Part shown: positions 1 to 64,000 of the stretch, piece after piece
Numbering within the stretch: the first letter of the stretch is position 1
Layout of the letters: the number at the start of each line of letters is the position of its first letter
DNA from: Mesotoga prima MesG1.Ag.4.2
GTDB lineage: Bacteria; Thermotogota; Thermotogae; Petrotogales; Kosmotogaceae
DNA: 64,000 nt
Assembly (NCBI RefSeq): GCF_000147715.2
Contig: NC_017934.1
Location: 2,356,001 to 2,420,000 of the forward strand
Reading direction: 5' to 3'
Translations under genes and position numbers: made by a program
Notes under the pieces: model-generated
Told to the model about the DNA's origin: nothing
The model's database searches: none
Seen by the model: the letters and a program-made list of their open reading frames with translations, nothing else

Positions 1-1485
1 GAAGGAAGCAAAACAATGATCGTTCTTGGGTTTGTAGATTTCTCCAACGAAATCTACAATGCTGCTGCCGTGATTCATTCGGGCGAGATTAGAGCCGTCT
101 ATAGAAAGATGAGCCTGCCAAACTATTCGGTATTCGATGAAAGGAGATACTTCTCTCCGGGAAGCCACCCTTTACTAGCAAGATACGGGGAAGCGAATAT
201 CGGGATAAATATCTGTGAGGATCTCTGGGTTCCTTCCGGCCCGATAAACGAACAGGCTATTGGAGGCGCAAATCTCATACTCAATCTTTCAGCTTCTCCC
301 TTTTCCGGGATGAAGAGCAAGACAAGGTCCGCTCTGTTGCTTACAAGGGCGATGGAGTACTCCAGCATCATAGTATACGTTAACCTGGTGGGTGGTCAAG
401 ATGATCTAGTCTTTGACGGCAGAAGCTGCGTAGCGATGCCGGATGGAAGATTGCTTCTAGGAAAGGCTTTTGAAGAAGATATGATTCTGCTCGATATAGA
501 CACCGATGTTTCGACTAGATACAACCTTTTCGAAGGAAAGAGGAAAGACTATTCTATGCAGGTAAGCCTCGAAGAGGTCTCAATAACGCCATCTCATCGA
601 CAGAGTCCATCGGTAAACCCTGATAGCTCCTGTCAAGAACTCTGCAAGTACGATGAGCTGATAGCGGCCCTGGAAATCGGTATAAGAGATTACGTGAAAA
701 AGAACGGCTTCAAGAAGGTAGTTCTTGGCTTAAGTGGGGGAATGGATTCCTCGCTAGTAGCAGCACTAGCTGTTAGGGCAATCGGTAACGACAATGTTAA
801 GGGTGTAATGATGCCCTCGAGGATAACTTCCGGCGAATCAAAGAGAGATGCACTGGAACTTGTGAATAATCTCCAAATAGAGGGTTTGGAAATACCAATA
901 GACGATATCATGTGTACGACACTGAGCACTCTAGAACCAGTGTTTACGGGGACATCTGAAGATATTACTGAAGAGAATCTGCAGGCAAGAATTCGAGGGA
1001 TGATACTGATGGCTCTCTCTAACAAGTTTGGATGGCTGGTTCTTATTACCGGCAACAAGAGTGAGATGGCAACAGGTTATGCTACTCTTTACGGGGATAT
1101 GGCGGGGGGATTTGCCGTCCTCAAGGATCTGTACAAGACCCAGGTATATAGAATCGCAGAGCGAATAAATGAACTCGCGAAGAGAGATATGATACCGCGA
1201 AATGTGTTTTCCAAAGCTCCGTCAGCAGAGTTGAGAGAAGGTCAAAAAGATCAGGACTCTCTTCCCCCATATGAGATTCTTGACGAAATCCTCAGGCTTC
1301 ACATTGAAGAGGGTCAGTCGGCGGAAGAGATTGTGCTGGAGGGTTTTGAGAGGGATACTGTGGAGCACTCGCTCAAACTTTTGAGAAGGAGCGAGTACAA
1401 ACGCAAACAGTGTCCTCCCGGAATAAAAGTGTCCAAGAGAGCTTTCGGAAAAGACTGGAGAATGCCAATTACCAATCACTACTGA
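1..1485 (+). CDS. nadE: Glutamine-dependent NAD+ synthetase, 3' part (5' end outside window)
   Basis: Makes NAD+ from deamido-NAD+ using ATP and ammonia released from glutamine. The frame is open to the first base, so the gene starts upstream. The first in-window ATG is at 16, and counting from it 489 residues are visible against about 570 for the two-domain family, so roughly 80 residues are missing. The rest of the nitrilase-like glutaminase domain comes first, with Lys31 in a YRK motif and the nucleophile Cys67 in NICEDLW. The synthetase domain follows, with the ATP-binding SGGMDSS loop near residue 240 and a TGNKSEMATGY motif. It ends in ITNHY at a TGA. Its last 120 bases, including the stop and a little beyond, recur at 15392-15514. 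Confidence 0.93.
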   Translation, partial: EGSKTMIVLGFVDFSNEIYNAAAVIHSGEIRAVYRKMSLPNYSVFDERRYFSPGSHPLLARYGEANIGINICEDLWVPSGPINEQAIGGANLILNLSASPFSGMKSKTRSALLLTRAMEYSSIIVYVNLVGGQDDLVFDGRSCVAMPDGRLLLGKAFEEDMILLDIDTDVSTRYNLFEGKRKDYSMQVSLEEVSITPSHRQSPSVNPDSSCQELCKYDELIAALEIGIRDYVKKNGFKKVVLGLSGGMDSSLVAALAVRAIGNDNVKGVMMPSRITSGESKRDALELVNNLQIEGLEIPIDDIMCTTLSTLEPVFTGTSEDITEENLQARIRGMILMALSNKFGWLVLITGNKSEMATGYATLYGDMAGGFAVLKDLYKTQVYRIAERINELAKRDMIPRNVFSKAPSAELREGQKDQDSLPPYEILDEILRLHIEEGQSAEEIVLEGFERDTVEHSLKLLRRSEYKRKQCPPGIKVSKRAFGKDWRMPITNHY

Positions 1486-1712
1486 ACCACTCCACTGTTT
1501 TGAACAGAGCAAATATCATCAAGGGATTCGAGGTAGTCTTCAGCAATTTTGGTATTTTACCTTATTTGGTAATGTGATAGGAATTCTCTGTGTGATAACT
1601 CAAGTAAGAAAGCTTCAAGATCTCGATTCCTCGAGAGACAGTCGCCATCTTAAGCGCCGAGAAACTGATTGTCATTTGCGCTAGGCAGTCAGTTATGGAG
1701 GAATGAAAGAGA

Positions 1713-3122
1713 CTAAGTAACCTTTCTGCCAATAAAGATTGTGCCTACTTCTTCATCGTGATCGCGTACAATTTCCCCCGTGAATTCAATGACGGCATTT
1801 GATTCCTGCCTGACTGGAAATCTGATCTTGTTTTCAAGGGGCTCTGATGGCTTTGAAGCGGCAATCTTAAGGAAGTTCCTTAGAGGTTCTGAACTAATGT
1901 CCTCCAGAGCTTTATTTTCTTCATCTTCCAGTCTGGTTTCAAAGTATTTCTCGGCAGCTTCATTCAAGTAAATCAGTCGATTCTTCATATCGGTTGCGAT
2001 CGCCAGATCACCAGTCCCGTTTAGAAGCAGGGAATGAAGATTATTGCGCCTCTGAAGCTCAATGTTCTCGGTAATGTCTATTCCAATAACGAGTTCATAG
2101 ACATTATCGTCAACCCTCAACATGCTTCGCTTCGCTTCAACTATGAATTCGGTTCCGTCTCTTCGTCTGTGAAGTTGTCTTCCCTTCCACTTGCCGGACT
2201 TCATCATCGAGAACTGCATGGATTCTGCCTCTCCCTCACCCTGTACCAAATATGAGGCAAGATTATCTCCCAGCATTTCTTCAAGATCATATCCATGGAT
2301 TTCTGCAGCGAATTTGTTCAGATATACAATCCTTCCCTTCTCATCGATGGCTATTGCAATTTCCTCTGCATTGTCAAGAAAACGCCACTGGAATATCAGT
2401 TCTTCTCTGTCTCTCTTCTGTTTTGAGACATCCATGAAGGTCAGCTGAACAACACTCTCTGCGCCGTAAAGCATTTCAGAAGTGTTGAAAATTACATAAG
2501 TCTTTCCACCGGTTTTTGTTAGCATAACGATTTCTCGATCAGTGTCGAAATGCTCAATCCCCAGAATAGTCTCCAAAGCAAAGGGTTCGTCGTAAACAAG
2601 ATCCTGCAATCGCATCTTTTCGATTTCCTCCTCCGTGTATCCCAGAAGGCTCTGCGCGACCTGATTGCAAAAGATCACGTTTCCGTCTCTTTTTCTAAGG
2701 ATTAGCATTCCGCAGCCCATGCTATTCACCAGACCCATGTACTTCTCTCGTTCGAAATCAAGAGTTTTTTGAAGACGATGCTTTTCCAACATCGAATAGA
2801 CTATCTCGGGGAGATAGTGAAGATAACCGGGCCCCTTGAGAAGATACTCTCCAGGTTCGAGAGAGTACTTCACAATAGCCTTCTCGCTACCAATGAGACA
2901 CAGATAAGGAATGGAACCTGAACGAAGATTCCTGATTATGTCTTCTCCGACATAATCGAAGACCATTGCATCAGAAAAGCGACTGTATTCGTCAGATACT
3001 TCTTCAACGTATCTGACATCGAAGCGTTCATCGAAAGCTTCAATTAGCCTTCTTGCATCCTTTTGGCTTCTTCCAACCAGGATAATTCGTGGCTTTGAAT
3101 AGAAATCAAACACAGACTTCAC
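1713..3122 (-). CDS. Triple-PAS sensory protein without an output domain
   Basis: 469 residues, probably starting at a GTG. The first 120 residues resemble a response-regulator fold (IILVGRS opening, then alternating beta and alpha segments) but I see no convincing phospho-acceptor aspartate cluster. Three PAS domains follow at about 127-235, 245-355 and 365-465, recognised from repeated segments such as GYTEEEIEKM, GYDLEEMLGDNL and LIYLNEAAEKYF. The protein ends after the third PAS; there is no histidine kinase, GGDEF, EAL or HTH domain. No transmembrane segment is visible, so it is probably a cytoplasmic ligand, redox or signal sensor acting through a partner protein. It is monocistronic, between nadE and tRNA-Thr. 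The ligand is unknown. Confidence 0.8.
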   Translation of the reverse strand: MKSVFDFYSKPRIILVGRSQKDARRLIEAFDERFDVRYVEEVSDEYSRFSDAMVFDYVGEDIIRNLRSGSIPYLCLIGSEKAIVKYSLEPGEYLLKGPGYLHYLPEIVYSMLEKHRLQKTLDFEREKYMGLVNSMGCGMLILRKRDGNVIFCNQVAQSLLGYTEEEIEKMRLQDLVYDEPFALETILGIEHFDTDREIVMLTKTGGKTYVIFNTSEMLYGAESVVQLTFMDVSKQKRDREELIFQWRFLDNAEEIAIAIDEKGRIVYLNKFAAEIHGYDLEEMLGDNLASYLVQGEGEAESMQFSMMKSGKWKGRQLHRRRDGTEFIVEAKRSMLRVDDNVYELVIGIDITENIELQRRNNLHSLLLNGTGDLAIATDMKNRLIYLNEAAEKYFETRLEDEENKALEDISSEPLRNFLKIAASKPSEPLENKIRFPVRQESNAVIEFTGEIVRDHDEEVGTIFIGRKVT

Positions 3123-3373
3123 CCCTGAACAGAACGCACCGATGAAACCAGTTACCTATACATCCACCCAAAAAGGAAACAACTCGCAAAATCCATTCTG
3201 AATAAGCTAAACTTTGATGTTCAACCGGAGGTTACAGTCGTTTTGCTAACAATGCCGTTCAAAGCCTTGCAAAGGGAACTGGATGGTTATGCTACGAAAA
3301 GAAAGTTACATTTTTATTCTAGCATAGATTGGGAGAAGATTCAAAATTAGTACTTTCGTGGCCAACAAAAGAA

Positions 3374-3397
3374 ATAACCGGATGATCATCCGGTTAT
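3374..3397 (-). terminator. Palindromic terminator after tRNA-Thr
   Basis: A perfect 24-base palindrome with core AACCGGATGATCATCCGGTT, followed on the minus strand by a T-rich stretch (TTTCTTTT). It begins four bases after the CCA end of the tRNA, as expected for Rho-independent termination of the tRNA transcript. A perfect palindrome without a separate loop folds as a hairpin with a four-base loop. Confidence 0.75.
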
Positions 3398-3401
3398 AAA
3401 A

Positions 3402-3478
3402 TGGAGCAGGCGATGAGATTTGAACTCACAACCTCCGCCTTACCAAGGCGGCGCTCGACCGATTGAAGCTACGCCTGC
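3402..3478 (-). tRNA. tRNA-Thr (anticodon GGU)
   Basis: Folds as a complete cloverleaf: acceptor GCAGGCG/CGCCTGC, U8-A9, D stem GCTT/GAGC, anticodon stem CCGCC/GGCGG around the loop TTGGTAA (anticodon GGT), a five-base variable loop, T stem GTGAG/CTCAT around TTCAAAT, discriminator T and an encoded CCA. The anticodon reads ACC/ACU threonine codons. The gene stands alone, with its own promoter and terminator. Confidence 0.97.
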
Positions 3479-3490
3479 TCTGCTGAAACT

Positions 3491-3519
3491 ATGATATCAC
3501 AGCATTTTTCAAGTTTCAA
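3491..3519 (-). promoter_or_regulatory. Promoter of tRNA-Thr
   Basis: On the minus strand, -35 TTGAAA (3514-3519), a 17-base spacer and -10 TATCAT (3491-3496) preceded by TGA (extended -10). It ends 13 bases before the mature 5' end of the tRNA and almost touches the stop of gcvPB. Confidence 0.75.
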
Positions 3520-3521
3520 TA

Positions 3522-4970
3522 TCAACTGTCTTTGCTCCACTTTGTCTTTGGCTTTCTTGAAGCCGTTGCTTCATCAAGTCTGCCCACGGCAGTAAACTTA
3601 GGAGCAGCTCTCAGTATCTCAGGATCCTTCTTTGCCTCGTTCAAGATCTTCTCGAACGTGTCAGCGAAGATGTCTAGTGATTCTTTGCTCTCCGTTTCAG
3701 TTGGTTCGATCATAAGTGCTTCTTCGACTATTAGCGGGAAATAAATAGTAGGCGGGTGAATCCCGTAGTCTAAGAGCCTCTTAGCGACGTCTAGGGTTTT
3801 TACTCCATAATCCGAGACGAGTTTACTTCCTTTCAAAACGAACTCATGCATACAAATCCCGGCATAAGCAGTAGGTATCAGCTTCGTCAATCTTGCCCGA
3901 AGGTAATTTGCATTCAGCACCGCCATCTCACTTGCTCTCTTTAGTCCGTCTCCGCCTAAAGTGAGAATGTAAGCATATGCCTTCAAGAAGACTCCAAAGT
4001 TTCCATAGAAACTCCTCACCTTACCTATGGAGTTAGGCAAATCATAATCCAGCGAGAATCTTCTGCCATTAAAACGAACTACGGGAACCGGAAGAAGATC
4101 TGCCAGAAAACTCTTAACGCCAACCGGGCCGCTTCCGGGGCCACCCATACCATGAGGTGTGGAGAAAGTCTTGTGGAGGTTCAGATGCACTATGTCAAAT
4201 CCCATGTCACCAGGTCTTGCGTGGCCCATAATGGCATTGAGATTCGCGCCGTCGTAATACAGCAGAGAACCCTTACTATGTGCCAGTTCCTGAATCTCGC
4301 AAATCTCGTTTTCAAAGAGCCCTAACGTATTGGGATTTGTCAGCATTATTCCTGCGATACTTTCGTCCAGGATTTCCTCAAGGCTTTTCAAATCGACTCT
4401 ACCATTTCTTCCTGAAGGGACCTCTATGACTTCAAACCCCGCCATAACTGCGGATGCGGGATTGGTTCCATGAGCAGAGTCTGGAACAATTACCTTTCTT
4501 CTATTATCCTCACCCTTAAGTTCGAAGTATTTTTTCATCAGCAGCATTCCAACCAGCTCACCATGAGCCCCGGCAGCCGGTTGCAGGGTAAAGCTGTCCA
4601 TGCCGGTTATCTCGCAAAGGGAGTTCTGCAAGTTGTACATGACTTCCAAAGCACCCTGAACCGTATCCTCAGACTGATATGGATGTATCTGACTGAACCC
4701 GTCAAGATTTGCGATCTTCTCGTTCACTCTTGGGTTGTATTTCATGGTGCATGAACCAAGTGGATAAAAGCCGCTGTCAACAGAGTGATTCTTCTTCGAG
4801 AGTCCCGTGTAGTGTCTGATTAATTGAAGTTCGCTCAGTTGGGGAAGCAACGGCTCATTCTTCCGAACCGATTCTTCAGGCAGTAATTCCGAAGGCTCGT
4901 AACCATAAGATTCTTCCTTTGGAAGAAAGAAACTCTTTCTTCCTTCTTTTGACAGTTCGAATATTGTCAT
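3522..4970 (-). CDS. gcvPB: Glycine dehydrogenase (decarboxylating) subunit 2
   Basis: One of the two chains of the split P-protein, which decarboxylates glycine with PLP and passes the aminomethyl group to lipoyl-GcvH. 482 residues, normal for the subunit. The PLP lysine is Lys267 in [13 protein letters not shown], followed by the glycine-rich [11 protein letters not shown]. The C-terminal half has the typical HEFVLKGS and PTETESKE segments. The ATG overlaps the gcvPA stop in an ATGA junction behind GGAGG, so translation is coupled. It is the last gene of the gcv operon. No lipoamide dehydrogenase (L-protein) gene is in the window. Confidence 0.97.
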
Positions 4971-6313
4971 CCTATCGCCTCCAACCTACCTGCAAAGAAC
5001 TCCACTTCTTCGTTAAGGTTTGCTTCAGTTGTACAAATCAAACCACAATCCTTCAGTTTTTCGTTGAACCTCTCAAGTTCAAGTGGGCCCAATATCTTAT
5101 CCTTCAATAACTCTTTGTTAAACTCTTTCAGATCACAATCAAAGCGAGCCACAAACTCGTTGAAAAAGGGCCCTGTGAAGACAAGGCTTACATGATCTGT
5201 TCTGTTTATTCTTTCGGAAAGATAATGAGCCTTATCGAAGGATCTCTTCGCTATCTCCCTTAAACCTTCAGAACCGATCATGCTCATGTATATTGAAGCG
5301 ATTAGTGCATTGAAAGCGTGATTCGAACATATGTTCGAAGTAGCTTTGCTTCTCCTGATATGTTGTTCTCTCGTTTGGAGAACCATTACGTAGCCTGTGC
5401 GACCATCGTTGTCCTTGGTCTCCCCGATGATTCTTCCGGGCATCTTTCTGATGTAACTCTCCTTAGATGCGAAGAAGCCAAGCCCTGGTCCACCGAAGGA
5501 AGGCGCATTTCCCAACGGTTGACCGTCGCCCACGACTATATCGGCTCCCAACATCCCCGGAGCTTCAAGTATGCCCAAAGCGATAGGGTTTGTACTCACT
5601 ATCATCATAGTGTTCTCCCCAATCGTGGACCGAATTTCGGAGAGATTTTCGATTATTCCAAAGAAGTTTGGATAACCTAGAACAAAGCCAGAAATATCTT
5701 CTGTTAGTTTCTTCTGAAGGTCAGTGACATCTATCTGTCCAGATTCGGAATCGAAGGCAACAGTCTCTACATCGATGTCGCTACCAAAGCAATATGTTTT
5801 GATCGTCTCAACGTATTCGGGATGAAGTGCCTCCGAGACCAAAACCTTCTTACCACCCTTTACTCTGACAGCCATAAGAGCAGCTTCCGCAACGGCACTT
5901 GCACCATCGTACATCGATGAATTGGCAACTTCCATCCCCGTGAGTTCGCATATCATTGTCTGGAACTCGAATAACATCTGAAGAGTGCCCTGCGAAACTT
6001 CTGCCTGGTAAGGTGTGTAAGCAGTCAGGAATTCCCCTCTTGATGCTATCGCTTGAACCGCGCTAGGGATGAAGTGCTTATACACACCGGCTCCTCGGAA
6101 GACAGACATATCGTTAAGCGTGAGATTTCTTTTGCTGAGTTCACTGAGGTCTCTCAGTACAGTGAATTCATCCTTACTCTCAGGCAAAGAGATATCAACC
6201 TCGAACCTTTTGGGTATGTCGCTGAACAGCTCTGATATGCTCTTGACACCAACTACCTCCATCATTTCATCTATGTCTTTCTTTGTTTGGGGTAGATAGG
6301 GGAACTCAGGCAT
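4967..6313 (-). CDS. gcvPA: Glycine dehydrogenase (decarboxylating) subunit 1
   Basis: Partner chain of GcvPB in the heteromeric P-protein. 448 residues, the usual length. The N-terminus [10 protein letters not shown] and motifs [25 protein letters not shown] and SMYDGASA are typical of subunit 1, which keeps the aminotransferase fold without the PLP lysine. The ATG lies one base after the gcvH stop, and the GAGGAGGG ribosome binding site sits inside the end of gcvH. The gene therefore depends on the shared operon transcript. Confidence 0.97.
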
Positions 6314-6314
6314 A

Positions 6315-6686
6315 TTAGCCCTCCTCTTCGCAGTGTTTCTTATATGCCTCCAAATCCATCAGGCTGTCAAGTTCAGATTCGTTACTTATCTCCATCTTTG
6401 CAATCCAGCCTTCACCTTCAGCATCATCGTTGATCTTTTCAGGTGATGAATCGAGTTCTTCATTCACTTCAACAACCTTGCCGCTTACTGGTGCGTAGAT
6501 ATCACTGGCAGCTTTTACAGACTCTATCGTGCAGAAGACGTCTCCCTTCTTATATGACTTACCGACTTCAGGAAGGTCAACGTACACGATGTCCCCAAGG
6601 TGATCTTGAGCGTGATCGGATATTCCTATTGTGGCGATCTTACCTTCTACCGATACCCATTCATGTGTTGCAGCATACTTTTTCAT
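6315..6686 (-). CDS. gcvH: Glycine cleavage system H protein (lipoyl carrier)
   Basis: Carries the aminomethyl intermediate on a lipoyl arm between the P, T and L proteins. 123 residues, full length. The lipoylated lysine is Lys58 in ESVKAASD. The N-terminus KYAATHEWVSVEG and the downstream GWIAKM segment are family hallmarks. It follows gcvT by 12 bases with a GGAGGAG ribosome binding site just before the ATG. Confidence 0.98.
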   Translation of the reverse strand: MKKYAATHEWVSVEGKIATIGISDHAQDHLGDIVYVDLPEVGKSYKKGDVFCTIESVKAASDIYAPVSGKVVEVNEELDSSPEKINDDAEGEGWIAKMEISNESELDSLMDLEAYKKHCEEEG

Positions 6687-6698
6687 TTACACTCCTCC

Positions 6699-7805
6699 TT
6701 AACCTTTTGATTTCACAGAACCTCTATAGAAAGGTGTTTTTACTACAGTTGCAGGAGACCTCTTACCTCGGATCTCAACCTGTACCTCGGAACCGATTTT
6801 CCAGTATTCTTTTTCCAAGTAAGCGAGTGCGAGCGATTTCTGAAGGGTCGGTGAGAAGATACCACTCGTGATCCAGCCGATTTTCTTTTCACCATCGAAG
6901 ACTTCGAACCCGTGTCTGGCAATGCTCTTGCCTGATAGCTCCAGTCCCTTCAATTTATACTTTGTTCCGTTTGCCAGTTGCTCCTCAAGTACTTCCTTGC
7001 CAATGAAATCCTTCTCCATCTTGACGGTCCACTTCAAACCTGCTTCAAGAGGAGAGTTGTAATCGTTTAGCTCGTTACCGTAAAGCATGTAAGCAGCCTC
7101 AAATCTAAGGGTATCTCTTGCTCCGAGGCCGATTGGTTTGACACCAATACTTGACCCCAGTTCAAGTATCTTTCTCCACAAAGCAACTGCAGCTTCGGGG
7201 TCGACGTATAGCTCAAAACCATCCTCACCCGTATATCCCGTGCGAGATACGAGAGCCTTTATGCCATTCACCCTGCCGTATTCAAAGTGATAGAATGGGA
7301 TTTTCTCAAGCCTTACCTGTGATACCTCCGACAGGATCTCCTCCGCTCGTGGCCCTTGAAATGCAATCTGCGCAAAGTCAGCCGATGCGTCTTTGATTTT
7401 CACATCGAAACTACCCTTATTGCTCGTAATCCACTTGAAATCCTTGTCTTTGTTTGAGGCATTTACAACGAACATAGTTTTAGCATTGTTCAACCTGTAG
7501 ACTAGAACATCGTCGACTATTCCGCCCTTTTCATTGCACATTGGTGAATACACTATAGCTCCGTTCTTGAGTGAAGAAACGGAGTTCGTTACCAGGTAGT
7601 CCGAAAAGTCAATGGCATCTGGACCCGCGATCTCTATCTCTCCCATGTGTGAAACGTCGAAAAGACCGGCCACCTTTCTCACAAGGTTGTGTTCATTGAT
7701 AATAGAATCGAACTGGAGCGGCATTTCCCATCCCGCAAAATCCACCAATTTCCCCTTTAGGCGTACGTGTTCATCAAAAAGCGGAGTTCTCTTTAGCTCA
7801 CTCAT
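6699..7805 (-). CDS. gcvT: Aminomethyltransferase (glycine cleavage T protein)
   Basis: Transfers the methylene group from lipoyl-GcvH to tetrahydrofolate, releasing ammonia. 368 residues, the usual length. Recognisable motifs are DFAGWEMPLQF near the N-terminus, LFDVSHMGEI, the folate-binding RTGYTGEDGFELY and GLGARDTLRFEAA. The start overlaps the end of the preceding DUF2007 gene by eight bases (ATGAGTGA) with a ribosome binding site inside that gene, so the two are translationally coupled. Second gene of the operon. Confidence 0.97.
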   Translation of the reverse strand: MSELKRTPLFDEHVRLKGKLVDFAGWEMPLQFDSIINEHNLVRKVAGLFDVSHMGEIEIAGPDAIDFSDYLVTNSVSSLKNGAIVYSPMCNEKGGIVDDVLVYRLNNAKTMFVVNASNKDKDFKWITSNKGSFDVKIKDASADFAQIAFQGPRAEEILSEVSQVRLEKIPFYHFEYGRVNGIKALVSRTGYTGEDGFELYVDPEAAVALWRKILELGSSIGVKPIGLGARDTLRFEAAYMLYGNELNDYNSPLEAGLKWTVKMEKDFIGKEVLEEQLANGTKYKLKGLELSGKSIARHGFEVFDGEKKIGWITSGIFSPTLQKSLALAYLEKEYWKIGSEVQVEIRGKRSPATVVKTPFYRGSVKSKG

Positions 7806-8031
7806 CCATTTCCTCCCTCCCCGTTTTCTTTAAGTCTTCAAAGATCTGGACGGCTTCATCAAAGACTTCGTCTGGTACAATAATGTCTACTAAACCGCCC
7901 GAACCAAAATAGACACTGTCGGTATATGCAAAATGAGAATCCACAAGTTCTGAAAAGATTCCCTCTTTGAGCAGAATCTCCTGGAACATCTTCGCTTCAA
8001 ATTCAGGAACTCCCGATTTGAGGACCTTCAT
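7798..8031 (-). CDS. Small DUF2007-type protein at the head of the gcv operon
   Basis: 77 residues with the fold pattern of the DUF2007 (putative signal-transducing) family: MKVLKSGVPEFEAKMFQEILLKEGI followed within 50 residues by a VDIIVPDEVFDEA segment. Members usually look like ACT- or PII-like ferredoxin folds, but no biochemical role is established. It is the first gene of the glycine cleavage transcript and overlaps gcvT by eight bases, which suggests co-regulation or a role in the pathway. That role is inferred from position only. Confidence 0.75.
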   Translation of the reverse strand: MKVLKSGVPEFEAKMFQEILLKEGIFSELVDSHFAYTDSVYFGSGGLVDIIVPDEVFDEAVQIFEDLKKTGREEMDE

Positions 8032-8056
8032 TTTATCACCTCCCGGTTCACCAGAA

Positions 8057-8085
8057 ATTATACACCAAGTAATTAGATTAGTTAA
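8057..8085 (-). promoter_or_regulatory. Promoter of the gcv operon
   Basis: On the minus strand, -35 TTAACT (8080-8085), a 17-base spacer and a perfect -10 TATAAT (8057-8062), about 26 bases upstream of the DUF2007 start. The leader is too short for a glycine riboswitch and none of its conserved parts is visible. Confidence 0.8.
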
Positions 8086-8107
8086 CTTCTGGAAGCTTTT
8101 CTGATTG

Positions 8108-8136
8108 ATGACTTTAGAAGCTCAATGTGCTAGAAT
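8108..8136 (+). promoter_or_regulatory. Promoter of pfkA-pyk
   Basis: -35 ATGACT (8108-8113), 17-base spacer, -10 TAGAAT (8131-8136) with an upstream TGC (extended -10). It diverges from the gcv promoter, with only 22 bases between the two -35 elements. Confidence 0.7.
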
Positions 8137-8179
8137 GTTTTCGTCTAGCTGAGTGTAGAAGTTGTTGGGAGGGATAATT

Positions 8180-9142
8180 ATGATAAAGAAGATTGGTGTC
8201 CTTACGAGCGGGGGAGATTCACCGGGAATGAACGCGGCGATAAGAGCGACGGTAAGAACGGCTTACACGGATGAGATAGCTGTCGTTGGAATTCGCAGAG
8301 GATACTCCGGTCTGCTCGATGAGGAATTCATCGATATGGATTACTCCTCTGTGGGAGGAATAATGGAGAAGGGCGGCACAGTACTTCGCAGCTCACGCTG
8401 TGAGGAGTTCAGAACCGAAGAGGGAAGGACAAAAGCGGCCGACCTTTTGAGAAGCAATGGGATTGATGCACTTGTAGTTATTGGTGGAGAAGGAAGCTTA
8501 AACGGAGCCAAGCTTCTCATGGATGAAAACGGAATTCCCGTAATAGGTCTTCCCGGAACGATTGACAATGATATTGCCATGACGGATATGTGTATCGGTG
8601 TCGATACCTGTTTGAATACCTGCGTAGAAACGATTCAGAAGCTCAAGGACACGGCTTCTTCACATGAAAGGGCCTTTGTTGTAGAAGTTATGGGAAGAAA
8701 CTCTGGATATGTAGCGCTTGCTTCCGGTATGGCCGTTGGAGCTGAAGCCATTATAGTTCCAGAGCTTCCAGTGGACTACGAAGCGATTGCCGAGAAGATA
8801 TGGAATGAAAGGAAAAGGGGAAAGATCAACTGTATTATAGTTGTCGCTGAAGGGGCTGCAAGCGCATATACAGTTGCAAGACATGTTGAACACAGGATTG
8901 GATACGAAACAAGAATAACCATTCTCGGCCACATTCAAAGGGGAGGCTCTCCCACTGCATTTGATAGAGTACTTGCTTCAAGAATGGGATATGCGTCGGT
9001 TAAGGCGCTTGAAGAAGGTAAAGCGGGAATGATGATGTCGTTGAATGGTGGGAAAATCAAAGGAATACCTCTTGAGGAAGTGCTTTCACACAAAAAAGAA
9101 CTGGATATGGAACTGATGGAAATGGCGAAAATACTCTCTTAA
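8180..9142 (+). CDS. pfkA: ATP-dependent 6-phosphofructokinase
   Basis: Phosphorylates fructose 6-phosphate to fructose 1,6-bisphosphate, the committed step of glycolysis. 320 residues, the usual bacterial length. The nucleotide loop [13 protein letters not shown] is at residues 6-18, the catalytic PGTIDND near 124-130 and the substrate-binding [10 protein letters not shown] near 170. The ATG at 8180 is preferred to an upstream TTG at 8162 because GGGAGGG lies five to seven bases before it and family members begin just ahead of the GGD loop. It is followed after 13 bases by pyk, so the two irreversible glycolytic kinases form one operon. Confidence 0.97.
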
Positions 9143-9155
9143 TGAGGTGGTTTGA

Positions 9156-10574
9156 TTGAGGAAGACGAAGATTGTATGTACCATCGGTCCGGCTACCGAA
9201 TCTCTTGAAGTTTTGAGAAGCCTTCTTCAAAGGGGAATGGATGTTGCAAGGCTGAACACGACTCACGGCGACATTTCCGAACACAGGGAGCGAATAAGAA
9301 ATCTTAAGGAGATTCGAAAGTCAGCGAATTCTCCCCTTACCATATTATTAGATCTCTCTGGTCCAAAGATCAGGACGGGCGTCTTCAAAAAGGATGCGGT
9401 GGACATTAAAAGAGGCAGTGAAATAATTCTAACAACCGAAGATATCGAGGGGGACGAGAAGATTTTCGGTGTGAACTATAAGAAACTTCCCGAAGAAGTC
9501 CAGCCGGGGAATCTGATTCTCATGGATGATGGGAAGATAAAACTGAGAGTAGAATCGATAACCGGTTCTGAAGTTAGAACTAAGGTTTTAAACGGTGGAA
9601 TAGTGACACACAGAAGAGGTATAAACCTTCCTGGAATCGACATAAGCATTCCTGCAATTACCGAGAAGGATAAGAAGTTCATCAAACTTGGAATTGAAGA
9701 ACGGGTTGATTATTTTGCCCTTTCATTTGTGAGAAGATCGGAAGATGTTGTACATGCCAAAAAAGTGATTAAGGATCTTGGGGGTTCTATTCCAATAATC
9801 TCGAAGATAGAAACAGAACAGGCCTTAAAAAACATTGAACAAATCGCGGAAGTCTCCGACGGATTAATGGTTGCTAGAGGCGATTTAGGAGTTGAAATAC
9901 CGGTCGAAGAAGTCCCGGTAGCTCAGAAGAAGATAATTAGACACGGTAATCAAAAGCGTATTCCCGTGATAACTGCTACTCAAATGCTGGAATCGATGAT
10001 AGAAAATCCGGTACCGACGAGAGCAGAGGCAACCGATATCACAAATGCCATTCTGGACGGTAGCGATGCGATAATGCTTTCTGGCGAGACTTCAATCGGC
10101 AAGTATCCTCTAGAAGCAGTGTCGGTTATGGATCTTACTGCTAGAGCTGCAGAAAAGTATCTTAAGCAGAATCCGGAATTACTGAAGTGGACAAGGGAAA
10201 AGATATCTACGGACGACCATACAGATGCCATATGCAGGGCAGCATGGGATATAAGTGAGGAGCTGAAGGTGAAAGTAATAGTAAGCTCCACATTCTCGGG
10301 GCACACGGCAAGAAACGTCTCCGGGTTTCGCCCGAGAGCTCACATACTTGCAGTTACTCCAAACGAGGAGACGTATTACAGGTTGAACCTCGTTTGGGGT
10401 GCCCGCCCAGTTTTAATGGGCCTTGGCTCCTCGACAGACGATCTCGTCAGAGTGGCCGGACCGCTTGCTAGACGCCTAAAACTTGTGAAATCCGGTGACA
10501 CGATAATACTGACGGCCGGTATTCCGTTTGGAACTAGCAACTCCACGAACATTCTCAAACTGGAAACTGCGTGA
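9156..10574 (+). CDS. pyk: Pyruvate kinase
   Basis: Transfers phosphate from phosphoenolpyruvate to ADP, the last step of glycolysis. 472 residues, the usual length for the Thermotoga-type enzyme. Seen in order: RKTKIVCTIGPA at the N-terminus, LDLSGPKIRTG, the substrate loop ISKIETEQ, GLMVARGDLGVEIP, and ATQMLESMIENPVPTRAE. The C-terminal effector domain runs from about residue 345. It starts at TTG behind GAGGTGG, 13 bases after pfkA, and shares the pfkA promoter. Confidence 0.97.
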   Translation: MRKTKIVCTIGPATESLEVLRSLLQRGMDVARLNTTHGDISEHRERIRNLKEIRKSANSPLTILLDLSGPKIRTGVFKKDAVDIKRGSEIILTTEDIEGDEKIFGVNYKKLPEEVQPGNLILMDDGKIKLRVESITGSEVRTKVLNGGIVTHRRGINLPGIDISIPAITEKDKKFIKLGIEERVDYFALSFVRRSEDVVHAKKVIKDLGGSIPIISKIETEQALKNIEQIAEVSDGLMVARGDLGVEIPVEEVPVAQKKIIRHGNQKRIPVITATQMLESMIENPVPTRAEATDITNAILDGSDAIMLSGETSIGKYPLEAVSVMDLTARAAEKYLKQNPELLKWTREKISTDDHTDAICRAAWDISEELKVKVIVSSTFSGHTARNVSGFRPRAHILAVTPNEETYYRLNLVWGARPVLMGLGSSTDDLVRVAGPLARRLKLVKSGDTIILTAGIPFGTSNSTNILKLETA

Positions 10575-10709
10575 TAGAGTTGCCTGACTCGAAACCATGC
10601 AAAAGGCAGAAGCTGTAAGATAACAAAAAGAATCCAGAGAAAAATGGGAAAAACCGTCTTCTTGCGTGCTTATTTTTTTATGTTTACGATCATTTAACAC
10701 AGAAAGCTC

Positions 10710-10738
10710 TTGAAGAAATCGGAACGATGTTTTATTAT
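10710..10738 (+). promoter_or_regulatory. Promoter of groESL
   Basis: -35 TTGAAG (10710-10715), 17-base spacer, -10 TATTAT (10733-10738), directly upstream of the CIRCE element. Confidence 0.75.
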
Positions 10739-10741
10739 TAA

Positions 10742-10768
10742 TTAGCAGACTATCACTGTGAGTGCTAA
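10742..10768 (+). promoter_or_regulatory. CIRCE operator (HrcA site)
   Basis: TTAGCAGAC, nine bases, GAGTGCTAA. The right arm is the perfect CIRCE half-site; the left arm differs from the consensus TTAGCACTC at two positions. It lies between the -10 and the groES ribosome binding site, where HrcA would block transcription at normal temperature. hrcA itself is not in the window. Confidence 0.92.
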
Positions 10769-10795
10769 AACATAAAATTCGAAAGGAGGCTTTTT

Positions 10796-12701
<1,906 letters not shown>

Positions 12702-12717
12702 TGAAGTAGATCTTTTG

Positions 12718-12750
12718 AAGGGAGAGCTTGCTCTCCCTTTTTTTTTTTTT
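12718..12750 (+). terminator. Rho-independent terminator of groESL
   Basis: A ten-pair stem with core GGGAGAGC/GCTCTCCC around a TT loop, followed by a run of at least twelve T. It begins about 16 bases after the groEL stop. Confidence 0.95.
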
Positions 12751-13232
12751 GCTAAGTAGAAAAGCCTCTTTGTACGATAAAGAAAACGAACTAAGAGAGC
12801 CTCTATGAATTATCTTCTCTCACAGTTTCTTCCTATAATTCTCCTTTGAATAGCTGATCATTACCCATATCATCTTCTCTGGAGCTCAATAGTTCCTTAC
12901 CGAATCGGTAATCATCATCAAACGAACACGACTTCACTCATCTCTATGGTCTTGACATTAATCTCGCTTGATCGAGGGGCCGTTTGCAGCTGAAAGATCT
13001 ATTTGTTAGAAGGCACTGATAGTTGGTCATTGAATGGTGTAAAAATCGAGAAAACGAAAATTCGAAAGTAGAGAGTAATGAGTTCCTTGATGACCGCTGT
13101 ACTCTTAAAATCAAGGATCCGCTGATCGCTGTGAAGAACCGTTTTTGAATAGGATCAAAAAAATCGATAAAGATGTCAGAGGTTTGAGGATAAATGTATG
13201 AAGATCAGATCGTTCAGAGAATCTAACAATGC
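12751..13232. other. Gene-free stretch after groESL
   Basis: No credible reading frame or RNA gene. AT-rich sequence with a short motif, CCGCTGATCGCTGT, near 13120, which recurs near 13292. No promoter could be assigned with confidence. Confidence 0.5.
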
Positions 13233-13651
13233 GTCATGAACTTGTTTCAGCATCTCGATCTAAGATCCGCTATGCGCTAAAGAACGAAGACCCGCTGATC
13301 GCTGTAATGGTCGTTATCCGTTGACCGTTCAAGAACAAGGACCCGTTCGCCGAAAATAACAACCGAGAAAGTGCGTTGTCGAGACGTTCACTCGCTCACG
13401 AGAAGATGAGAGCGAAAATAGGGACTGACGATTCTCCCCACGTCCCTTTTACGCGAGGGACAGGGATCCTGACCAGGAGCATTGTCAGGATGACGTGAAG
13501 GGAGAGCCTGCCCTGAAGTGCTCCTGTTCAGGGTGATTCCCTAATTCCCACATACTGTCATCCCGTAGTGCTCCGGTACAGGATCTCGTACCCATGAACC
13601 GCTATGCGCTGATAAGATCAAAACTGAATCCCGAAACAAGTTCGGGATGAC
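13233..13651. repeat. Cluster of REP-like hairpin repeats
   Basis: Five related units at 13233-13256, 13464-13494, 13511-13533, 13557-13587 and 13626-13651. Each is built around GTCATCC(T/C)GA...TC(A/G)GGAT arms, four of them clearly inverted, in mixed orientation; loops are GTGCTCC-like or ACAAG. The best has arms ATCCCGAA/TTCGGGAT. Between them the short words CCGCTATGCGCT (near 13270 and 13598) and CCGCTGATCGCTG recur. This is the pattern of chromosomal extragenic palindromes. Function unknown. Confidence 0.65.
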
Positions 13652-13669
13652 AAAGTGAGAGACATCCAT

Positions 13670-15391
13670 CCTGCATTCCCGGAAATTATAACGAGGGTGA
13701 TTTCACCCCCAGCTTGGCATAGATCTCCTCCTGCTTTTTAGTGACTTCTCCGATCATGCGGCCATGTTCGGGAGACTCAAACCTTTCAATGGTGTCAAGT
13801 TCGTCAAGGAGACCTTGCAATGTCCAGTTCTCCAAGAGACAGGTGTCCTGCATCTTCTTCTTTATGTAGGAAAGATAAATCAAGGCGACAAACTCGACAA
13901 ACAACTTGCCATTCAGTGATAGTTCAGATGAAACCTGCATTCTACCGAAATTCAAACGGTCTTTTAGGTTCCCAAACCCCTTTTCCACTATGTCTTTACT
14001 GCGATAGAGAGATAAGGCCTCGAAGGGATCTTTGACTTCATTGGAGAGCAGTGCGAAATAGCCATAGTTTCTTGCCGCTTCACGCATCGCCTCTTCCTTC
14101 GGTGTGATTTTCCTGAACTTACTGGTAACAGTAAAGTATTTGTCGTAGTCCTTCATGCGGTATTCTTCACGTGTGTTGTTTACCAGATCATTGTATAGTC
14201 TGCTCAGATAATCGTTCATCTCTGCCTGATCTCTGGCAGCCTTCTCGCCATTGTAGAAAAGATGAAGATATGCCCTCCTTTTCGAGCTGAGAACATCTCC
14301 CTTATTGGGTCTTTCCTGTTCATATTCCCACTGGGTCGTCCGGCACAAGCCATATACTCCGAACTGGGGTTGCAGGTTTGACCATAGCTGGAGGTTATCG
14401 CGCTCTTCTTCCAGGGTCTCTTTCACATAATTCAAATTCAGTTTGACACCGATGATGAATTTCTGGTGGTTCTTGAAGAGCAGGTTTATGTTCTCTCTGC
14501 TGTAAAAGCCTCTGTCAAGAAGGACACTTACCTTTTTGTATCCCATGACATTGAATTCAGCCATAAGCTGCTTGACTGTTTTCACGTCGGTGATATTGCC
14601 AGGGAGCTTCCGGTAGTAAAAGGGAAGTCCAGACTGTTCACCGAAGAGAAGGGCGAGGTTGATGTGAGGTAGTCTGTCGTACTCTTTGTTTCTTCCCTTC
14701 TTTACCTGACTCAGTGTCTCTGAATAACTGGAGATGGAAGTGATGTCAAAGGCCCAGTATTCTTTCTCAATTCTACGTCTACCTTGTTTCTTGAAGAACA
14801 TCATCCTCTCTTCTTCGGAAATAGATTGAAACAGCTCACTACCGCGCTGTGATGGTATGTCTTCTCCATAAGGATGGGCATGCAATCTCTGCCAACGGGA
14901 AAACCTACTGAGGGAGTTATTCTCTTCGAGAATAAGATAATAGGCAACCGATAAAATCATTCTATAACGGTCGGGGAAACAGGCTTTCAAATCTGCCTCA
15001 ACTTCTGTGATCTTTCCAACCTGATCGAGAAGATAGCAAGCACCATAGAAATCCCTGCGGATTTTGGTTATGGGAACTGGACCGGGCTTTTTCGAAATGC
15101 TATCCTTCCTGTATGACCTGGTCGGTACGATTTCTCCAGTACTTGTATTCAGCTTGCCGATTAAAGTTCTCTTGGCTCTCGACTGTTGCTTTTCCTTGTC
15201 CCAATAGGCTTCGTTTTTGTAGACATATGTGATTCCAGTTTTCTTGTTCTTTTGATAGACAATCCCCATCTCCTCACCTCGTTACATACATTATAATATA
15301 TAACGAGGCATAAACCTAGAGAAAACAACCCTAACTCAGTCTTTTCAACCCTTTACAAGGTTTTCATCGTTAGACTTTTCGGGAACTTTGG
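13670..15391 (-). mobile_element. Insertion sequence copy A (IS1634-like)
   Basis: 1722 bp, defined by alignment with copy B at 41562-43307. Imperfect inverted ends: CCTGCATTCCCGGAAA at the left and CCAAAGTTCCCGAAAA read inward from the right. The flanks ATCCAT and GTTCAA do not match, so there is no target duplication, unlike copy B. It is 24 bp shorter than copy B because of two small in-frame differences in the transposase. Its right end directly abuts a nadE fragment. Confidence 0.85.
13686..15269 (-). CDS. IS1634-like DDE transposase, copy A
   Basis: 527 residues. N-terminus MGIVYQKNKKTGITYVY and a catalytic core with FDITSISSYSE (first Asp), SVLLDRGFYSRENI (second Asp) and the C-terminal YRSKDIVEKGFGNLKDRL (Glu region) place it among IS4-superfamily, IS1634-like transposases. 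It differs from copy B mainly by lacking five residues (TEQKD) near residue 60 and three near residue 395. The frame is intact, so it may be active. It starts at ATG behind GGTGAGGAG. Confidence 0.9.
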   Translation of the reverse strand: MGIVYQKNKKTGITYVYKNEAYWDKEKQQSRAKRTLIGKLNTSTGEIVPTRSYRKDSISKKPGPVPITKIRRDFYGACYLLDQVGKITEVEADLKACFPDRYRMILSVAYYLILEENNSLSRFSRWQRLHAHPYGEDIPSQRGSELFQSISEEERMMFFKKQGRRRIEKEYWAFDITSISSYSETLSQVKKGRNKEYDRLPHINLALLFGEQSGLPFYYRKLPGNITDVKTVKQLMAEFNVMGYKKVSVLLDRGFYSRENINLLFKNHQKFIIGVKLNLNYVKETLEEERDNLQLWSNLQPQFGVYGLCRTTQWEYEQERPNKGDVLSSKRRAYLHLFYNGEKAARDQAEMNDYLSRLYNDLVNNTREEYRMKDYDKYFTVTSKFRKITPKEEAMREAARNYGYFALLSNEVKDPFEALSLYRSKDIVEKGFGNLKDRLNFGRMQVSSELSLNGKLFVEFVALIYLSYIKKKMQDTCLLENWTLQGLLDELDTIERFESPEHGRMIGEVTKKQEEIYAKLGVKSPSL

Positions 15392-15514
15392 GTTCAAAAC
15401 AGTGGTTCAGCAGTGACTGGTAATTGGTATTCTCCAGTCTTTTCCGAAAGCTCTTTTGGATACTTTCATTTCGGGAGGAAACTGTTTGCGTTTGTACTCG
15501 CTCCTTCTCAAAAG
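15392..15514 (-). pseudogene. Duplicated 3' tail of nadE next to IS copy A
   Basis: Read on the minus strand, this stretch matches the last part of nadE (about 1380-1503): it encodes LLRRSEYKRKQ, KVSKRAFGKDWR and PIT, then the TGA and the following bases up to GTTTTGAAC, with a five-base deletion after the stop. By eye about eight substitutions over 118 bases, six of which change residues. The match ends exactly at the IS boundary on one side and stops abruptly inside the gene on the other. No intact second nadE surrounds it. Confidence 0.85.
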
Positions 15515-15786
15515 AACAATGGACCGTTTAGCTGGCTGTTTAAATGTCTCACGCTTCCTACACGATATTGCACTGTTATTGGTAATCTGCCTGAATGAAG
15601 GCACTTCTTTCTGCGCCACGATGCATAACCGGGTATTGTCGACTGGAAGAGAAATTTCTTGAGTTAATAAAGATTTGTCGTGATGAAGCTTTGATAACTT
15701 TGACCCTGGCTTTTATTGAAAGAGGTTCGTCAATTTCGCAGAAGGCCTTTTGGCTAAAGACTCGTAGAGTGTGGCAAAATAGTTTC
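15515..15786. other. Unassigned stretch between nadE fragment and permease
   Basis: An open frame runs through from 15595 into the permease gene, but its first 64 residues look unlike a transporter N-terminus and have no good ribosome binding site. I treat it as non-coding or as scar from the rearrangement at the IS. No clear promoter. Confidence 0.4.
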
Positions 15787-17418
15787 ATGAGAGATTTCTT
15801 GTTGATTCTTAAGTGGCGAGGTGTCGAAGGGTTGAGAATGCTGACCCGTCAGGGAAAGAGAGCGTTTGTTGCTTCTTTTCTTGCTGTCGCATTCGTGATA
15901 ATGATCGCTGTTCCGATTGCCTTCTACTTGAGAGGTTACCTCGTGCCGAATTTCTCCAGGGTCGCCGATCTCTCCGATCAGTTAAGGGAGCTGACGGGAA
16001 TCGATCTAAAACTGATAGTTGTCTCATTCTTTTCGGCGATAATATTCTCAATACTTCTTGGGAGCGACCTTCCAATTGTAGTCTCAAACCTTTTCTTTTC
16101 TGAACGGGTTAAAATGCTGCTGAATTTGCCGGTAAGGACAGCCACTATTGCAAATGTTCAGTTGCTTGAAGTTCTGGCTGCGGGAGGATTGCCCATACTT
16201 CTTTTTGCGCCGGTCTTCATGGCCGCATTAAGAGGCTTGGGGTACTCGGACGGGAGATTCTGGATGGCCCTCGTCTTGCTCTTTGTCTTCGTGCTCAACA
16301 CTCTGGCGATAACTGCGATAATCTCATTCGTGATTGTCTTTCTATCTAAGGGGCGCTTTCTTAAGACGCTTTCGGCTATGATGACCATGGTTACGCTTTT
16401 CGTTTTCATTTTCACATTGAGATTCATGGACTTTTCCGCAATTGATCTTGCAAAACCTGATCAGGTTGCAGAACAATTCGGCGGGCTTCAGAGCATTGTC
16501 ACTTCCCCCTATCTTCCCTGGTCGCCCTTTGTAAGAGCAATTACGGGAGGTACAAGGGATCTTGCCGTGTTCATAGTATCCTCGATAGGTATCTTTTCTT
16601 CTCTAGCACTGCTAGAAATCTTCCTTTACAGCAAGGTTCTCCAGAAGCTTATGACTAGACCAATCGGGAATGTGTCCCCGAAATCAAATGGAGATTTCAA
16701 AGTTCATGGATTGTTTTTGGGTCTGCTGATAAAGGATTCATTGTTGCTTCTTCGAGAGCCCAAACTCATGTTTGCAGTTCTGTATCCTTCACTGTTCGTC
16801 CCTGTGGTTGTCCTTGTCAACCCGGGTCTTCTAAGCAGCTTTGGTATTTTACAGCTGTTGGGTCTTATAGTTTTCCTCTTCAGTAACTACACAACTGTCT
16901 CTTCGACCGCACTTTTTGCTTTTGAGAGGCAACTTGGCGATACTTCATGGTTGTTTCCCATCAGGCGGGTCAAGACGATCTTATCGAAATCGTTCGTTAT
17001 TACCTCTCTGTATTCTTTCGTCATTTTGCTTGTGGGTTTATACGTCTCCAACAACACTTCACAGTACGGGACTTTCATGATGAATTTCATTCTATTTATG
17101 ATTCCTACGATCTTCGTTCTTTCATTGTTAGGGGGATTTCTCGAGAAGAGCTTTGGAACGAAGGATTCGAAGAACGTTTTTAAGGCACTAAGTCTTTCGG
17201 GTGCGATTCTATCTTTCCTTCTATCAACACTTCTCCCCGTTTTTTCAACGCTTCCAATGACCCTGTACATTTCCGGAAATATCGGTCTTTTTCTTAATTT
17301 CATGAATATCCCTATAGTTTCACCCTTTACCTGGCTCTTAGGACTTGTTTTGCCGGTTTCTCTCTGGGTCTCTATAGCCTGGGCATCGTTCAGATCACTG
17401 TGCTATAATTTTGTCTGA
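15787..17418 (+). CDS. ABC-2-like multispanning membrane protein
   Basis: 543 residues from ATG 15787; ATG 15838, with GAAGGG before it, is an alternative. A basic amphipathic N-terminus (KWRGVEGLRMLTRQGKRAF) is followed by about 12 hydrophobic segments in two halves, separated by a cytoplasmic loop (LMTRPIGNVSPKSNGDFKVHG, about residues 288-307). The pattern of interface helix, membrane bundle and repeat of the two resembles ABC-2-type export permeases. No ATPase gene of an exporter is adjacent, so a partner would have to be encoded elsewhere. The next genes (MoxR ATPase, VWA protein) run in the same direction, but a promoter overlaps its end. Substrate unknown. Confidence 0.55.
   Translation: MRDFLLILKWRGVEGLRMLTRQGKRAFVASFLAVAFVIMIAVPIAFYLRGYLVPNFSRVADLSDQLRELTGIDLKLIVVSFFSAIIFSILLGSDLPIVVSNLFFSERVKMLLNLPVRTATIANVQLLEVLAAGGLPILLFAPVFMAALRGLGYSDGRFWMALVLLFVFVLNTLAITAIISFVIVFLSKGRFLKTLSAMMTMVTLFVFIFTLRFMDFSAIDLAKPDQVAEQFGGLQSIVTSPYLPWSPFVRAITGGTRDLAVFIVSSIGIFSSLALLEIFLYSKVLQKLMTRPIGNVSPKSNGDFKVHGLFLGLLIKDSLLLLREPKLMFAVLYPSLFVPVVVLVNPGLLSSFGILQLLGLIVFLFSNYTTVSSTALFAFERQLGDTSWLFPIRRVKTILSKSFVITSLYSFVILLVGLYVSNNTSQYGTFMMNFILFMIPTIFVLSLLGGFLEKSFGTKDSKNVFKALSLSGAILSFLLSTLLPVFSTLPMTLYISGNIGLFLNFMNIPIVSPFTWLLGLVLPVSLWVSIAWASFRSLCYNFV
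17401..17409 (+). promoter_or_regulatory. Extended -10 promoter of the MoxR cluster
   Basis: TGCTATAAT (TG at 17401, TATAAT at 17404-17409) inside the last codons of the permease gene, 33 bases before the MoxR start. There is no good -35, as is common for extended -10 promoters. Confidence 0.55.
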
Positions 17419-17441
17419 ATGAGGATTTTGGAGGGATACGC

Positions 17442-18539
17442 TTGAAGGTTCAAGATGCAAAACACTTGAGTAAAATAATTATGGAGTCTGGAGAGATCCC
17501 GCTTCTCTGGGGCCACTTTGGGGTGGGAAAGACAGATCTCGCTAGGGAGATCGCATCCGAGACGGGCAGAGAACTGATAATTCTAGTGATTTCACAGATG
17601 GAGCCCGGTGATCTCATCGGAATGCCTTCAAGGGATGGAGAGCGGACACTGTTCTTAAGGCCCGACTGGTGGCCAACCGAAGGAAATGTCATATTGATGA
17701 TAGATGAAGTGAACAGAGCTCACAGATCGATAAGAAATGCAATAATGCAGCTCTTAATAGATAGAAGAATACACAATCACTTTCTTCCGGAAGGAAGCTG
17801 GATAATGGCAGCGGCTAACCCGCCGGATGAGGAATACGATCAGGTAGAGCTAATAACTGACCCCGCCTTCATGTCGAGGTTCTTCCACATAGAGCTCACT
17901 CCAGATCCCGATGAGTGGCTTAAATGGGCTGAAATTCAGGGAATGCCAAGCAACGTGACGAATTTTATCAGGGAGTATCCGGAGTTTCTTTCGAGGGATA
18001 CAATAGTTTCGATGCGTCTCGAGCTGAGGCCGAGCCCCCGTAGCTGGTATAAGCTTGGAAGAGTATTCGCAGACCTTTCAAGCGAAGAGATCGAGAGATA
18101 CGGTTATGTAATAGCTGCCGGCATTGTTGGTCCCGAGGCGGCCAGGACTTTCATGAGCAAGATTCAAGGTAGCGAACTTCTCCCTTCTCCAAGAGCTCTC
18201 CTTCTTGATCTTGACGAGAACATTCTAGGGAGGCTTTCGGAGGGGGACATCTCATGGACCAGTGCCTCGGTGCTCCGTGTTACGAAGCATCTTTCTGAGC
18301 TAGATGATTTGCAAGTTCAGGAATACTTTCAGAACGTTCCGCTAATCGCCGGTAATCTTCTCAGAATTGGGAAAGTGATTCCAAAAGACTCATTCTTCTC
18401 GGTGATAAGGCACATTGTTCATCAGGTAGAAGGAGAGAAGGGACTGAAACGGGCTTTTTATGAGAATCTTCTTGAGGAACTGGCAATGGATCACGATGTT
18501 CTGAAATTCCTTCAGAGGAGCGAAAAGGATGATAAATGA
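17442..18539 (+). CDS. MoxR-type AAA+ ATPase
   Basis: 365 residues starting at TTG behind GGAGGG. AAA+ core: Walker A GHFGVGKTD (residues 24-32), sensor-like GDLIGMPSRDG, Walker B ILMIDEVNRAH, and a sensor-1 region IMAAANPPDEEY. The FMSRFFHIEL segment is typical of MoxR proteins. The C-terminal 150 residues are the lid and an extension without a known motif. MoxR ATPases work as chaperones with VWA-domain partners, and the next gene, overlapping by 11 bases, encodes such a partner. Target complex unknown. Confidence 0.88.
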   Translation: MKVQDAKHLSKIIMESGEIPLLWGHFGVGKTDLAREIASETGRELIILVISQMEPGDLIGMPSRDGERTLFLRPDWWPTEGNVILMIDEVNRAHRSIRNAIMQLLIDRRIHNHFLPEGSWIMAAANPPDEEYDQVELITDPAFMSRFFHIELTPDPDEWLKWAEIQGMPSNVTNFIREYPEFLSRDTIVSMRLELRPSPRSWYKLGRVFADLSSEEIERYGYVIAAGIVGPEAARTFMSKIQGSELLPSPRALLLDLDENILGRLSEGDISWTSASVLRVTKHLSELDDLQVQEYFQNVPLIAGNLLRIGKVIPKDSFFSVIRHIVHQVEGEKGLKRAFYENLLEELAMDHDVLKFLQRSEKDDK

Positions 18540-19722
18540 GGAATTGATGGAACGGGCAGTCTTTGAATTGGGAAAAGACAGTCCTTTCTACAATTTTCTC
18601 CTCCTATTCATAGATAGAATCCCCTCGGTTGCAGTCAGAACGTTGAAACTACGAGTGAGTTCAAGAGGAAGGTTTCAGCTCCTATACAATCCAGATACTC
18701 TTCGAAATAAACCTCTGGCTTTCACAAAGGCATTACTAAAACATGAGTGTCTCCACATAGTAAATGGTCACATACTGATACCGGTAAGCAAGTCCAGAGA
18801 AAAAATGCTGTGGGATCTGTCGATGGACGCGGCCGTGAATCAGTTCATACGGGAACTCGATGCGTTCAGCCTCCCAATGGATTCGATTTTGAAAGAAGGC
18901 TGCGGGACCGACAACGAGAGGTTTTTCGTCGGACCTCCAATGCAGTATCCGGGAATGACGGCAGAGTTCTATCACGACTGGGGACTTGACTTCATGAAGA
19001 AGAACAAGACCATTGATCTCGAACTACTGGATTCAAATATCTCCAGGCCGGATTCACATGAGGACTTTGGCAAGTTCGAGCTTCCCAAGGAGTTTGTAGA
19101 GGATCTACTGAAGCAGGTGATCTCTGAGACTATGGAAAAGGCCAAGACCGGCATGCCAGAAGGTCTCGAGGGAGTTATGAAGCTGGTTCTCGACAATCCC
19201 GTTCTGGACTGGAGAAATATGATTCGACGTTTCTTTGGTTCCTCCATGCAGGTTGGAAGGTACAGAACTCCGATGAGGCCCAACCGAAGATATGATGATC
19301 AACCGGGATGGAGAAACGACTATGCGGCAAAGCTGGTAGTAGTGGTCGATACCAGTGGCAGCATTATCGAAGAGGAGTTCAACTCTTTCTTCAGTGAGAT
19401 AGACGAAGTTACAAGAGTTACAGATTCCAGGGTCTGGCTGGTGCAGGTTGATGAGACGGTTCAGAGCGTGATGAAATATGGAAAGGGAATGTGGAGAGAC
19501 CTTAAGCTCATGGGAAGAGGGGAAACTGATCTTCAGCCGGCCGTCGATTACGCTCAGGAAAAGCTGAGACCTGAAGGTCTCCTCCTCTTCACCGACGGGT
19601 TCACGGATTTGCCTACAGTTTCGAGAAGAGTATTGTTCGTTCTACCAAAGAGCCACAATTCAGATTTTGCTGAAGAAGCAAAATCAATATACGGACGTTC
19701 GTCGGTGGTGTTTCTTAAGTGA
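18529..19722 (+). CDS. DUF2201-type metallopeptidase-like protein with VWA domain
   Basis: 397 residues. The N-terminal domain has the zinc-site motif HECLH in LLKHECLHIVNGH (about residues 73-85) followed by LWDLSMDAAVNQFI, as in DUF2201 putative metallopeptidases. The C-terminal part is a VWA-like domain with KLVVVVDTSGSI (first part of a MIDAS site) at about 265 and GETDLQPAV, LLLFTDGFTD further on. It overlaps the MoxR gene by 11 bases, the classic MoxR/VWA pairing in which the ATPase and the VWA protein assemble or remodel a metal-dependent target. Whether the peptidase site is active is not known. Confidence 0.85.
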   Translation: MINEELMERAVFELGKDSPFYNFLLLFIDRIPSVAVRTLKLRVSSRGRFQLLYNPDTLRNKPLAFTKALLKHECLHIVNGHILIPVSKSREKMLWDLSMDAAVNQFIRELDAFSLPMDSILKEGCGTDNERFFVGPPMQYPGMTAEFYHDWGLDFMKKNKTIDLELLDSNISRPDSHEDFGKFELPKEFVEDLLKQVISETMEKAKTGMPEGLEGVMKLVLDNPVLDWRNMIRRFFGSSMQVGRYRTPMRPNRRYDDQPGWRNDYAAKLVVVVDTSGSIIEEEFNSFFSEIDEVTRVTDSRVWLVQVDETVQSVMKYGKGMWRDLKLMGRGETDLQPAVDYAQEKLRPEGLLLFTDGFTDLPTVSRRVLFVLPKSHNSDFAEEAKSIYGRSSVVFLK

Positions 19723-20588
19723 CTTACTATTCCGGCCCCGAAAGCTACAGGGAAATTCTCAGGAGAGTCTACGAAGGAGTTGAAGACAGCTTCGCCTCGT
19801 GGGCAAAACTTGTCGGAGACCACTCTGATCGACTGGACAATGCTTTTGGCCACTTCATGACACTGGTAGTTCAGACTTCAAAAAGGAACGCTCCCGTTCT
19901 TTCGGTCTTTGTGGACAGCGAAGGCAGAGGTTATGTGGGTCTTTCAAACTCATCCCCATTTGAGACAGCAAGCGCCTTGTACCGGTTCCCAAACGAAGTC
20001 GAGAACCCGTTCATGGAAGCATTCGCCAGTTTCTTTGGGGACGAAACGGAACTGACATACCATCGAGCGATCTTTCAAAGTCCTTTGAAGCTTTACTTCC
20101 TTGCTTATTATGGTAATGAAAGGCTTCTACGTAAAGAGATTCTGAAGGACTCCCTGCGCGGAAAGGATTACTTCAGGCTGTCGGAAGTTATCGATGATAC
20201 GCTGTTCTCTATTTGCAGAGAAAATTATAGAAAGTGGATTGAGTTCGACGACGGAGAAGTCCTTGTTTTTCCCTTTCAAAACATTCTAAAAATCGCCTTT
20301 GGTCTACCAAAGATAAATGAAAACATCGACCGTTCTATAACTATGGAGCTTTCAAGGTTGTTCAGGATCGAGGTAACAAAACAGTGTGACGTTCTCAGAA
20401 ACTCGAGTGTAACTCCCGACATGAATATCTCGAGACCGGTTGCAACTGTTTTCGAGATAGATCTAGTAGACTCAAAGCCAGTATACGAAAGGCTTGAAGC
20501 ATTCTACAAATACTACTCGAAATTCATATCTGAAACGATAGAAAGCATGTTGAGATTCATTCATACTGATTTTCCGCTGAGCAAATAG
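19719..20588 (+). CDS. Unknown protein in the MoxR cluster
   Basis: 289 residues, starting at a GTG that overlaps the preceding TGA by four bases, so it is translated as part of the same operon. No family recognised. Mixed alpha/beta composition, no signal peptide, no membrane segment; notable segments are LVVQTSKRNAPVLSVFVDSEG near residue 47 and a charged helical C-terminus. Tight coupling to the metallopeptidase-like gene suggests a substrate or accessory protein of the MoxR/VWA pair. Confidence 0.7.
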   Translation: MTYYSGPESYREILRRVYEGVEDSFASWAKLVGDHSDRLDNAFGHFMTLVVQTSKRNAPVLSVFVDSEGRGYVGLSNSSPFETASALYRFPNEVENPFMEAFASFFGDETELTYHRAIFQSPLKLYFLAYYGNERLLRKEILKDSLRGKDYFRLSEVIDDTLFSICRENYRKWIEFDDGEVLVFPFQNILKIAFGLPKINENIDRSITMELSRLFRIEVTKQCDVLRNSSVTPDMNISRPVATVFEIDLVDSKPVYERLEAFYKYYSKFISETIESMLRFIHTDFPLSK

Positions 20589-20598
20589 GTGGTGTGAT

Positions 20599-21105
20599 TT
20601 GGCAAGGCAAACGCTTAAAATGTTCTATCCGATATCGATAAAGAATATTCGAAAGTTGAAGGCCGGAGACTTGATCGAATATACTGGTCAAGTTCTTCTT
20701 GCAGATGAAACTACTGTCGACAAATATAGAACGTACGAGAGACTGGAAGGTACACCGTTTTACAATCTTTCGAGAGAGCTCATTCTTTTCTGTACTCCAT
20801 CAGAAGGGAGACTCAGCTCAGATTCAGTGAAGATTGATCTCGATGATCTTGAGTATCTCTTTATGTCGGGCATAACGGCGACCGTTGGGCTCAATGTCGA
20901 GGAGGAGGAAATAACGGCTTTGTACAAACGTTTCTCAAGAGTCAACCTCTCTCTATGCAATCGGACATCTCTATATCCGGTCGATTTGAATGAACCCGTT
21001 CCCGACGAAGTAGAATGCGGTATGAGTATATCGCTGAAAGATGTGCTTCTCTATGTCGATATTTCGAGTCGGGGGACGAAGTTTGGCAGTGAGGAAGATG
21101 GCTGA
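20599..21105 (+). CDS. Protein resembling a fumarase beta domain, active site not conserved
   Basis: 168 residues starting at TTG behind AGGTGG. The opening IRKLKAGDLIEYTGQVLLADE and the later TPFYNLSRELILFCTP resemble the class I fumarate hydratase beta subunit (AGD-x-V-x-x-TG-x-I-x-x-A-R-D and LPFDLKG...YYVGP). The expected catalytic features, the ARDAAHKR and SAGPTTSYRMD stretches, are absent, and no alpha subunit with its iron-sulfur cysteines is adjacent. It may be a fold relative used for another purpose. The assignment is by eye and weak. It is 10 bases after the previous gene. Confidence 0.5.
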   Translation: MARQTLKMFYPISIKNIRKLKAGDLIEYTGQVLLADETTVDKYRTYERLEGTPFYNLSRELILFCTPSEGRLSSDSVKIDLDDLEYLFMSGITATVGLNVEEEEITALYKRFSRVNLSLCNRTSLYPVDLNEPVPDEVECGMSISLKDVLLYVDISSRGTKFGSEEDG

Positions 21106-21706
21106 CTTTAAGACACACATATACTGGGGTATCGCTTCCTACCCGATATTCACCTTGCTTTCACTGAGTGCTATCGAGCTCTTGCCAGTCCAACAGCTTC
21201 AGGATAGTAGCTTGATAGGTTCTGGGTACCTTCTCTATGTCCTTGGAAGCGATCTGCCCGACATAGATTCGAAAAGCGCGTTGATAAAGAGAATTATCGA
21301 AATACTAATCGCAAGCTTTGTTGCTTCTGCTCTTTACATTTCCATAATTTCGCCCAGGGTTCAGCCATTCCTGCTTTCCAGGCTTCCTTCACTGCCCGTG
21401 GCAGTTACGCTTTCCTTTTCACTTGCCATTATTTCCGGACTGGTTGTATCCAAACTGACAAACCTTCTCAGTCACAGAGGCTTCTTTCATACAGTATGGG
21501 GAAGTCTTCTATATGGGCTGGTAATCGAAAGTGTTGTGATTTTCAAACTGGAATCGTTTGGCGGTTCAATGAATCATACGGAGACAATCTTTCTGGGTAT
21601 AGCCGGTTCAAGCGGCTACTGTCTACATCTGCTTCTTGATAAAATCCACGGGGTCAAAAGAACACGAAGATCCGACCCCGGGCAAGAGAGTAATACCATT
21701 CTGTAA
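21098..21706 (+). CDS. YdjM/DUF457-type membrane-bound metal-dependent hydrolase
   Basis: About 202 residues from ATG 21098 (GTG 21089 is an alternative; both lie near the end of the previous gene). Polytopic membrane protein with the family signature: FKTHIYWG near the start, GSDLPDIDSKSA in the first third, SHRGFFHT near the middle and GYCLHLLLDKI at the end, giving the His/Asp pattern of the DUF457 hydrolases. About five membrane segments. Substrate unknown; relatives are linked to phospholipid or LexA-controlled functions in other bacteria. It ends the plus-strand cluster and converges on araD. Confidence 0.75.
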   Translation: MADFKTHIYWGIASYPIFTLLSLSAIELLPVQQLQDSSLIGSGYLLYVLGSDLPDIDSKSALIKRIIEILIASFVASALYISIISPRVQPFLLSRLPSLPVAVTLSFSLAIISGLVVSKLTNLLSHRGFFHTVWGSLLYGLVIESVVIFKLESFGGSMNHTETIFLGIAGSSGYCLHLLLDKIHGVKRTRRSDPGQESNTIL

Positions 21707-21842
21707 CTTCCGCCTGTTCCCGAGAAATTTCCGATGCTGCCAAAGATTGTCTTTACTTAATTATCGAACAGGGGCAGTTTAAAGCCCTCTTTATCGAGTC
21801 GTTCTATCAGTTCTTTCTGGAGTAGGACTGCCTTCTTCAGTT

Positions 21843-22532
21843 CTATTTCTGCCCGTAATAAGCATCTTTGCCGTGCTTCCGGAAATAGTGTTTGTTCATT
21901 ATATACTCAGGAAGCACTTGCGTTTCCCCTTTGATCAAAAGCGTCAGGCATGCCATCTTTGCAATTTCCTCTAGAATTATGCTGTTCTTAACGGCATCCT
22001 TCACATCTTTTCCCCAGGTAAAAGGTGCGTGACCGGCTACCAGCACTCCGGGAGTTCTTTGGTAATCTCTAGTGGAAAAGGTCTCTCCTATTATCTTACC
22101 CGTATTTAGTTCGTAATCGTTTTCGACTTCTTCAGCTTTCAGAAATCTCGTGCAGGGCACTTCTTTGTAGAAGTGGTCTGCATGGGTCGTACCAAAGCAT
22201 GGAATACTCCTACAAGCCTGCGCCCAAGCTGTTGCCCAGGTTGAATGAGTGTGAACTATTCCGCCTATTTCACGGAAGGATCTGTAGAGAAAGATGTGAG
22301 TCGGTGTATCTGAAGAAGGTTTAAGGCGACCTTCCACTACTCTTTCTTCGAGATCGACAACCACCATGTCGTCCGGCGAAAGTACGGAATAGTCTACCCC
22401 ACTGGGTTTAATAACAACTAGACCTTCTTCTCTAGATATTGCGCTGGCATTTCCCCAGGTAAGCTTTACCAGTCCAGACTCACAGATAGCGATATTAGCC
22501 TTGTAGACTTCCTCCTTAAGCTTATTCAGCAT
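21843..22532 (-). CDS. araD: L-ribulose-5-phosphate 4-epimerase
   Basis: Converts L-ribulose 5-phosphate to D-xylulose 5-phosphate, the last step of arabinose entry into the pentose phosphate pathway. 229 residues, the usual length. Class II aldolase fold: WGNASAI near residue 27, the zinc ligands in VHTHSTWATAWAQ (about 94-106) and later GHAPFTWGKD. It ends in AYYGQK as AraD proteins do. It is the last gene of the arabinose locus, 51 bases after araA. Confidence 0.96.
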   Translation of the reverse strand: MLNKLKEEVYKANIAICESGLVKLTWGNASAISREEGLVVIKPSGVDYSVLSPDDMVVVDLEERVVEGRLKPSSDTPTHIFLYRSFREIGGIVHTHSTWATAWAQACRSIPCFGTTHADHFYKEVPCTRFLKAEEVENDYELNTGKIIGETFSTRDYQRTPGVLVAGHAPFTWGKDVKDAVKNSIILEEIAKMACLTLLIKGETQVLPEYIMNKHYFRKHGKDAYYGQK

Positions 22533-22583
22533 ATTCTCTTCCTTTCACATTCAGCGTGAGCAATTTCCATGACAGAGCTAAGG

Positions 22584-24110
22584 TCAAAGCTTCTTCAGTT
22601 TGTAGTATATTTCATTGTATCTAAGTTCCTTTTTGAACTCCCTAATGTCTGTATTTTCATCTATCACGACGATTTCAATCCCGAACATCTCACAAAGATC
22701 TTCAAGCTGTTCTGTGGTGACCGTGTAACTCATGCTTGAATGATGTGCCCCACCGGCCAGAATCCAGGCTGTTGCGGCAGTTGATAAATCAGGTTTCGGA
22801 ATCCATAGGGCCCTTGCTACAGGCAGTTTGGGCATCGCTACCTCCTGCTTAACAACATCCAGCTCATTTACGATCATTCTGAATCTATCTCCGAATTCGA
22901 CGATACAGGCCTGAACAGCGGGTCCCGCTTTCGCATTGAACACTAGCCTTGTCGGAGGTTCCTTACCTCCTATCGATAGAGGATGGACTTCTAAAGAAGG
23001 AGTACCGTCGGCTATCGATTCACATACCTCGAGCATGTGTGCCCCTAACTCCTTCACGTTTCCCGGTTCAAAGTGATATACGTAGTCTTCGATAAATGAT
23101 GTTCCTTTATCGATGCCTTCGGCCATTACCTTCATGATTCTTACAAGGGCAGCCGATTTCCAGTCTCCCTCTCCTCCGAAGCCGTAACCGTCCCTCATAA
23201 GTCTTTGGACTGCTATCCCCGGAAGCTGTTTCATTCCGTGAAGATCTTCAAATGTAGTTGTGAACGCCTTGAAGCCACCATCTTCCAGAAACCTTCTCAA
23301 AGAGATTTCTATCCTTGCGGCTTCGCGAACTGAAGCCTGAAATTCTTCTTCAGAGACCGTCGATTTCACAACGGGATACTCTTTCAAGTATTCCTTAACT
23401 AGTTCCTCTGCTTCGCTTTTTTTCACTTTCTTGAAGTATCCTTCTATGTAATCTCCGACCGCAAAGCCATGGATTTCGTAACCGAAGTCGATCTGGGCGT
23501 CTACCTTGTTTCCTTCGGTAACGGCAACGTCCCGCATATTGTCTCCCAATCTTGCGACCTTGAGTCTATGTGCTTCATTCCAGCCTAGAGCCGCCCTAAG
23601 CCAGTCTTCAAGCTTTGCAATGACAGCCTTGTCCGTCCAGTGTCCGGCAATTACCTTGCGCTTCAGTTCTAGCCTTGTGGAGATGAATCCGAACTCCCTT
23701 CCCCCGTGAGCAGATTGGTTCGTATTCATGTAATCCATATCGATGGTATCCCACGGTATCTTCTGTTCGAACTGGGTATGGAGATGAAGAAAGGGTTTGT
23801 CAACGGATTTCAGACCGGCGATCCACATCTTCGCCGGTGAAAACGTATGCATCCATGCGATCAAACCGATGCATTTGTTGTTGGAGTTCGCTTCATCAAT
23901 TGTTGCTTTTATCTGAATTGCATCTTTTAGCACGGGTTTCCACATGATTTTTGCTGGGGCAGTTATCTTCTCATTGAGAGCGTTCACTAGCTTTTTAGAG
24001 TTCTCTTCGACCTTTCTTAAAACTTCTTTACCATATAGCTCTTGGCTTCCCGTCAAAAACCAAACTTCAAGGCTATCTGTGCTGATGATAATCAGTCCTC
24101 CTTTTCGCAA
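22584..24110 (-). CDS. araA: L-arabinose isomerase
   Basis: Converts L-arabinose to L-ribulose in the cytosol with a divalent metal. 508 residues from the TTG at 24110. Hallmarks: EVWFLTGSQELYG at the N-terminus, AWMHTFSPAKMW, the metal and substrate region DLHGMKQLPGIAVQRLMRDGYGFGGEGDWK (split here by function), and AGGAHHSSMSYTV. The start is uncertain: a strong AAAAGGAGG lies inside the frame at 24096-24104, and the protein length in relatives would fit initiation at the ATT or ATC codons at 24092 or 24089. The TTG has only GGGTGA before it. Confidence 0.94.
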   Translation of the reverse strand: MRKGGLIIISTDSLEVWFLTGSQELYGKEVLRKVEENSKKLVNALNEKITAPAKIMWKPVLKDAIQIKATIDEANSNNKCIGLIAWMHTFSPAKMWIAGLKSVDKPFLHLHTQFEQKIPWDTIDMDYMNTNQSAHGGREFGFISTRLELKRKVIAGHWTDKAVIAKLEDWLRAALGWNEAHRLKVARLGDNMRDVAVTEGNKVDAQIDFGYEIHGFAVGDYIEGYFKKVKKSEAEELVKEYLKEYPVVKSTVSEEEFQASVREAARIEISLRRFLEDGGFKAFTTTFEDLHGMKQLPGIAVQRLMRDGYGFGGEGDWKSAALVRIMKVMAEGIDKGTSFIEDYVYHFEPGNVKELGAHMLEVCESIADGTPSLEVHPLSIGGKEPPTRLVFNAKAGPAVQACIVEFGDRFRMIVNELDVVKQEVAMPKLPVARALWIPKPDLSTAATAWILAGGAHHSSMSYTVTTEQLEDLCEMFGIEIVVIDENTDIREFKKELRYNEIYYKLKKL

Positions 24111-24853
24111 AGAGATTGGTCACCCATGTTTATCCAAAAAGCATTGAAGCTTTAAGGCTACAAATAACGGTAGATTTTTGGAGCGCTTGAGACCAAAATA
24201 TATTGATGGCTTTCGAGATTTCATTGCTTTGTCGTAACCTATGGATTTAGTTTCGTCAAGCATGAATGATTCTGCACCTCTTAACTCAGCCGACGCTTTG
24301 TTTCCGAAATCAATCAAGCCGTCTCATAACTCCCTCACCTGGCTTTGGAACCAGGTCCTCGAATCTGTCTAGGAGATTCATGATTTCCATTTCTTCTAGT
24401 GTTCTAGGAGCTGACACGAACAAATCTCATGCACATCTGCTCCCACTTACCTTAGAAAATCAGGAGAGGTTTCGAACATTTTGATTTGTCAATCGCATGA
24501 GGCGAAAAACTATATGAAGCTCATGCTTGGCCCGTGAAATTCCACGAATCTAACATGAAGCTAGTCTCCTTACCTTGAGTCAATAGGCTTCATCGAACTC
24601 GGCCGTCTTAAACTTTTCAATGTCTTAGTGCGCTAAATGAGAACTTAACAGTTCCGAACAAACGGATCCAGAGTATCTTTTAAGCTCTTCGACCAGCTAG
24701 ACGGAGACCATTCAGCGATAAATCGATAACGACCTCTCTAAAAAGCCTTCTGTGCATCGGCCGATGACTTTCAGCTACTTACTTCGAGCTTCAAGTTTCC
24801 TCAAAAGATCGTTTCCCGTCTCAACTCTTATTGCTGGTATACATTCTCACCGC
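24111..24853. other. Gene-free 740-base gap inside the ara locus
   Basis: No credible gene between the kinase and araA. A 65-codon minus-strand frame (24120-24317) is unsupported. A short inverted repeat ACCTGG/CCAGGT lies near 24340-24360. No TACGTAC-type AraR site was found here. The size and lack of frames suggest a lost gene or a long untranslated region. Confidence 0.45.
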
Positions 24854-26377
24854 TTAGACCATCTTCCACATAGTCTCCTTGGTTTTCTCGTACAGCTCCC
24901 GGAAAAGAGAATACTGTTTCTCGTAGATCTCCCTATGGTTTGGGTCGGGGCTAATCGGATCTCTGAATTTGACCCAGTCTTTGATTCTTTCGGGTTTATC
25001 TATGAGCCCAACTCCAAGGCCTGCGAGGAATGCGTCACCGAAAGGCGCCTCAACGAGACTGGATACCTGTCTCATCTTATATCCCGTAATATCGGCAAAG
25101 ATCTTGTTCCAAACCGTAGATTTGGCCACTCCGCCGACTATCCAGCATTCATCGTCAAGTTTCAATCCAGCCTTGATTCCATTTTCCATGTTGTGCCTCA
25201 GTGCGTATGCAGCACCTTCCATGAGAGCCTTGTACATATGCGCTCTTGTGTGAACAAGAGTCACTCCAAAGAAAACCCCCTTGGCAAAAGGATCCCAAAT
25301 CGGAGAACGCTCACCCATGAAATACGGGAGGACTATTAGTCCATCGCTTCCGGCTGGAATCTTTTCAACTTCCCTATCCAGCAACTGGTAAGGAGACGTT
25401 CCAGTTCTTTTTCCGACAGACTCTTCGCTGTCTGCGAATTCATCCTTGAACCATTTTGCAAGAGCTCCCGTGGTTGCCGAGCCTCCAAAAGAGTAGATTC
25501 TTTCGGTATCGTGAACCACATATGGAAAACTGACCAGACCAAACGGCATTTCCTTTCCATCGTGGACCGTCCCCCAGCACGTAGAAGTCCCTACCATCGC
25601 AACATGTTCACCCTCTTCGAGTGCTCCTGCGGAAAGCTGGGCAACCGGCGCATCTATGCCCCCTGAAACGACTGGAGTTCCTTCGAGCAGACCACACAAC
25701 TTCGAGCTTTCGGCAGTTACTCTGCCAACGATATCGCTAGACTTCACGATTCTTTCTGGAAGAAGTTCCATTGGTATTCCCAGAGCTTCGCACATCTCCC
25801 TGGACCACGTCAATTTCCTTATATCGAAGACGCCTCCAATATTTCCTGCAGAGGAATAATCGATCGCGTCTTCACCCGTAAGCAGATAAACCACATAGTC
25901 TTTCGGCGTCACAAATTCATAAGTCTTTTTCCAGACTTCCGGTCTGTTGTCTCTGAGCCACATGATTTTTGTGAAGCCGTAATAAGAATCTACATAGTTT
26001 CCCGTTATTGAGAAGATTTTCTCCTCAGGAATGTTTTCCTTCACCCAGCTTGTCTGAGCGGTCGCCCGTCGATCCATCCAGATCAGGCATGGATGTAGTG
26101 GCTTCATCTCTCTATCAACGGGAATGCCGGATCCACCGTAAAGGCCACTGATAGCTAATCCGGCGATTTCCTTCTTTGTAACATCCGCTTTTTCAGCAAC
26201 TTCCCTTATTGTGTCGAAAGCGGCCTTTGCCCAGACATCTGGCCATTGCTCGGCCCAATTTGAACCTGGCTTTATTACGTCGTACTCCCTTTGAGCTTCT
26301 AAGAGGACCTCTCCTCTTTCATTCACCAGTACGCTCTTCGTCCCCTGAGTTCCAATGTCACATCCGATTAAGTACAT
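24854..26377 (-). CDS. FGGY-family sugar kinase, probable L-ribulokinase
   Basis: ATP-dependent sugar kinase of about 507 residues. Two actin-like domains: phosphate-1 loop CDIGTQGTKSVL at the N-terminus, LIWMDRRA, the catalytic region GGIDAPVAQLSAG (about 245-257), GGSATTGALAKW, and the adenosine region WIVGGVAKSTVWNKIFADITG (in two parts). By sequence alone it could be a xylulo-, glucono- or ribulokinase; its place between the arabinofuranosidases and araA makes L-ribulokinase the best guess. The ATG at 26377 is chosen because AGAAGGTGA lies five bases upstream; a GTG nine bases earlier is weaker. Confidence 0.85.
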   Translation of the reverse strand: MYLIGCDIGTQGTKSVLVNERGEVLLEAQREYDVIKPGSNWAEQWPDVWAKAAFDTIREVAEKADVTKKEIAGLAISGLYGGSGIPVDREMKPLHPCLIWMDRRATAQTSWVKENIPEEKIFSITGNYVDSYYGFTKIMWLRDNRPEVWKKTYEFVTPKDYVVYLLTGEDAIDYSSAGNIGGVFDIRKLTWSREMCEALGIPMELLPERIVKSSDIVGRVTAESSKLCGLLEGTPVVSGGIDAPVAQLSAGALEEGEHVAMVGTSTCWGTVHDGKEMPFGLVSFPYVVHDTERIYSFGGSATTGALAKWFKDEFADSEESVGKRTGTSPYQLLDREVEKIPAGSDGLIVLPYFMGERSPIWDPFAKGVFFGVTLVHTRAHMYKALMEGAAYALRHNMENGIKAGLKLDDECWIVGGVAKSTVWNKIFADITGYKMRQVSSLVEAPFGDAFLAGLGVGLIDKPERIKDWVKFRDPISPDPNHREIYEKQYSLFRELYEKTKETMWKMV

Positions 26378-26481
26378 ACATATCACCTTCTAGATTTCGT
26401 CATTTTCATGCCTTAACCAAGATTGTATCTCATCCAATCCAGGTTCGCCGGAACCGAACACTTCGCCTTCCTTCCAGGGTC

Positions 26482-27966
26482 TTACAGACCACTTTCCAGC
26501 GAGAACTCGATTACATTTGCCGACATCGGATCGAGTTTAAGGAACATCTCCGTAGAACAGTTATCTAACACCTTTTTTTGAACTCTTATTCGATCTGGAT
26601 TGTCAAAATCGTTCATCTCATCGGGAGCGGAACCGGTCAGCACATTTAGAACCGCCCTCTTCTTGACCTCGATTCCCGATAGATCCAGACGTACTTCCTC
26701 TTCCCTTTGGTAGTAGTTAATTAGCGCGACGCTTAGAACTTGTTTCTCTTCGTCATAGGTTGCCGACCCGTCAACATAAGGTACGCCGTTCAGCTTGAAG
26801 CTGTTTCGTCCCTCAACGAAGGTTCTCGTATTGATGTCGTAGGTATCGCAGTCTACCGCCATGTTTAGTCTAGTTCTACCGGTGTGATTAACGAAGAGGT
26901 CGAAAGCATGGTAAATGGGAGTGAGAACCATTTCATCTCCCTTCGTTTTTATCATGCCCAGAGCGTTTACCATCTGAGCAAGATTGGCCATTTGCACGGT
27001 ATCGGCCATTCTATGCATGACCACAAAGATTCCCGCCGCAAAGAGGCCGTCCTTCAGGGCATAGGGTTCTTCAAGTAGAACGATGCCCTTGTCCATGCCT
27101 TCCTTTTCCGCGCTTATCTTGTACCATACGTTCCACTCGTCAAAAGAAATCTTCACATGATCGAGGCGCAGGTGCTTTATCAGCGCTTCGAGTAGTCTCA
27201 GTCTCTGTTCGCAATAGTAGACGGAGGCTACTGTTCCAAGATAATCATCGGACCCGTGATATTCGTGGATCGAGATGTAATCTATCAAATGCCCCGCGTG
27301 TTTCAAAACCGTCAGATCCCAGTTGGGGTCGTCTGCACCGACTGCTATCACCTTTATTGATCGATCTACGCCCTTCATGAACTGGGTGTACTGACGAAGT
27401 TTCTCGGCGTATTCAGCCGCACTGCAATGACCCACCTGCCACGGTCCGTATACTTCGTTCCCGATTCCCCAATACTTTACACCGTAAGGTTCTGGGTGAC
27501 CGTTTTCTTTCCTCATTCTGGAGTACTTCGTAGGGGTGTCCAGATTACAGTATTCTAGCCAGGAGATCGCCTCGTCGAGAGTAGCGGTTCCCAAACTGAC
27601 TGCTAGGTAAGGCTCGGTGTCAATCTCTCTGCAGTACTGTATGAACTCATCTGTACCGAATCTGTTTGATTCCACACCTCCCCAAATGTAGTTCGGGAGC
27701 TGGGGACGCTTCTCGAGAGGGCCGATCCCGTCTTCCCAGTGATAGGCAGACACGAAGTTACCGCCGGGCCATCTAAGAATTGGGCACTTGATTCTCTTTA
27801 TAGCTTCCACAATGTCTTTTCTGAAACCCCGCGAATCGGACTTAGGAGATTTTTCGTTATAGATTCCATCGTAGATACATCTTCCAAGATGCTCGGTAAA
27901 GTGACCATAGATCATTTCGTTTATCTTCCCAAGCTTTCTCGGCCACACTTTCACTGATGTCTGCAT
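26482..27966 (-). CDS. abfA: Cytoplasmic alpha-L-arabinofuranosidase, GH51
   Basis: Removes terminal L-arabinofuranosyl groups from arabino-oligosaccharides. 494 residues, no signal peptide, matching the compact intracellular GH51 enzymes of Thermotoga and Geobacillus. The acid/base is Glu171 in GIGNEVYG and the nucleophile Glu277 in SFDEWNVWY. The N-terminal YGHFTEHLGRCIYDGIY and RWPGGNF are typical. Start ATG behind GAGGGAGG. It sits between the secreted GH51 gene and the kinase in the arabinose locus, so it probably acts on imported oligosaccharides. Confidence 0.95.
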   Translation of the reverse strand: MQTSVKVWPRKLGKINEMIYGHFTEHLGRCIYDGIYNEKSPKSDSRGFRKDIVEAIKRIKCPILRWPGGNFVSAYHWEDGIGPLEKRPQLPNYIWGGVESNRFGTDEFIQYCREIDTEPYLAVSLGTATLDEAISWLEYCNLDTPTKYSRMRKENGHPEPYGVKYWGIGNEVYGPWQVGHCSAAEYAEKLRQYTQFMKGVDRSIKVIAVGADDPNWDLTVLKHAGHLIDYISIHEYHGSDDYLGTVASVYYCEQRLRLLEALIKHLRLDHVKISFDEWNVWYKISAEKEGMDKGIVLLEEPYALKDGLFAAGIFVVMHRMADTVQMANLAQMVNALGMIKTKGDEMVLTPIYHAFDLFVNHTGRTRLNMAVDCDTYDINTRTFVEGRNSFKLNGVPYVDGSATYDEEKQVLSVALINYYQREEEVRLDLSGIEVKKRAVLNVLTGSAPDEMNDFDNPDRIRVQKKVLDNCSTEMFLKLDPMSANVIEFSLESGL

Positions 27967-27995
27967 CTTAATCCCTCCCTCGTATTTATATGGTG

Positions 27996-29942
27996 CTAGA
28001 GACCAGTCGTCTCCAGTCTTAATACCGTTACCGAATTCCCGGAAAAGGTTAGTGTAAATTCGTTGGATAGGTTGGACATTCCCACCGTTTTCGGTCGTAC
28101 TTTATCTGGATTCTGGAATGTGTTTTCGTCAAAGATGTTGTCGGAGGTAATGGAGATCATCTCTGCCTTCCCGGTTACCTGAACCTCTTCGCCGATCTCA
28201 ATTCTGAGTTTCTTTTCTTCGGGCCAGGGATTCACGATTTTTATAATCAGTTCTTTGCTTTCAAAATCGTAACTGCAGACATGATACAGCGACTTGAACC
28301 AGTAACCGATTATCTCTATGTCTTCATCGGTCAGTGACGAGGAGATAATCACATTGCCAGTGTTATCGTTGAACAGCTTCTGAACGTGATAACTGGGTGT
28401 TCCGTATACTCGAGTATTGTCGAACCAGATGAGGTCTGGAGTCCACTGTGACCAGCCCTCTCTGTTGAACAGAGGTGCGTAAGCGGCCATTATTACGATG
28501 TCGGAATTCCGCTCGAGGCCGGTCATTAGTGCTGCTTCTGCTATCGCTGCTTGAAGAGTGTTTCTGGTGCCGGCCGCGTGGGCTGCGTACTCTCCAAGCA
28601 TCACCTTCGGACCAGATCTGTCATATTTGTCATATCTGTCTGTATTTCTTAGCATCCATTCCGGAACTGCATACATATGCTCATCAAGGATCTCGATACC
28701 ATTGCTTCTTGCCCATCTCCATGCACGATTGAACGAAGCTCCTTCATATGAAGGAGGACCGCTGAAAATAATAGTAATTTCAGGATATTTCTCCTTGACA
28801 GCTTGTCTGAACAACGGGAAGCGATCGTGATACTCCGTTCCCCAGTTCTCGTTTCCAATGCCTATGTATTTGATATTGAAGGGTTCTGGATGGCCGAGCT
28901 CGGAACGCTTCGAGCCCCACAAAGAATCGGATGGCCCGTTAGCGAACTCTATGAAGTCGAGAACATTTCGAACCCACTCATCCATTTCGTCCATTGGACA
29001 GTATTCGGCACCCCTAACTTGGCATGACATACCGGCGTTGAAGATCGGAATAGGTTCGGCTCCAAGGTGCTCTGAAAGAAGCAGATACTCGTAGAATCCG
29101 ATTCCATACGACTGATGATAGCCCCAAAGATTATAGTTGGTCTTTCTTTCTTCAATTGGACCTATTGTATCCTTCCATCTGTAGGCATTTTCGAGACTAT
29201 CGCCTTCGACAAGACAACCGCCAGGAAATCTGACGAAAGCGGGCTTCAGCTCTTCCAGCATCTCAAGCAGATCGATCCTCATGCCGTTCCAGTTCTCTTC
29301 GGGGAAGAGGGATACCATATCAAAAGAGATCTTACCGGAGCCCTTCATCGTTATGATGAGTCTTCCATCATCCAGGCCTTCGTTAGGTTGCAATTCCACC
29401 GAGTATTTCTCCCATTCAGAGCTAAATGCCGTTCCCAGGTTTTTTTCGGCCTCAGGTTCACCTTTAGCATTGGCCAGCATAACCTTGATTTCACCGTTAT
29501 ACTCTTCGTCGCTTCGAACAAATACCGAGAACAAGTAGCGTTCGCCCTTTTTAAGAGGTATACCGTCGTAGCCATCATTTGAAAGGGATATCAGCTTGTC
29601 GTCAGATTGAATTTCGAAGCTCAGATACTTGGTGTTATTCTTGTTGAGAGGCCGATCAGTCTCAATCGAAAAGGTAGCCTTGCAATCGGATTCAAAGACC
29701 GCAAACCAGCCTTCGACAGGATCCTGATGCTCGAAAGATCGATTTCTTATCATTTCTGCATACAGGCCACCGTCTACAGCATGATTTATGTCCTCGAAGA
29801 ATATCCCGTACAGAAGAGAGCTAACTTCTGGGCCCAAACTGCTTGGGTCTACCGTCAAGACATGGTCGGGATTCGCTAGAGCGGATGTGGAAAGTGAAAC
29901 AGCAAGAAAGACCAGAGTGAGGATTATCGTCGTTGATCTCAT
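27996..29942 (-). CDS. Secreted alpha-L-arabinofuranosidase, GH51 with CBM-like insert
   Basis: 648 residues from ATG 29942, which has GAGGGGG seven bases upstream. A signal peptide is plain (MRSTTIILTLVFLAVSLS then ALA). The catalytic barrel is split by a beta-rich carbohydrate-binding-like domain at roughly residues 70-210, as in the larger GH51 enzymes. Acid/base Glu365 in GIGNENWG, nucleophile Glu451 in MLGEYAAHA. The C-terminal 150 residues form a beta domain. It would trim arabinose side chains from arabinoxylan outside the cytoplasm, together with the adjacent xylanase. The preferred start leaves a 16-base gap after the xylanase gene. Confidence 0.93.
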   Translation of the reverse strand: MRSTTIILTLVFLAVSLSTSALANPDHVLTVDPSSLGPEVSSLLYGIFFEDINHAVDGGLYAEMIRNRSFEHQDPVEGWFAVFESDCKATFSIETDRPLNKNNTKYLSFEIQSDDKLISLSNDGYDGIPLKKGERYLFSVFVRSDEEYNGEIKVMLANAKGEPEAEKNLGTAFSSEWEKYSVELQPNEGLDDGRLIITMKGSGKISFDMVSLFPEENWNGMRIDLLEMLEELKPAFVRFPGGCLVEGDSLENAYRWKDTIGPIEERKTNYNLWGYHQSYGIGFYEYLLLSEHLGAEPIPIFNAGMSCQVRGAEYCPMDEMDEWVRNVLDFIEFANGPSDSLWGSKRSELGHPEPFNIKYIGIGNENWGTEYHDRFPLFRQAVKEKYPEITIIFSGPPSYEGASFNRAWRWARSNGIEILDEHMYAVPEWMLRNTDRYDKYDRSGPKVMLGEYAAHAAGTRNTLQAAIAEAALMTGLERNSDIVIMAAYAPLFNREGWSQWTPDLIWFDNTRVYGTPSYHVQKLFNDNTGNVIISSSLTDEDIEIIGYWFKSLYHVCSYDFESKELIIKIVNPWPEEKKLRIEIGEEVQVTGKAEMISITSDNIFDENTFQNPDKVRPKTVGMSNLSNEFTLTFSGNSVTVLRLETTGL

Positions 29943-29958
29943 CCGATTACCCCCTCGA

Positions 29959-31374
29959 TCATTGTCCAAGAACGAGCGTGAATTGATTGTTCTCGTTCTT
30001 CTTTACGTTTATCGATACCGTCTCGGAGAAGTTCTCAAATGCTACCGTGATGTCGTATTCTCCTGAGAACCCGCTGAAACACAATTCTCCAGACGAGTCT
30101 AATTCTGCTTCAAATGAGGTCTTCCAATCTCCATGGATGAGTTTCATCAGCTCGTAGAACATTGGTTTTTCTGACAGGTCGTCACGAAGAAATCCGCTTC
30201 CGGACTGCCAAGCACGGTAGAAATTCCAGTAGGCAATTACCTCTACTGCGGGATGACTGAAAAACACCGTGTAAAAGATCTTTGCGATCTCCGCCTGTAT
30301 CTCTTCGGCCTCAGTTATGGAGACATCGAAGGCATCGATAACCGCGGGAAGAGGGATTTGAAATTCAGAAATGTGAATTGGCTTGCCGAGCTGAGCCAGT
30401 TCATCTATAGCAAGATAGATACTTTCCAGTGATTGCAGCTGGCTTAATAGATCTTGAGCGGTGAAGATATGTGCTTCGGCTCCTATTACGTCTATAGGGA
30501 CACCGTCACCTATCAGTTGTTGAGCTCTGGAAATGAAAGCTTTTCTTGTCCGCTCGTTGACAAGTACCCCGTACTCGTTAAGAACCGTTATGGCATCTGG
30601 GTCAGTCTCTTTAACAATCCTAAACGATTCTGCAATGTAATCGGGACCAAGAGCATCGAACCAGCTTTGAACAATAGGTTCGTTCACAACATCCCAGTAC
30701 TGCACCAAATCTTTGAACTCTTCTACTTCTCTCTCAACTCTGAAGAAAAGGGCCTCTCTCACCTCTGCCCACTGGCCAACCTTCCCCTTAACTTCTATCC
30801 ACGCAGGAACACCTACACTTGGGGGGTTGCCCCAAACCAGAGTATGGCCCTTAACAGGCACTCCATTTTCATTAAGCCATTCGGCTATCTTCTTTGAAGC
30901 TTCGTCTAGCCGGATTCTGCCTTGTGTAGGTTCGTAGTCCTTCCAGTAGAAAGATGGAAGAGTGGCAAAATTGAAGAGATCGAGGTATAACCTTTTATAT
31001 ACCTCTAAATCCTCTTCAGGCAAGGGCTTGATTCCAAACCTTCTGCCACGGTTGTAGCTTGTCCAAGCGTAGGCATAAATCAGATACTCAGGGGCATTTC
31101 CAAAGAAGAATTCGTGATTAATCTGCCTTACCGATACGTGTGCATCGCTAACAGGATGCCCATTCTCATCCACGATCTCTATCTTAATGGGCACCTTTCT
31201 ATTGGCTTCTATTCTCTCTTCGAAAGCACTAATGTCGATGTCGATAGGCAAAACACTACCTCCAAAACATAGACTAAGAAACAGCAGGCCAAGAATCAAG
31301 ACAAAGTATCTCTTAAGGGGTGTTCCAAAACTCTCTCCTTCGGTTTTCCGAAAATACTTCTTAATTCCTGACAT
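29959..31374 (-). CDS. Endo-1,4-beta-xylanase, GH10
   Basis: Cuts the xylan backbone. 471 residues from ATG 31374 (AAGGAG eight bases before it). The N-terminus has a charged head and one hydrophobic segment (RYFVLILGLLFLSLCFGG, about 22-39), so it is a signal peptide or membrane anchor. A short beta domain (about 58-90) precedes the GH10 barrel; acid/base Glu232 in WDVVNEP and nucleophile Glu337 in HISEFQ. A small beta domain (about 425-471) ends the protein. It follows the permease gene by five bases, an arrangement that links oligosaccharide production to uptake. Confidence 0.93.
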   Translation of the reverse strand: MSGIKKYFRKTEGESFGTPLKRYFVLILGLLFLSLCFGGSVLPIDIDISAFEERIEANRKVPIKIEIVDENGHPVSDAHVSVRQINHEFFFGNAPEYLIYAYAWTSYNRGRRFGIKPLPEEDLEVYKRLYLDLFNFATLPSFYWKDYEPTQGRIRLDEASKKIAEWLNENGVPVKGHTLVWGNPPSVGVPAWIEVKGKVGQWAEVREALFFRVEREVEEFKDLVQYWDVVNEPIVQSWFDALGPDYIAESFRIVKETDPDAITVLNEYGVLVNERTRKAFISRAQQLIGDGVPIDVIGAEAHIFTAQDLLSQLQSLESIYLAIDELAQLGKPIHISEFQIPLPAVIDAFDVSITEAEEIQAEIAKIFYTVFFSHPAVEVIAYWNFYRAWQSGSGFLRDDLSEKPMFYELMKLIHGDWKTSFEAELDSSGELCFSGFSGEYDITVAFENFSETVSINVKKNENNQFTLVLGQ

Positions 31375-31379
31375 AATAT

Positions 31380-32258
31380 CTACTCCTTTCCAAGCGATCC
31401 CAGGGAGATTCCTTTCATCAAATACCTGTGGAAGACAATGAAAATTATCAAAGAGGGTGCTACGGAGAAGAATGCACCGGCCATCATCGGACCGATTCCT
31501 CTGTAGGGGTCTCCCCACCCCGCGCTAAATCTTATGAGAGCTATTGGGAGCGTGAACTTGTCGGCTTTGCTGAGGATTAGCAGAGGCCAGAGGAAGCTGT
31601 TCCAGGAGCCAAGGAATGTCATCAAGCCAAGTACAAGCATAGCAGGTTTAACAAATGGGATTACGATACTGATAAGAAATCTCAATTTTGTGCAACCATC
31701 AATCCAAGCAGCATCTTCAAGCTCCTTTGGGATATCGAGCATGTACTGCCTGAGCAAGAATACTCCGAAAGTGCCCCCAAGTCCCGGAAGAATCAGAGAA
31801 AGGTAAGAATTCGACAGTCCCATTCCGTTTATTATAAAAAAGTGTGGTATGAGGAACAGCACTGAAGGGAAGGCGAGAACCGCAACGTATATCCAGAATA
31901 TCAGCATTCTCCCTCTGAATCTCAGTCGGGAAAGCGCGTAAGCTGCAGGAATTGAAAGTGCAAGTGTTGCCAGAGTAGAGCTAACTGCAACAATGATGCT
32001 ATTAATCGTGGCCTTTACCAACGAGAGACCACCTGAAGGTGCGAAGATGATCTTGTAGTTTTCTAGAGTTGGATTCTGAGGTATCCATTGAGGAGGAGTC
32101 TCAATGACGGCTGCCGCCGTTGATTTCATCGAAGTCGACAGCATCCAGAAGATCGGTGCAAACCAGAAAGCTGCAAAGGCCCAAAGAAGAACAGTCACTA
32201 TCACTGCAGTTATTCGTTTGCTGAGTTTCTTCTTGTTTTTGGGGACTGTTGAAGTCAT
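31380..32258 (-). CDS. Sugar ABC transporter permease (MalG type)
   Basis: 292 residues, six membrane segments. The EAA loop typical of MalG-like permeases is seen as ELEDAAWIDGCTKLRFLISIV (in two parts), which docks the ATPase. ATG behind GGAGGGG, four bases after the stop of its partner permease. Together with the next permease and the binding protein it forms an importer for arabinose- or xylose-containing oligosaccharides, judged from the surrounding genes. No ATPase is encoded here, so a shared MsmX-like ATPase is probably used. Confidence 0.93.
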   Translation of the reverse strand: MTSTVPKNKKKLSKRITAVIVTVLLWAFAAFWFAPIFWMLSTSMKSTAAAVIETPPQWIPQNPTLENYKIIFAPSGGLSLVKATINSIIVAVSSTLATLALSIPAAYALSRLRFRGRMLIFWIYVAVLAFPSVLFLIPHFFIINGMGLSNSYLSLILPGLGGTFGVFLLRQYMLDIPKELEDAAWIDGCTKLRFLISIVIPFVKPAMLVLGLMTFLGSWNSFLWPLLILSKADKFTLPIALIRFSAGWGDPYRGIGPMMAGAFFSVAPSLIIFIVFHRYLMKGISLGSLGKE

Positions 32259-32262
32259 AGTT

Positions 32263-33174
32263 TCACCCCTCCGTCGATCGTATAGATTTGGTGACCAGAA
32301 CTAGCTGAATCACTGCGAAAATCAGTACGATCGCAAATATATACCAGGAGATCGCCGCGGCCCTTCCGAAATCCTGTCGCTCAAATCCTACGAGATAGAG
32401 ATAGTAAACGAGAGTACGAGTGGTCCCTGCGGGTCCTCCCCCAGACAATATATAGGCTTGATCGAAGAGCCCGAATGCCAGAATCGCCTGACGAACGACA
32501 TCGAAAAACAGCACGCTCTTGATCCATGGGAGAGTTATGTAGATGAATCTCTTCCATGGTCCGGCTCCATCCAGTTTTGCTGATTCGTACTGTTCGGGCG
32601 GGATTCTTTGTAGAGCTCCAAGATATAGCAGTATGCTGAACCCAACGATCCACCAGACCGTAACAAGGATAATCACTCCCCAGGCTACCGAAGTGCTTCC
32701 AAACCAGGAAACCGCTTTGTTGATGAGCCCGACTTTATCCAGGTAATAGTTGGCAAGGCCTGAAGGAAAAGAAGCGAATATCCATTTCCAGGAACTAAGA
32801 ATTCCTACAGATCCGAAGAAAGCTGGCGAAACGAAGGCAACGAGTAACCAAAGCTGACCGAAGCGCTTCTTCTTGAGTATGTGGGCGAAAAGGATTGCCA
32901 CAATTATTACCAAAGGGACGCTAATCAGTGCAAAGATCACGGTGTGCTGAACCGTTGGCCAGAACCTTGAATCGTTCCATGTCCGCACATAGTTATTGAA
33001 ACCAATGAATACGTTTTCTTTCAGGAGACTCCAGTTGAAGAAACTGATTATGAGTCCGAATACTAGAGGGACAGCAACGAAAAGAATGAAAAAGAACAGG
33101 TGAGGGAGGAGGAACAACCACGATCCCACCTCCCTGCGGAAACTTCTTGGTGACTTAGAATGTGATTGTCTCAA
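32263..33174 (-). CDS. Sugar ABC transporter permease (MalF/UgpA type)
   Basis: 303 residues with six membrane segments and an EAA-type loop EQYESAKLDGAGPWKRFIYI. Starts at TTG with GGAGGA six bases upstream. It pairs with the MalG-type permease that follows at once. It lies 43 bases after the binding protein gene. Confidence 0.92.
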   Translation of the reverse strand: MRQSHSKSPRSFRREVGSWLFLLPHLFFFILFVAVPLVFGLIISFFNWSLLKENVFIGFNNYVRTWNDSRFWPTVQHTVIFALISVPLVIIVAILFAHILKKKRFGQLWLLVAFVSPAFFGSVGILSSWKWIFASFPSGLANYYLDKVGLINKAVSWFGSTSVAWGVIILVTVWWIVGFSILLYLGALQRIPPEQYESAKLDGAGPWKRFIYITLPWIKSVLFFDVVRQAILAFGLFDQAYILSGGGPAGTTRTLVYYLYLVGFERQDFGRAAAISWYIFAIVLIFAVIQLVLVTKSIRSTEG

Positions 33175-33217
33175 TTACTCCTCCTCCCTTCACCTTATTA
33201 ACCGTTACTTACGCAGA

Positions 33218-34447
33218 TCAGTTTCTCGACCAATAGTCGTCGAGAATTTCCTGAACGGCAAATGCCGCTTCCTTCATTCCAGCTTCTGGGGACATCGAAT
33301 GAAGTACGAGGATTTCCTCTAGATAAACGGCGATTTCGGCCTCAATCTCTGAAATCAGCGGGAACATCTGGAACTGCCTTACATATTCAGAGTCCTGAGA
33401 GACCGCGTAGATATGAGGAAGCCTTTCCTTCAGTTCCTCACTCTCGGCAATGGACTTTCTTGCGGGAGTCTGCCCTGCTTCATACCAGTCTATCGAGTGG
33501 TCCCAAAGATACTTGATGAATGTTGTCGCAGCTTCAAGTACCTTTGGATCTTCGACCATGACAGCTGGCATTGCAAGCACGTGGGATCCTCCAAATACGG
33601 CCTTAGTGTTACCCAGCTGAGGAGCTACCGCATAACCAAAATCCTCACCCAGCTGTTCCATCCATGGCTTGATAGTCCAGATACCGGTAATCAAGACTGA
33701 GCTTTCGCCCGACTGGAAGGAAACGCCTGGATCGGCTACCTGCATCGGCAGAATGCCCTTATCCTGCATCTCAAGCATTAACTTACAAACTTCGATTCCG
33801 GCTTTTTCAAACGCAGGTGCCTTGAAGTCGTCGGTAAGCACTTCGCCGCCGTGCTGCCAGAGAAGGTGGAACCAGATCCATGTCCAGGCAGGGTTCTCAT
33901 AATATGGTGTCAAGCCTTCAGGCGTTATAGGCAACAAAGCCTCCATGGCAGATATGAATTCTTCTCTCGTTTTCGGCGGGTTGTTAGGATCTAGGCCGAC
34001 CTTTGCGAAGTTTCCCTTGTTGTAGGCCATGTAGAACAGCCATATGTCCATAGGAATTCCTACCACTTTACCATCCACAACTAGTCCTTCGAGAACACCT
34101 GGGAAGATATCATCTGTGTCGATTCCATAGTTCTCAAGCCATTCTTGCTTTGTGAATCCCTTAAAATGTTCGAGGTAAAGAGGCATGTCGAATTTCCTGA
34201 TGAACATGATCTCGGGCGCTGTCTTGGATGCAATACCCATTGAAAGTTTGTTCTTCATATCCAGAGAAGACTCTACGACCACATGAACAACTTCGATGTC
34301 AGAATGTTCCTCGTTGAATCTTGCCACGATTTCATCCATGTAAGCTCCGTCAGCTCCGGTCAGCGGTGACATCATCGTAATTGTTATACCGAAAGAGAAA
34401 CCTACGGCAAGAACCAGCGCAAGTACCAAAACCATCAACTTTCTCAC
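33218..34447 (-). CDS. Extracellular sugar-binding protein of ABC importer
   Basis: 409 residues starting at GTG behind AGGAGGTGA. Signal peptide RKLMVLVLALVLAVGFSFG; no lipobox cysteine, as usual in Thermotogota where the protein is periplasmic. Family 1 solute-binding protein: FNEEHSDIEVVHV near residue 45, a long central domain with VGIPMDIWLFYMAYN, and FGGSHVLAMPAV. First gene of the importer-xylanase-arabinofuranosidase run, so it probably binds xylan- or arabinan-derived oligosaccharides. It would be induced through AraR. Confidence 0.92.
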   Translation of the reverse strand: MRKLMVLVLALVLAVGFSFGITITMMSPLTGADGAYMDEIVARFNEEHSDIEVVHVVVESSLDMKNKLSMGIASKTAPEIMFIRKFDMPLYLEHFKGFTKQEWLENYGIDTDDIFPGVLEGLVVDGKVVGIPMDIWLFYMAYNKGNFAKVGLDPNNPPKTREEFISAMEALLPITPEGLTPYYENPAWTWIWFHLLWQHGGEVLTDDFKAPAFEKAGIEVCKLMLEMQDKGILPMQVADPGVSFQSGESSVLITGIWTIKPWMEQLGEDFGYAVAPQLGNTKAVFGGSHVLAMPAVMVEDPKVLEAATTFIKYLWDHSIDWYEAGQTPARKSIAESEELKERLPHIYAVSQDSEYVRQFQMFPLISEIEAEIAVYLEEILVLHSMSPEAGMKEAAFAVQEILDDYWSRN

Positions 34448-34663
34448 TAAGTTTCACCTCCTAGAAATACCAAATGGCAGATTGTCAATGAACAAGAAAG
34501 CGATCCAGTTTTTGATCTATTGCCCGTTATACCACCCCCCAAAAAATGATATTTCTTGATCAGTCAGACCGAAAAAATGAGTTAAGCTCTTCACAGATAA
34601 ATTGGTTGTATGAATACGTTTGAAAGCACTGGCTTCTACTCTGGCTTGTCGGGAAATACATAT

Positions 34664-34675
34664 ATGTACGTACCT
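34664..34675. promoter_or_regulatory. Probable AraR operator 1 (importer operon)
   Basis: ATGTACGTACCT, one mismatch from the perfect palindrome ATGTACGTACAT in front of araR. It lies about 220 bases upstream of the binding protein gene. AraR of Bacillus binds sites with a TGTACGTACA-like core. Confidence 0.7.
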
Positions 34676-34938
34676 TATTGAAAAAAACCAAACACGCTTG
34701 CCCACAGTTCCGCACAAAAGACAGATCCAGAATTCTGCCACGATTAGAAATCAGTTGTTATTAAGAGGAGAATCAATTCACGGTCACATTGTAGCAAAAT
34801 CGAAGAAGCTGCACCAAATTCGATTAGAGCCGTTCTCTGATGATTTGAGCCGAATTTAAGACCCTATCTTCAAATTCCTATTAATCGAATATTGAAAGGA
34901 CGGATTCTCATTGATTTCTTCGTGATTATTGTAGAATA

Positions 34939-34950
34939 ATGTCCGTACAT
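34939..34950. promoter_or_regulatory. Probable AraR operator 2 (target unclear)
   Basis: ATGTCCGTACAT, one mismatch from the araR-proximal palindrome and extended by the same TATAT to the right. A possible rightward promoter, TTGATT then 18 bases then AATAAT, leads into it, but no gene follows. It may pair with operator 1 by looping. Confidence 0.6.
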
Positions 34951-35758
34951 ATATGGAGCGTTTACTCGGGACTAATTCATGAAGAAGTCCGATATTTCGA
35001 TCTAGAACAGGGGATTGCATATGGCAACGATTACGGCGGAAACTGTCTTGGAAGCGCAAACCATCTTGTTTTTCTTTCTGATCCCTTTGGTGAAACGAAC
35101 ATGTAGGAAATGCCCTTTTTCATTTCTCGACTTTCTCTCCTCTTTACCGAAGTTCCTGGAGCTTGAGAGAAAGAGAAACAAGAGGTCCGTATTTTGAGAC
35201 GCAAAAAACCCAAATCCATTTTGACGTTGGGAATGACTTTCTCGGAAGATTCCATAACCGTCGTTTCTATAATGGATTCCTGTCGGCGTCTCTCTAGCAG
35301 AGAAGTCAAGTTTCATTTCTCAATAGATCGAAGAACCTTGAACAGATATGAGAGAAGGTTTTTTGTTTTGGCCTGCCGACTTCTGCTCCTCGGTGCCCGG
35401 CAAAGGTATTTTTTGCAGGACGCCAGTTAGCTTCTTGTGCCATTGCTAGTCCAGTATTTTCTGAAAATCTAGTTCTTCGTAGCGTTTCTTATGGCTTCGA
35501 GACACCAACCCTTACCAGTCCACTAATAAGAACCCGAGGCGAAGAGTACAACCGCGATTTTTGACAACGTTGTTTAAGAAGGAATCGCTCTGGACGTCAG
35601 AGCCACAACTTGATTTGCGAATAACGAAGAGAAACTAAAATAGTCATAGAGTGAAAGCCAAAGATGGAAATTCCATGATCGCTTAGCCTTTAAAGAGGGT
35701 TACAGATGATCTGTCTTAAGATCAGAAGTTTAAGTTTCATAAAGAAAGCGGTTCAGAG

Positions 35759-36814
35759 CTATTCCTTCACACCAGCAACTGAACTTCTTTCAATCAGTTC
35801 CGGTTTATGGACAACTCTATAGGCTTTGGAGCCATTGAGCATATCAAGAAGGATTTCAACAGATCTTCTTCCTACATCTTCCTTTGGATGGGCAAAAGTG
35901 GTCAGGACGTCCCTGAAATCACCGATAGGTCCATCATCGAATCCTATAACCGAGATATCTTCGGGTATATTTAGAGCAAGTCTCTTTGCTACCAGCTGTA
36001 GCTGCAGGGCCGTCGCATCGTTGTAACAGAAGATTGCAGTAGGGCGAATCTGCTGCGGTAGCGACATCAGTTCGTGAGCAATTTGCATAGGCGCACCTGT
36101 AAACTCCGAAACGTTGAAGGACTTTTCGTATATCTTCGAAAACCCCAGTTGCCTGCATCGATCTACAAAGCTCTTGGCCCTTATGACGCCGGGAAGATGT
36201 GTTGATTTGTATATTACTGCAACTCTTTTATGACCGTATTCAAAGAAGATCTCGGCCGCTTTTTCTCCTCCAAAGGCATCGTCCAGAACATTGCAGCTCA
36301 CTTGATCTATGTTCCAGTCGCTGTGTACAAGAACAATTTTGACTCCCGATTTTGCCATAGATTTCACTAGATCTTTATTTGACCTCTTTGTAGCACTGTA
36401 CACCGGATCGATTATCAAACCCTTTACCCCGGAAGCAATCCATTCTGAGAGTATCTGTCGTTCTTTGACCGGATCCTCCGCTGAATTGCCTAGAAGCATC
36501 TTGTATTCATTTCTAAAGAGGTGGTCCTCAGCCCCGAGCACTATATACGGAAAGATGTAGCTGGTTATTTGCTGGACCAGAATACCCACGAGGTGGTTGT
36601 CACTTCCATAGCTTACAAAGGTTCCAAGACCCGGTCTTCTGACTATTGCCGCCTCGAAAGAAAGCCTATCCAGAGCCTTTCGGACAGTTTCTCTGCTTGC
36701 ACTAAACTTCTTCATTAGCTCTTTCTCCGTTGGGAGTTTATCTCCAACAGAGTACTTCCCGGACTTGAGTTCTTCAAGCAGAAAACGCTCAATTACAGAA
36801 TACTTCGGAGTGAT
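35759..36814 (-). CDS. araR: Arabinose-responsive repressor AraR (probable AUC start)
   Basis: GntR-type winged helix fused to a LacI-type sugar-binding domain, as in Bacillus AraR. From ATG 36715 the helix-turn-helix (SASRETVRKALDRL) is present but the first half of the DNA-binding domain is not. The frame stays open upstream and encodes TPKYSVIERFLLEELKSG and VGDKLPTEKELM, the missing part. No ATG, GTG or TTG exists there: the frame is closed by TAA at 36830-36832, followed by CTG, GTT and ATC. GGAGG lies eight bases before the ATC at 36814, exactly where relatives begin (M-x-PKY). The whole protein is then 351 residues. Effector domain from about residue 78 with GILVQQITSYIFPYIVLG and VIGFDDGPIGD. 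Confidence 0.85.
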   Translation of the reverse strand: MTPKYSVIERFLLEELKSGKYSVGDKLPTEKELMKKFSASRETVRKALDRLSFEAAIVRRPGLGTFVSYGSDNHLVGILVQQITSYIFPYIVLGAEDHLFRNEYKMLLGNSAEDPVKERQILSEWIASGVKGLIIDPVYSATKRSNKDLVKSMAKSGVKIVLVHSDWNIDQVSCNVLDDAFGGEKAAEIFFEYGHKRVAVIYKSTHLPGVIRAKSFVDRCRQLGFSKIYEKSFNVSEFTGAPMQIAHELMSLPQQIRPTAIFCYNDATALQLQLVAKRLALNIPEDISVIGFDDGPIGDFRDVLTTFAHPKEDVGRRSVEILLDMLNGSKAYRVVHKPELIERSSVAGVKE

Positions 36815-36834
36815 AACAGTCGCCTCCAGTTAGA

Positions 36835-36846
36835 ATGTACGTACAT
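36835..36846. promoter_or_regulatory. AraR operator at its own promoter
   Basis: Perfect palindrome ATGTACGTACAT followed by ATATA, placed just downstream of the -10 where the transcript should start. This predicts autorepression relieved by arabinose. Confidence 0.75.
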
Positions 36847-36851
36847 ATAGG

Positions 36852-36880
36852 ATTCTACACCTGAATTATTTTTGAGTCAA
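36852..36880 (-). promoter_or_regulatory. Promoter of araR
   Basis: On the minus strand, -35 TTGACT (36875-36880), 17-base spacer, -10 TAGAAT (36852-36857). The predicted start site falls in the operator, about 30 bases ahead of the proposed AUC codon. Confidence 0.8.
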
Positions 36881-37538
36881 GTTTTTGCACTCAGCTAGAA
36901 AAAGAAAGATTGTCATCGATCGGAATTTTACTCAGCAGTCGCGCGGGAAAGCATAGCGGCAAGAGTCAGTCATTCAACAGTCAGGGTATCTTCTCCAGGA
37001 ATGGGATCGTGCTCTCTAATCACGACGGGAAAGCACTGCTGAGGCACTGTTTGTTGTAGTTTTCCATCTTTTGCTGTTCACAAGGTTTTTTGGACGCACC
37101 TCCTAAACAAACTGTGTCAAAGGTTCTATCGCTCGGTTCATATCTATTCTTCAAGCTTTCCCTGCAGTGGAAATTTCGATTTTTCAAGTTGAATGATTCG
37201 AATGGAGTTATCTCGGTAAGTTTCGTGCATCTAGTGATCTACGTCGGCCCCATTGTTTCATGGGGCTGCGATTGCGTTTATTGCATTATTCATGGTTTTT
37301 TTGAAGGGCTAAGACGACAAAAACGAGTCTATTTCCCTGAGAGTTATTTGCTAGTAATTTTCTAAGAATCCAGTGGTGACTGCAAGTTACGGGTAATGGT
37401 AAGAGCTAAGTCCAGAAAGAATATTTCTCACCTTCCCATCTCGACTTCCCAGAAGTTGCACTTTCACAGTTTCCTTTGCAAGGAATGGTTAACCAACAGA
37501 GATTAGAAAACGTGAATGGCCCGCCTAATAAACGATAC
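36881..37538. other. Gene-free stretch upstream of araR
   Basis: No credible gene; a 91-codon plus-strand frame at 37090-37365 has poor composition and no ribosome binding site. CTCAGCAGT near 36931 and ACTGCTGAG near 37038 form a distant inverted repeat, each next to a GGGAAAGCA word. Confidence 0.45.
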
Positions 37539-37753
37539 TCATCGAATTAGAGAAATCCATCGTCTTGTGATGTTCTGAAGTGTTCTGAAGTACGATCCCT
37601 TTCTCTTGTGCAATTTCTTCAAGGGTTTTGTCTGTCTCTAAGAACTCCCTAACTAATCTGAGTTTGAACTCAGGATCATAAGGCTTGCCTTTCGGATGCT
37701 TCAGCCATATTCACCCCTTCTCCTTAGTCTACTATTCCTCACTTACTTGTCCA
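37539..37753 (-). pseudogene. Remnant of an IS3-family element (start of orfA)
   Basis: On the minus strand the element end TGGACAAG (37746-37753) is followed by a ribosome binding site (AAGGAGAAGGGG) and an ATG at 37708. The frame encodes the helix-turn-helix start of an IS3-type OrfA: KHPKGKPYDPEFKLRLVREF, then LETDKTLEEIAQEKG, then RRWISLIR and a stop. Reading it needs two frame corrections: one extra base just after the ATG, and a 10-base tandem duplication at 37571-37590. The rest of orfA and all of orfB are missing. Confidence 0.75.
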
Positions 37754-37853
37754 GTTCCCCTGGGGGTGAATACGAAACCTTTCCATTTTCTTGATTCATT
37801 TACCAGAGAGAATCTAAAAAACTCGATACCTCCCTAGAGAGCTAACAAAATGG

Positions 37854-37882
37854 TAAAATGATTTTGACTAACCGGTCAGTTA
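37854..37882 (+). promoter_or_regulatory. Promoter and TetR-type operator
   Basis: Extended -10 TGG-TAAAAT (37854-37859), then the imperfect palindrome TGACTAACCGGTCAGTTA at 37865-37882, centred on CCGG with 14 of 18 positions symmetric. Its position at the transcription start and 12 bases before the TetR gene suggests autorepression. Confidence 0.65.
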
Positions 37883-37894
37883 GGAAGTGGTGTG

Positions 37895-38623
37895 ATGAAA
37901 TCAAATGATGCTAATGATGCAAGAGAAAGAATCATCGATGCATCGATAGAACTGTTTTCAAAAAGGGGATTCCATGCAACTACTACAAGTGAGATTGCTG
38001 AGGCGGCAGGAGTGACGAAAGGGCTGATCTATTACTACTTCAAAAGTAAGGAGGAGATCCTAAGCCATGTGGTTAATTCCTTGCTTGAAGATGCTACTTC
38101 CATCACCATGGATTTCGTCCAGGAAGGCATCATTCAGATGATCAAAGACGGCGAACTCGATATTGAATATGAGAGGATGAAGTTTTCAAATGAGGAGTCT
38201 GCTATTGTTTTCGTGAACCGACTACTTGAATACTATGAAAGGATACTCGATTATCTATTGGAAAACAGGTTGTTGCTGAGGGTTTTGATGTTCGAATCAT
38301 TGAAAGACAGCAAACACCATAACGATCTCTTTAGACTACTTGATCTCTCGAGAGACGTCGATAGCAATCCCATCCTAAAATTGATTTCCGAAGCCGACCA
38401 CGATTTCACTTACTCCCTGGACATGGAATTGTTCAAGTTCTTCTTCTCTGTAATGCCCCTTGTAACTTTTGCAGCATACTATGATGATCTGAAAGAGAGA
38501 AGTATGATGAGTGGTGATGAACTGCGCAATTCCTTTCTTCAATCATTCAGAGAAGTATTGTCTTCTTTGAAAAGCGGGAATGAGATTTCGCTCAAAACAA
38601 AGCGCTCTAACGATACTGGATGA
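37895..38623 (+). CDS. TetR-family transcriptional regulator
   Basis: 242 residues from ATG 37895 (a GTG one codon earlier is possible). N-terminal TetR helix-turn-helix: RERIIDASIELFSKRGFHAT, TTSEIAEAAGVTKGLIYYYF. The C-terminal ligand domain is divergent, so the inducer is unknown. It lies 104 bases upstream of a calcium-type P-type ATPase in the same direction, so it may control the pump and itself. Confidence 0.93.
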   Translation: MKSNDANDARERIIDASIELFSKRGFHATTTSEIAEAAGVTKGLIYYYFKSKEEILSHVVNSLLEDATSITMDFVQEGIIQMIKDGELDIEYERMKFSNEESAIVFVNRLLEYYERILDYLLENRLLLRVLMFESLKDSKHHNDLFRLLDLSRDVDSNPILKLISEADHDFTYSLDMELFKFFFSVMPLVTFAAYYDDLKERSMMSGDELRNSFLQSFREVLSSLKSGNEISLKTKRSNDTG

Positions 38624-38727
38624 AAGCCTCGGCCCGGAGTTCAGTCTGTATTTAAAGCGATCCAAGAAGTCGCGATATGGATTTGCGGCCTTAAAGTTGC
38701 ATACAGAGAAAACGGAGGATACTAAGA

Positions 38728-41340
38728 ATGGCATGGCACTCATTGGAACTAGAAGAGGTATTAGAGAAACTGAATGTTGATCCCAACAAAGGATTGAGTT
38801 CTTCTGGAGTGGAAGAACGATTGGCTAGATTCGGCAGCAACATCCTGAGAGAGGAACGAAAGAAAACCATCTTCGAGCGTTTTCTAGAACAGTTTAAGGA
38901 CGTTATGATAGCTATCCTTATGGCGGCAGCCGCAATTTCCTTCGTTGTTTCTCTATTCGAGAATGAAGGTTTCTTCGAACCTGTTTTGATAATGCTTATA
39001 GTAGTCTTGAATGCGGTAATCGGTGTAATACAGGAAAGCAAAGCCGAGAAGGCTCTCGATGCTTTGAAGAAGCTTTCTTCGCCTAATGCAAAGGTAATAC
39101 GTGATGGGGAGCAAAGGATCGTTCAAGCTTCGAACGTGGTCCCAGGTGATATTGTGCTTGTAGAAGCCGGTGACTTCGTTCCAGCCGATGCTAGAATATT
39201 GAGTTCGGCAAGTCTCAAAGTGGATGAGTCAGCCCTAACCGGAGAATCGGTTTCGTCGGAGAAGAAAACCGAGGCTAAGGTAAAAGAAGATGCTACTTTG
39301 GGAGACAGGTTCAACATGATTTTCTCCGGTTGTAGCGTTACCTATGGAAGGGCGAAGGCTGTTGTCGTAGAGACTGGAATGCAAACTGAAATGGGGAAAA
39401 TTGCGAGCATGCTTTCAGCGGAAGAAGAGACAGAAACTCCTCTCCAGAAGAAATTGAATGTTCTTGGAAAATATCTTGCAATTGCGGCTATAGTTGCCTG
39501 CGCGATAATCTTTCTGGTTGGTTTGATTGATGGCATTCCGATAATGGAGATATTCATGATCTCCGTTTCTCTAGCCGTTTCGGCAATACCTGAAGGCCTT
39601 CCTGCTATCGTAACGGTTGTTCTTGCCATAGGAGTGCAGCGGATGGTTAAAAGAAACGCGATAATTCGCAAGCTGCCAGCCGTTGAGACCCTGGGAAGTG
39701 CAACCGTAATCTGCTCAGACAAGACAGGAACACTGACTCAGAACAAAATGACACTGGTTAAGGCCTTTTCCGATTACGACTCAACTCTGGAAGAGATCTC
39801 TTCCGAGAACTTGCCGGAAATCAGAAGCCTTTTACTATATGCGACACTCTGTTCAGACGGAAGAATCATTTACGAAAGTGGAGAAGAAAAACAAATAGGA
39901 GACCCAACTGAGACAGCGATAGTATTTGCCGCTAAAAGAAATGGAATTGAGAAAGAGAAAATTGAGGAGAAATATCCAAGATTAGCCGAGATTCCGTTCG
40001 ATTCAGAGCGAAAAATGATGACAACAATCAACAGAATCGAAAACAAGAATGTAGTAATTACAAAGGGTGCAATTGATTCAGTTGCTCTTAGATGTGTTGC
40101 GGGAGACGTCGAAAAGGGAAGAAGAATTGCAGAAGAGATGGGTAGCGATGCCCTGCGAGTGCTTGCCATAGCCTATAAGCATATCGAGGAGATTCCAGAG
40201 ATCCTTGATCCCGCCGAGATCGAGAGCGGGCTTACATTCATGGGTCTCGTGGGTATGATCGATCCAGCACGGCCAGAAGCAAAGGAATCGGTGGCACTAT
40301 GTAAACAGGCTGGGATAAAGCCGGTCATGATAACCGGTGATCATAAGCTAACCGCCGCAGCAATTGCCAGAGAAGTCGGGATTCTGTCACCTGAAGAAAA
40401 GGTTGTTGATGGAAGCGAACTTGCAAGAATGCTGGATAGTGAGCTCGAAGAACGAGTTCGGGATATCTCGGTTTATGCCAGAGTTTCTCCTTCAGACAAG
40501 TTGAGGATCGTTCACGCATGGCAGAAACAAGGTGAAGTGGTGGCAATGACGGGAGATGGAGTTAATGACGCTCCTGCTCTCAAGGCAGCAGATATAGGAT
40601 GTGCTATGGGAATAACTGGAACCGATGTGGCAAAGAGCGCGGCTGACATGACACTTACAGATGATAATTTCTCAACTATTGTAGAGGCCGTGAAGGAAGG
40701 TCGGGGGATCTATGCCAACATAAGAAAGGTGGTTGGTTTCCTTCTTGGAACGAATATAGGGGAGATTTTGACTGTATTTGCGGCGATGATTATCTGGAGA
40801 GAAGCTCCTCTAATATCTGCTCAGTTGCTCTGGATAAATCTCGTCACCGACAGCCTACCTGCAATCGCATTAGGCATGGAACCCGTTGAAGAGGATGTTA
40901 TGAAAAGCAAGCCTAAACGAAAGAATGAAGGAATATTTGCAAATGGACTTGGTTACAGAGTAATTCTGCAGGGAATCATGTTCGCTTTTCTAACTCTGAT
41001 TGGGTTTTCGATTGGCTGGAAGAGTACCGGAGATATCGTTGTAGGCAGAACAATGGCCTTTGCTATACTTTCTTTGACCCAGATCTTTCATTCTTTTAAC
41101 ATGCGGTCAAATCACTCGCTATTTAAAACCGGTCTCTTTTCCAATGTCTTCCATATTTTTGCGACAGTAGTGTCGCTGGCAATGGTTGCTTTTGTTCTAT
41201 TCATAGATCCAGTCGCGAGAATATTTGGGCTAGCCGAGCTGAACGCTTCGATGTATCTGCTTGCTATTCTGCTTTCTCTTGTACCAATACCGGTGATTGA
41301 GTTAGAAAAGCTCGCAGGCGTCATGAGACGCAGAGATTGA
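38728..41340 (+). CDS. P-type cation ATPase, calcium-transporting type
   Basis: 870 residues, typical for P2-type pumps. In order: cation ATPase N domain (LEEVLEKLNVDPNKGLSSSG), first membrane hairpin, actuator loop with LTGESV, M4 with AIPEGLPAIVTVVLAIG (the PEGL calcium-site motif), phosphorylation site Asp331 in SDKTGTLTQNKM, nucleotide domain with KGAIDSV, MITGDHKLTA, MTGDGVNDAPALKAADIG, then six C-terminal membrane segments with LLWINLVTDSLPA. These features fit a SERCA/PMR1-like Ca2+ (or Mn2+) exporter. ATG behind GGAGG. Possibly controlled by the TetR gene upstream. Confidence 0.92.
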   Translation: MAWHSLELEEVLEKLNVDPNKGLSSSGVEERLARFGSNILREERKKTIFERFLEQFKDVMIAILMAAAAISFVVSLFENEGFFEPVLIMLIVVLNAVIGVIQESKAEKALDALKKLSSPNAKVIRDGEQRIVQASNVVPGDIVLVEAGDFVPADARILSSASLKVDESALTGESVSSEKKTEAKVKEDATLGDRFNMIFSGCSVTYGRAKAVVVETGMQTEMGKIASMLSAEEETETPLQKKLNVLGKYLAIAAIVACAIIFLVGLIDGIPIMEIFMISVSLAVSAIPEGLPAIVTVVLAIGVQRMVKRNAIIRKLPAVETLGSATVICSDKTGTLTQNKMTLVKAFSDYDSTLEEISSENLPEIRSLLLYATLCSDGRIIYESGEEKQIGDPTETAIVFAAKRNGIEKEKIEEKYPRLAEIPFDSERKMMTTINRIENKNVVITKGAIDSVALRCVAGDVEKGRRIAEEMGSDALRVLAIAYKHIEEIPEILDPAEIESGLTFMGLVGMIDPARPEAKESVALCKQAGIKPVMITGDHKLTAAAIAREVGILSPEEKVVDGSELARMLDSELEERVRDISVYARVSPSDKLRIVHAWQKQGEVVAMTGDGVNDAPALKAADIGCAMGITGTDVAKSAADMTLTDDNFSTIVEAVKEGRGIYANIRKVVGFLLGTNIGEILTVFAAMIIWREAPLISAQLLWINLVTDSLPAIALGMEPVEEDVMKSKPKRKNEGIFANGLGYRVILQGIMFAFLTLIGFSIGWKSTGDIVVGRTMAFAILSLTQIFHSFNMRSNHSLFKTGLFSNVFHIFATVVSLAMVAFVLFIDPVARIFGLAELNASMYLLAILLSLVPIPVIELEKLAGVMRRRD

Positions 41341-41437
41341 TAATTAAAAGGCCTGTAGTTCGCCGACAAAATACCGTGTGCAACCGGGCTTGCCTGAAAA
41401 GCATACACGACTTATCATGAAGTTCTCTACGTTTGTT

Positions 41438-41468
41438 CCTCGTTATATATCATAATATATGTAATGAG
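41438..41468. repeat. Short match to the IS promoter hairpin
   Basis: A 31-base stretch beginning CCTCGTTATATATCATAA and ending GTAATGAG closely matches the hairpin in front of the transposase start in copies A and B (41645-41676 in copy B). The surrounding bases do not match, so it is a degraded relic or an independent hairpin of the same type. Confidence 0.5.
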
Positions 41469-41561
41469 AGGATTATTTTTTGCTTCTAGCTAGGGTCCAC
41501 AATCTCAATAAACCCTTCCTCGCCAAAGATGACCTTTCTTCTACGAGAAAGTGGTTTACAA

Positions 41562-43307
41562 CCTAAGTTCCCGAAAAGTCTAACGATGAAAACCTTGTAA
41601 AGGGTTGAAAAGAGTGAGTTAGGGTTGTTTTCTCTAGGTTTATGCCTCGTTATATATTATAATGTATGTAACGAGGTGAGGAGATGGGGATTGTCTATCA
41701 AAAGAACAAGAAAACTGGAATCACATATGTATACAACAATCAAGCCTATTGGGACAAGGAAAAACAACAGTCCAGAGCCAAGAGAACCTTAATCGGCAAA
41801 CTGGATCCAGACACTGGAGAAATCCTACCGACCAGGTCATACAGGAAGGACACTGAACAGAAGGATAGCATTTCGAAAAAGCCCGGTCCAGTTCCCATAA
41901 CCAAAATCCGCAGGGATTTCTATGGTGCTTGCTATCTTCTCGATCAGGTTGGAAAGATCACAGAAGTTGAGGCAGATTTGAAAGCGTGTTTCCCCGATCG
42001 TTATAGAATGATTCTGTCTATTGCCTATTATCTTATTCTGGAAGAGAACAACTCACTCAGTAGGTTTTCACATTGGCAGAGATTGCATGTTCATCCTTAT
42101 GGAGAAGACATACCATCACAGCGCAGCAGTGAGCTGTTCCAATCTATTTCCGAAGAAGAGAGGATGATGTTCTTCAAGAAACAAGGTAGACGTAGAATTG
42201 AGAAAGAATACTGGGCCTTTGACATCACTTCCATCTCCAGTTATTCAGAGACACTGAGTCAGGTAAAGAAGGGAAGAAACAAAGAGTACGACAGACTACC
42301 TCACATCAACCTCGCCCTTCTCTTCGGTGAACAGTCTGGACTTCCCTTTTACTACCGGAAGCTCCCTGGCAATATCACCGACGTGAAAACAGTCAAGCAG
42401 CTTATGGCTGAATTCAATGTCATGGGATACAAAAAGGTAAGTGTCCTTCTTGACAGAGGCTTTTACAGCAGAGAGAACATAAACCTGCTCTTCAAGAACC
42501 ACCAGAAGTTCATCGTCGGTGTCAAACTGAATCTGAATTATGTAAAAGAGATCGTAGAAGAAGAGCGTGAGAACCTTCAACTGTGGTCAAATCTTCAACC
42601 TCAGTTCAGAGTATATGGCTTGTGCCGAACAATCCAGTGGGATTACGAGCAGGAAAGACCAAACAAAGGGGACGTATTAAGCTCGAAGAGACGGGCATAT
42701 CTTCATCTTTTCTACAATGGCGAGAAGGCTGCCAGAGATCAGGCAGAGATGAACGATTATCTGAGCAGACTATACAATGATCTGGTAAACAACACACGTG
42801 AAGAATACCGCATGAAGGACTATGATAGATTCTTCACTGTTACCAGTACACCAAAAAGGGGCAGGAAAGTCACACCGAAGGAAGAGGCGATGCGTGAAGC
42901 GGCAAGAAACTATGGCTATTTCGCACTGCTTTCCAATGAAGTCAACGATCCCTTCGAGGCCTTATCTCTCTATCGCAGTAAAGACATAGTGGAAAAGGGG
43001 TTTGGGAACCTCAAGGATCGTTTGAATTTCCGTAGAATGCAGGTTTCCTCAGAACTATCACTGAATGGAAAGCTGTTTGTCGAGTTTGTCGCATTGATTT
43101 ATCTTTCCTACATAAAGAAGAAGATGCAGGACACCTGTCTCTTCGAGAACTGGACATTGCAGGGTCTCCTTGACGAACTTGACACCATTGAAAGGTTTGA
43201 GTCTCCCGAACATGGCCGCTTGATCGGAGAAGTCACTAAAAAGCAGAAGGATATCTATGTCAAGCTGGGGGTGAAATCACCCTCGTTATAATTTCCGGGA
43301 GTGCAGG
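41562..43307 (+). mobile_element. Insertion sequence copy B (IS1634-like), intact
   Basis: 1746 bp bounded by imperfect inverted ends CCTAAGTTCCCGAAAA and (read inward from the right) CCTGCACTCCCGGAAA, 11 of 16 positions identical. It is flanked by the direct repeat TTACAA at 41556-41561 and 43308-43313, a 6-bp target duplication. It is in the opposite orientation to copy A, 26 kb away. A hairpin CCTCGTTA/TAACGAGG (41645-41676) containing TATAAT lies before the transposase start. Confidence 0.93.
41684..43291 (+). CDS. IS1634-like DDE transposase, copy B
   Basis: 535 residues, frame intact, nearly identical to copy A apart from scattered substitutions and eight extra residues. Catalytic landmarks are as in copy A: FDITSISSYSE, SVLLDRGFYSRENI and KDIVEKGFGNLKDRL. 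ATG behind GGTGAGGAG. With its clean target duplication this copy looks like a recent, possibly still mobile insertion. Confidence 0.92.
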   Translation: MGIVYQKNKKTGITYVYNNQAYWDKEKQQSRAKRTLIGKLDPDTGEILPTRSYRKDTEQKDSISKKPGPVPITKIRRDFYGACYLLDQVGKITEVEADLKACFPDRYRMILSIAYYLILEENNSLSRFSHWQRLHVHPYGEDIPSQRSSELFQSISEEERMMFFKKQGRRRIEKEYWAFDITSISSYSETLSQVKKGRNKEYDRLPHINLALLFGEQSGLPFYYRKLPGNITDVKTVKQLMAEFNVMGYKKVSVLLDRGFYSRENINLLFKNHQKFIVGVKLNLNYVKEIVEEERENLQLWSNLQPQFRVYGLCRTIQWDYEQERPNKGDVLSSKRRAYLHLFYNGEKAARDQAEMNDYLSRLYNDLVNNTREEYRMKDYDRFFTVTSTPKRGRKVTPKEEAMREAARNYGYFALLSNEVNDPFEALSLYRSKDIVEKGFGNLKDRLNFRRMQVSSELSLNGKLFVEFVALIYLSYIKKKMQDTCLFENWTLQGLLDELDTIERFESPEHGRLIGEVTKKQKDIYVKLGVKSPSL

Positions 43308-43471
43308 TTACAATCGTCAATGTGTTGCTCTTAACTTCTCGCGGAGATCCATTGAAGACCAGCAGTCTCATTTGAAACCTCCTCTAACGTTCCCTCAGTG
43401 GAATCAAAAAAGGCAAGATTGAAGCCATTTCTATAGCAGTACGTTCACAGATCTTCCTCACGATCTCAAGA

Positions 43472-43892
43472 TCAACTATGGCTGTATCGTCCTATTCTTA
43501 AGTCAGAACACTCGAAAGGGATACTTCCCGTACCTCTTCTTTGATAGATTTTGCCTGCCCCAACAGTGAAAAACGGAAGGACTATTGGGATCATCTTATC
43601 GATCGCCTCCTCCAATATGGACGAAGTGAGACACAATATGAGTGGTGATGCAAATAGAAGAAGGCTAGAATTAACTGATCTCCTTATTTCATCGGAATCA
43701 TCTTTCGCGGCGCATTCTCCAGGTGATTCCACCCAGAATTCAAAGCATCCCATACACTGTTTTATATCTAGATCCGTTAGCGCGAAATACTCGACATTGC
43801 TTCTATATCTCGAAGAGAAGAAACTAGTCTGTCAATGTACTCATCGAATTTTTCTCTACCTATCGTGCACCGTTCAAAATGCTGATTCTCAT
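43472..43892 (-). pseudogene. Decayed NAD(P)H-dependent FMN reductase/flavodoxin-like gene
   Basis: On the minus strand an ATG at 43892 begins MRISILNGAR, the usual start of the flavodoxin-like FMN reductase family, and then meets a TAG. A second frame continues with EKFDEYIDRLVSSLRD, and a third with VEYFALTDLDIKQCMGCFEF, GECAAKDDSDEIRRSV and LLLFASPLIL. The order and spacing are those of one protein (phosphate loop, CxGC-like region, D-D-x-x-x-I, SP motif), so at least two frameshifts have broken it. It begins 16 bases after the end of the adjacent oxidoreductase gene. Confidence 0.75.
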
Positions 43893-43907
43893 GACGAGGA
43901 TCTCCGG

Positions 43908-44954
43908 CTATAGCTCTACAGTCGAAGCACTTTCGGCCGACAGATAAAAGGCGTCTAAGATGCTCTGAACAGCCAGGGCCTCCTCGGGAGTTGGTATTGT
44001 TGATTCCTTTCCCAAGCAACTATCTATGAAACTTTCTACCGACCTCTTATAGCAGTCTTTGCTTTCTGCAAACGGTATGGCCGTATTCGTTAACTCTCCG
44101 TGTGATTCGGCAAATACTTCCGGTGGGAAGACCGTAGCGCCTGCTCTATCACCGAAAATTTGAAGATTCATGATTGAACGATCTTTCATGTTTAGCGCAA
44201 AGGAAGTCTTCAGGATCAGTGAAGCTCCGTTGTGAAACCTCACAAAGCCAAAGGCCGAATCTTCGACGGAATATTTCTCAGGATCCCAGCCGCCCATAAG
44301 TCCAACTCCACTCCTTTTGGCAATTTTACAGTAAGCGCTTGCCGTAATGCTCTTCGGCTGTGGAAATCTCATCATATGGAGCGCCAGATCCAGCATATGA
44401 ACTCCTATATCAACCAGTGGACCTCCGCCCTGGATCTCTTTGTTGGTGAAGGAACCCCATCCAGGAATTCCGCGTCTCCTCAACGCTGTTGCTTCGCAAA
44501 AATATATCTCACCAAGATCTCCACTGTCGACAAACTTCTTTATGGCGATTGCTTCACTCCTGAAACGATAATGGAAGTTGAATGAAAGAATCTTTCCTGC
44601 TTCCTTTGAGGCGACCATCATTTCTTGAACTTCTCTTGCGTTGATGGCAGGAGGTTTTTCACAAAAGACATGAGATCCAGATCTCAGTGCGCTTACAGTA
44701 GCTGCAGAGTGAAATTTGTTTGGAGTACAAACGAACACGGCATCGGGATTCAAAGAAGACAGCATTTCATTGTAATCACCGAAAGTGTTATCTATTCCAA
44801 ATCTGCTGGAAAGCATAACTGCCCTCTCTACAGCGGGATCTGCTATCCCGACCAGTTCTACCCTGTCACTCATCTCGGATAAAACCGGGAGATGGGTGAC
44901 CTCTGCAATCTGGCCGGCCCCAATCAAGGCGACGCGGAGTCTCCCAAACTTCAT
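43908..44954 (-). CDS. Gfo/Idh/MocA-family oxidoreductase
   Basis: 348 residues, two domains. The N-terminal Rossmann fold has VALIGAGQIAEVTHLP, the phosphate-binding pattern of the family, then VFVCTPNKFH and HVFCEKPPA with the conserved catalytic-domain lysine. The C-terminal alpha/beta domain has GGGPLVDIGVHMLDLALH. Members oxidise or reduce sugars, inositols or sugar acids with NAD(P). It overlaps the upstream epimerase gene by four bases. Substrate unknown; its neighbours suggest a sugar or sugar-acid pathway. Confidence 0.92.
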   Translation of the reverse strand: MKFGRLRVALIGAGQIAEVTHLPVLSEMSDRVELVGIADPAVERAVMLSSRFGIDNTFGDYNEMLSSLNPDAVFVCTPNKFHSAATVSALRSGSHVFCEKPPAINAREVQEMMVASKEAGKILSFNFHYRFRSEAIAIKKFVDSGDLGEIYFCEATALRRRGIPGWGSFTNKEIQGGGPLVDIGVHMLDLALHMMRFPQPKSITASAYCKIAKRSGVGLMGGWDPEKYSVEDSAFGFVRFHNGASLILKTSFALNMKDRSIMNLQIFGDRAGATVFPPEVFAESHGELTNTAIPFAESKDCYKRSVESFIDSCLGKESTIPTPEEALAVQSILDAFYLSAESASTVEL

Positions 44955-45757
44955 CTTTCAATGCTCCTGAGAAGATCTCGAATAAAGGCGCATGACTCAC
45001 CGTATCCTTTAACAGGATCGTCTCCGATCACTCTACATTCGAATACAATGTCACCGGAATAACCGATTTCAGACAGTGCCGAAAAGAGTGTCTTGAAATC
45101 TAAGTGCGCCTGACCCGGCTGATAACGGTTGCTGTCGGCGATGTGCACGTGTCCGATATACCTGCCGTTCTCTATTACCGCCTGCCTGATATCGGCCTCT
45201 TCGATATTCATATGAAAAGCGTCAGCCGTCAGTCTGACATTAGAAAATCGGCCCATTTCTATCACTTTCGCGGCAGATTGAAGGGTGTTTAACATATGAT
45301 CTTCGTACCTGTTAAGTGGCTCCAGATAGATGAAGGTGTCCGTTTCTGCAGCAATTTTGTTCAAGCTTCCAAGGGATTCCAGGAGAACTGCTGTATCTTC
45401 TGAATCAGATCTCGGAGGGACCATAGGTGGGAGCCTCTTCGAAAACATTCCCCAGGCGGCAGGTACAACGATTCCCTTTCCGCCGACCTTAGATAGTGCC
45501 TTCAAGATCTCTCCGATGTCCTCTGTTGCCTGCTCCCTTTTCTCCCGGGAAAAATCACCGATCCAACCACGGTATCCCCCACAGGCGCTTGTCACAGGGA
45601 ATCCTGTTGACCGGACAGCTTCGCTCACTTCCGCGAACCTCTCCAGAAGAACTTTTCCGTCTATTTCGTAACCGTCGAATCCAAGGCTTCGAATGAATTG
45701 CAGTTTCTCCTCCATTTGAGAAGGGAAGAAGTCCTTGTCCTGAGTTATCACTTTCAT
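44951..45757 (-). CDS. Sugar phosphate isomerase/epimerase-like TIM barrel protein
   Basis: 268 residues from ATG 45757, which has GAGAGGTGAG before it. AP endonuclease 2/xylose isomerase-like barrel: FIRSLGFDGYEIDG, YLEPLNRYEDHML, LTADAFHMNIEEAD, HVHIADSNRYQPGQAHLDF and FECRV, supplying the Glu, Asp and His metal ligands of the family. Probably isomerises or epimerises the sugar imported by this operon. It lies between the dehydrogenase and the Gfo/Idh/MocA gene with overlapping ends. Confidence 0.88.
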   Translation of the reverse strand: MKVITQDKDFFPSQMEEKLQFIRSLGFDGYEIDGKVLLERFAEVSEAVRSTGFPVTSACGGYRGWIGDFSREKREQATEDIGEILKALSKVGGKGIVVPAAWGMFSKRLPPMVPPRSDSEDTAVLLESLGSLNKIAAETDTFIYLEPLNRYEDHMLNTLQSAAKVIEMGRFSNVRLTADAFHMNIEEADIRQAVIENGRYIGHVHIADSNRYQPGQAHLDFKTLFSALSEIGYSGDIVFECRVIGDDPVKGYGESCAFIRDLLRSIER

Positions 45758-45768
45758 ATGCTCACCTC

Positions 45769-46824
45769 TCAAAAAGCTACTCCGAGCTTAATACTCAGTT
45801 CGGGATTAGTGTCCACATATTTACAGTACGCGCTCGGCGATTCTTCGAAGTTCACAACTGGATTCACGATGTCGTCGCCAGAGAGAGAACCATCCAGTAT
45901 CAAATTCCAGCAGGTTTTTTCGATTCTCTTTCTATCCCATCTTGGAAAGTCTGGATTGGGCTCACTCGCGGCGCGAGAAAAAACAACTCTTCCGTAGTTG
46001 TAGTGGGCTTCCCTTCCGAAGTTGATGCCGCCGGCAAACTCCCTTGCCCAGGCCACATATGAAACCGTTCCTCCGTAGGCAAGCCCCCTTAGAGCCGACT
46101 GAAGCGCGCCTGCAGATCCGCTGGTCTCAATGATGCAGTCGGCCCCGAGCTTGCCGGTAAGCCTTTTTATCTCAAGCCCGACGTCGCACTCACCTGGGTC
46201 GAGCACGTAATCCGCTCCGGAGTTCAGCGCAGCCTCACGCCTTATCGCGATAGGATCCACACCTATCACTGGCCTGGCTCCGATTTTCTTCCCGAGCTGT
46301 ACCGCCATTAATCCGATGGCTCCAAGGCCAATCACTGCGATGTAATCTCCCGGCCTTACATTTCCGTCTCTGATTCCGGAAAGGGCAAACTGGGCGGGAT
46401 CATAACACACAGCGCTCTTCCAGGAGACTCCGGTAGGGACCTTTAGTAGACGGTCGTTTCCTATAGCGTTTATAATGTGAGTTTCACGAATTCCTCCGTA
46501 AGAGCAGACCCTTTCACCGATGGAGTAGTCTTTTACGTCTACCCCTTTCACTACTATCTTTCCTACCCACATGTTGCCCAGATTCCAGGAACCGAACTCT
46601 ACGCCCTTTTTTTCGCCAGCTGATCTCGGTAAAATTAGATGCCAGTCTTTGTCGTAGAATTCGTCTATCAGAGGACTTTCACCTCTGAAGTCTGCTACCT
46701 CTGAGCCGTGCTTTGGAGAAGCAAACTCGACCTCGACCATCACCTCATTGGCCGCTACCTTTCTATCCTGATACTCAACGATGGCCGCTTTTCGCGGTGC
46801 AGTTGCCACAAGCATCCTTGGCAT
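45769..46824 (-). CDS. Medium-chain alcohol/sugar dehydrogenase
   Basis: 351 residues from ATG 46824; a TTG one codon earlier is nearer the AAGGAGGT site and may be used. Rossmann motif VIGLGAIGLMAVQLG (about residues 168-182), then GVDPIAIRREAA as the nucleotide-specificity region. The GHE and Cys zinc ligands usual for the family are not seen; the N-terminal domain has SPKHGSEVADFRGE instead. It is therefore an atypical member, whose metal use is doubtful. Likely oxidises a polyol or sugar. First of three catabolic genes after a 160-base gap from the ABC permease. Confidence 0.82.
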   Translation of the reverse strand: MPRMLVATAPRKAAIVEYQDRKVAANEVMVEVEFASPKHGSEVADFRGESPLIDEFYDKDWHLILPRSAGEKKGVEFGSWNLGNMWVGKIVVKGVDVKDYSIGERVCSYGGIRETHIINAIGNDRLLKVPTGVSWKSAVCYDPAQFALSGIRDGNVRPGDYIAVIGLGAIGLMAVQLGKKIGARPVIGVDPIAIRREAALNSGADYVLDPGECDVGLEIKRLTGKLGADCIIETSGSAGALQSALRGLAYGGTVSYVAWAREFAGGINFGREAHYNYGRVVFSRAASEPNPDFPRWDRKRIEKTCWNLILDGSLSGDDIVNPVVNFEESPSAYCKYVDTNPELSIKLGVAF

Positions 46825-46987
46825 CAACCCTGACCTCCTTGTTAAAGACTTTCTTTACACCGACCAATTATCACACATGAGGCAGGAAGACACTATTTAT
46901 TCTTACTTTGTTTCACGAAAGTGCATGAATAATTGCGTTCGCACTGGGAAGAGTCTCAGCAGGTCTGGAAAGGTGATTGAGAAGGGC

Positions 46988-47815
46988 CTATTTAGAGCTG
47001 CCCATTGTCAATCCCCGAACCAAGTCATTTTGGACAAGGAGTCCAAAGACAATCATCGGAAGCACTGTGATTATCGCTGCCGCGCTCATAACACCCCATT
47101 CAATATTCCTTTCGCTTACGAACATATTGACCAGAACAGGAAGAGGTCTTGTATCCTGACCGGTGAGTACAAGCGCGAAAAGGAATTCATTCCACGCAAT
47201 CAGAGCGCAGAGTATGGATGTGGCTGATAGTCCTGGCATTACAAGAGGAAGCACTACTCTCCTTAACGACTGAAAACGGGTGCATCCATCAATCATAGCC
47301 GCTTCTTCAAGAGAAACAGGGATTTCCTGGAAGAAGCCACGCATCATCCAGATCGCGAAAGGGACGCTGAAAAAGGATAGAGCGAGAACGATCGGGAGGT
47401 ATGTGTTGGATATTCCAAGATATCTGGCGATCATGAAGAAAGGCAGGACCATGACTATCGGGGGTGTCATTCTTGCTATAAGGACTACGAAAGCGATTGT
47501 GTTGGCATGCTTCCAGTTGAACCTGGCAAGAGCGTAGGCTGCGGGCACACCCAGGAAAAGGGCGATTACCGTTGAAAGAAATGTGATCAAGACGCTGTTG
47601 ATCAATGATCTCACAAACTCAGAATTCCCGAAGAACTTCGCGTAGTTCTGAAGCGTAAGTCTTTCTGGGAACCACTTTGGTGGTATAGAAAACTGGTCGG
47701 CTTCAAACTTGAATGAGGAAAGAAGAATCCACGCAAGTGGCACCAGAGTCCAGATAAGAGCCAAAGCAATAACAGTGAAAACCAGTATTCTGGTGACAGG
47801 TCTTCTCCTAATCAT
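46988..47815 (-). CDS. Sugar ABC transporter permease (MalG type)
   Basis: 275 residues from ATG 47815, whose first bases overlap the stop of the preceding permease (ATGATTAG) behind GGTGGAAAG. Six membrane segments; EAA loop VSLEEAAMIDGCTRFQSLRR. Works with the MalF-type permease and the binding protein directly upstream. No ATPase gene in the operon. Confidence 0.92.
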   Translation of the reverse strand: MIRRRPVTRILVFTVIALALIWTLVPLAWILLSSFKFEADQFSIPPKWFPERLTLQNYAKFFGNSEFVRSLINSVLITFLSTVIALFLGVPAAYALARFNWKHANTIAFVVLIARMTPPIVMVLPFFMIARYLGISNTYLPIVLALSFFSVPFAIWMMRGFFQEIPVSLEEAAMIDGCTRFQSLRRVVLPLVMPGLSATSILCALIAWNEFLFALVLTGQDTRPLPVLVNMFVSERNIEWGVMSAAAIITVLPMIVFGLLVQNDLVRGLTMGSSK

Positions 47816-48695
47816 AGTTCTTTCCACCACCTATAATTTTCATGTAGAGTATTGTGAAGACCACAGCTATTCCGAAAGTGAGCATGTTTATTGCCGAAGA
47901 AAAGCCGACGTTGTATGCTTGAAAGGCCGTCCTGTAACCGTAGAAGGCAAGCGTTTCCGTCGCTGTCCCGGGACCTCCGCCTGTCATAATGAACACAATA
48001 TCGAACACACGCAAGGACGTAAGCGTCCTGATAACTACCGCGACGAGTATCGAGGGTCTTAGCAGCGGAAGGGTTATGTAGAAAAATCTCTGAATAGAGC
48101 TTGCACCGTCGACGAATGCGGCTTCATACGGTTCGTATGGAACAGACTTCAGACCCGCAAGCAATACCAGGGTAACAAAGGGTATATATTCCCAGGCATC
48201 TGCAACTATCAGTACTGGCATGGCCGCAGAGGGATTCGAAAGCAGTGGTTTATCTACAAGTCCGCCAAACCCTATTTGTTTCATCAAATGGATAATTGGT
48301 CCATAGTCGCTGTTCAACACGAATCTCCATACGTATCCTACGACTACAGGGGCGATCATGAAAGGTACAAGAAGAATCGACTGCACTATCTTCCAGCCTT
48401 TGAACTCAGTGTCAAGTGCGAGAGCGATACACAGCCCTATAATGAGTTCAACAAGGACAGCTCCCACTACGAAGTAGAACGTTCTTCCAACTGTGTCCAG
48501 CGTGAAGGAGTCTGTGAAAAGCCTTACGTAGTTCGTGAAACCGGCTGGCTTGATTCCCAGATCGGGTCTGAGCAGATTCCACCGAAGAAAGGACATGACA
48601 ACAGTGTATGTAAGTGGGATCATGAAGATCACCACGATGAATACAAGTGCAGGAAGAATGTATGCAAAACCTTTAGTTTTCTGTTTCAACTTCAT
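47808..48695 (-). CDS. Sugar ABC transporter permease (MalF type)
   Basis: 295 residues from ATG 48695, preceded by GGGG six bases away; the in-frame codons further upstream run through a hairpin and are unlikely to be translated. Six membrane segments and an EAA-like loop VPYEPYEAAFVDGASSIQRF. It is separated from the binding protein gene by a GC-rich hairpin that could lower its expression relative to the binding protein. Confidence 0.9.
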   Translation of the reverse strand: MKLKQKTKGFAYILPALVFIVVIFMIPLTYTVVMSFLRWNLLRPDLGIKPAGFTNYVRLFTDSFTLDTVGRTFYFVVGAVLVELIIGLCIALALDTEFKGWKIVQSILLVPFMIAPVVVGYVWRFVLNSDYGPIIHLMKQIGFGGLVDKPLLSNPSAAMPVLIVADAWEYIPFVTLVLLAGLKSVPYEPYEAAFVDGASSIQRFFYITLPLLRPSILVAVVIRTLTSLRVFDIVFIMTGGGPGTATETLAFYGYRTAFQAYNVGFSSAINMLTFGIAVVFTILYMKIIGGGKNYD

Positions 48696-48717
48696 CCGAT
48701 CCCCCATCGCAAGAAAT

Positions 48718-48737
48718 GCCGGGCCTTTCGACCCGGC
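48718..48737 (-). terminator. Hairpin between binding protein and permease (partial terminator)
   Basis: GCCGGG and CCCGGC arms around an eight-base loop, followed on the minus strand by ATTTCTT. The weak T tract suggests attenuation or protection of the upstream message and not full termination, a common device for making more binding protein than permease. Confidence 0.55.
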
Positions 48738-48748
48738 TTTGAATAAGA

Positions 48749-50029
48749 TCAATAGTACCCTCCATCTCTCATGAGCCTGTCTACTTCCCTTACTGCGTCA
48801 TCTAGAGCCTTTTCGGCCGTCTTTGTTCCAGCCAGGAACTCAGAAACCGCTGGAGCGATAATTCCGCTCACTATACTTCCGCCTTCCGGTATCAATGGAA
48901 CGATTGGAGTGGGAATGCAATTCTCCATAGCAGCGGCGAAGTCTCCTATCCAGGGGAAGGACTCCGCAAGCTCGGGGCTGTTCAGCGCCGAGAATCTCGC
49001 CGGTATGTTGCCTGTAGGAGCGGCCTCGACTTCGTTCTTTGTTTCTGTGACATACAAAAGCCACTCCAGCGCTGCTTCCTTGTCTGGTGCCGAGCTGCTG
49101 ACCGAGAATCCCCAGGAGATATAAAGCATGGGAAGCATCTCTCCAAGTTTTTCTTCAGGTCTGGGGAATCCTACGAATCCTGCCTTGCCAACAATGGAGG
49201 ACCTCGATTCATCCTCTACGTAGAACATTCCGGTCGTCCAGACCTCCGCCATTGCGCTTCTTCCGCTGATGAATTCATTCAACGCTTCCTGGAAATCGTA
49301 GTTCATTGCGGCCGGGTTCGCAAATTGGAACATATACTTGACTTCTTCAAGCGCTTCAACGCCCGCTTCCGAGTTGAAGATTGGACGCATATTCATATCT
49401 AGAAGTGCCCCGCCTTTCGCCCAAAGCCTTTGCATGAAGTGAGTTGCAAGGAATATGCTTCTTCTTCCCATCATAGTGACTCCGTAGAGATCCGGCGGTC
49501 TGTTGAAAAACTCTGCAACGTCCCTGTACTGCTCCAGAGTCTGAGGAGGCAGAAGCTCGTAGCCGTACTTGTTGAGGAAGTTGGCCTTCTCCACAGGATC
49601 TTCGAAGAGATCCCTCCTGTAGATTATGCCTCCGAGCTCGTTCATGTAGGGAACAATGTACGTTTTGCCATTAAGCTTTGCGTTTCTTATTCCGGGAATA
49701 TCGGTCTCGTTGATTCTTTCGTATCCCGGAATATCGCTTATCGGGTAGATGTAGTTTGCAATCGAAAGAGCCGGATACCAGAGCATCGAGATATAAGGTA
49801 CATCGATTTCGACCCTCCCAGATGTGTAACCGAGCATCAGCTGATCAAGGTAGTTTGCGTAAGGAAACTGTTGAATCTCTACCTCGATTCCCGTCTCTTT
49901 CGTGAATCCTTCCATTCTGGTCTTCCAGGCATCCGTGTGAATTCCAACTTCACTTGAAAGACGCAAAGGAACTGCAAAACATGAAGCTATCAACAGAACA
50001 AAGAGCAAAAGCATGAACCTGGTTCTCAT
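48749..50029 (-). CDS. Extracellular sugar-binding protein of ABC importer
   Basis: 426 residues. Signal peptide RTRFMLLLFVLLIASCFA; the cysteine is not in a clean lipobox. Family 1 solute-binding protein: FTKETGIEVEIQQFPYANYL near residue 43, then GKTYIVPYMNELGGIIYRRD and AMAEVWTTGMFYVED. ATG behind GGGGAGGAG. It follows the phosphorylase gene by 21 bases. The ligand may be a nucleoside or a sugar handled by the three downstream oxidoreductase and epimerase genes. Confidence 0.92.
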   Translation of the reverse strand: MRTRFMLLLFVLLIASCFAVPLRLSSEVGIHTDAWKTRMEGFTKETGIEVEIQQFPYANYLDQLMLGYTSGRVEIDVPYISMLWYPALSIANYIYPISDIPGYERINETDIPGIRNAKLNGKTYIVPYMNELGGIIYRRDLFEDPVEKANFLNKYGYELLPPQTLEQYRDVAEFFNRPPDLYGVTMMGRRSIFLATHFMQRLWAKGGALLDMNMRPIFNSEAGVEALEEVKYMFQFANPAAMNYDFQEALNEFISGRSAMAEVWTTGMFYVEDESRSSIVGKAGFVGFPRPEEKLGEMLPMLYISWGFSVSSSAPDKEAALEWLLYVTETKNEVEAAPTGNIPARFSALNSPELAESFPWIGDFAAAMENCIPTPIVPLIPEGGSIVSGIIAPAVSEFLAGTKTAEKALDDAVREVDRLMRDGGYY

Positions 50030-50050
50030 TGAATCTCCTCCCTTCGGTAG

Positions 50051-50836
50051 TTAAACAAGGTCTTCATCGTACATTTTCTTTATTGCGGTCAGCGTTATTT
50101 CGATCGTTTCTTTCACTGAATTCTCAATGACGTCTCTTCTGGGGTTCTTGACAGAGAGATCTACTTTTGTGCCAGCAGATTGTTTGTATCTGTTTGCATA
50201 GCAAATGCCAATGAAACCGGCCTTGACATTTCTAAGATAGGAAATGACGAAGAGCGCAGAAGCCTCCATTTCTAGCGATACAATCCTTCTCTTGCTCCAG
50301 CTCTGGAAGTATTCGGGATCTCGTTTGTAGAAACAGGAATGTGTCCAGTTGATTCCGGTGACGATCTCTCTTCCCCTTTCTCTAGCAGATGTTGTAAGCG
50401 ATGAATAGACATCTGGAGAAGGTACGGCCGGGAAATTCGGCGGGACATAGTAGTTCGAGGCCCCATCATCACGCACACAGCCATAAGGAACTACAATATC
50501 TCCTTCATTAACATACTCCTGGAGGCCTGCCACGCTGCCAATTCTTATCAATACTCTTGCCCCAACGTTGATCAGTTCCTCGTATACGATGCTTGCAGAG
50601 GGGCCTCCCATGCCTGTTGAAGTCACCGAAACGGGGTAATCCTTATACTTACCTGTATAGGTTATTAAGCCTCTGTTTTCAGCGATCTTTCTTGCCTCGC
50701 TCAGTCCGGCTACGATCTTATCGACTCTCCCCTGGTCTCCCGGAACAATTACAACGGGTGCGATATCTCCCGCGCTGCACTCAATGTGATATTGAAATCT
50801 CCCCTCTAATCCTACTGGCTCTCTGTAATCCTCCAT
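50051..50836 (-). CDS. Nucleoside phosphorylase, uridine phosphorylase type
   Basis: 261 residues from ATG 50836 (TTG one codon earlier also possible) behind GAGGTGA. PNP/UDP fold: VVIVPGDQGRVDKI near residue 28, VSVTSTGMGGPSASIVYEEL, RIGSVAGLQ and the ribose-binding SLEMEASALFVI. It splits a nucleoside into base and ribose 1-phosphate. An unusual member of a sugar ABC operon: it suggests that the imported compound is a nucleoside, or that the enzyme acts on a related glycoside. Confidence 0.88.
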   Translation of the reverse strand: MEDYREPVGLEGRFQYHIECSAGDIAPVVIVPGDQGRVDKIVAGLSEARKIAENRGLITYTGKYKDYPVSVTSTGMGGPSASIVYEELINVGARVLIRIGSVAGLQEYVNEGDIVVPYGCVRDDGASNYYVPPNFPAVPSPDVYSSLTTSARERGREIVTGINWTHSCFYKRDPEYFQSWSKRRIVSLEMEASALFVISYLRNVKAGFIGICYANRYKQSAGTKVDLSVKNPRRDVIENSVKETIEITLTAIKKMYDEDLV

Positions 50837-50848
50837 CAAAGCGTCACC

Positions 50849-51592
50849 TCAAATCTTCTTTCTAAGAACATGTATTCTGAAGACCGACGTATTTATGAAA
50901 TCCTCCGAGTAAAGCATCGGAATGTTCTTGATATCCCTGTGAACTTCCTTCAGCAACACTATTGATTCTCCAGATCTCATTTCAAGCAGTCCGGCCAACT
51001 CTTCGTCGACGAGCCTCGATTCTATTTCGGCAATTGCGAATCTGATGGGATCCTTGAAGTTTTCTTCCAGAAGATCAAATAGGACCAGTTCCTTTGCCTT
51101 CCTTCCTTCAAGCGTTCTTAACAGGGCCTCAGTCTTTCCCGGTATCCTCTCGGATGCTATGTAAGTTCTGGCAAATATCGCCGGGATACCGTCGGCCGCA
51201 TAGACCCTCTCCGTAAGCACAAGACTCTCATTTTCAGGCATCTCCAGCTTTTCTGCCAACCTTCGATCGGCCTTGACTTCACGGAATTTGTCATAAATCA
51301 GCTCGGGACTTTTTCCAGAGCTAGAGATGATTCTCGTCAGACCTCTCAAGTATTCAATCCCCGTATGTACAAGCCCGCTGTCCTTCACAACAAAGGTTCC
51401 AAGACCCTGCCTTCTTACGACAAGGCCGTCCTTTTCCAGTGCCGTTATTACTTCTCTAAGAACGGTCTTGCTTGCACCGTATTGCTCGCAGAGCTTCTCT
51501 ATTGAAGGAAGCTGCGTCCCATCACTCATCTTCTGGACTTCTCTCTCTATTTGCGAATATATGATCTCGTAAAGTGATTTTCTTCTTGCCAT
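50849..51592 (-). CDS. GntR-family regulator with UTRA domain
   Basis: 247 residues. N-terminal winged helix: YEIIYSQIEREVQKM, LPSIEKLCEQYGASKTVLRE, VVRRQGLGTFVV. From about residue 95 a UTRA effector domain with LVLTERVYAADGIPAIFARTY. Members repress sugar operons and release DNA on binding a phosphorylated sugar. It is the first gene of the minus-strand operon, 13 bases ahead of the phosphorylase gene, with paired dyads directly upstream. Confidence 0.92.
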   Translation of the reverse strand: MARRKSLYEIIYSQIEREVQKMSDGTQLPSIEKLCEQYGASKTVLREVITALEKDGLVVRRQGLGTFVVKDSGLVHTGIEYLRGLTRIISSSGKSPELIYDKFREVKADRRLAEKLEMPENESLVLTERVYAADGIPAIFARTYIASERIPGKTEALLRTLEGRKAKELVLFDLLEENFKDPIRFAIAEIESRLVDEELAGLLEMRSGESIVLLKEVHRDIKNIPMLYSEDFINTSVFRIHVLRKKI

Positions 51593-51622
51593 GAATTCGA
51601 TCTACCTCCAGAAATTCTAGTC

Positions 51623-51663
51623 ATCATACGTATTATGTATGATGTATTATGAGTATACATAAT
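51623..51663. promoter_or_regulatory. Two adjacent operator dyads upstream of the GntR gene
   Basis: ATCATAC-7-GTATGAT at 51623-51643 and ATTATG-6-CATAAT at 51646-51663. The AT-rich half-sites with GTAT/ATAC are in the style of HutC/UTRA-type operators. They cover the probable promoter (TATACT and CATAAT on the minus strand), which fits autorepression of the operon. Confidence 0.6.
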
Positions 51664-52045
51664 CTCTTTTTTATTTCCGTACTTAATTTCTAGCGATGTC
51701 GTCCGATTTCAATTCAATAGGAGTAATTATTTGGATCGTTCTCATTCTCAAGCATTATTAGTCCACAATGAAGAGTCTTTCGAGTTCAGTTTTCGATTCA
51801 CAGCAAGATTGTTATCTCAAACCGCGGGTCTTGGTTCCAACTAAGATGCAAAACTCACGCTCTCATCTTTAGGTACAAGGATTAGCGAAGATTTGCACAA
51901 GGAAAGCGTTGATGGGATTATTTTCGAAGATAGAGAAATCGTCTCTAACATTTCTACCACCTGATTAAGGTTGAAGAGAGAAGAGTGAAAGTGATTAGTT
52001 GTCAAATCCTGCTTGTAGGGTCGGCGCCATCGAGCCGGCTTGCTC
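51664..52045. other. Gene-free stretch between divergent regulators
   Basis: No credible gene. It separates the minus-strand GntR operon from the plus-strand ROK operon. I see only AT-rich sequence without assignable sites until the ROK promoter. Confidence 0.5.
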
Positions 52046-52046
52046 T

Positions 52047-52086
52047 TTGGCATTGGCGCTCCGAGGACTATAATTCAATTGAATTA
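52047..52086 (+). promoter_or_regulatory. Promoter and palindromic operator of the ROK operon
   Basis: -35 TTGGCA (52047-52052), 16-base spacer, -10 TATAAT (52069-52074). A perfect 16-base palindrome TAATTCAATTGAATTA (52071-52086) overlaps the -10, where a bound ROK repressor would block polymerase. Confidence 0.75.
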
Positions 52087-52207
52087 GTTAGTAGTTTTTA
52101 TTTACCAACTTAGATGATGTCCTTCTCGTATTTCTGAGAGCGATCTCCCTGTTGTCAGTTAGAGAATCGGAGGAGAAGCGAATACTGGAAGGAAGCGGGA
52201 GGAAGAA

Positions 52208-53407
52208 GTGGTATCGAAACTCACTGAGATCAGAACGAGCGAGATTCTGAAGATAATTAGAGAAAGGAAGAGTACTTCTAGAGTCCAAATATCGAAACTG
52301 ACCGGACTTAGCAAACCGACCATATCTTCGATTGTCAACGATCTGGTTGAAGAGGGTGTTGTAAGAGAGAACGGCCTTGGACAGAGCAAAGCTTCCGGTG
52401 GCAGGAAACCTATCAATATCTCTTTCGCAAAAGACTACAGAAACGTACTAAGTGTTGACATAGGCGGAACCAAGACTATATTCGCGATGATCGATCTCGA
52501 TGGAAATATTCTAAAACGCGACACTATAACCACTGACCTTCTTCGCACCGAGAGGGGCCTGGTAGATGAGTTGAATGAGAGACTCAAGAGTTACATAGAG
52601 GAAGTCGGAAAAGAGAAGGTGCTTGGAATCTCTATAGGCATTCCCGGTACTGTAGACAGGACTACACAGAAGATAAAATACATGCCCTCCTTCGATATCG
52701 GGAATCTTGATCTCAAGACCCCGATCGAGAAGAGGTTTGGGATTTCAACGCTGATCGAAAACGATGTTACACTTTCCGCCTTCGGTGAGTCATGGATCGG
52801 TTCTGCAAGACAGTTCAACGATGTGATTCTGGTTTCAATTGGAACCGGTATCGGCTCAGGTATTGTTATCAATGATTCGGTTTACAGAGGATGCGTCGGT
52901 GGAGCCGGTGAAATCGGAGAATTTGTCACCGACTGGTCTACAGAATCGAAGATGAATGAGGGATTTGGGAGACTCGAACAGTGGTTCTCGGGATATGCGC
53001 TAGAGTCTTTCTGCAGGAACAACGGCTGGGAATTCAGCGTAAAGGACCTATTCGAGAAGATGGACTCCGATGAAAGAATCCTTGAAAGAATTACGGGAGG
53101 CTGCCAACATCTTGCGCTTGCATTTGCCAATGCTATTATGCTTCTCGATCCAGCAAGACTTCTGATAGGAGGTGGTATTGGCTTCAACCAGTATGACCGG
53201 ATTTTCCCAATAATCGACAGCACTCTGAGGAAGGTTCTTCCGAAAGAGCTTTACAGACCAGATCTACTTGTCAGAGCAGCTCTTGAACCTTACAGTGTTG
53301 TCATTGGAGGAGCTTATTTTGCTCAGAAAGAGTTGCTCCTTAAAGAGGTTCTAGGGGGAACTTCAGGATTTTTAATGCAGGACACTACAAGAGGAGGTAC
53401 TCTATGA
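52208..53407 (+). CDS. ROK-family transcriptional repressor
   Basis: 399 residues starting at GTG behind GGGAGGAAG. N-terminal winged helix: RVQISKLTGLSKPTISSIVN, LVEEGVVRE. ROK domain from about residue 75: VLSVDIGGTKTIFAMID, GISIGIPGTVD, LIENDVTLSAFGE and GTGIGSGIVIND. The zinc-binding region is atypical, with none of the usual CxCGxxGC motif (GCVGGAGEIGEFV then TDWS). It overlaps the binding protein gene by four bases and heads the operon it probably represses. Confidence 0.92.
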   Translation: MVSKLTEIRTSEILKIIRERKSTSRVQISKLTGLSKPTISSIVNDLVEEGVVRENGLGQSKASGGRKPINISFAKDYRNVLSVDIGGTKTIFAMIDLDGNILKRDTITTDLLRTERGLVDELNERLKSYIEEVGKEKVLGISIGIPGTVDRTTQKIKYMPSFDIGNLDLKTPIEKRFGISTLIENDVTLSAFGESWIGSARQFNDVILVSIGTGIGSGIVINDSVYRGCVGGAGEIGEFVTDWSTESKMNEGFGRLEQWFSGYALESFCRNNGWEFSVKDLFEKMDSDERILERITGGCQHLALAFANAIMLLDPARLLIGGGIGFNQYDRIFPIIDSTLRKVLPKELYRPDLLVRAALEPYSVVIGGAYFAQKELLLKEVLGGTSGFLMQDTTRGGTL

Positions 53408-54330
53408 GAAAGATTACTGTTCTACTAGCTATGATCTTCGTTCTGATGGCAGGAATTCTCTTTGCGACGGACGTTGCAGTTTTGCTTCCCGGAACCGTTG
53501 AATTCTTCAGCGTTCAGAGAGTAGGGTTGGATGCTGCTGCAGAGGAGTTTGGACTGAACCTGATCTATGCCGATGCGGAATGGGATGCGGGCAAACAGCT
53601 GTCTCAGGTTGAGAACTTCATCGCAAGAGGTGTTGATCTCGTGTTGCTTTGCGCGGCCGATAACATGGCACTTCGAACTGCGGTAACTCGCTGCGACGAA
53701 GCGGGAATTCCATTGATAACATTCACAAACAGTATCGGAACGGATCCAGAAGGCAAGTATCCAGGTGTCATTAGCCACATAGGTCGTTCTGAGATAGGAT
53801 CAGGGGTTGTTCAGGCGGAATTTGTCGAGAAGCTCTTCGGGAACGCCGACATCGACATAATTCTTATAGAAGGTAATCCCGGTACAACTGCCCAGAGAAT
53901 GAGAGAAGAGGGTTTTCTCTCTGTCGCTGAAAGAAATCCTTCCTGGAGCATAATTGAGAAGCGTCCTATCGACGGCTGGACAAAGGAAGGAACACTTGCA
54001 TTCATGGAGGCTTTCCTCCAGAGTGGCAGAAATGTCGACGTCATTGCTTGCCAGTGGTGGTCGGGAGCTATTGCGGCATCGATGGCACTCAAAGAGAGAG
54101 GAATCACCGACGTAGTGGTTTTGGGCCTGGAGTATGCGAAAGAGCTCGTTCCTTACATCGAAGCCGGTGACGTTTACGCTTCCACTTATTTCTCGGTTAT
54201 TGAAGAAGGCTACAAAGCAGTTGAGGCCGCCCATCTGTACCTGACCGGCCAGGAAGTGCCGAAGTTCATTGAGATCCAGCAGGTAATGGTCACAAAGGAT
54301 AACGTGGCCGATTTCGAACCGGAAATGTAA
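53404..54330 (+). CDS. Ribose-type ABC sugar-binding protein
   Basis: 308 residues with signal peptide RKITVLLAMIFVLMAGILFA. Periplasmic binding protein of the Peripla_BP_4 type: FFSVQRVGLDAAAEEFGL, ARGVDLVLLCAADNMALR, GIPLITFTNSIG, DIILIEGNPGTTAQRMREEG. Its ATG overlaps the ROK stop (ATGA). Binds a monosaccharide or small polyol for the ATPase and permease two genes further on. Confidence 0.92.
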   Translation: MRKITVLLAMIFVLMAGILFATDVAVLLPGTVEFFSVQRVGLDAAAEEFGLNLIYADAEWDAGKQLSQVENFIARGVDLVLLCAADNMALRTAVTRCDEAGIPLITFTNSIGTDPEGKYPGVISHIGRSEIGSGVVQAEFVEKLFGNADIDIILIEGNPGTTAQRMREEGFLSVAERNPSWSIIEKRPIDGWTKEGTLAFMEAFLQSGRNVDVIACQWWSGAIAASMALKERGITDVVVLGLEYAKELVPYIEAGDVYASTYFSVIEEGYKAVEAAHLYLTGQEVPKFIEIQQVMVTKDNVADFEPEM

Positions 54331-54354
54331 GAGAAATACGACAGGAGGTCGCTG

Positions 54355-55566
54355 ATGTCTGAAGCAGGTAAGATCAATATCCTCTCACAGCTGTTTCTTA
54401 ATGAGGAGCTCTCCAAGGATAATTCCAGAAGCCTTACAGAGAGACTTTCGAAGGCGAAGAAGGCAGGACTACAAAAGCTCATTATCTGGTCGGTCCGGCC
54501 CGAATATCTTTCCTCGCTTGTTTCGATTTGCAGAGGCGTTGGAATTTCTCCGCATCTCTGGTACCCAATGCTGGCGGACGCGCCAGTAGATTTTGACACG
54601 GACGCCTTCAAAATCGTCAGAACGTTAGACGACGGTCGGTCGGAAATCCTGGAGTCCCAAAAGGCGGGCGGTGAGGAGTTTGAATTCCTCTGCCCCAACA
54701 AAGTAAGGCAAGAGGAGGCTTTTCTAAGCCGCTTTGAAAAAATCCTTGGCCTTGCCGATTTCGACGGTGTCTTTCTCGACAGGATCCGTTTTCCGTCACC
54801 AGCCAACGGGATAGGAGAGATGCTTACCTGCTTCTGCGACACCTGCAAAGAGATGTCGAGCGCAACGGGTTCAGCTTTTGAGGAGGCTGTTCACGGCTTC
54901 GTGAAAAAGCTCGGTTCGAAGATTGGAATGGACGAAGTTCTCGAAACTCTCAAAGAGTTTTACAGAATTACCGGGGAATTTCTCGAGTTCAGAAAGTCAT
55001 CGGTGCTCCAGCTGCTAGCTTCATATGCCGACAGGGCGCGAAACCTGGGTCTTGAAGTGGGGGTGGACCTTTTCTCCCCCTCACTTCGAAACATCGTTTC
55101 GCAGGATTACGAGAGGATATCCAGGCATGTGGATTGGATGAAGCCGATGGTTTACTGCAAAACAATGGGGCCGGCCGGACTTCCGATGGAACTTCTCTCT
55201 CTGGCAAAGATTCTGGTGGAGCACGCCTCGCGACTTTCGGAGAGAGAAGCGCTCGAGATTATCGGAGAGCTGACCGGCCTTCTGTTGCCTGAAAGCTTTG
55301 ATGAAATAAGAATGAAAGGCATCGATCAGAAGAACTATGAACTAGAGCTGAATAAGATCGACCAGATGAATCTCAATCCAGTAATTAGGATCTTTCCCGG
55401 CTTTGAAGCGGTCAATCTTCCCCCTGTATGTTCGGTAGGTCTGGAGGAAGTCAGGAATTACGTAGATGCAACTCTTAGAAAAGGCCATGATGGGTTTGTT
55501 CTCTCCTGGGATATAAGACACATAAGTGATGCGATTCTCGAGTATGTGGGTGATCGCTTTGAATAA
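54355..55566 (+). CDS. TIM-barrel protein, putative glycoside hydrolase-like
   Basis: 403 residues, no signal peptide, ATG behind ACAGGAGG. The pattern of repeated beta-alpha units with DGVFLDRIRFPSP (about residues 138-150), LEVGVDLFSPSLR and WMKPMVYCKTMGP resembles barrels of the uncharacterised hydrolase-like families whose signature is DGV-x-x-D-x-IRYP. A CFCDTCKEM segment near residue 160 adds three cysteines close together. It lies between the binding protein and ATPase of a sugar importer and overlaps the ATPase gene, so its job should be linked to the imported sugar. Function not established. Confidence 0.6.
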   Translation: MSEAGKINILSQLFLNEELSKDNSRSLTERLSKAKKAGLQKLIIWSVRPEYLSSLVSICRGVGISPHLWYPMLADAPVDFDTDAFKIVRTLDDGRSEILESQKAGGEEFEFLCPNKVRQEEAFLSRFEKILGLADFDGVFLDRIRFPSPANGIGEMLTCFCDTCKEMSSATGSAFEEAVHGFVKKLGSKIGMDEVLETLKEFYRITGEFLEFRKSSVLQLLASYADRARNLGLEVGVDLFSPSLRNIVSQDYERISRHVDWMKPMVYCKTMGPAGLPMELLSLAKILVEHASRLSEREALEIIGELTGLLLPESFDEIRMKGIDQKNYELELNKIDQMNLNPVIRIFPGFEAVNLPPVCSVGLEEVRNYVDATLRKGHDGFVLSWDIRHISDAILEYVGDRFE

Positions 55567-57100
55567 AGATACTGTCGGGCCTAGACTGATTCTCGAAGTG
55601 AAGGAAATCTCAAAGAGCTTTCCCGGTGTTCAGGCTCTTGACAGGGTAGACATGGATGTGAGAGAGGGGGAGGTTCACGCCCTTCTGGGAGAGAATGGAT
55701 CGGGAAAGTCGACGCTCACAAAATGCATTGTCGGAGCTTATCAGAAAGATTCCGGGACCATTCTCTATGACGGGAAGGAAACCAGCTTCTCATCTCCAAC
55801 GGAATCTTTCAGGCAGGGAATAAGCGTCATCTATCAGGAGAGGAGCCTCATTCCCAAATTCACCGTCGAGCAAAACATATTCCTCGGTGACGAGATGCAG
55901 GTCTCGGGCCTGCTTTCAGAAAAGAATATGAGAAAGAGATTTCGCAGCCTTTGTGAGTCGTATGGATTTGATCTCTCACCGGACGAGAAGATATTCAGGC
56001 TCGGGGTGGCGCAGCAGAAGGTAGTGGAAATCATGAAGGCACTTTCCAGGAATTCGAGGGTAGTGATCATGGACGAGCCGACGGCCTCGCTTTCGAAGGA
56101 AGAGTCCGATCATCTCTTCAAGATCATCTCTCAACTCAAAAGCAAGGGAATTTCGATCCTGTATATCACCCATATTTTGGAAGAGGTTTTCAGGATTACC
56201 GATAGAATTACTGTCCTTAGAGACGGCAGGAAGGTCTCCACTCTGAATACCGCTGAGACTGACAGAGAAGAGATCGTAAATCTAATGGTCGGTGAAGTCT
56301 TTCATGATATCGAAGATATTTCGAGTTCTGCAAACTACGACCTTCCACCGGTCATATCTGTAAAGAACATTCAAAAGTTGCCTAGAGTAAGGGATATCTC
56401 ATTCGAAGTCTATCCCGGTGAAGTGCTTGGAATTACCGGTCTCACTGGCTCGGGAAAAACGGAGTTGGCCAGGGCGATTTTCGGCGCCGAGAAGGCAGAC
56501 AGCGGCGAGATAATAGTCGAGGGCAAGAGAGTGAATCTAAGCTCGCCGGTAGATGCAATAAATGCAGGGATAGCGCTAATACCCGAAGACAGGAAATCCG
56601 ATGGCCTCATTATGCTTTTCGAGGTCTTCAAGAATATCACTCTCCCTTCGATAAGCGATTTCACTGCGATGCCCGGAATGATCCTGACGAAGAGAGAGTA
56701 TGTTAAAGCGAATGAATACAGGGAAAGACTTAACATCCGGCTTGCTTCGATACATCAGCAGACGAAGTTTCTTAGCGGAGGCAACCAGCAGAAAGTCGTA
56801 ATTGCAAAATGGCTGCTGACAAATCCGAAATTGCTGGTCATGGACGAGGCGACACAGGGAATCGATGTGAAGGCAAAGAGTGAGATCTACTCGATTGTGA
56901 GAGAACTTGCCGAGAACGGCTTCTCCGTTATCTTCATTTCCTCTGAAGTGCCGGAAGTTCGGAGAGTATCCGACAGAATCCTCGTAATCGCAGATGGAGA
57001 GGTCGTAGGAGAATTCAAACGCGGAGCTCGCCAGGACGAGATCCTGAAGAAGGCGTTGAGCGGAAAACAAGAGCATCTAGATAATCAGGTGGTGAGTTGA
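55559..57100 (+). CDS. Sugar ABC transporter ATPase (RbsA/MglA type)
   Basis: About 513 residues, two fused nucleotide-binding domains. First: LLGENGSGKSTLTKCIVGA Walker A and VVIMDEPTASLS Walker B. Second: degenerate Walker A GLTGSGKTELARAIFG, then FLSGGNQQKVVIAKWL signature and LLVMDEATQGIDV. The start lies within the end of the preceding gene; TTG 55559 (GGGTGA before it) and GTG 55550 are both possible. Next to a single RbsC-like permease, as in ribose, galactose and xylose importers. Confidence 0.93.
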   Translation: MNKDTVGPRLILEVKEISKSFPGVQALDRVDMDVREGEVHALLGENGSGKSTLTKCIVGAYQKDSGTILYDGKETSFSSPTESFRQGISVIYQERSLIPKFTVEQNIFLGDEMQVSGLLSEKNMRKRFRSLCESYGFDLSPDEKIFRLGVAQQKVVEIMKALSRNSRVVIMDEPTASLSKEESDHLFKIISQLKSKGISILYITHILEEVFRITDRITVLRDGRKVSTLNTAETDREEIVNLMVGEVFHDIEDISSSANYDLPPVISVKNIQKLPRVRDISFEVYPGEVLGITGLTGSGKTELARAIFGAEKADSGEIIVEGKRVNLSSPVDAINAGIALIPEDRKSDGLIMLFEVFKNITLPSISDFTAMPGMILTKREYVKANEYRERLNIRLASIHQQTKFLSGGNQQKVVIAKWLLTNPKLLVMDEATQGIDVKAKSEIYSIVRELAENGFSVIFISSEVPEVRRVSDRILVIADGEVVGEFKRGARQDEILKKALSGKQEHLDNQVVS

Positions 57101-58051
57101 ATGTCAGGACCCGCTGTTAAGTCGAAGTTGGCAAGCTTTCTGGGAAAGTACAAAATCATCATAGCATTTTTTGTGTTGGCGCTGGTCATCTCACTTATGA
57201 CACCCAACTTTCTATCTTGGAGAAACATCATAAACATATTCAGGCAGAGCTCGATAATCGGTATAATGGCTATCGGCTCCACCTTTGTCATTATCGGCGG
57301 CGGGTTCGACATCTCGGTCGGTTCACTACTGGCTCTTTCCGCCGCTATGGCGGTTGGACTCCAGTCTTCTATGCACTGGTTTCTCGCCGTGATTGTTGTT
57401 TTGCTGGTTGGTGCCGCCTTTGGAGCGGCAAATGGATTCCTTAGCTCGAAGATTCATATCCCGCCAATCATTGCCACTCTGGGAACTATGACGATTATAA
57501 GAGGGATCGTCTATATGTATACAGGCGGGTATCCTCTTTATGTCGATTCAGAAGGGTTTGCTTTCATCGGCAACGGCTATATAGGACCGATACCCTTTCC
57601 AATAATTCTGCTGCTGATCCTGGTAGCTCTCGGTCAGTTCATTCTTGTCAAGACGAAATTCGGCCGGTACTCCTGTGCGATAGGCGGGAACAAAGAGGCG
57701 GCCAGACTCTCGGGAATCAAAGTCGACTTCTACATGACACTGACCTTCGTTGCTGGAGGAGTAATGGCCGCAATGTCGGGAGTTGTCTACGCATCGAGGC
57801 TGCTTTCGGTTACGCCTCTTGCCGGTCAGGGCTATGAGCTGGATGCAATAGCTTCTGCAGTAATCGGTGGTACAAGCGTATCTGGGGGGGAAGGTTCAGT
57901 CGTGAGAACTCTCATCGGGGCGTTGTTGCTCACGATGATAACCAATGCATTCAACCTGATCGGAATAGATCTTTATGTTCAATATGTGTTCAAAGGACTT
58001 GTAATTCTGGCAGCGGTTGGATTCGATTCATTCTACAAGGCCCGTGGTTAG
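57101..58051 (+). CDS. Sugar ABC transporter permease (RbsC type)
   Basis: 316 residues, eight to ten membrane segments. Family landmarks: TFVIIGGGFDISVGSLLALS, IPPIIATLGTMTIIRGIVYM, NKEAARLSGIKV and ASAVIGGTSVSGGEGSV. The ATG follows the ATPase stop directly. Last gene of the ROK operon. Converges on the PII-like gene. Confidence 0.95.
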   Translation: MSGPAVKSKLASFLGKYKIIIAFFVLALVISLMTPNFLSWRNIINIFRQSSIIGIMAIGSTFVIIGGGFDISVGSLLALSAAMAVGLQSSMHWFLAVIVVLLVGAAFGAANGFLSSKIHIPPIIATLGTMTIIRGIVYMYTGGYPLYVDSEGFAFIGNGYIGPIPFPIILLLILVALGQFILVKTKFGRYSCAIGGNKEAARLSGIKVDFYMTLTFVAGGVMAAMSGVVYASRLLSVTPLAGQGYELDAIASAVIGGTSVSGGEGSVVRTLIGALLLTMITNAFNLIGIDLYVQYVFKGLVILAAVGFDSFYKARG

Positions 58052-58138
58052 AAGAATCGGCAAGTAGCTTCGACCCATAGATGGGCATACTCGGCTTTCA
58101 GGAGCGCGCCTCTTCATCAGTGCATGGTTTAGCTATCT

Positions 58139-58807
58139 CTACTTGAGGAGGCCATAGGCATCGCCCACGTTTTGAATGAAAATGATTCCCTTACCAGGCT
58201 CATCGATTCTTAGCTTCTCTCTTATCTTGTTCACTATTGTCTGTGTCAACTCTTTATTGGAGACGATCATGACGATCTCCTTTTCAGGTTCGATCTCCAT
58301 TGCGAACAACGTGCTTCTTTCGTGAACGCCGGATCCTCTCGCGTTTATTACCGTTCCACCTTTCGAACCCATCTCGGTAGCGGTATCTATAACTTCCTCG
58401 GCCTTTCCCCTGTCAACTATTACTGTAATCAATTGATACATAATCTCTTTTTCACCTCTTCCTTCTTGGAGCGAATTGCATCCCAGTTCTTTTGATCCTT
58501 CTACTTCCTGAATGTCTACAGTGAAAGCGATTCCGTGATCCGGGCGATCAAGCATCATTTCTCTGTCAAGAGCTTCGAGCAAGCTCTTGGCATTCCTGTT
58601 GTTTGCAACTATCAATACTATTTCCTTTCGGATTTCGTACAGCGCGAAGAAGTTCAATAATCCACTTCTTACAGTGCCCCTCCCCAGCAGAATCGTGCCT
58701 CCGCTGATCCCGTTTTCCCTTGCAATTCGAAGCACTTCGCTTCCCTTTCCAAAGTTAACGACCGCATATATCAACTTATACGGACTGATATTCTTATTAC
58801 TAGCCAC
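58139..58807 (-). CDS. Protein with two tandem PII-like domains
   Basis: About 222 residues from GTG 58807 (GAGGTG nine bases upstream; a TTG four codons earlier is less likely). Two repeats of a PII/GlnB-like ferredoxin fold: KLIYAVVNFGKGSEVLRIAR...GGTILLGRG...EIVLIVANN in the first half and QLITVIVDRGKAEEVIDTA...GGTVINARG...EIVMIVSNK in the second, each ending in GIAFTV or GIIFIQN. No T-loop tyrosine of nitrogen-type PII is seen. It overlaps the end of the DUF1538 gene upstream, so it is probably its cytoplasmic regulator. Confidence 0.8.
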   Translation of the reverse strand: MASNKNISPYKLIYAVVNFGKGSEVLRIARENGISGGTILLGRGTVRSGLLNFFALYEIRKEIVLIVANNRNAKSLLEALDREMMLDRPDHGIAFTVDIQEVEGSKELGCNSLQEGRGEKEIMYQLITVIVDRGKAEEVIDTATEMGSKGGTVINARGSGVHERSTLFAMEIEPEKEIVMIVSNKELTQTIVNKIREKLRIDEPGKGIIFIQNVGDAYGLLK

Positions 58808-60290
58808 TTGACTCAACACCTCTTTTTCTTGTCTTGATCTTGTATATCAACCCCAGTATTTGAAGAGCGATAATGGGTGTCATTGCGACCATAGATATGA
58901 GACCGAAAGCGTCAATGAGCACGTTCGCGCCTTCAATTGCGCTCGCGGCACCCTGGGCGAAAGCAATTACAAACGTACCCGTCATAGGTCCAGAGGCAAC
59001 ACCTCCCGCATCGAAAGCAATTCCGACAAAGAGCTTAGGCGAAAAAAACGACAGTAGTATGGAGATGGCATAGCCGGGCAGAAGAAAATGCCAGAGTTGA
59101 ACCGCCGGTACAGCTATCCTAATCATTGAAAGAGCCACTGCCAGACTAACACCGGCCGATAGGGCGAGAAGAACTATTCTTCTCTTAACGGCACCACTGG
59201 TCACATCTTCAATTTGATGAGTCAGAACGTAAACCGAAGGCTCTGCAAGGATTGTGACAAGACCCAGAATCATACCAACTAGAACTAAGATTGACTTGTT
59301 TCCCATTGAGGCTATGCCGTATCCGATTTCTCTCCCGACATCCATGAAGCCCCCGTTGACACCTACGAGAAAAATCACCATACCTACAAAAGTGAACACA
59401 AGTCCGACAGTTATTTGTCTGAGCACTCTCTTTGAAAGTCTCAGTGAGCTAAACTGAAGCAGCAAGAAGGCCAGCAGTATCGGAAGCAGTGAAAGAAGAA
59501 CCTCACTGGCGATCCTTGGCATCAAATCGAAGAAGTAACCAAGAATCTCTGAAGATTCCGATGCGAAATAAACAGGGGCAGCTTCCATAGTGTTGTTAGT
59601 GGATACTATACCGACGAGAAGCACAGAGATAATTGCTCCGGCGGAGGCAATTCCCAGGAGTCCAAAACTATCATTTTCTGAAGATCTACTATCTCTCTTG
59701 AGAACTGATATCCCGGCTGCAAGTGTAAGAATGAATGGAACGGTCATCGCGCCTGTGGTAGCTCCGGAAGCGTCGAAAGAGATCGCAAGTAATTCTCTCG
59801 AAGAAAAGAGAGAAAGGATAAGTATTATACCGTAAGACACTGTCATAAGTTTCTTGAGGGCGACATTGAAGACGATTCTTATGAGTCCGAGTGAGAGAAA
59901 AACTGCAATGCCAATGGATGCAGTTATAACGACACTCCCGCTAGATAATATACCTGAAGAGACAAGCTCGACCTGAAGCGCGTGTATGTGCAGTGCGGGT
60001 TCAGCTATGGATATGAAGAATCCAAGCACAAGACCTGCAACAGCTACTATCCAGAGCTTATTAGTCTTTGCTATGAAGGTACCCATGAAGTTACCGATAG
60101 GGCTAATCCCTATACTGACTCCAAAAAGAAACGCAGACAGCCCGACAACAATCAAAAAGGAGCCAATCACAAATCTGAATATTAGAAACCAACTCAACGA
60201 GACAAACAGGAAATTGAGCACCAGAACCAGCACCGTAATGGGAAGAACGGCTAACAGCACTTCCTTGAGTTTTTCAAGAAGCAGGTTCAT
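58800..60290 (-). CDS. Fused DUF1538 membrane protein, possible cation/H+ antiporter
   Basis: About 496 residues from ATG 60290 (GGGTGA eight bases before it). Two homologous halves of six to seven membrane segments: the first has EPALHIHALQVE and FDASGATTGAMTVPFILTLA, the second EPSVYVLTHQIEDVTSG and FDAGGVASGPMTGTFVIAFA. DUF1538 proteins occur as pairs (UmpA/UmpB), for which Na+(Li+,K+)/H+ antiport has been reported; here both halves are one chain. The following gene encodes PII-like domains. Ion and direction are inferred, not shown. Confidence 0.82.
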   Translation of the reverse strand: MNLLLEKLKEVLLAVLPITVLVLVLNFLFVSLSWFLIFRFVIGSFLIVVGLSAFLFGVSIGISPIGNFMGTFIAKTNKLWIVAVAGLVLGFFISIAEPALHIHALQVELVSSGILSSGSVVITASIGIAVFLSLGLIRIVFNVALKKLMTVSYGIILILSLFSSRELLAISFDASGATTGAMTVPFILTLAAGISVLKRDSRSSENDSFGLLGIASAGAIISVLLVGIVSTNNTMEAAPVYFASESSEILGYFFDLMPRIASEVLLSLLPILLAFLLLQFSSLRLSKRVLRQITVGLVFTFVGMVIFLVGVNGGFMDVGREIGYGIASMGNKSILVLVGMILGLVTILAEPSVYVLTHQIEDVTSGAVKRRIVLLALSAGVSLAVALSMIRIAVPAVQLWHFLLPGYAISILLSFFSPKLFVGIAFDAGGVASGPMTGTFVIAFAQGAASAIEGANVLIDAFGLISMVAMTPIIALQILGLIYKIKTRKRGVESSG

Positions 60291-60302
60291 TGATATGCTC
60301 AC

Positions 60303-60558
60303 CCTTTCTTCGAGATGCGCTTTTTTGCTTTATGCTGTATCTTCTCTCCGATCGAAGCTCTTCCGTGGACGCCGAGTAGCTATACGTACCTAGGCGTTCA
60401 ATCACTTCAAAGATCACCAATCCTAGACTGCAATCATTAGCTTTATTATACCTGTTCAGTCACCTCAGGGCAGGTTTACTATCATGCGTCAATCTAAGAA
60501 ACGAAGAGATGAAGAACAAACTGAAACCCCTTTGACCATTCATCTCAATTATCGATAC
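60303..60558. other. Divergent intergenic region
   Basis: Separates the DUF1538 gene from the plus-strand unknown gene. A TATAAT near 60447 read on the minus strand could be the -10 of the DUF1538 gene, but no -35 is convincing. Nothing else seen. Confidence 0.4.
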
Positions 60559-60588
60559 TTGCTATACGAACTGAGTAAAGTGTAGTAT
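60559..60588 (+). promoter_or_regulatory. Promoter of the 60649 gene
   Basis: -35 TTGCTA (60559-60564), 18-base spacer, -10 TAGTAT (60583-60588), about 60 bases ahead of the start codon. Confidence 0.6.
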
Positions 60589-60648
60589 TTCGTAAATAAC
60601 ACCATCGAATTCCGAAGGGCATTTTGTCCTCAATGAACGGAGGTAGAG

Positions 60649-61674
60649 ATGCTAAGAGAGATAATGATTTCCTTTCTTCTCGAAGGAGACGCCTGTGCAT
60701 CTATAAAATACAGGGTTCAAAAGGAAATCCTAAAAGAGAGTCAGGATACTCTGAATATGAGAGTACTTCATTCGGGAATCCTCGATGATATCAGGGTTAA
60801 GAATATAATCGAAAACCAGAAACAAGATGGCTGGCTTGGTGAGAGCTTCCACGGGGAAGACAGTATGGAGGCGTCGATCCGCTTCCTGCTAGAAAGGGGT
60901 CTTGGAAGTAATGATGCGGTTATTTCGAGAGCCTTTGAAGCTCTGGAAAGAGACAGCAGCGACTTCCCAAGAGAGTTTAAGAAAGTCGGTAGTGTATTGG
61001 ACTCAAGGGGTTTCGGAGGATCCGAGTCAATCAGAGCGGCACTCTTTGCTCAGGCAGGACTCGAAGAAAAGGATTTCGTTAGATATGAAGTGGAGAAGGC
61101 TCTTGAGGCTTTTGATTTTGTCAGGAGTGCAGGATCGCTTGTGGAGATTACTGAAAGCTTCAATGGAAGGCTTGTTTTCAAGGAAGATGCCATATGGCCG
61201 TCAATATATCATCTTCGGCTTCTAGCTTTCGCGAGAGGTTGGAGAAGCGAAGAGGGAAGGAAGACAGTTGCCGGGGCAGTTAAGAGGCTAGCAGAGCTCT
61301 CGCCGATCAAACATGCGTTGCTTCGCCACAAATCACAGTTAATAGCACCGGCCTCGGTCTTTATGGACGATTTCAACTCCGATATGGATAAGCTTGATTC
61401 GAAGGGGTGGATGATGTGGTTTCACCGGATGGAGCTGCTTGCGAGAATGGGTATTGCAGATGAAGTTCCGGAGATCAAAAGACAGACCGACAGGCTGCGA
61501 TCAGCACTCCGGAAATCCGGAGCAAAATTTGCGGAGAAGCTCTCTCATCCTTACTTCACTCACTGGAACTCTTATACAGGCTTGGCACTTGAAGAAAACT
61601 GGAAATCACCATCCAGGAGAATCAACGATCTTACCTTTAGAAGTCTGCTGATCCTCTATAATGCCGATATGTAA
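60649..61674 (+). CDS. Unknown helical protein with a terpene cyclase-like repeat motif
   Basis: 341 residues, ATG behind GGAGGTAG. Almost entirely helical by composition. NQKQDGWLGESFHG near residue 56 resembles the QW-type repeat (Q-x-x-DG-x-W) of alpha/alpha-toroid proteins such as prenyltransferases and squalene cyclases, but a second clear repeat and a catalytic DxDD are missing. No signal peptide or membrane segment. Stands alone with its own promoter. No function can be given. Confidence 0.65.
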   Translation: MLREIMISFLLEGDACASIKYRVQKEILKESQDTLNMRVLHSGILDDIRVKNIIENQKQDGWLGESFHGEDSMEASIRFLLERGLGSNDAVISRAFEALERDSSDFPREFKKVGSVLDSRGFGGSESIRAALFAQAGLEEKDFVRYEVEKALEAFDFVRSAGSLVEITESFNGRLVFKEDAIWPSIYHLRLLAFARGWRSEEGRKTVAGAVKRLAELSPIKHALLRHKSQLIAPASVFMDDFNSDMDKLDSKGWMMWFHRMELLARMGIADEVPEIKRQTDRLRSALRKSGAKFAEKLSHPYFTHWNSYTGLALEENWKSPSRRINDLTFRSLLILYNADM

Positions 61675-61731
61675 GCCCGAACCTCGGTGAGTGCACTTTG
61701 GTTTATATGAGCCCCATCGCTGTCTTCCTGA

Positions 61732-62622
61732 TCAGTCAAACCGGGAATACATTGTGGGCATGAAAAACCCGTTATGGGAGAGACCGGCGTTTCCCTCGGC
61801 ATCCAGGGCGATCACTCCACATTGGAAGCCCCGTTCAGAACAGATCTCGACAACTCTGTCGCAGGCTTCCTGAACCGCTTGGCCTCCCTCGACGAGCTCG
61901 ACGAGCTTTCTTGTGACTCCGACTCTAAGTATTCCCTCTCCAAGACCGGTCGCAGAAGCCCCGGCAGATCTGGACGCGAAGGTTCCGGCCCCTATGATGG
62001 GAGTATCTCCAACCCTTCCCGGAAAGGCGTGGGCAATTCCCCCGGTCGAAGTCCCGGCGACGATGTGTCCCTTTGAATCGATTGCCACTGCTCCGACAGT
62101 AGAGAAGGTTCTCTGTTCAGCCAGAAGTTTGGAGTACTTTCTAACGAATTCTCTATAATCCTCCGGAAGCTTCTCGATTTCTCTATCATCAGTATTTGCA
62201 TACTGCTCATTCGGGCTTGTCTCTCTGAATCCCATGAGTCTGGCGAATAACTCGGCCCCCTTCCCAGAGAGCATTAGGTGGGGAATTTCCTCCAGAACCT
62301 TTCTCGCCACGCTGATGGGATGAGCGAAATTCTTTATTCTGATTACAGCCCCTGCTGCCTCGTTACTATCCATAATTGAGGCATCCATTTCGATTTCTCC
62401 TATCATGTTGGCGAAGGAGCCGGAAATGCCCGCATCGAAATGTGGATCGTCCTCAAGTTTCGCGATAACGGACTCAACGGCATCTAAAGCAGAATCGCTT
62501 CCTTTCAGCACTTCAAGTCCGATTTCAAAGGCCACGTTCACTCCTTGTGTGCGAAGCTCCATCTCTTTTTGCGGAAGAAATCCTTCATCGCATCCGCCGT
62601 GCACGATCAGTGCTCTCTTCAA
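61732..62622 (-). CDS. Isoaspartyl peptidase/L-asparaginase-like hydrolase (Ntn, T2)
   Basis: 296 residues from TTG 62622, chosen because GGAGG lies eight bases upstream and the family opens with a beta strand as in KRALIVHGG. Precursor of an N-terminal nucleophile enzyme: the segment STVGAVAIDSKGHIVAGTSTGG carries the expected autocleavage site and catalytic Thr before VGAVA, and RVGDTPIIGAGTFA the substrate pocket. Hydrolyses beta-aspartyl peptides or asparagine. Unlike many members the linker before the cleavage point is long and charged. Confidence 0.9.
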   Translation of the reverse strand: MKRALIVHGGCDEGFLPQKEMELRTQGVNVAFEIGLEVLKGSDSALDAVESVIAKLEDDPHFDAGISGSFANMIGEIEMDASIMDSNEAAGAVIRIKNFAHPISVARKVLEEIPHLMLSGKGAELFARLMGFRETSPNEQYANTDDREIEKLPEDYREFVRKYSKLLAEQRTFSTVGAVAIDSKGHIVAGTSTGGIAHAFPGRVGDTPIIGAGTFASRSAGASATGLGEGILRVGVTRKLVELVEGGQAVQEACDRVVEICSERGFQCGVIALDAEGNAGLSHNGFFMPTMYSRFD

Positions 62623-63027
62623 TTGATTACCTCCAGCAAAATCTTCTACTGCCACTCAAGCACAGCTCCTCCCTCGGAGTATCCGATCGACTGCGAATAT
62701 GGGTTCACCAATCTTTGGGGTTCGTGAGAGTGCCAAAGAGGTTGGAAACTGCAAGCCGGAGCAGTAACAAAAACAAGAGCTCTAGAAAATTCAGATAGCC
62801 TTCACTTCGTGTGTCTCAATCTAAGCAAACCGTATAGGCCGTGGCCGGAATGAATGTGCCAGGCTGATCCGAAGACTCCGCGATTTGTGATTCCCGAGAC
62901 CGAAGCTGGCAGCTTGAGTTTCCGGCACTCAGAGCCAGGAAATCCCTACTACTGCATTCTTTTCGCTTCGTGACGAAATCCAGCCTAATCAGACGGTCTT
63001 CGTTCAACTCGGCTCATGATCTGTTGT
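62623..63027. other. Gene-free stretch
   Basis: About 400 bases between the asparaginase-like gene and the DUF7000-like gene. Short open frames only, none with a ribosome binding site. No promoter recognised. Confidence 0.45.
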
Positions 63028-63507
63028 TTATCGATTGAGCATGAGAGTTACGCTCTCTGCGAACTCGATGGTCTTTCTTTCGATCTCTTTTTTGAGTTCT
63101 TCAGGGTTATCGAAATCCGGCCTATCGGAAAGTATTGACTCGAGAATGGAATCGACTCCCGGAGAGACTTGTGACAACTTGTATTGGCCTATATTCTTAA
63201 GTCTAAAGAACTCGATGTACTTGGCCTGGACCTTTCTGTTGATTGCACCAAGCCAGACTTCAAATCTGCTCTCTTTGTGCAGATAGACAATCGCGATTTT
63301 GAGTTTCCTATCTCTCAAGGCGGTGGGAGAAAATGCAAAATAAGTCATGTCCATATACCCGAAATACAGAGAACCGGTCACATAGTTTGGGTATCTTTCG
63401 GTCAAATACGTTCTTAGATCCGACATGAACGACATGATTCCCCTGTAGGCTTCCTGGATGCGCCCTGTGTTCAACTGGTTCGTGTATTCACGGATAAGAT
63501 CGTTCAT
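63028..63507 (-). CDS. DUF7000-like protein of unknown function
   Basis: 159 residues from ATG 63507; GTG 63516, with GGAG seven bases before it, is an equally good start. The segments MNDLIREYTNQL, IMSFMSDLRTYLTERYPNY, GYMDMTYFAFSP and FEVWLGAINRKVQAKYIEFF match what I recall of the DUF7000 family, often found next to DUF3795 genes. Soluble, no catalytic motif recognised. It follows the DUF3795-like gene almost without gap. Confidence 0.65.
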   Translation of the reverse strand: MNDLIREYTNQLNTGRIQEAYRGIMSFMSDLRTYLTERYPNYVTGSLYFGYMDMTYFAFSPTALRDRKLKIAIVYLHKESRFEVWLGAINRKVQAKYIEFFRLKNIGQYKLSQVSPGVDSILESILSDRPDFDNPEELKKEIERKTIEFAESVTLMLNR

Positions 63508-63520
63508 AGAGTCCACATTC

Positions 63521-63967
63521 CTACTCCTCATTCCAGCGGTATTTCTTGTTCTTTCGAAGAGTATCGAGATTGCAGTTCAGGCACAGGCCATTATGACAGC
63601 ATATGACCCCTCCACATTCAGGGCATCGCCATTTTTCCTCTTCCTTCTTCAAGAACAGATCTATAGAGTTGTCACGAATGAATTCCAGGTTCTCAATCAT
63701 GCTCATATGATACTTCGTTCGGTAGCGCTTATCCAGTGCCTTAAGTCGTTTACACGGAAAGGCTTTGCACTCAAAGCAGAACCGGACGCTTCCCTTTGCA
63801 AGCAATTCGCATTGGTCACCCATATGAGTGCAGTTTTCACCCCTCGGAATACACCCGGGGCAGTACTGTCTGCGAAAGCCTTTTTTCTTTAGATCCTCTT
63901 TCATTGACTGGTAATTGATGCACAGGCTGCAATTCATACCGCATGGAGCGATTAACGCCTCTTCCAT
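63521..63967 (-). CDS. Cysteine-rich DUF3795-like protein
   Basis: 148 residues from ATG 63967, with GAGGGGG six bases upstream. Cysteine pattern: APCGMNCSLCINY near the N-terminus, YCPGCIPRGENC, CFECKAFPCKRLK, then a separate C-terminal zinc-ribbon-like CPECGGVICCHNGLCLNC. The first part is typical of DUF3795, thought to bind metal. Cytosolic. Function unknown; paired with the DUF7000-like gene in one transcript. Confidence 0.8.
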   Translation of the reverse strand: MEEALIAPCGMNCSLCINYQSMKEDLKKKGFRRQYCPGCIPRGENCTHMGDQCELLAKGSVRFCFECKAFPCKRLKALDKRYRTKYHMSMIENLEFIRDNSIDLFLKKEEEKWRCPECGGVICCHNGLCLNCNLDTLRKNKKYRWNEE

Positions 63968-64000
63968 CGGACACCCCCTCACGACCCGTCAAGAACCCTC

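Follow-up and report, generated by a model that had tools for sequence, protein, structure and literature searches.

We found that DUF1538 transporter genes are almost always followed by PII-like domains: in 190 of 194 distinct DUF1538 loci with sufficient flanking DNA these lie immediately downstream on the same strand, with a median gap of 4.5 bases. The window, the whole 64,000-nucleotide stretch of Mesotoga prima MesG1.Ag.4.2 that was analyzed, carries one such pair (Table 1). Judged by this recurrence, the pair seems to be an ion transporter under regulation that is widespread. We think it reasonably probable that the two genes form a dedicated cassette, in which a DUF1538 cation/H+ antiporter would be docked and gated by a private, nucleotide-sensing PII-like switch; binding, gating, ligand and substrate are what we infer here. 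The authors of the initial sequence-only reading knew of no description of this pairing, and we found none in the openly accessible literature; subscription papers could hold an earlier mention.

The DUF1538 and PII-like genes in Mesotoga prima

The fused DUF1538 chain of 496 residues proposed from sequence alone was borne out. The ATG at 60290 is preceded by AAGGGTGA, with a ribosome-binding site better placed than for the GTG at 60302, and Pfam DUF1538 (PF07556) matched the protein in two stretches (E 1.9e-126, 419.8 bits against a cut-off of 22.6), placing it within the family. The description of its halves as UmpA/UmpB-like was correct as far as membership of the DUF1538 family goes but did not extend further: with the UmpA/UmpB equivalog models (NF041627/NF041628) each half reached 69-82 bits against cut-offs of 490/500, below membership, and the models did not tell A and B apart. 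Where A/B pairs are split into two genes, our tree groups the A half of the window protein with the first of these and the B half with the second.

Table 1. Features of the DUF1538/PII-like cassette (positions within the window)
Feature	Position	Strand	Details and basis
Fused DUF1538 membrane transporter gene	58800..60290	minus	496 aa from ATG 60290; ORF extends to GTG 60302 (58800-60302, 500 aa)
N-terminal DUF1538 half (A half)	59604..60239	minus	genome search, 2415604-2416239; tree clade D1of2, support 100/99
C-terminal DUF1538 half (B half)	58845..59480	minus	genome search, 2414845-2415480; tree clade D2of2, support 100/91
Overlap, transporter gene end / regulator gene start	58800..58819	minus	ORF coordinates; up to 20 bases
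Double PII-like regulator gene	58139..58819	minus	226 aa from GTG 58819; second possible GTG start 58807; ORF, Pfam, AlphaFold, Foldseek
First PII-like domain	58502..58780	minus	derived, fast-evolving; P-II alone 19.7 bits, E 0.0011, under Pfam cut-off; tree clade P1of2, support 98/93
Second PII-like domain	58154..58435	minus	residues 129-222; genome search 2414154-2414435, E 1.4e-12; column counts; tree

The AlphaFold model of the transporter was confident (mean pLDDT 87.6, pTM 0.87) and displayed one helix pattern twice. The Asp of an [FV]D motif was 100% conserved across all DUF1538 halves and single-domain proteins and the Glu of a Glu-Pro motif 88-100% conserved, and in the model both residues sit at or near helix breaks. 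Foldseek found no PDB fold match for this model, solved cation/proton antiporters included (best E 0.016, TM ≤0.23). Judging from the model, the family may have a membrane fold that is as yet unsolved, and a substrate could not be assigned from fold similarity since no PDB structure matched (E at least 0.016). Similarly, no known RNA or riboswitch that would name the substrate was found upstream of the window cassette or in 12 relatives, and a scan for promoters and terminators gave nothing above shuffled sequence.

The overlapping next gene had been read as encoding two tandem PII-like domains, and both were recovered, the second by Pfam and the first by the AlphaFold model together with a profile of the family. 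Pfam P-II (PF00543) matched the whole 226-residue protein (E 3.5e-17, 63 bits; cut-off 25), making it a member of the PII superfamily. Its AlphaFold model (mean pLDDT 79.7, pTM 0.78) consists of two successive beta-alpha-beta-beta-alpha-beta units and was matched by Foldseek to PII structures with a probability of 1.00. The first domain is backed by the family profile over about 190 loci, by column counts and by the model; the second has retained two motifs, G-G-T and PGxGI[AIV]F, and clusters with single PIIs. The overlap of the two genes is consistent with translational coupling.

Distribution and architectures of the gene pair

Loci were collected from the nearest relatives, from plasmid records, from 84,980 scanned species genomes and from samples of Spirochaetota, Synergistota, Bacillota and Thermotogota, with weakly scoring Bacillota genomes added to seek exceptions to the linkage. 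The loci taken per phylum were the best-scoring ones, and Proteobacteria were represented by two plasmid lineages only (Alphaproteobacteria). Removal of repeats left 203 distinct loci, among which the 194 with at least 200 bases downstream formed the testable set. Taking a conserved adjacent transporter and PII-fold gene as the mark of a transporter-dedicated PII pair, we found such a pair in 190 of these 194, far more than chance would give. The neighborhood survey suggested by the sequence-only reading thus found the linkage in five phyla, namely Thermotogota, Bacillota, Spirochaetota, Synergistota and, as Alphaproteobacteria, Proteobacteria, and in both directions where checked. The four remaining loci comprised a spurious match of 82 residues (L023), two broken frames (L121 and L242) and a contig edge (L151), where 276 bases were left downstream and a divergent PII-like start was visible.

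In the plasmid records, a 'P-II family nitrogen regulator' was annotated after DUF1538 in Peptoclostridium, Paraclostridium, Vescimonas, Methylocystis and Chelativorans. DUF1538 itself was found in 101/299 sampled genomes of Bacillota, 35/101 of Synergistota, 27/149 of Spirochaetota and 13/103 of Thermotogota. The reverse direction was followed in the 101 Synergistota genomes: all PII-subfamily matches with E < 1e-20 fell in the 35 genomes with DUF1538 and lay beside it, and five genomes with a PII match had no DUF1538, their matches being weak only (E 1e-7 to 3e-5). Among 10 genomes from the genus of the window, 5 had both the DUF1538 and the PII-like gene, and the other 5 had neither. A search for viral carriage returned 15 pattern matches in viral contigs, none of which was a true relative.

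The cassette occurs in several architectures. Fused transporters with two DUF1538 domains were mostly followed by a fused double PII (127 loci) and occasionally by two PII genes (8 loci). Split DUF1538 genes preceded a double PII (13 loci), two PII genes (6 loci) or one PII (13 loci), and one DUF1538 was paired with one PII in 8 loci; loci outside these six classes were cut or divergent. In Spirochaetota (L145-L155), the transporters were mostly 620-735 aa long with extra inserted stretches, and where they had this length the regulator next to them contained three tandem PII-like domains in about 364-392 aa. Neither of the two three-domain proteins that were run against Pfam was detected by it; proteins of this kind may be covalent pseudo-trimers.

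The trees of the two partners suggest how these forms arose. Transporter halves fell into three clean clades of first halves, second halves and single-domain proteins, and the single-PII loci branch early within the clades of first and of second halves. For PII, the tree joins the first domains of double proteins in one clade and places second domains together with single PIIs. From these topologies, the transporter probably duplicated first and PII later, with the extra PII domain then diverging fast. The matching of halves would therefore be a frequent outcome and not the founding design. The earlier proposal that one regulator molecule matches both transporter halves thus survived in part: the 2:2 form is common, but 2:1 loci exist, some Spirochaetota carry three PII-like domains and the transporter appears to have duplicated before PII. 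A strict rule of one PII domain per transporter half was ruled out by the 2:1 loci and the order of duplications. Distances of transporter halves and PII domains correlated with r 0.69-0.75, the highest permutation value being 0.14, and the clades of transporter and PII matched across phyla, indicating that the pair is co-inherited.

Residue conservation and proposed regulation

Residues of the PII-like family were numbered after E. coli GlnB. The T-loop is shorter than in classical PII: about six columns including 51-53 were gapped in 99-100% of one- and two-domain sequences, and the uridylylated tyrosine (Y51) was absent. The K90 position was mostly Ile (71-87%), R101 mostly Gly (73-90%), and neither R103 nor Q39 was conserved. 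An adenine-side motif was retained, mainly in the second PII-like domain; second domains and single PIIs had G27 in 88-98%, T29 in 92-98%, G35 in 88-100%, and Lys and Glu at the T-loop base in at least 88%. As a working signature of the family we use G-[AS]-x-G-[GA]-T ... K-E ... P-G-x-G-I-[AIV]-F. Overall, the protein departs from classical PII (GlnB/GlnK) in Y51 and the full T-loop, in the GDGK B-loop and C-terminal RxR by which classical PII holds the ATP phosphates, in Q39, a 2-oxoglutarate residue, and in genomic linkage, which is to DUF1538 instead of amtB. NCBIfam P-II models gave no significant match, and neither an Amt nor a further P-II gene was found in the genome of the window (2,974,229 + 1,724 bases searched).

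With K90, R101 and R103 gone, the PII-like protein is unlikely to bind ATP in the classical way, and naming its ligand amounts to a guess. Possible candidates are c-di-AMP, AMP, ADP, ATP and cAMP; c-di-AMP is among them since one diadenylate cyclase-type gene is present in the genome.

The cassette would then work as follows. The DUF1538 chain would transport ions, probably by monovalent cation/H+ antiport. Its two halves would be homologous, with about seven helices apiece, and both would carry the conserved Glu-Pro and Asp at helix breaks. The PII-like protein would be the sensor of a small molecule, an adenine nucleotide being the likeliest, and its pocket lacks the classical ATP-phosphate and 2-oxoglutarate residues. 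It would dock on the cytosolic face of the transporter and turn transport down or up, on the model of GlnK on AmtB and SbtB on SbtA (PMC10710835). We regard as evenly balanced the broader proposal that DUF1538 transporters have an unsolved fold and are controlled family-wide by PII-like proteins with short T-loops that form a branch of their own. In this proposal the cassette passed from two transporter genes and one PII to a fused transporter with a double PII, and some Spirochaetota went on to a PII of three domains, perhaps a covalent pseudo-trimer. Such cassettes would be a widespread, undescribed route from nucleotide state to ion flux.

The antiport assignment leans on UmpAB of Halomonas zhaodongensis, a two-component DUF1538 protein that confers Na+(Li+,K+)/H+ antiport on E. 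coli KNabc; it was active there without a described PII partner, PII is not mentioned in that paper, and this antiport is the only functional datum that we found for the DUF1538 family (PMC5484666). Since the halves of the window protein are only distantly related to UmpA and UmpB and score far under their cut-offs, antiport function may not carry over, and the cation substrate is only what we infer. It is conceivable, if rather unlikely, that the PII-like protein regulates DUF1538 but the cargo is something other than monovalent cations exchanged for protons, perhaps a different ion or a small metabolite; antiport by UmpAB would then be a side activity or specific to its branch. The low equivalog scores (69-82 bits against 490/500) favor such a view, as do the restriction of functional work to overexpression in antiporter-deficient E. 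coli (PMC5484666) and a predicted fold unlike that of any solved transporter, cation/proton antiporters included (best E 0.016, TM ≤0.23). On the other hand, every branch keeps, almost without variation, the acidic residues that a cation/proton exchanger should have, and UmpAB lies within the same Pfam family.

We consider it improbable that the PII-like protein serves the structure or assembly of a transporter complex, with a pocket that is a relic and no role as a ligand-controlled switch. The loss of the classical ligand residues, the degenerate and fast-evolving first domain and the nearly obligatory linkage would fit a scaffold, but the pocket side is strongly conserved in the second domain and in single PIIs, which a pure scaffold would not need, and no PII partner was described for UmpAB when it functioned in E. 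coli (PMC5484666). Classical nitrogen control, with a GlnB/GlnK reading glutamine and 2-oxoglutarate and standing beside the transporter by chance, is suggested by the automatic annotation of relatives as 'P-II family nitrogen regulator' but is very improbable on residues (Y51, the tyrosine that is uridylylated, is deleted along with T-loop residues, and conservation is lacking at Q39, K90, R101 and R103) and on genomic context, since a genome with no Amt and no other P-II gene makes it unlikely and NCBIfam P-II models gave no significant match. Genes with this annotation beside DUF1538 are thus probably not nitrogen regulators, and a dedicated, nucleotide-sensing switch remains the reading that we prefer.

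Relation to known PII-controlled systems

In a 2023 review of regulated transporters, PII control is listed for Amt, Nrt, Urt and SbtA alone (PMC10710835), so DUF1538 would add one to these few families. If each DUF1538 has a dedicated PII-like switch, the pair would be among the commoner PII-controlled transporters in anaerobes, gut Clostridia included, and what the PII reads and which ion moves would become directly testable questions. Two other neighborhoods were observed during the survey. At a locus from the same genus (L042, 319-1830 minus), a gene for a 117-aa PII-like protein (P-II 24.3 bits, just under the cut-off) stands directly before a PF00999 Na+/H+ exchanger (E 6e-31); going by these matches, this is a second, unrelated PII-like/cation antiporter pairing. 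At another (L038), a short PII-like protein, of DUF190 type by its look, adjoins a gene for a CrcB-type fluoride channel.

Like UmpAB, the window transporter has two DUF1538 halves that are homologous and comprise about seven helices apiece. It differs in that the halves are fused in one chain that is followed by a PII-like gene and score far below the equivalog cut-offs. No solved structure of a DUF1538/PII pair was found. The best PDB sequence match to the profile of the PII-like family was chain 9p1x_H (E 7.8e-5), which we take from the look of its sequence to be NifI1. NifI1/NifI2 are likewise PII-like proteins encoded in pairs; however, chain 9p1x_H keeps a YGDGRIF B-loop, and NifI controls nitrogenase and not a transporter.

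GlnK-AmtB shares with the window pair the conserved arrangement of a small PII-fold regulator adjoining a membrane transporter gene. In contrast, the window pair involves another transporter family and tandem PII domains in a genome without Amt, and its PII-like protein is devoid of the uridylylation tyrosine and of the ATP-phosphate and 2-oxoglutarate residues. SbtB, the partner of the cyanobacterial bicarbonate transporter SbtA, is similar in being a PII-like protein dedicated to a single transporter, and its pocket, like that of the window protein, is without the classical GDGK / RxR phosphate clamp. The differences lie again in the transporter family and the tandem domains, as well as in the C-terminal redox loop, which was not seen in the window protein, and in the phyla that carry the DUF1538/PII pair, a different and much wider set. 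In summary, the DUF1538/PII pair would resemble GlnK-AmtB and SbtB-SbtA in its mode of action, but it belongs to neither.
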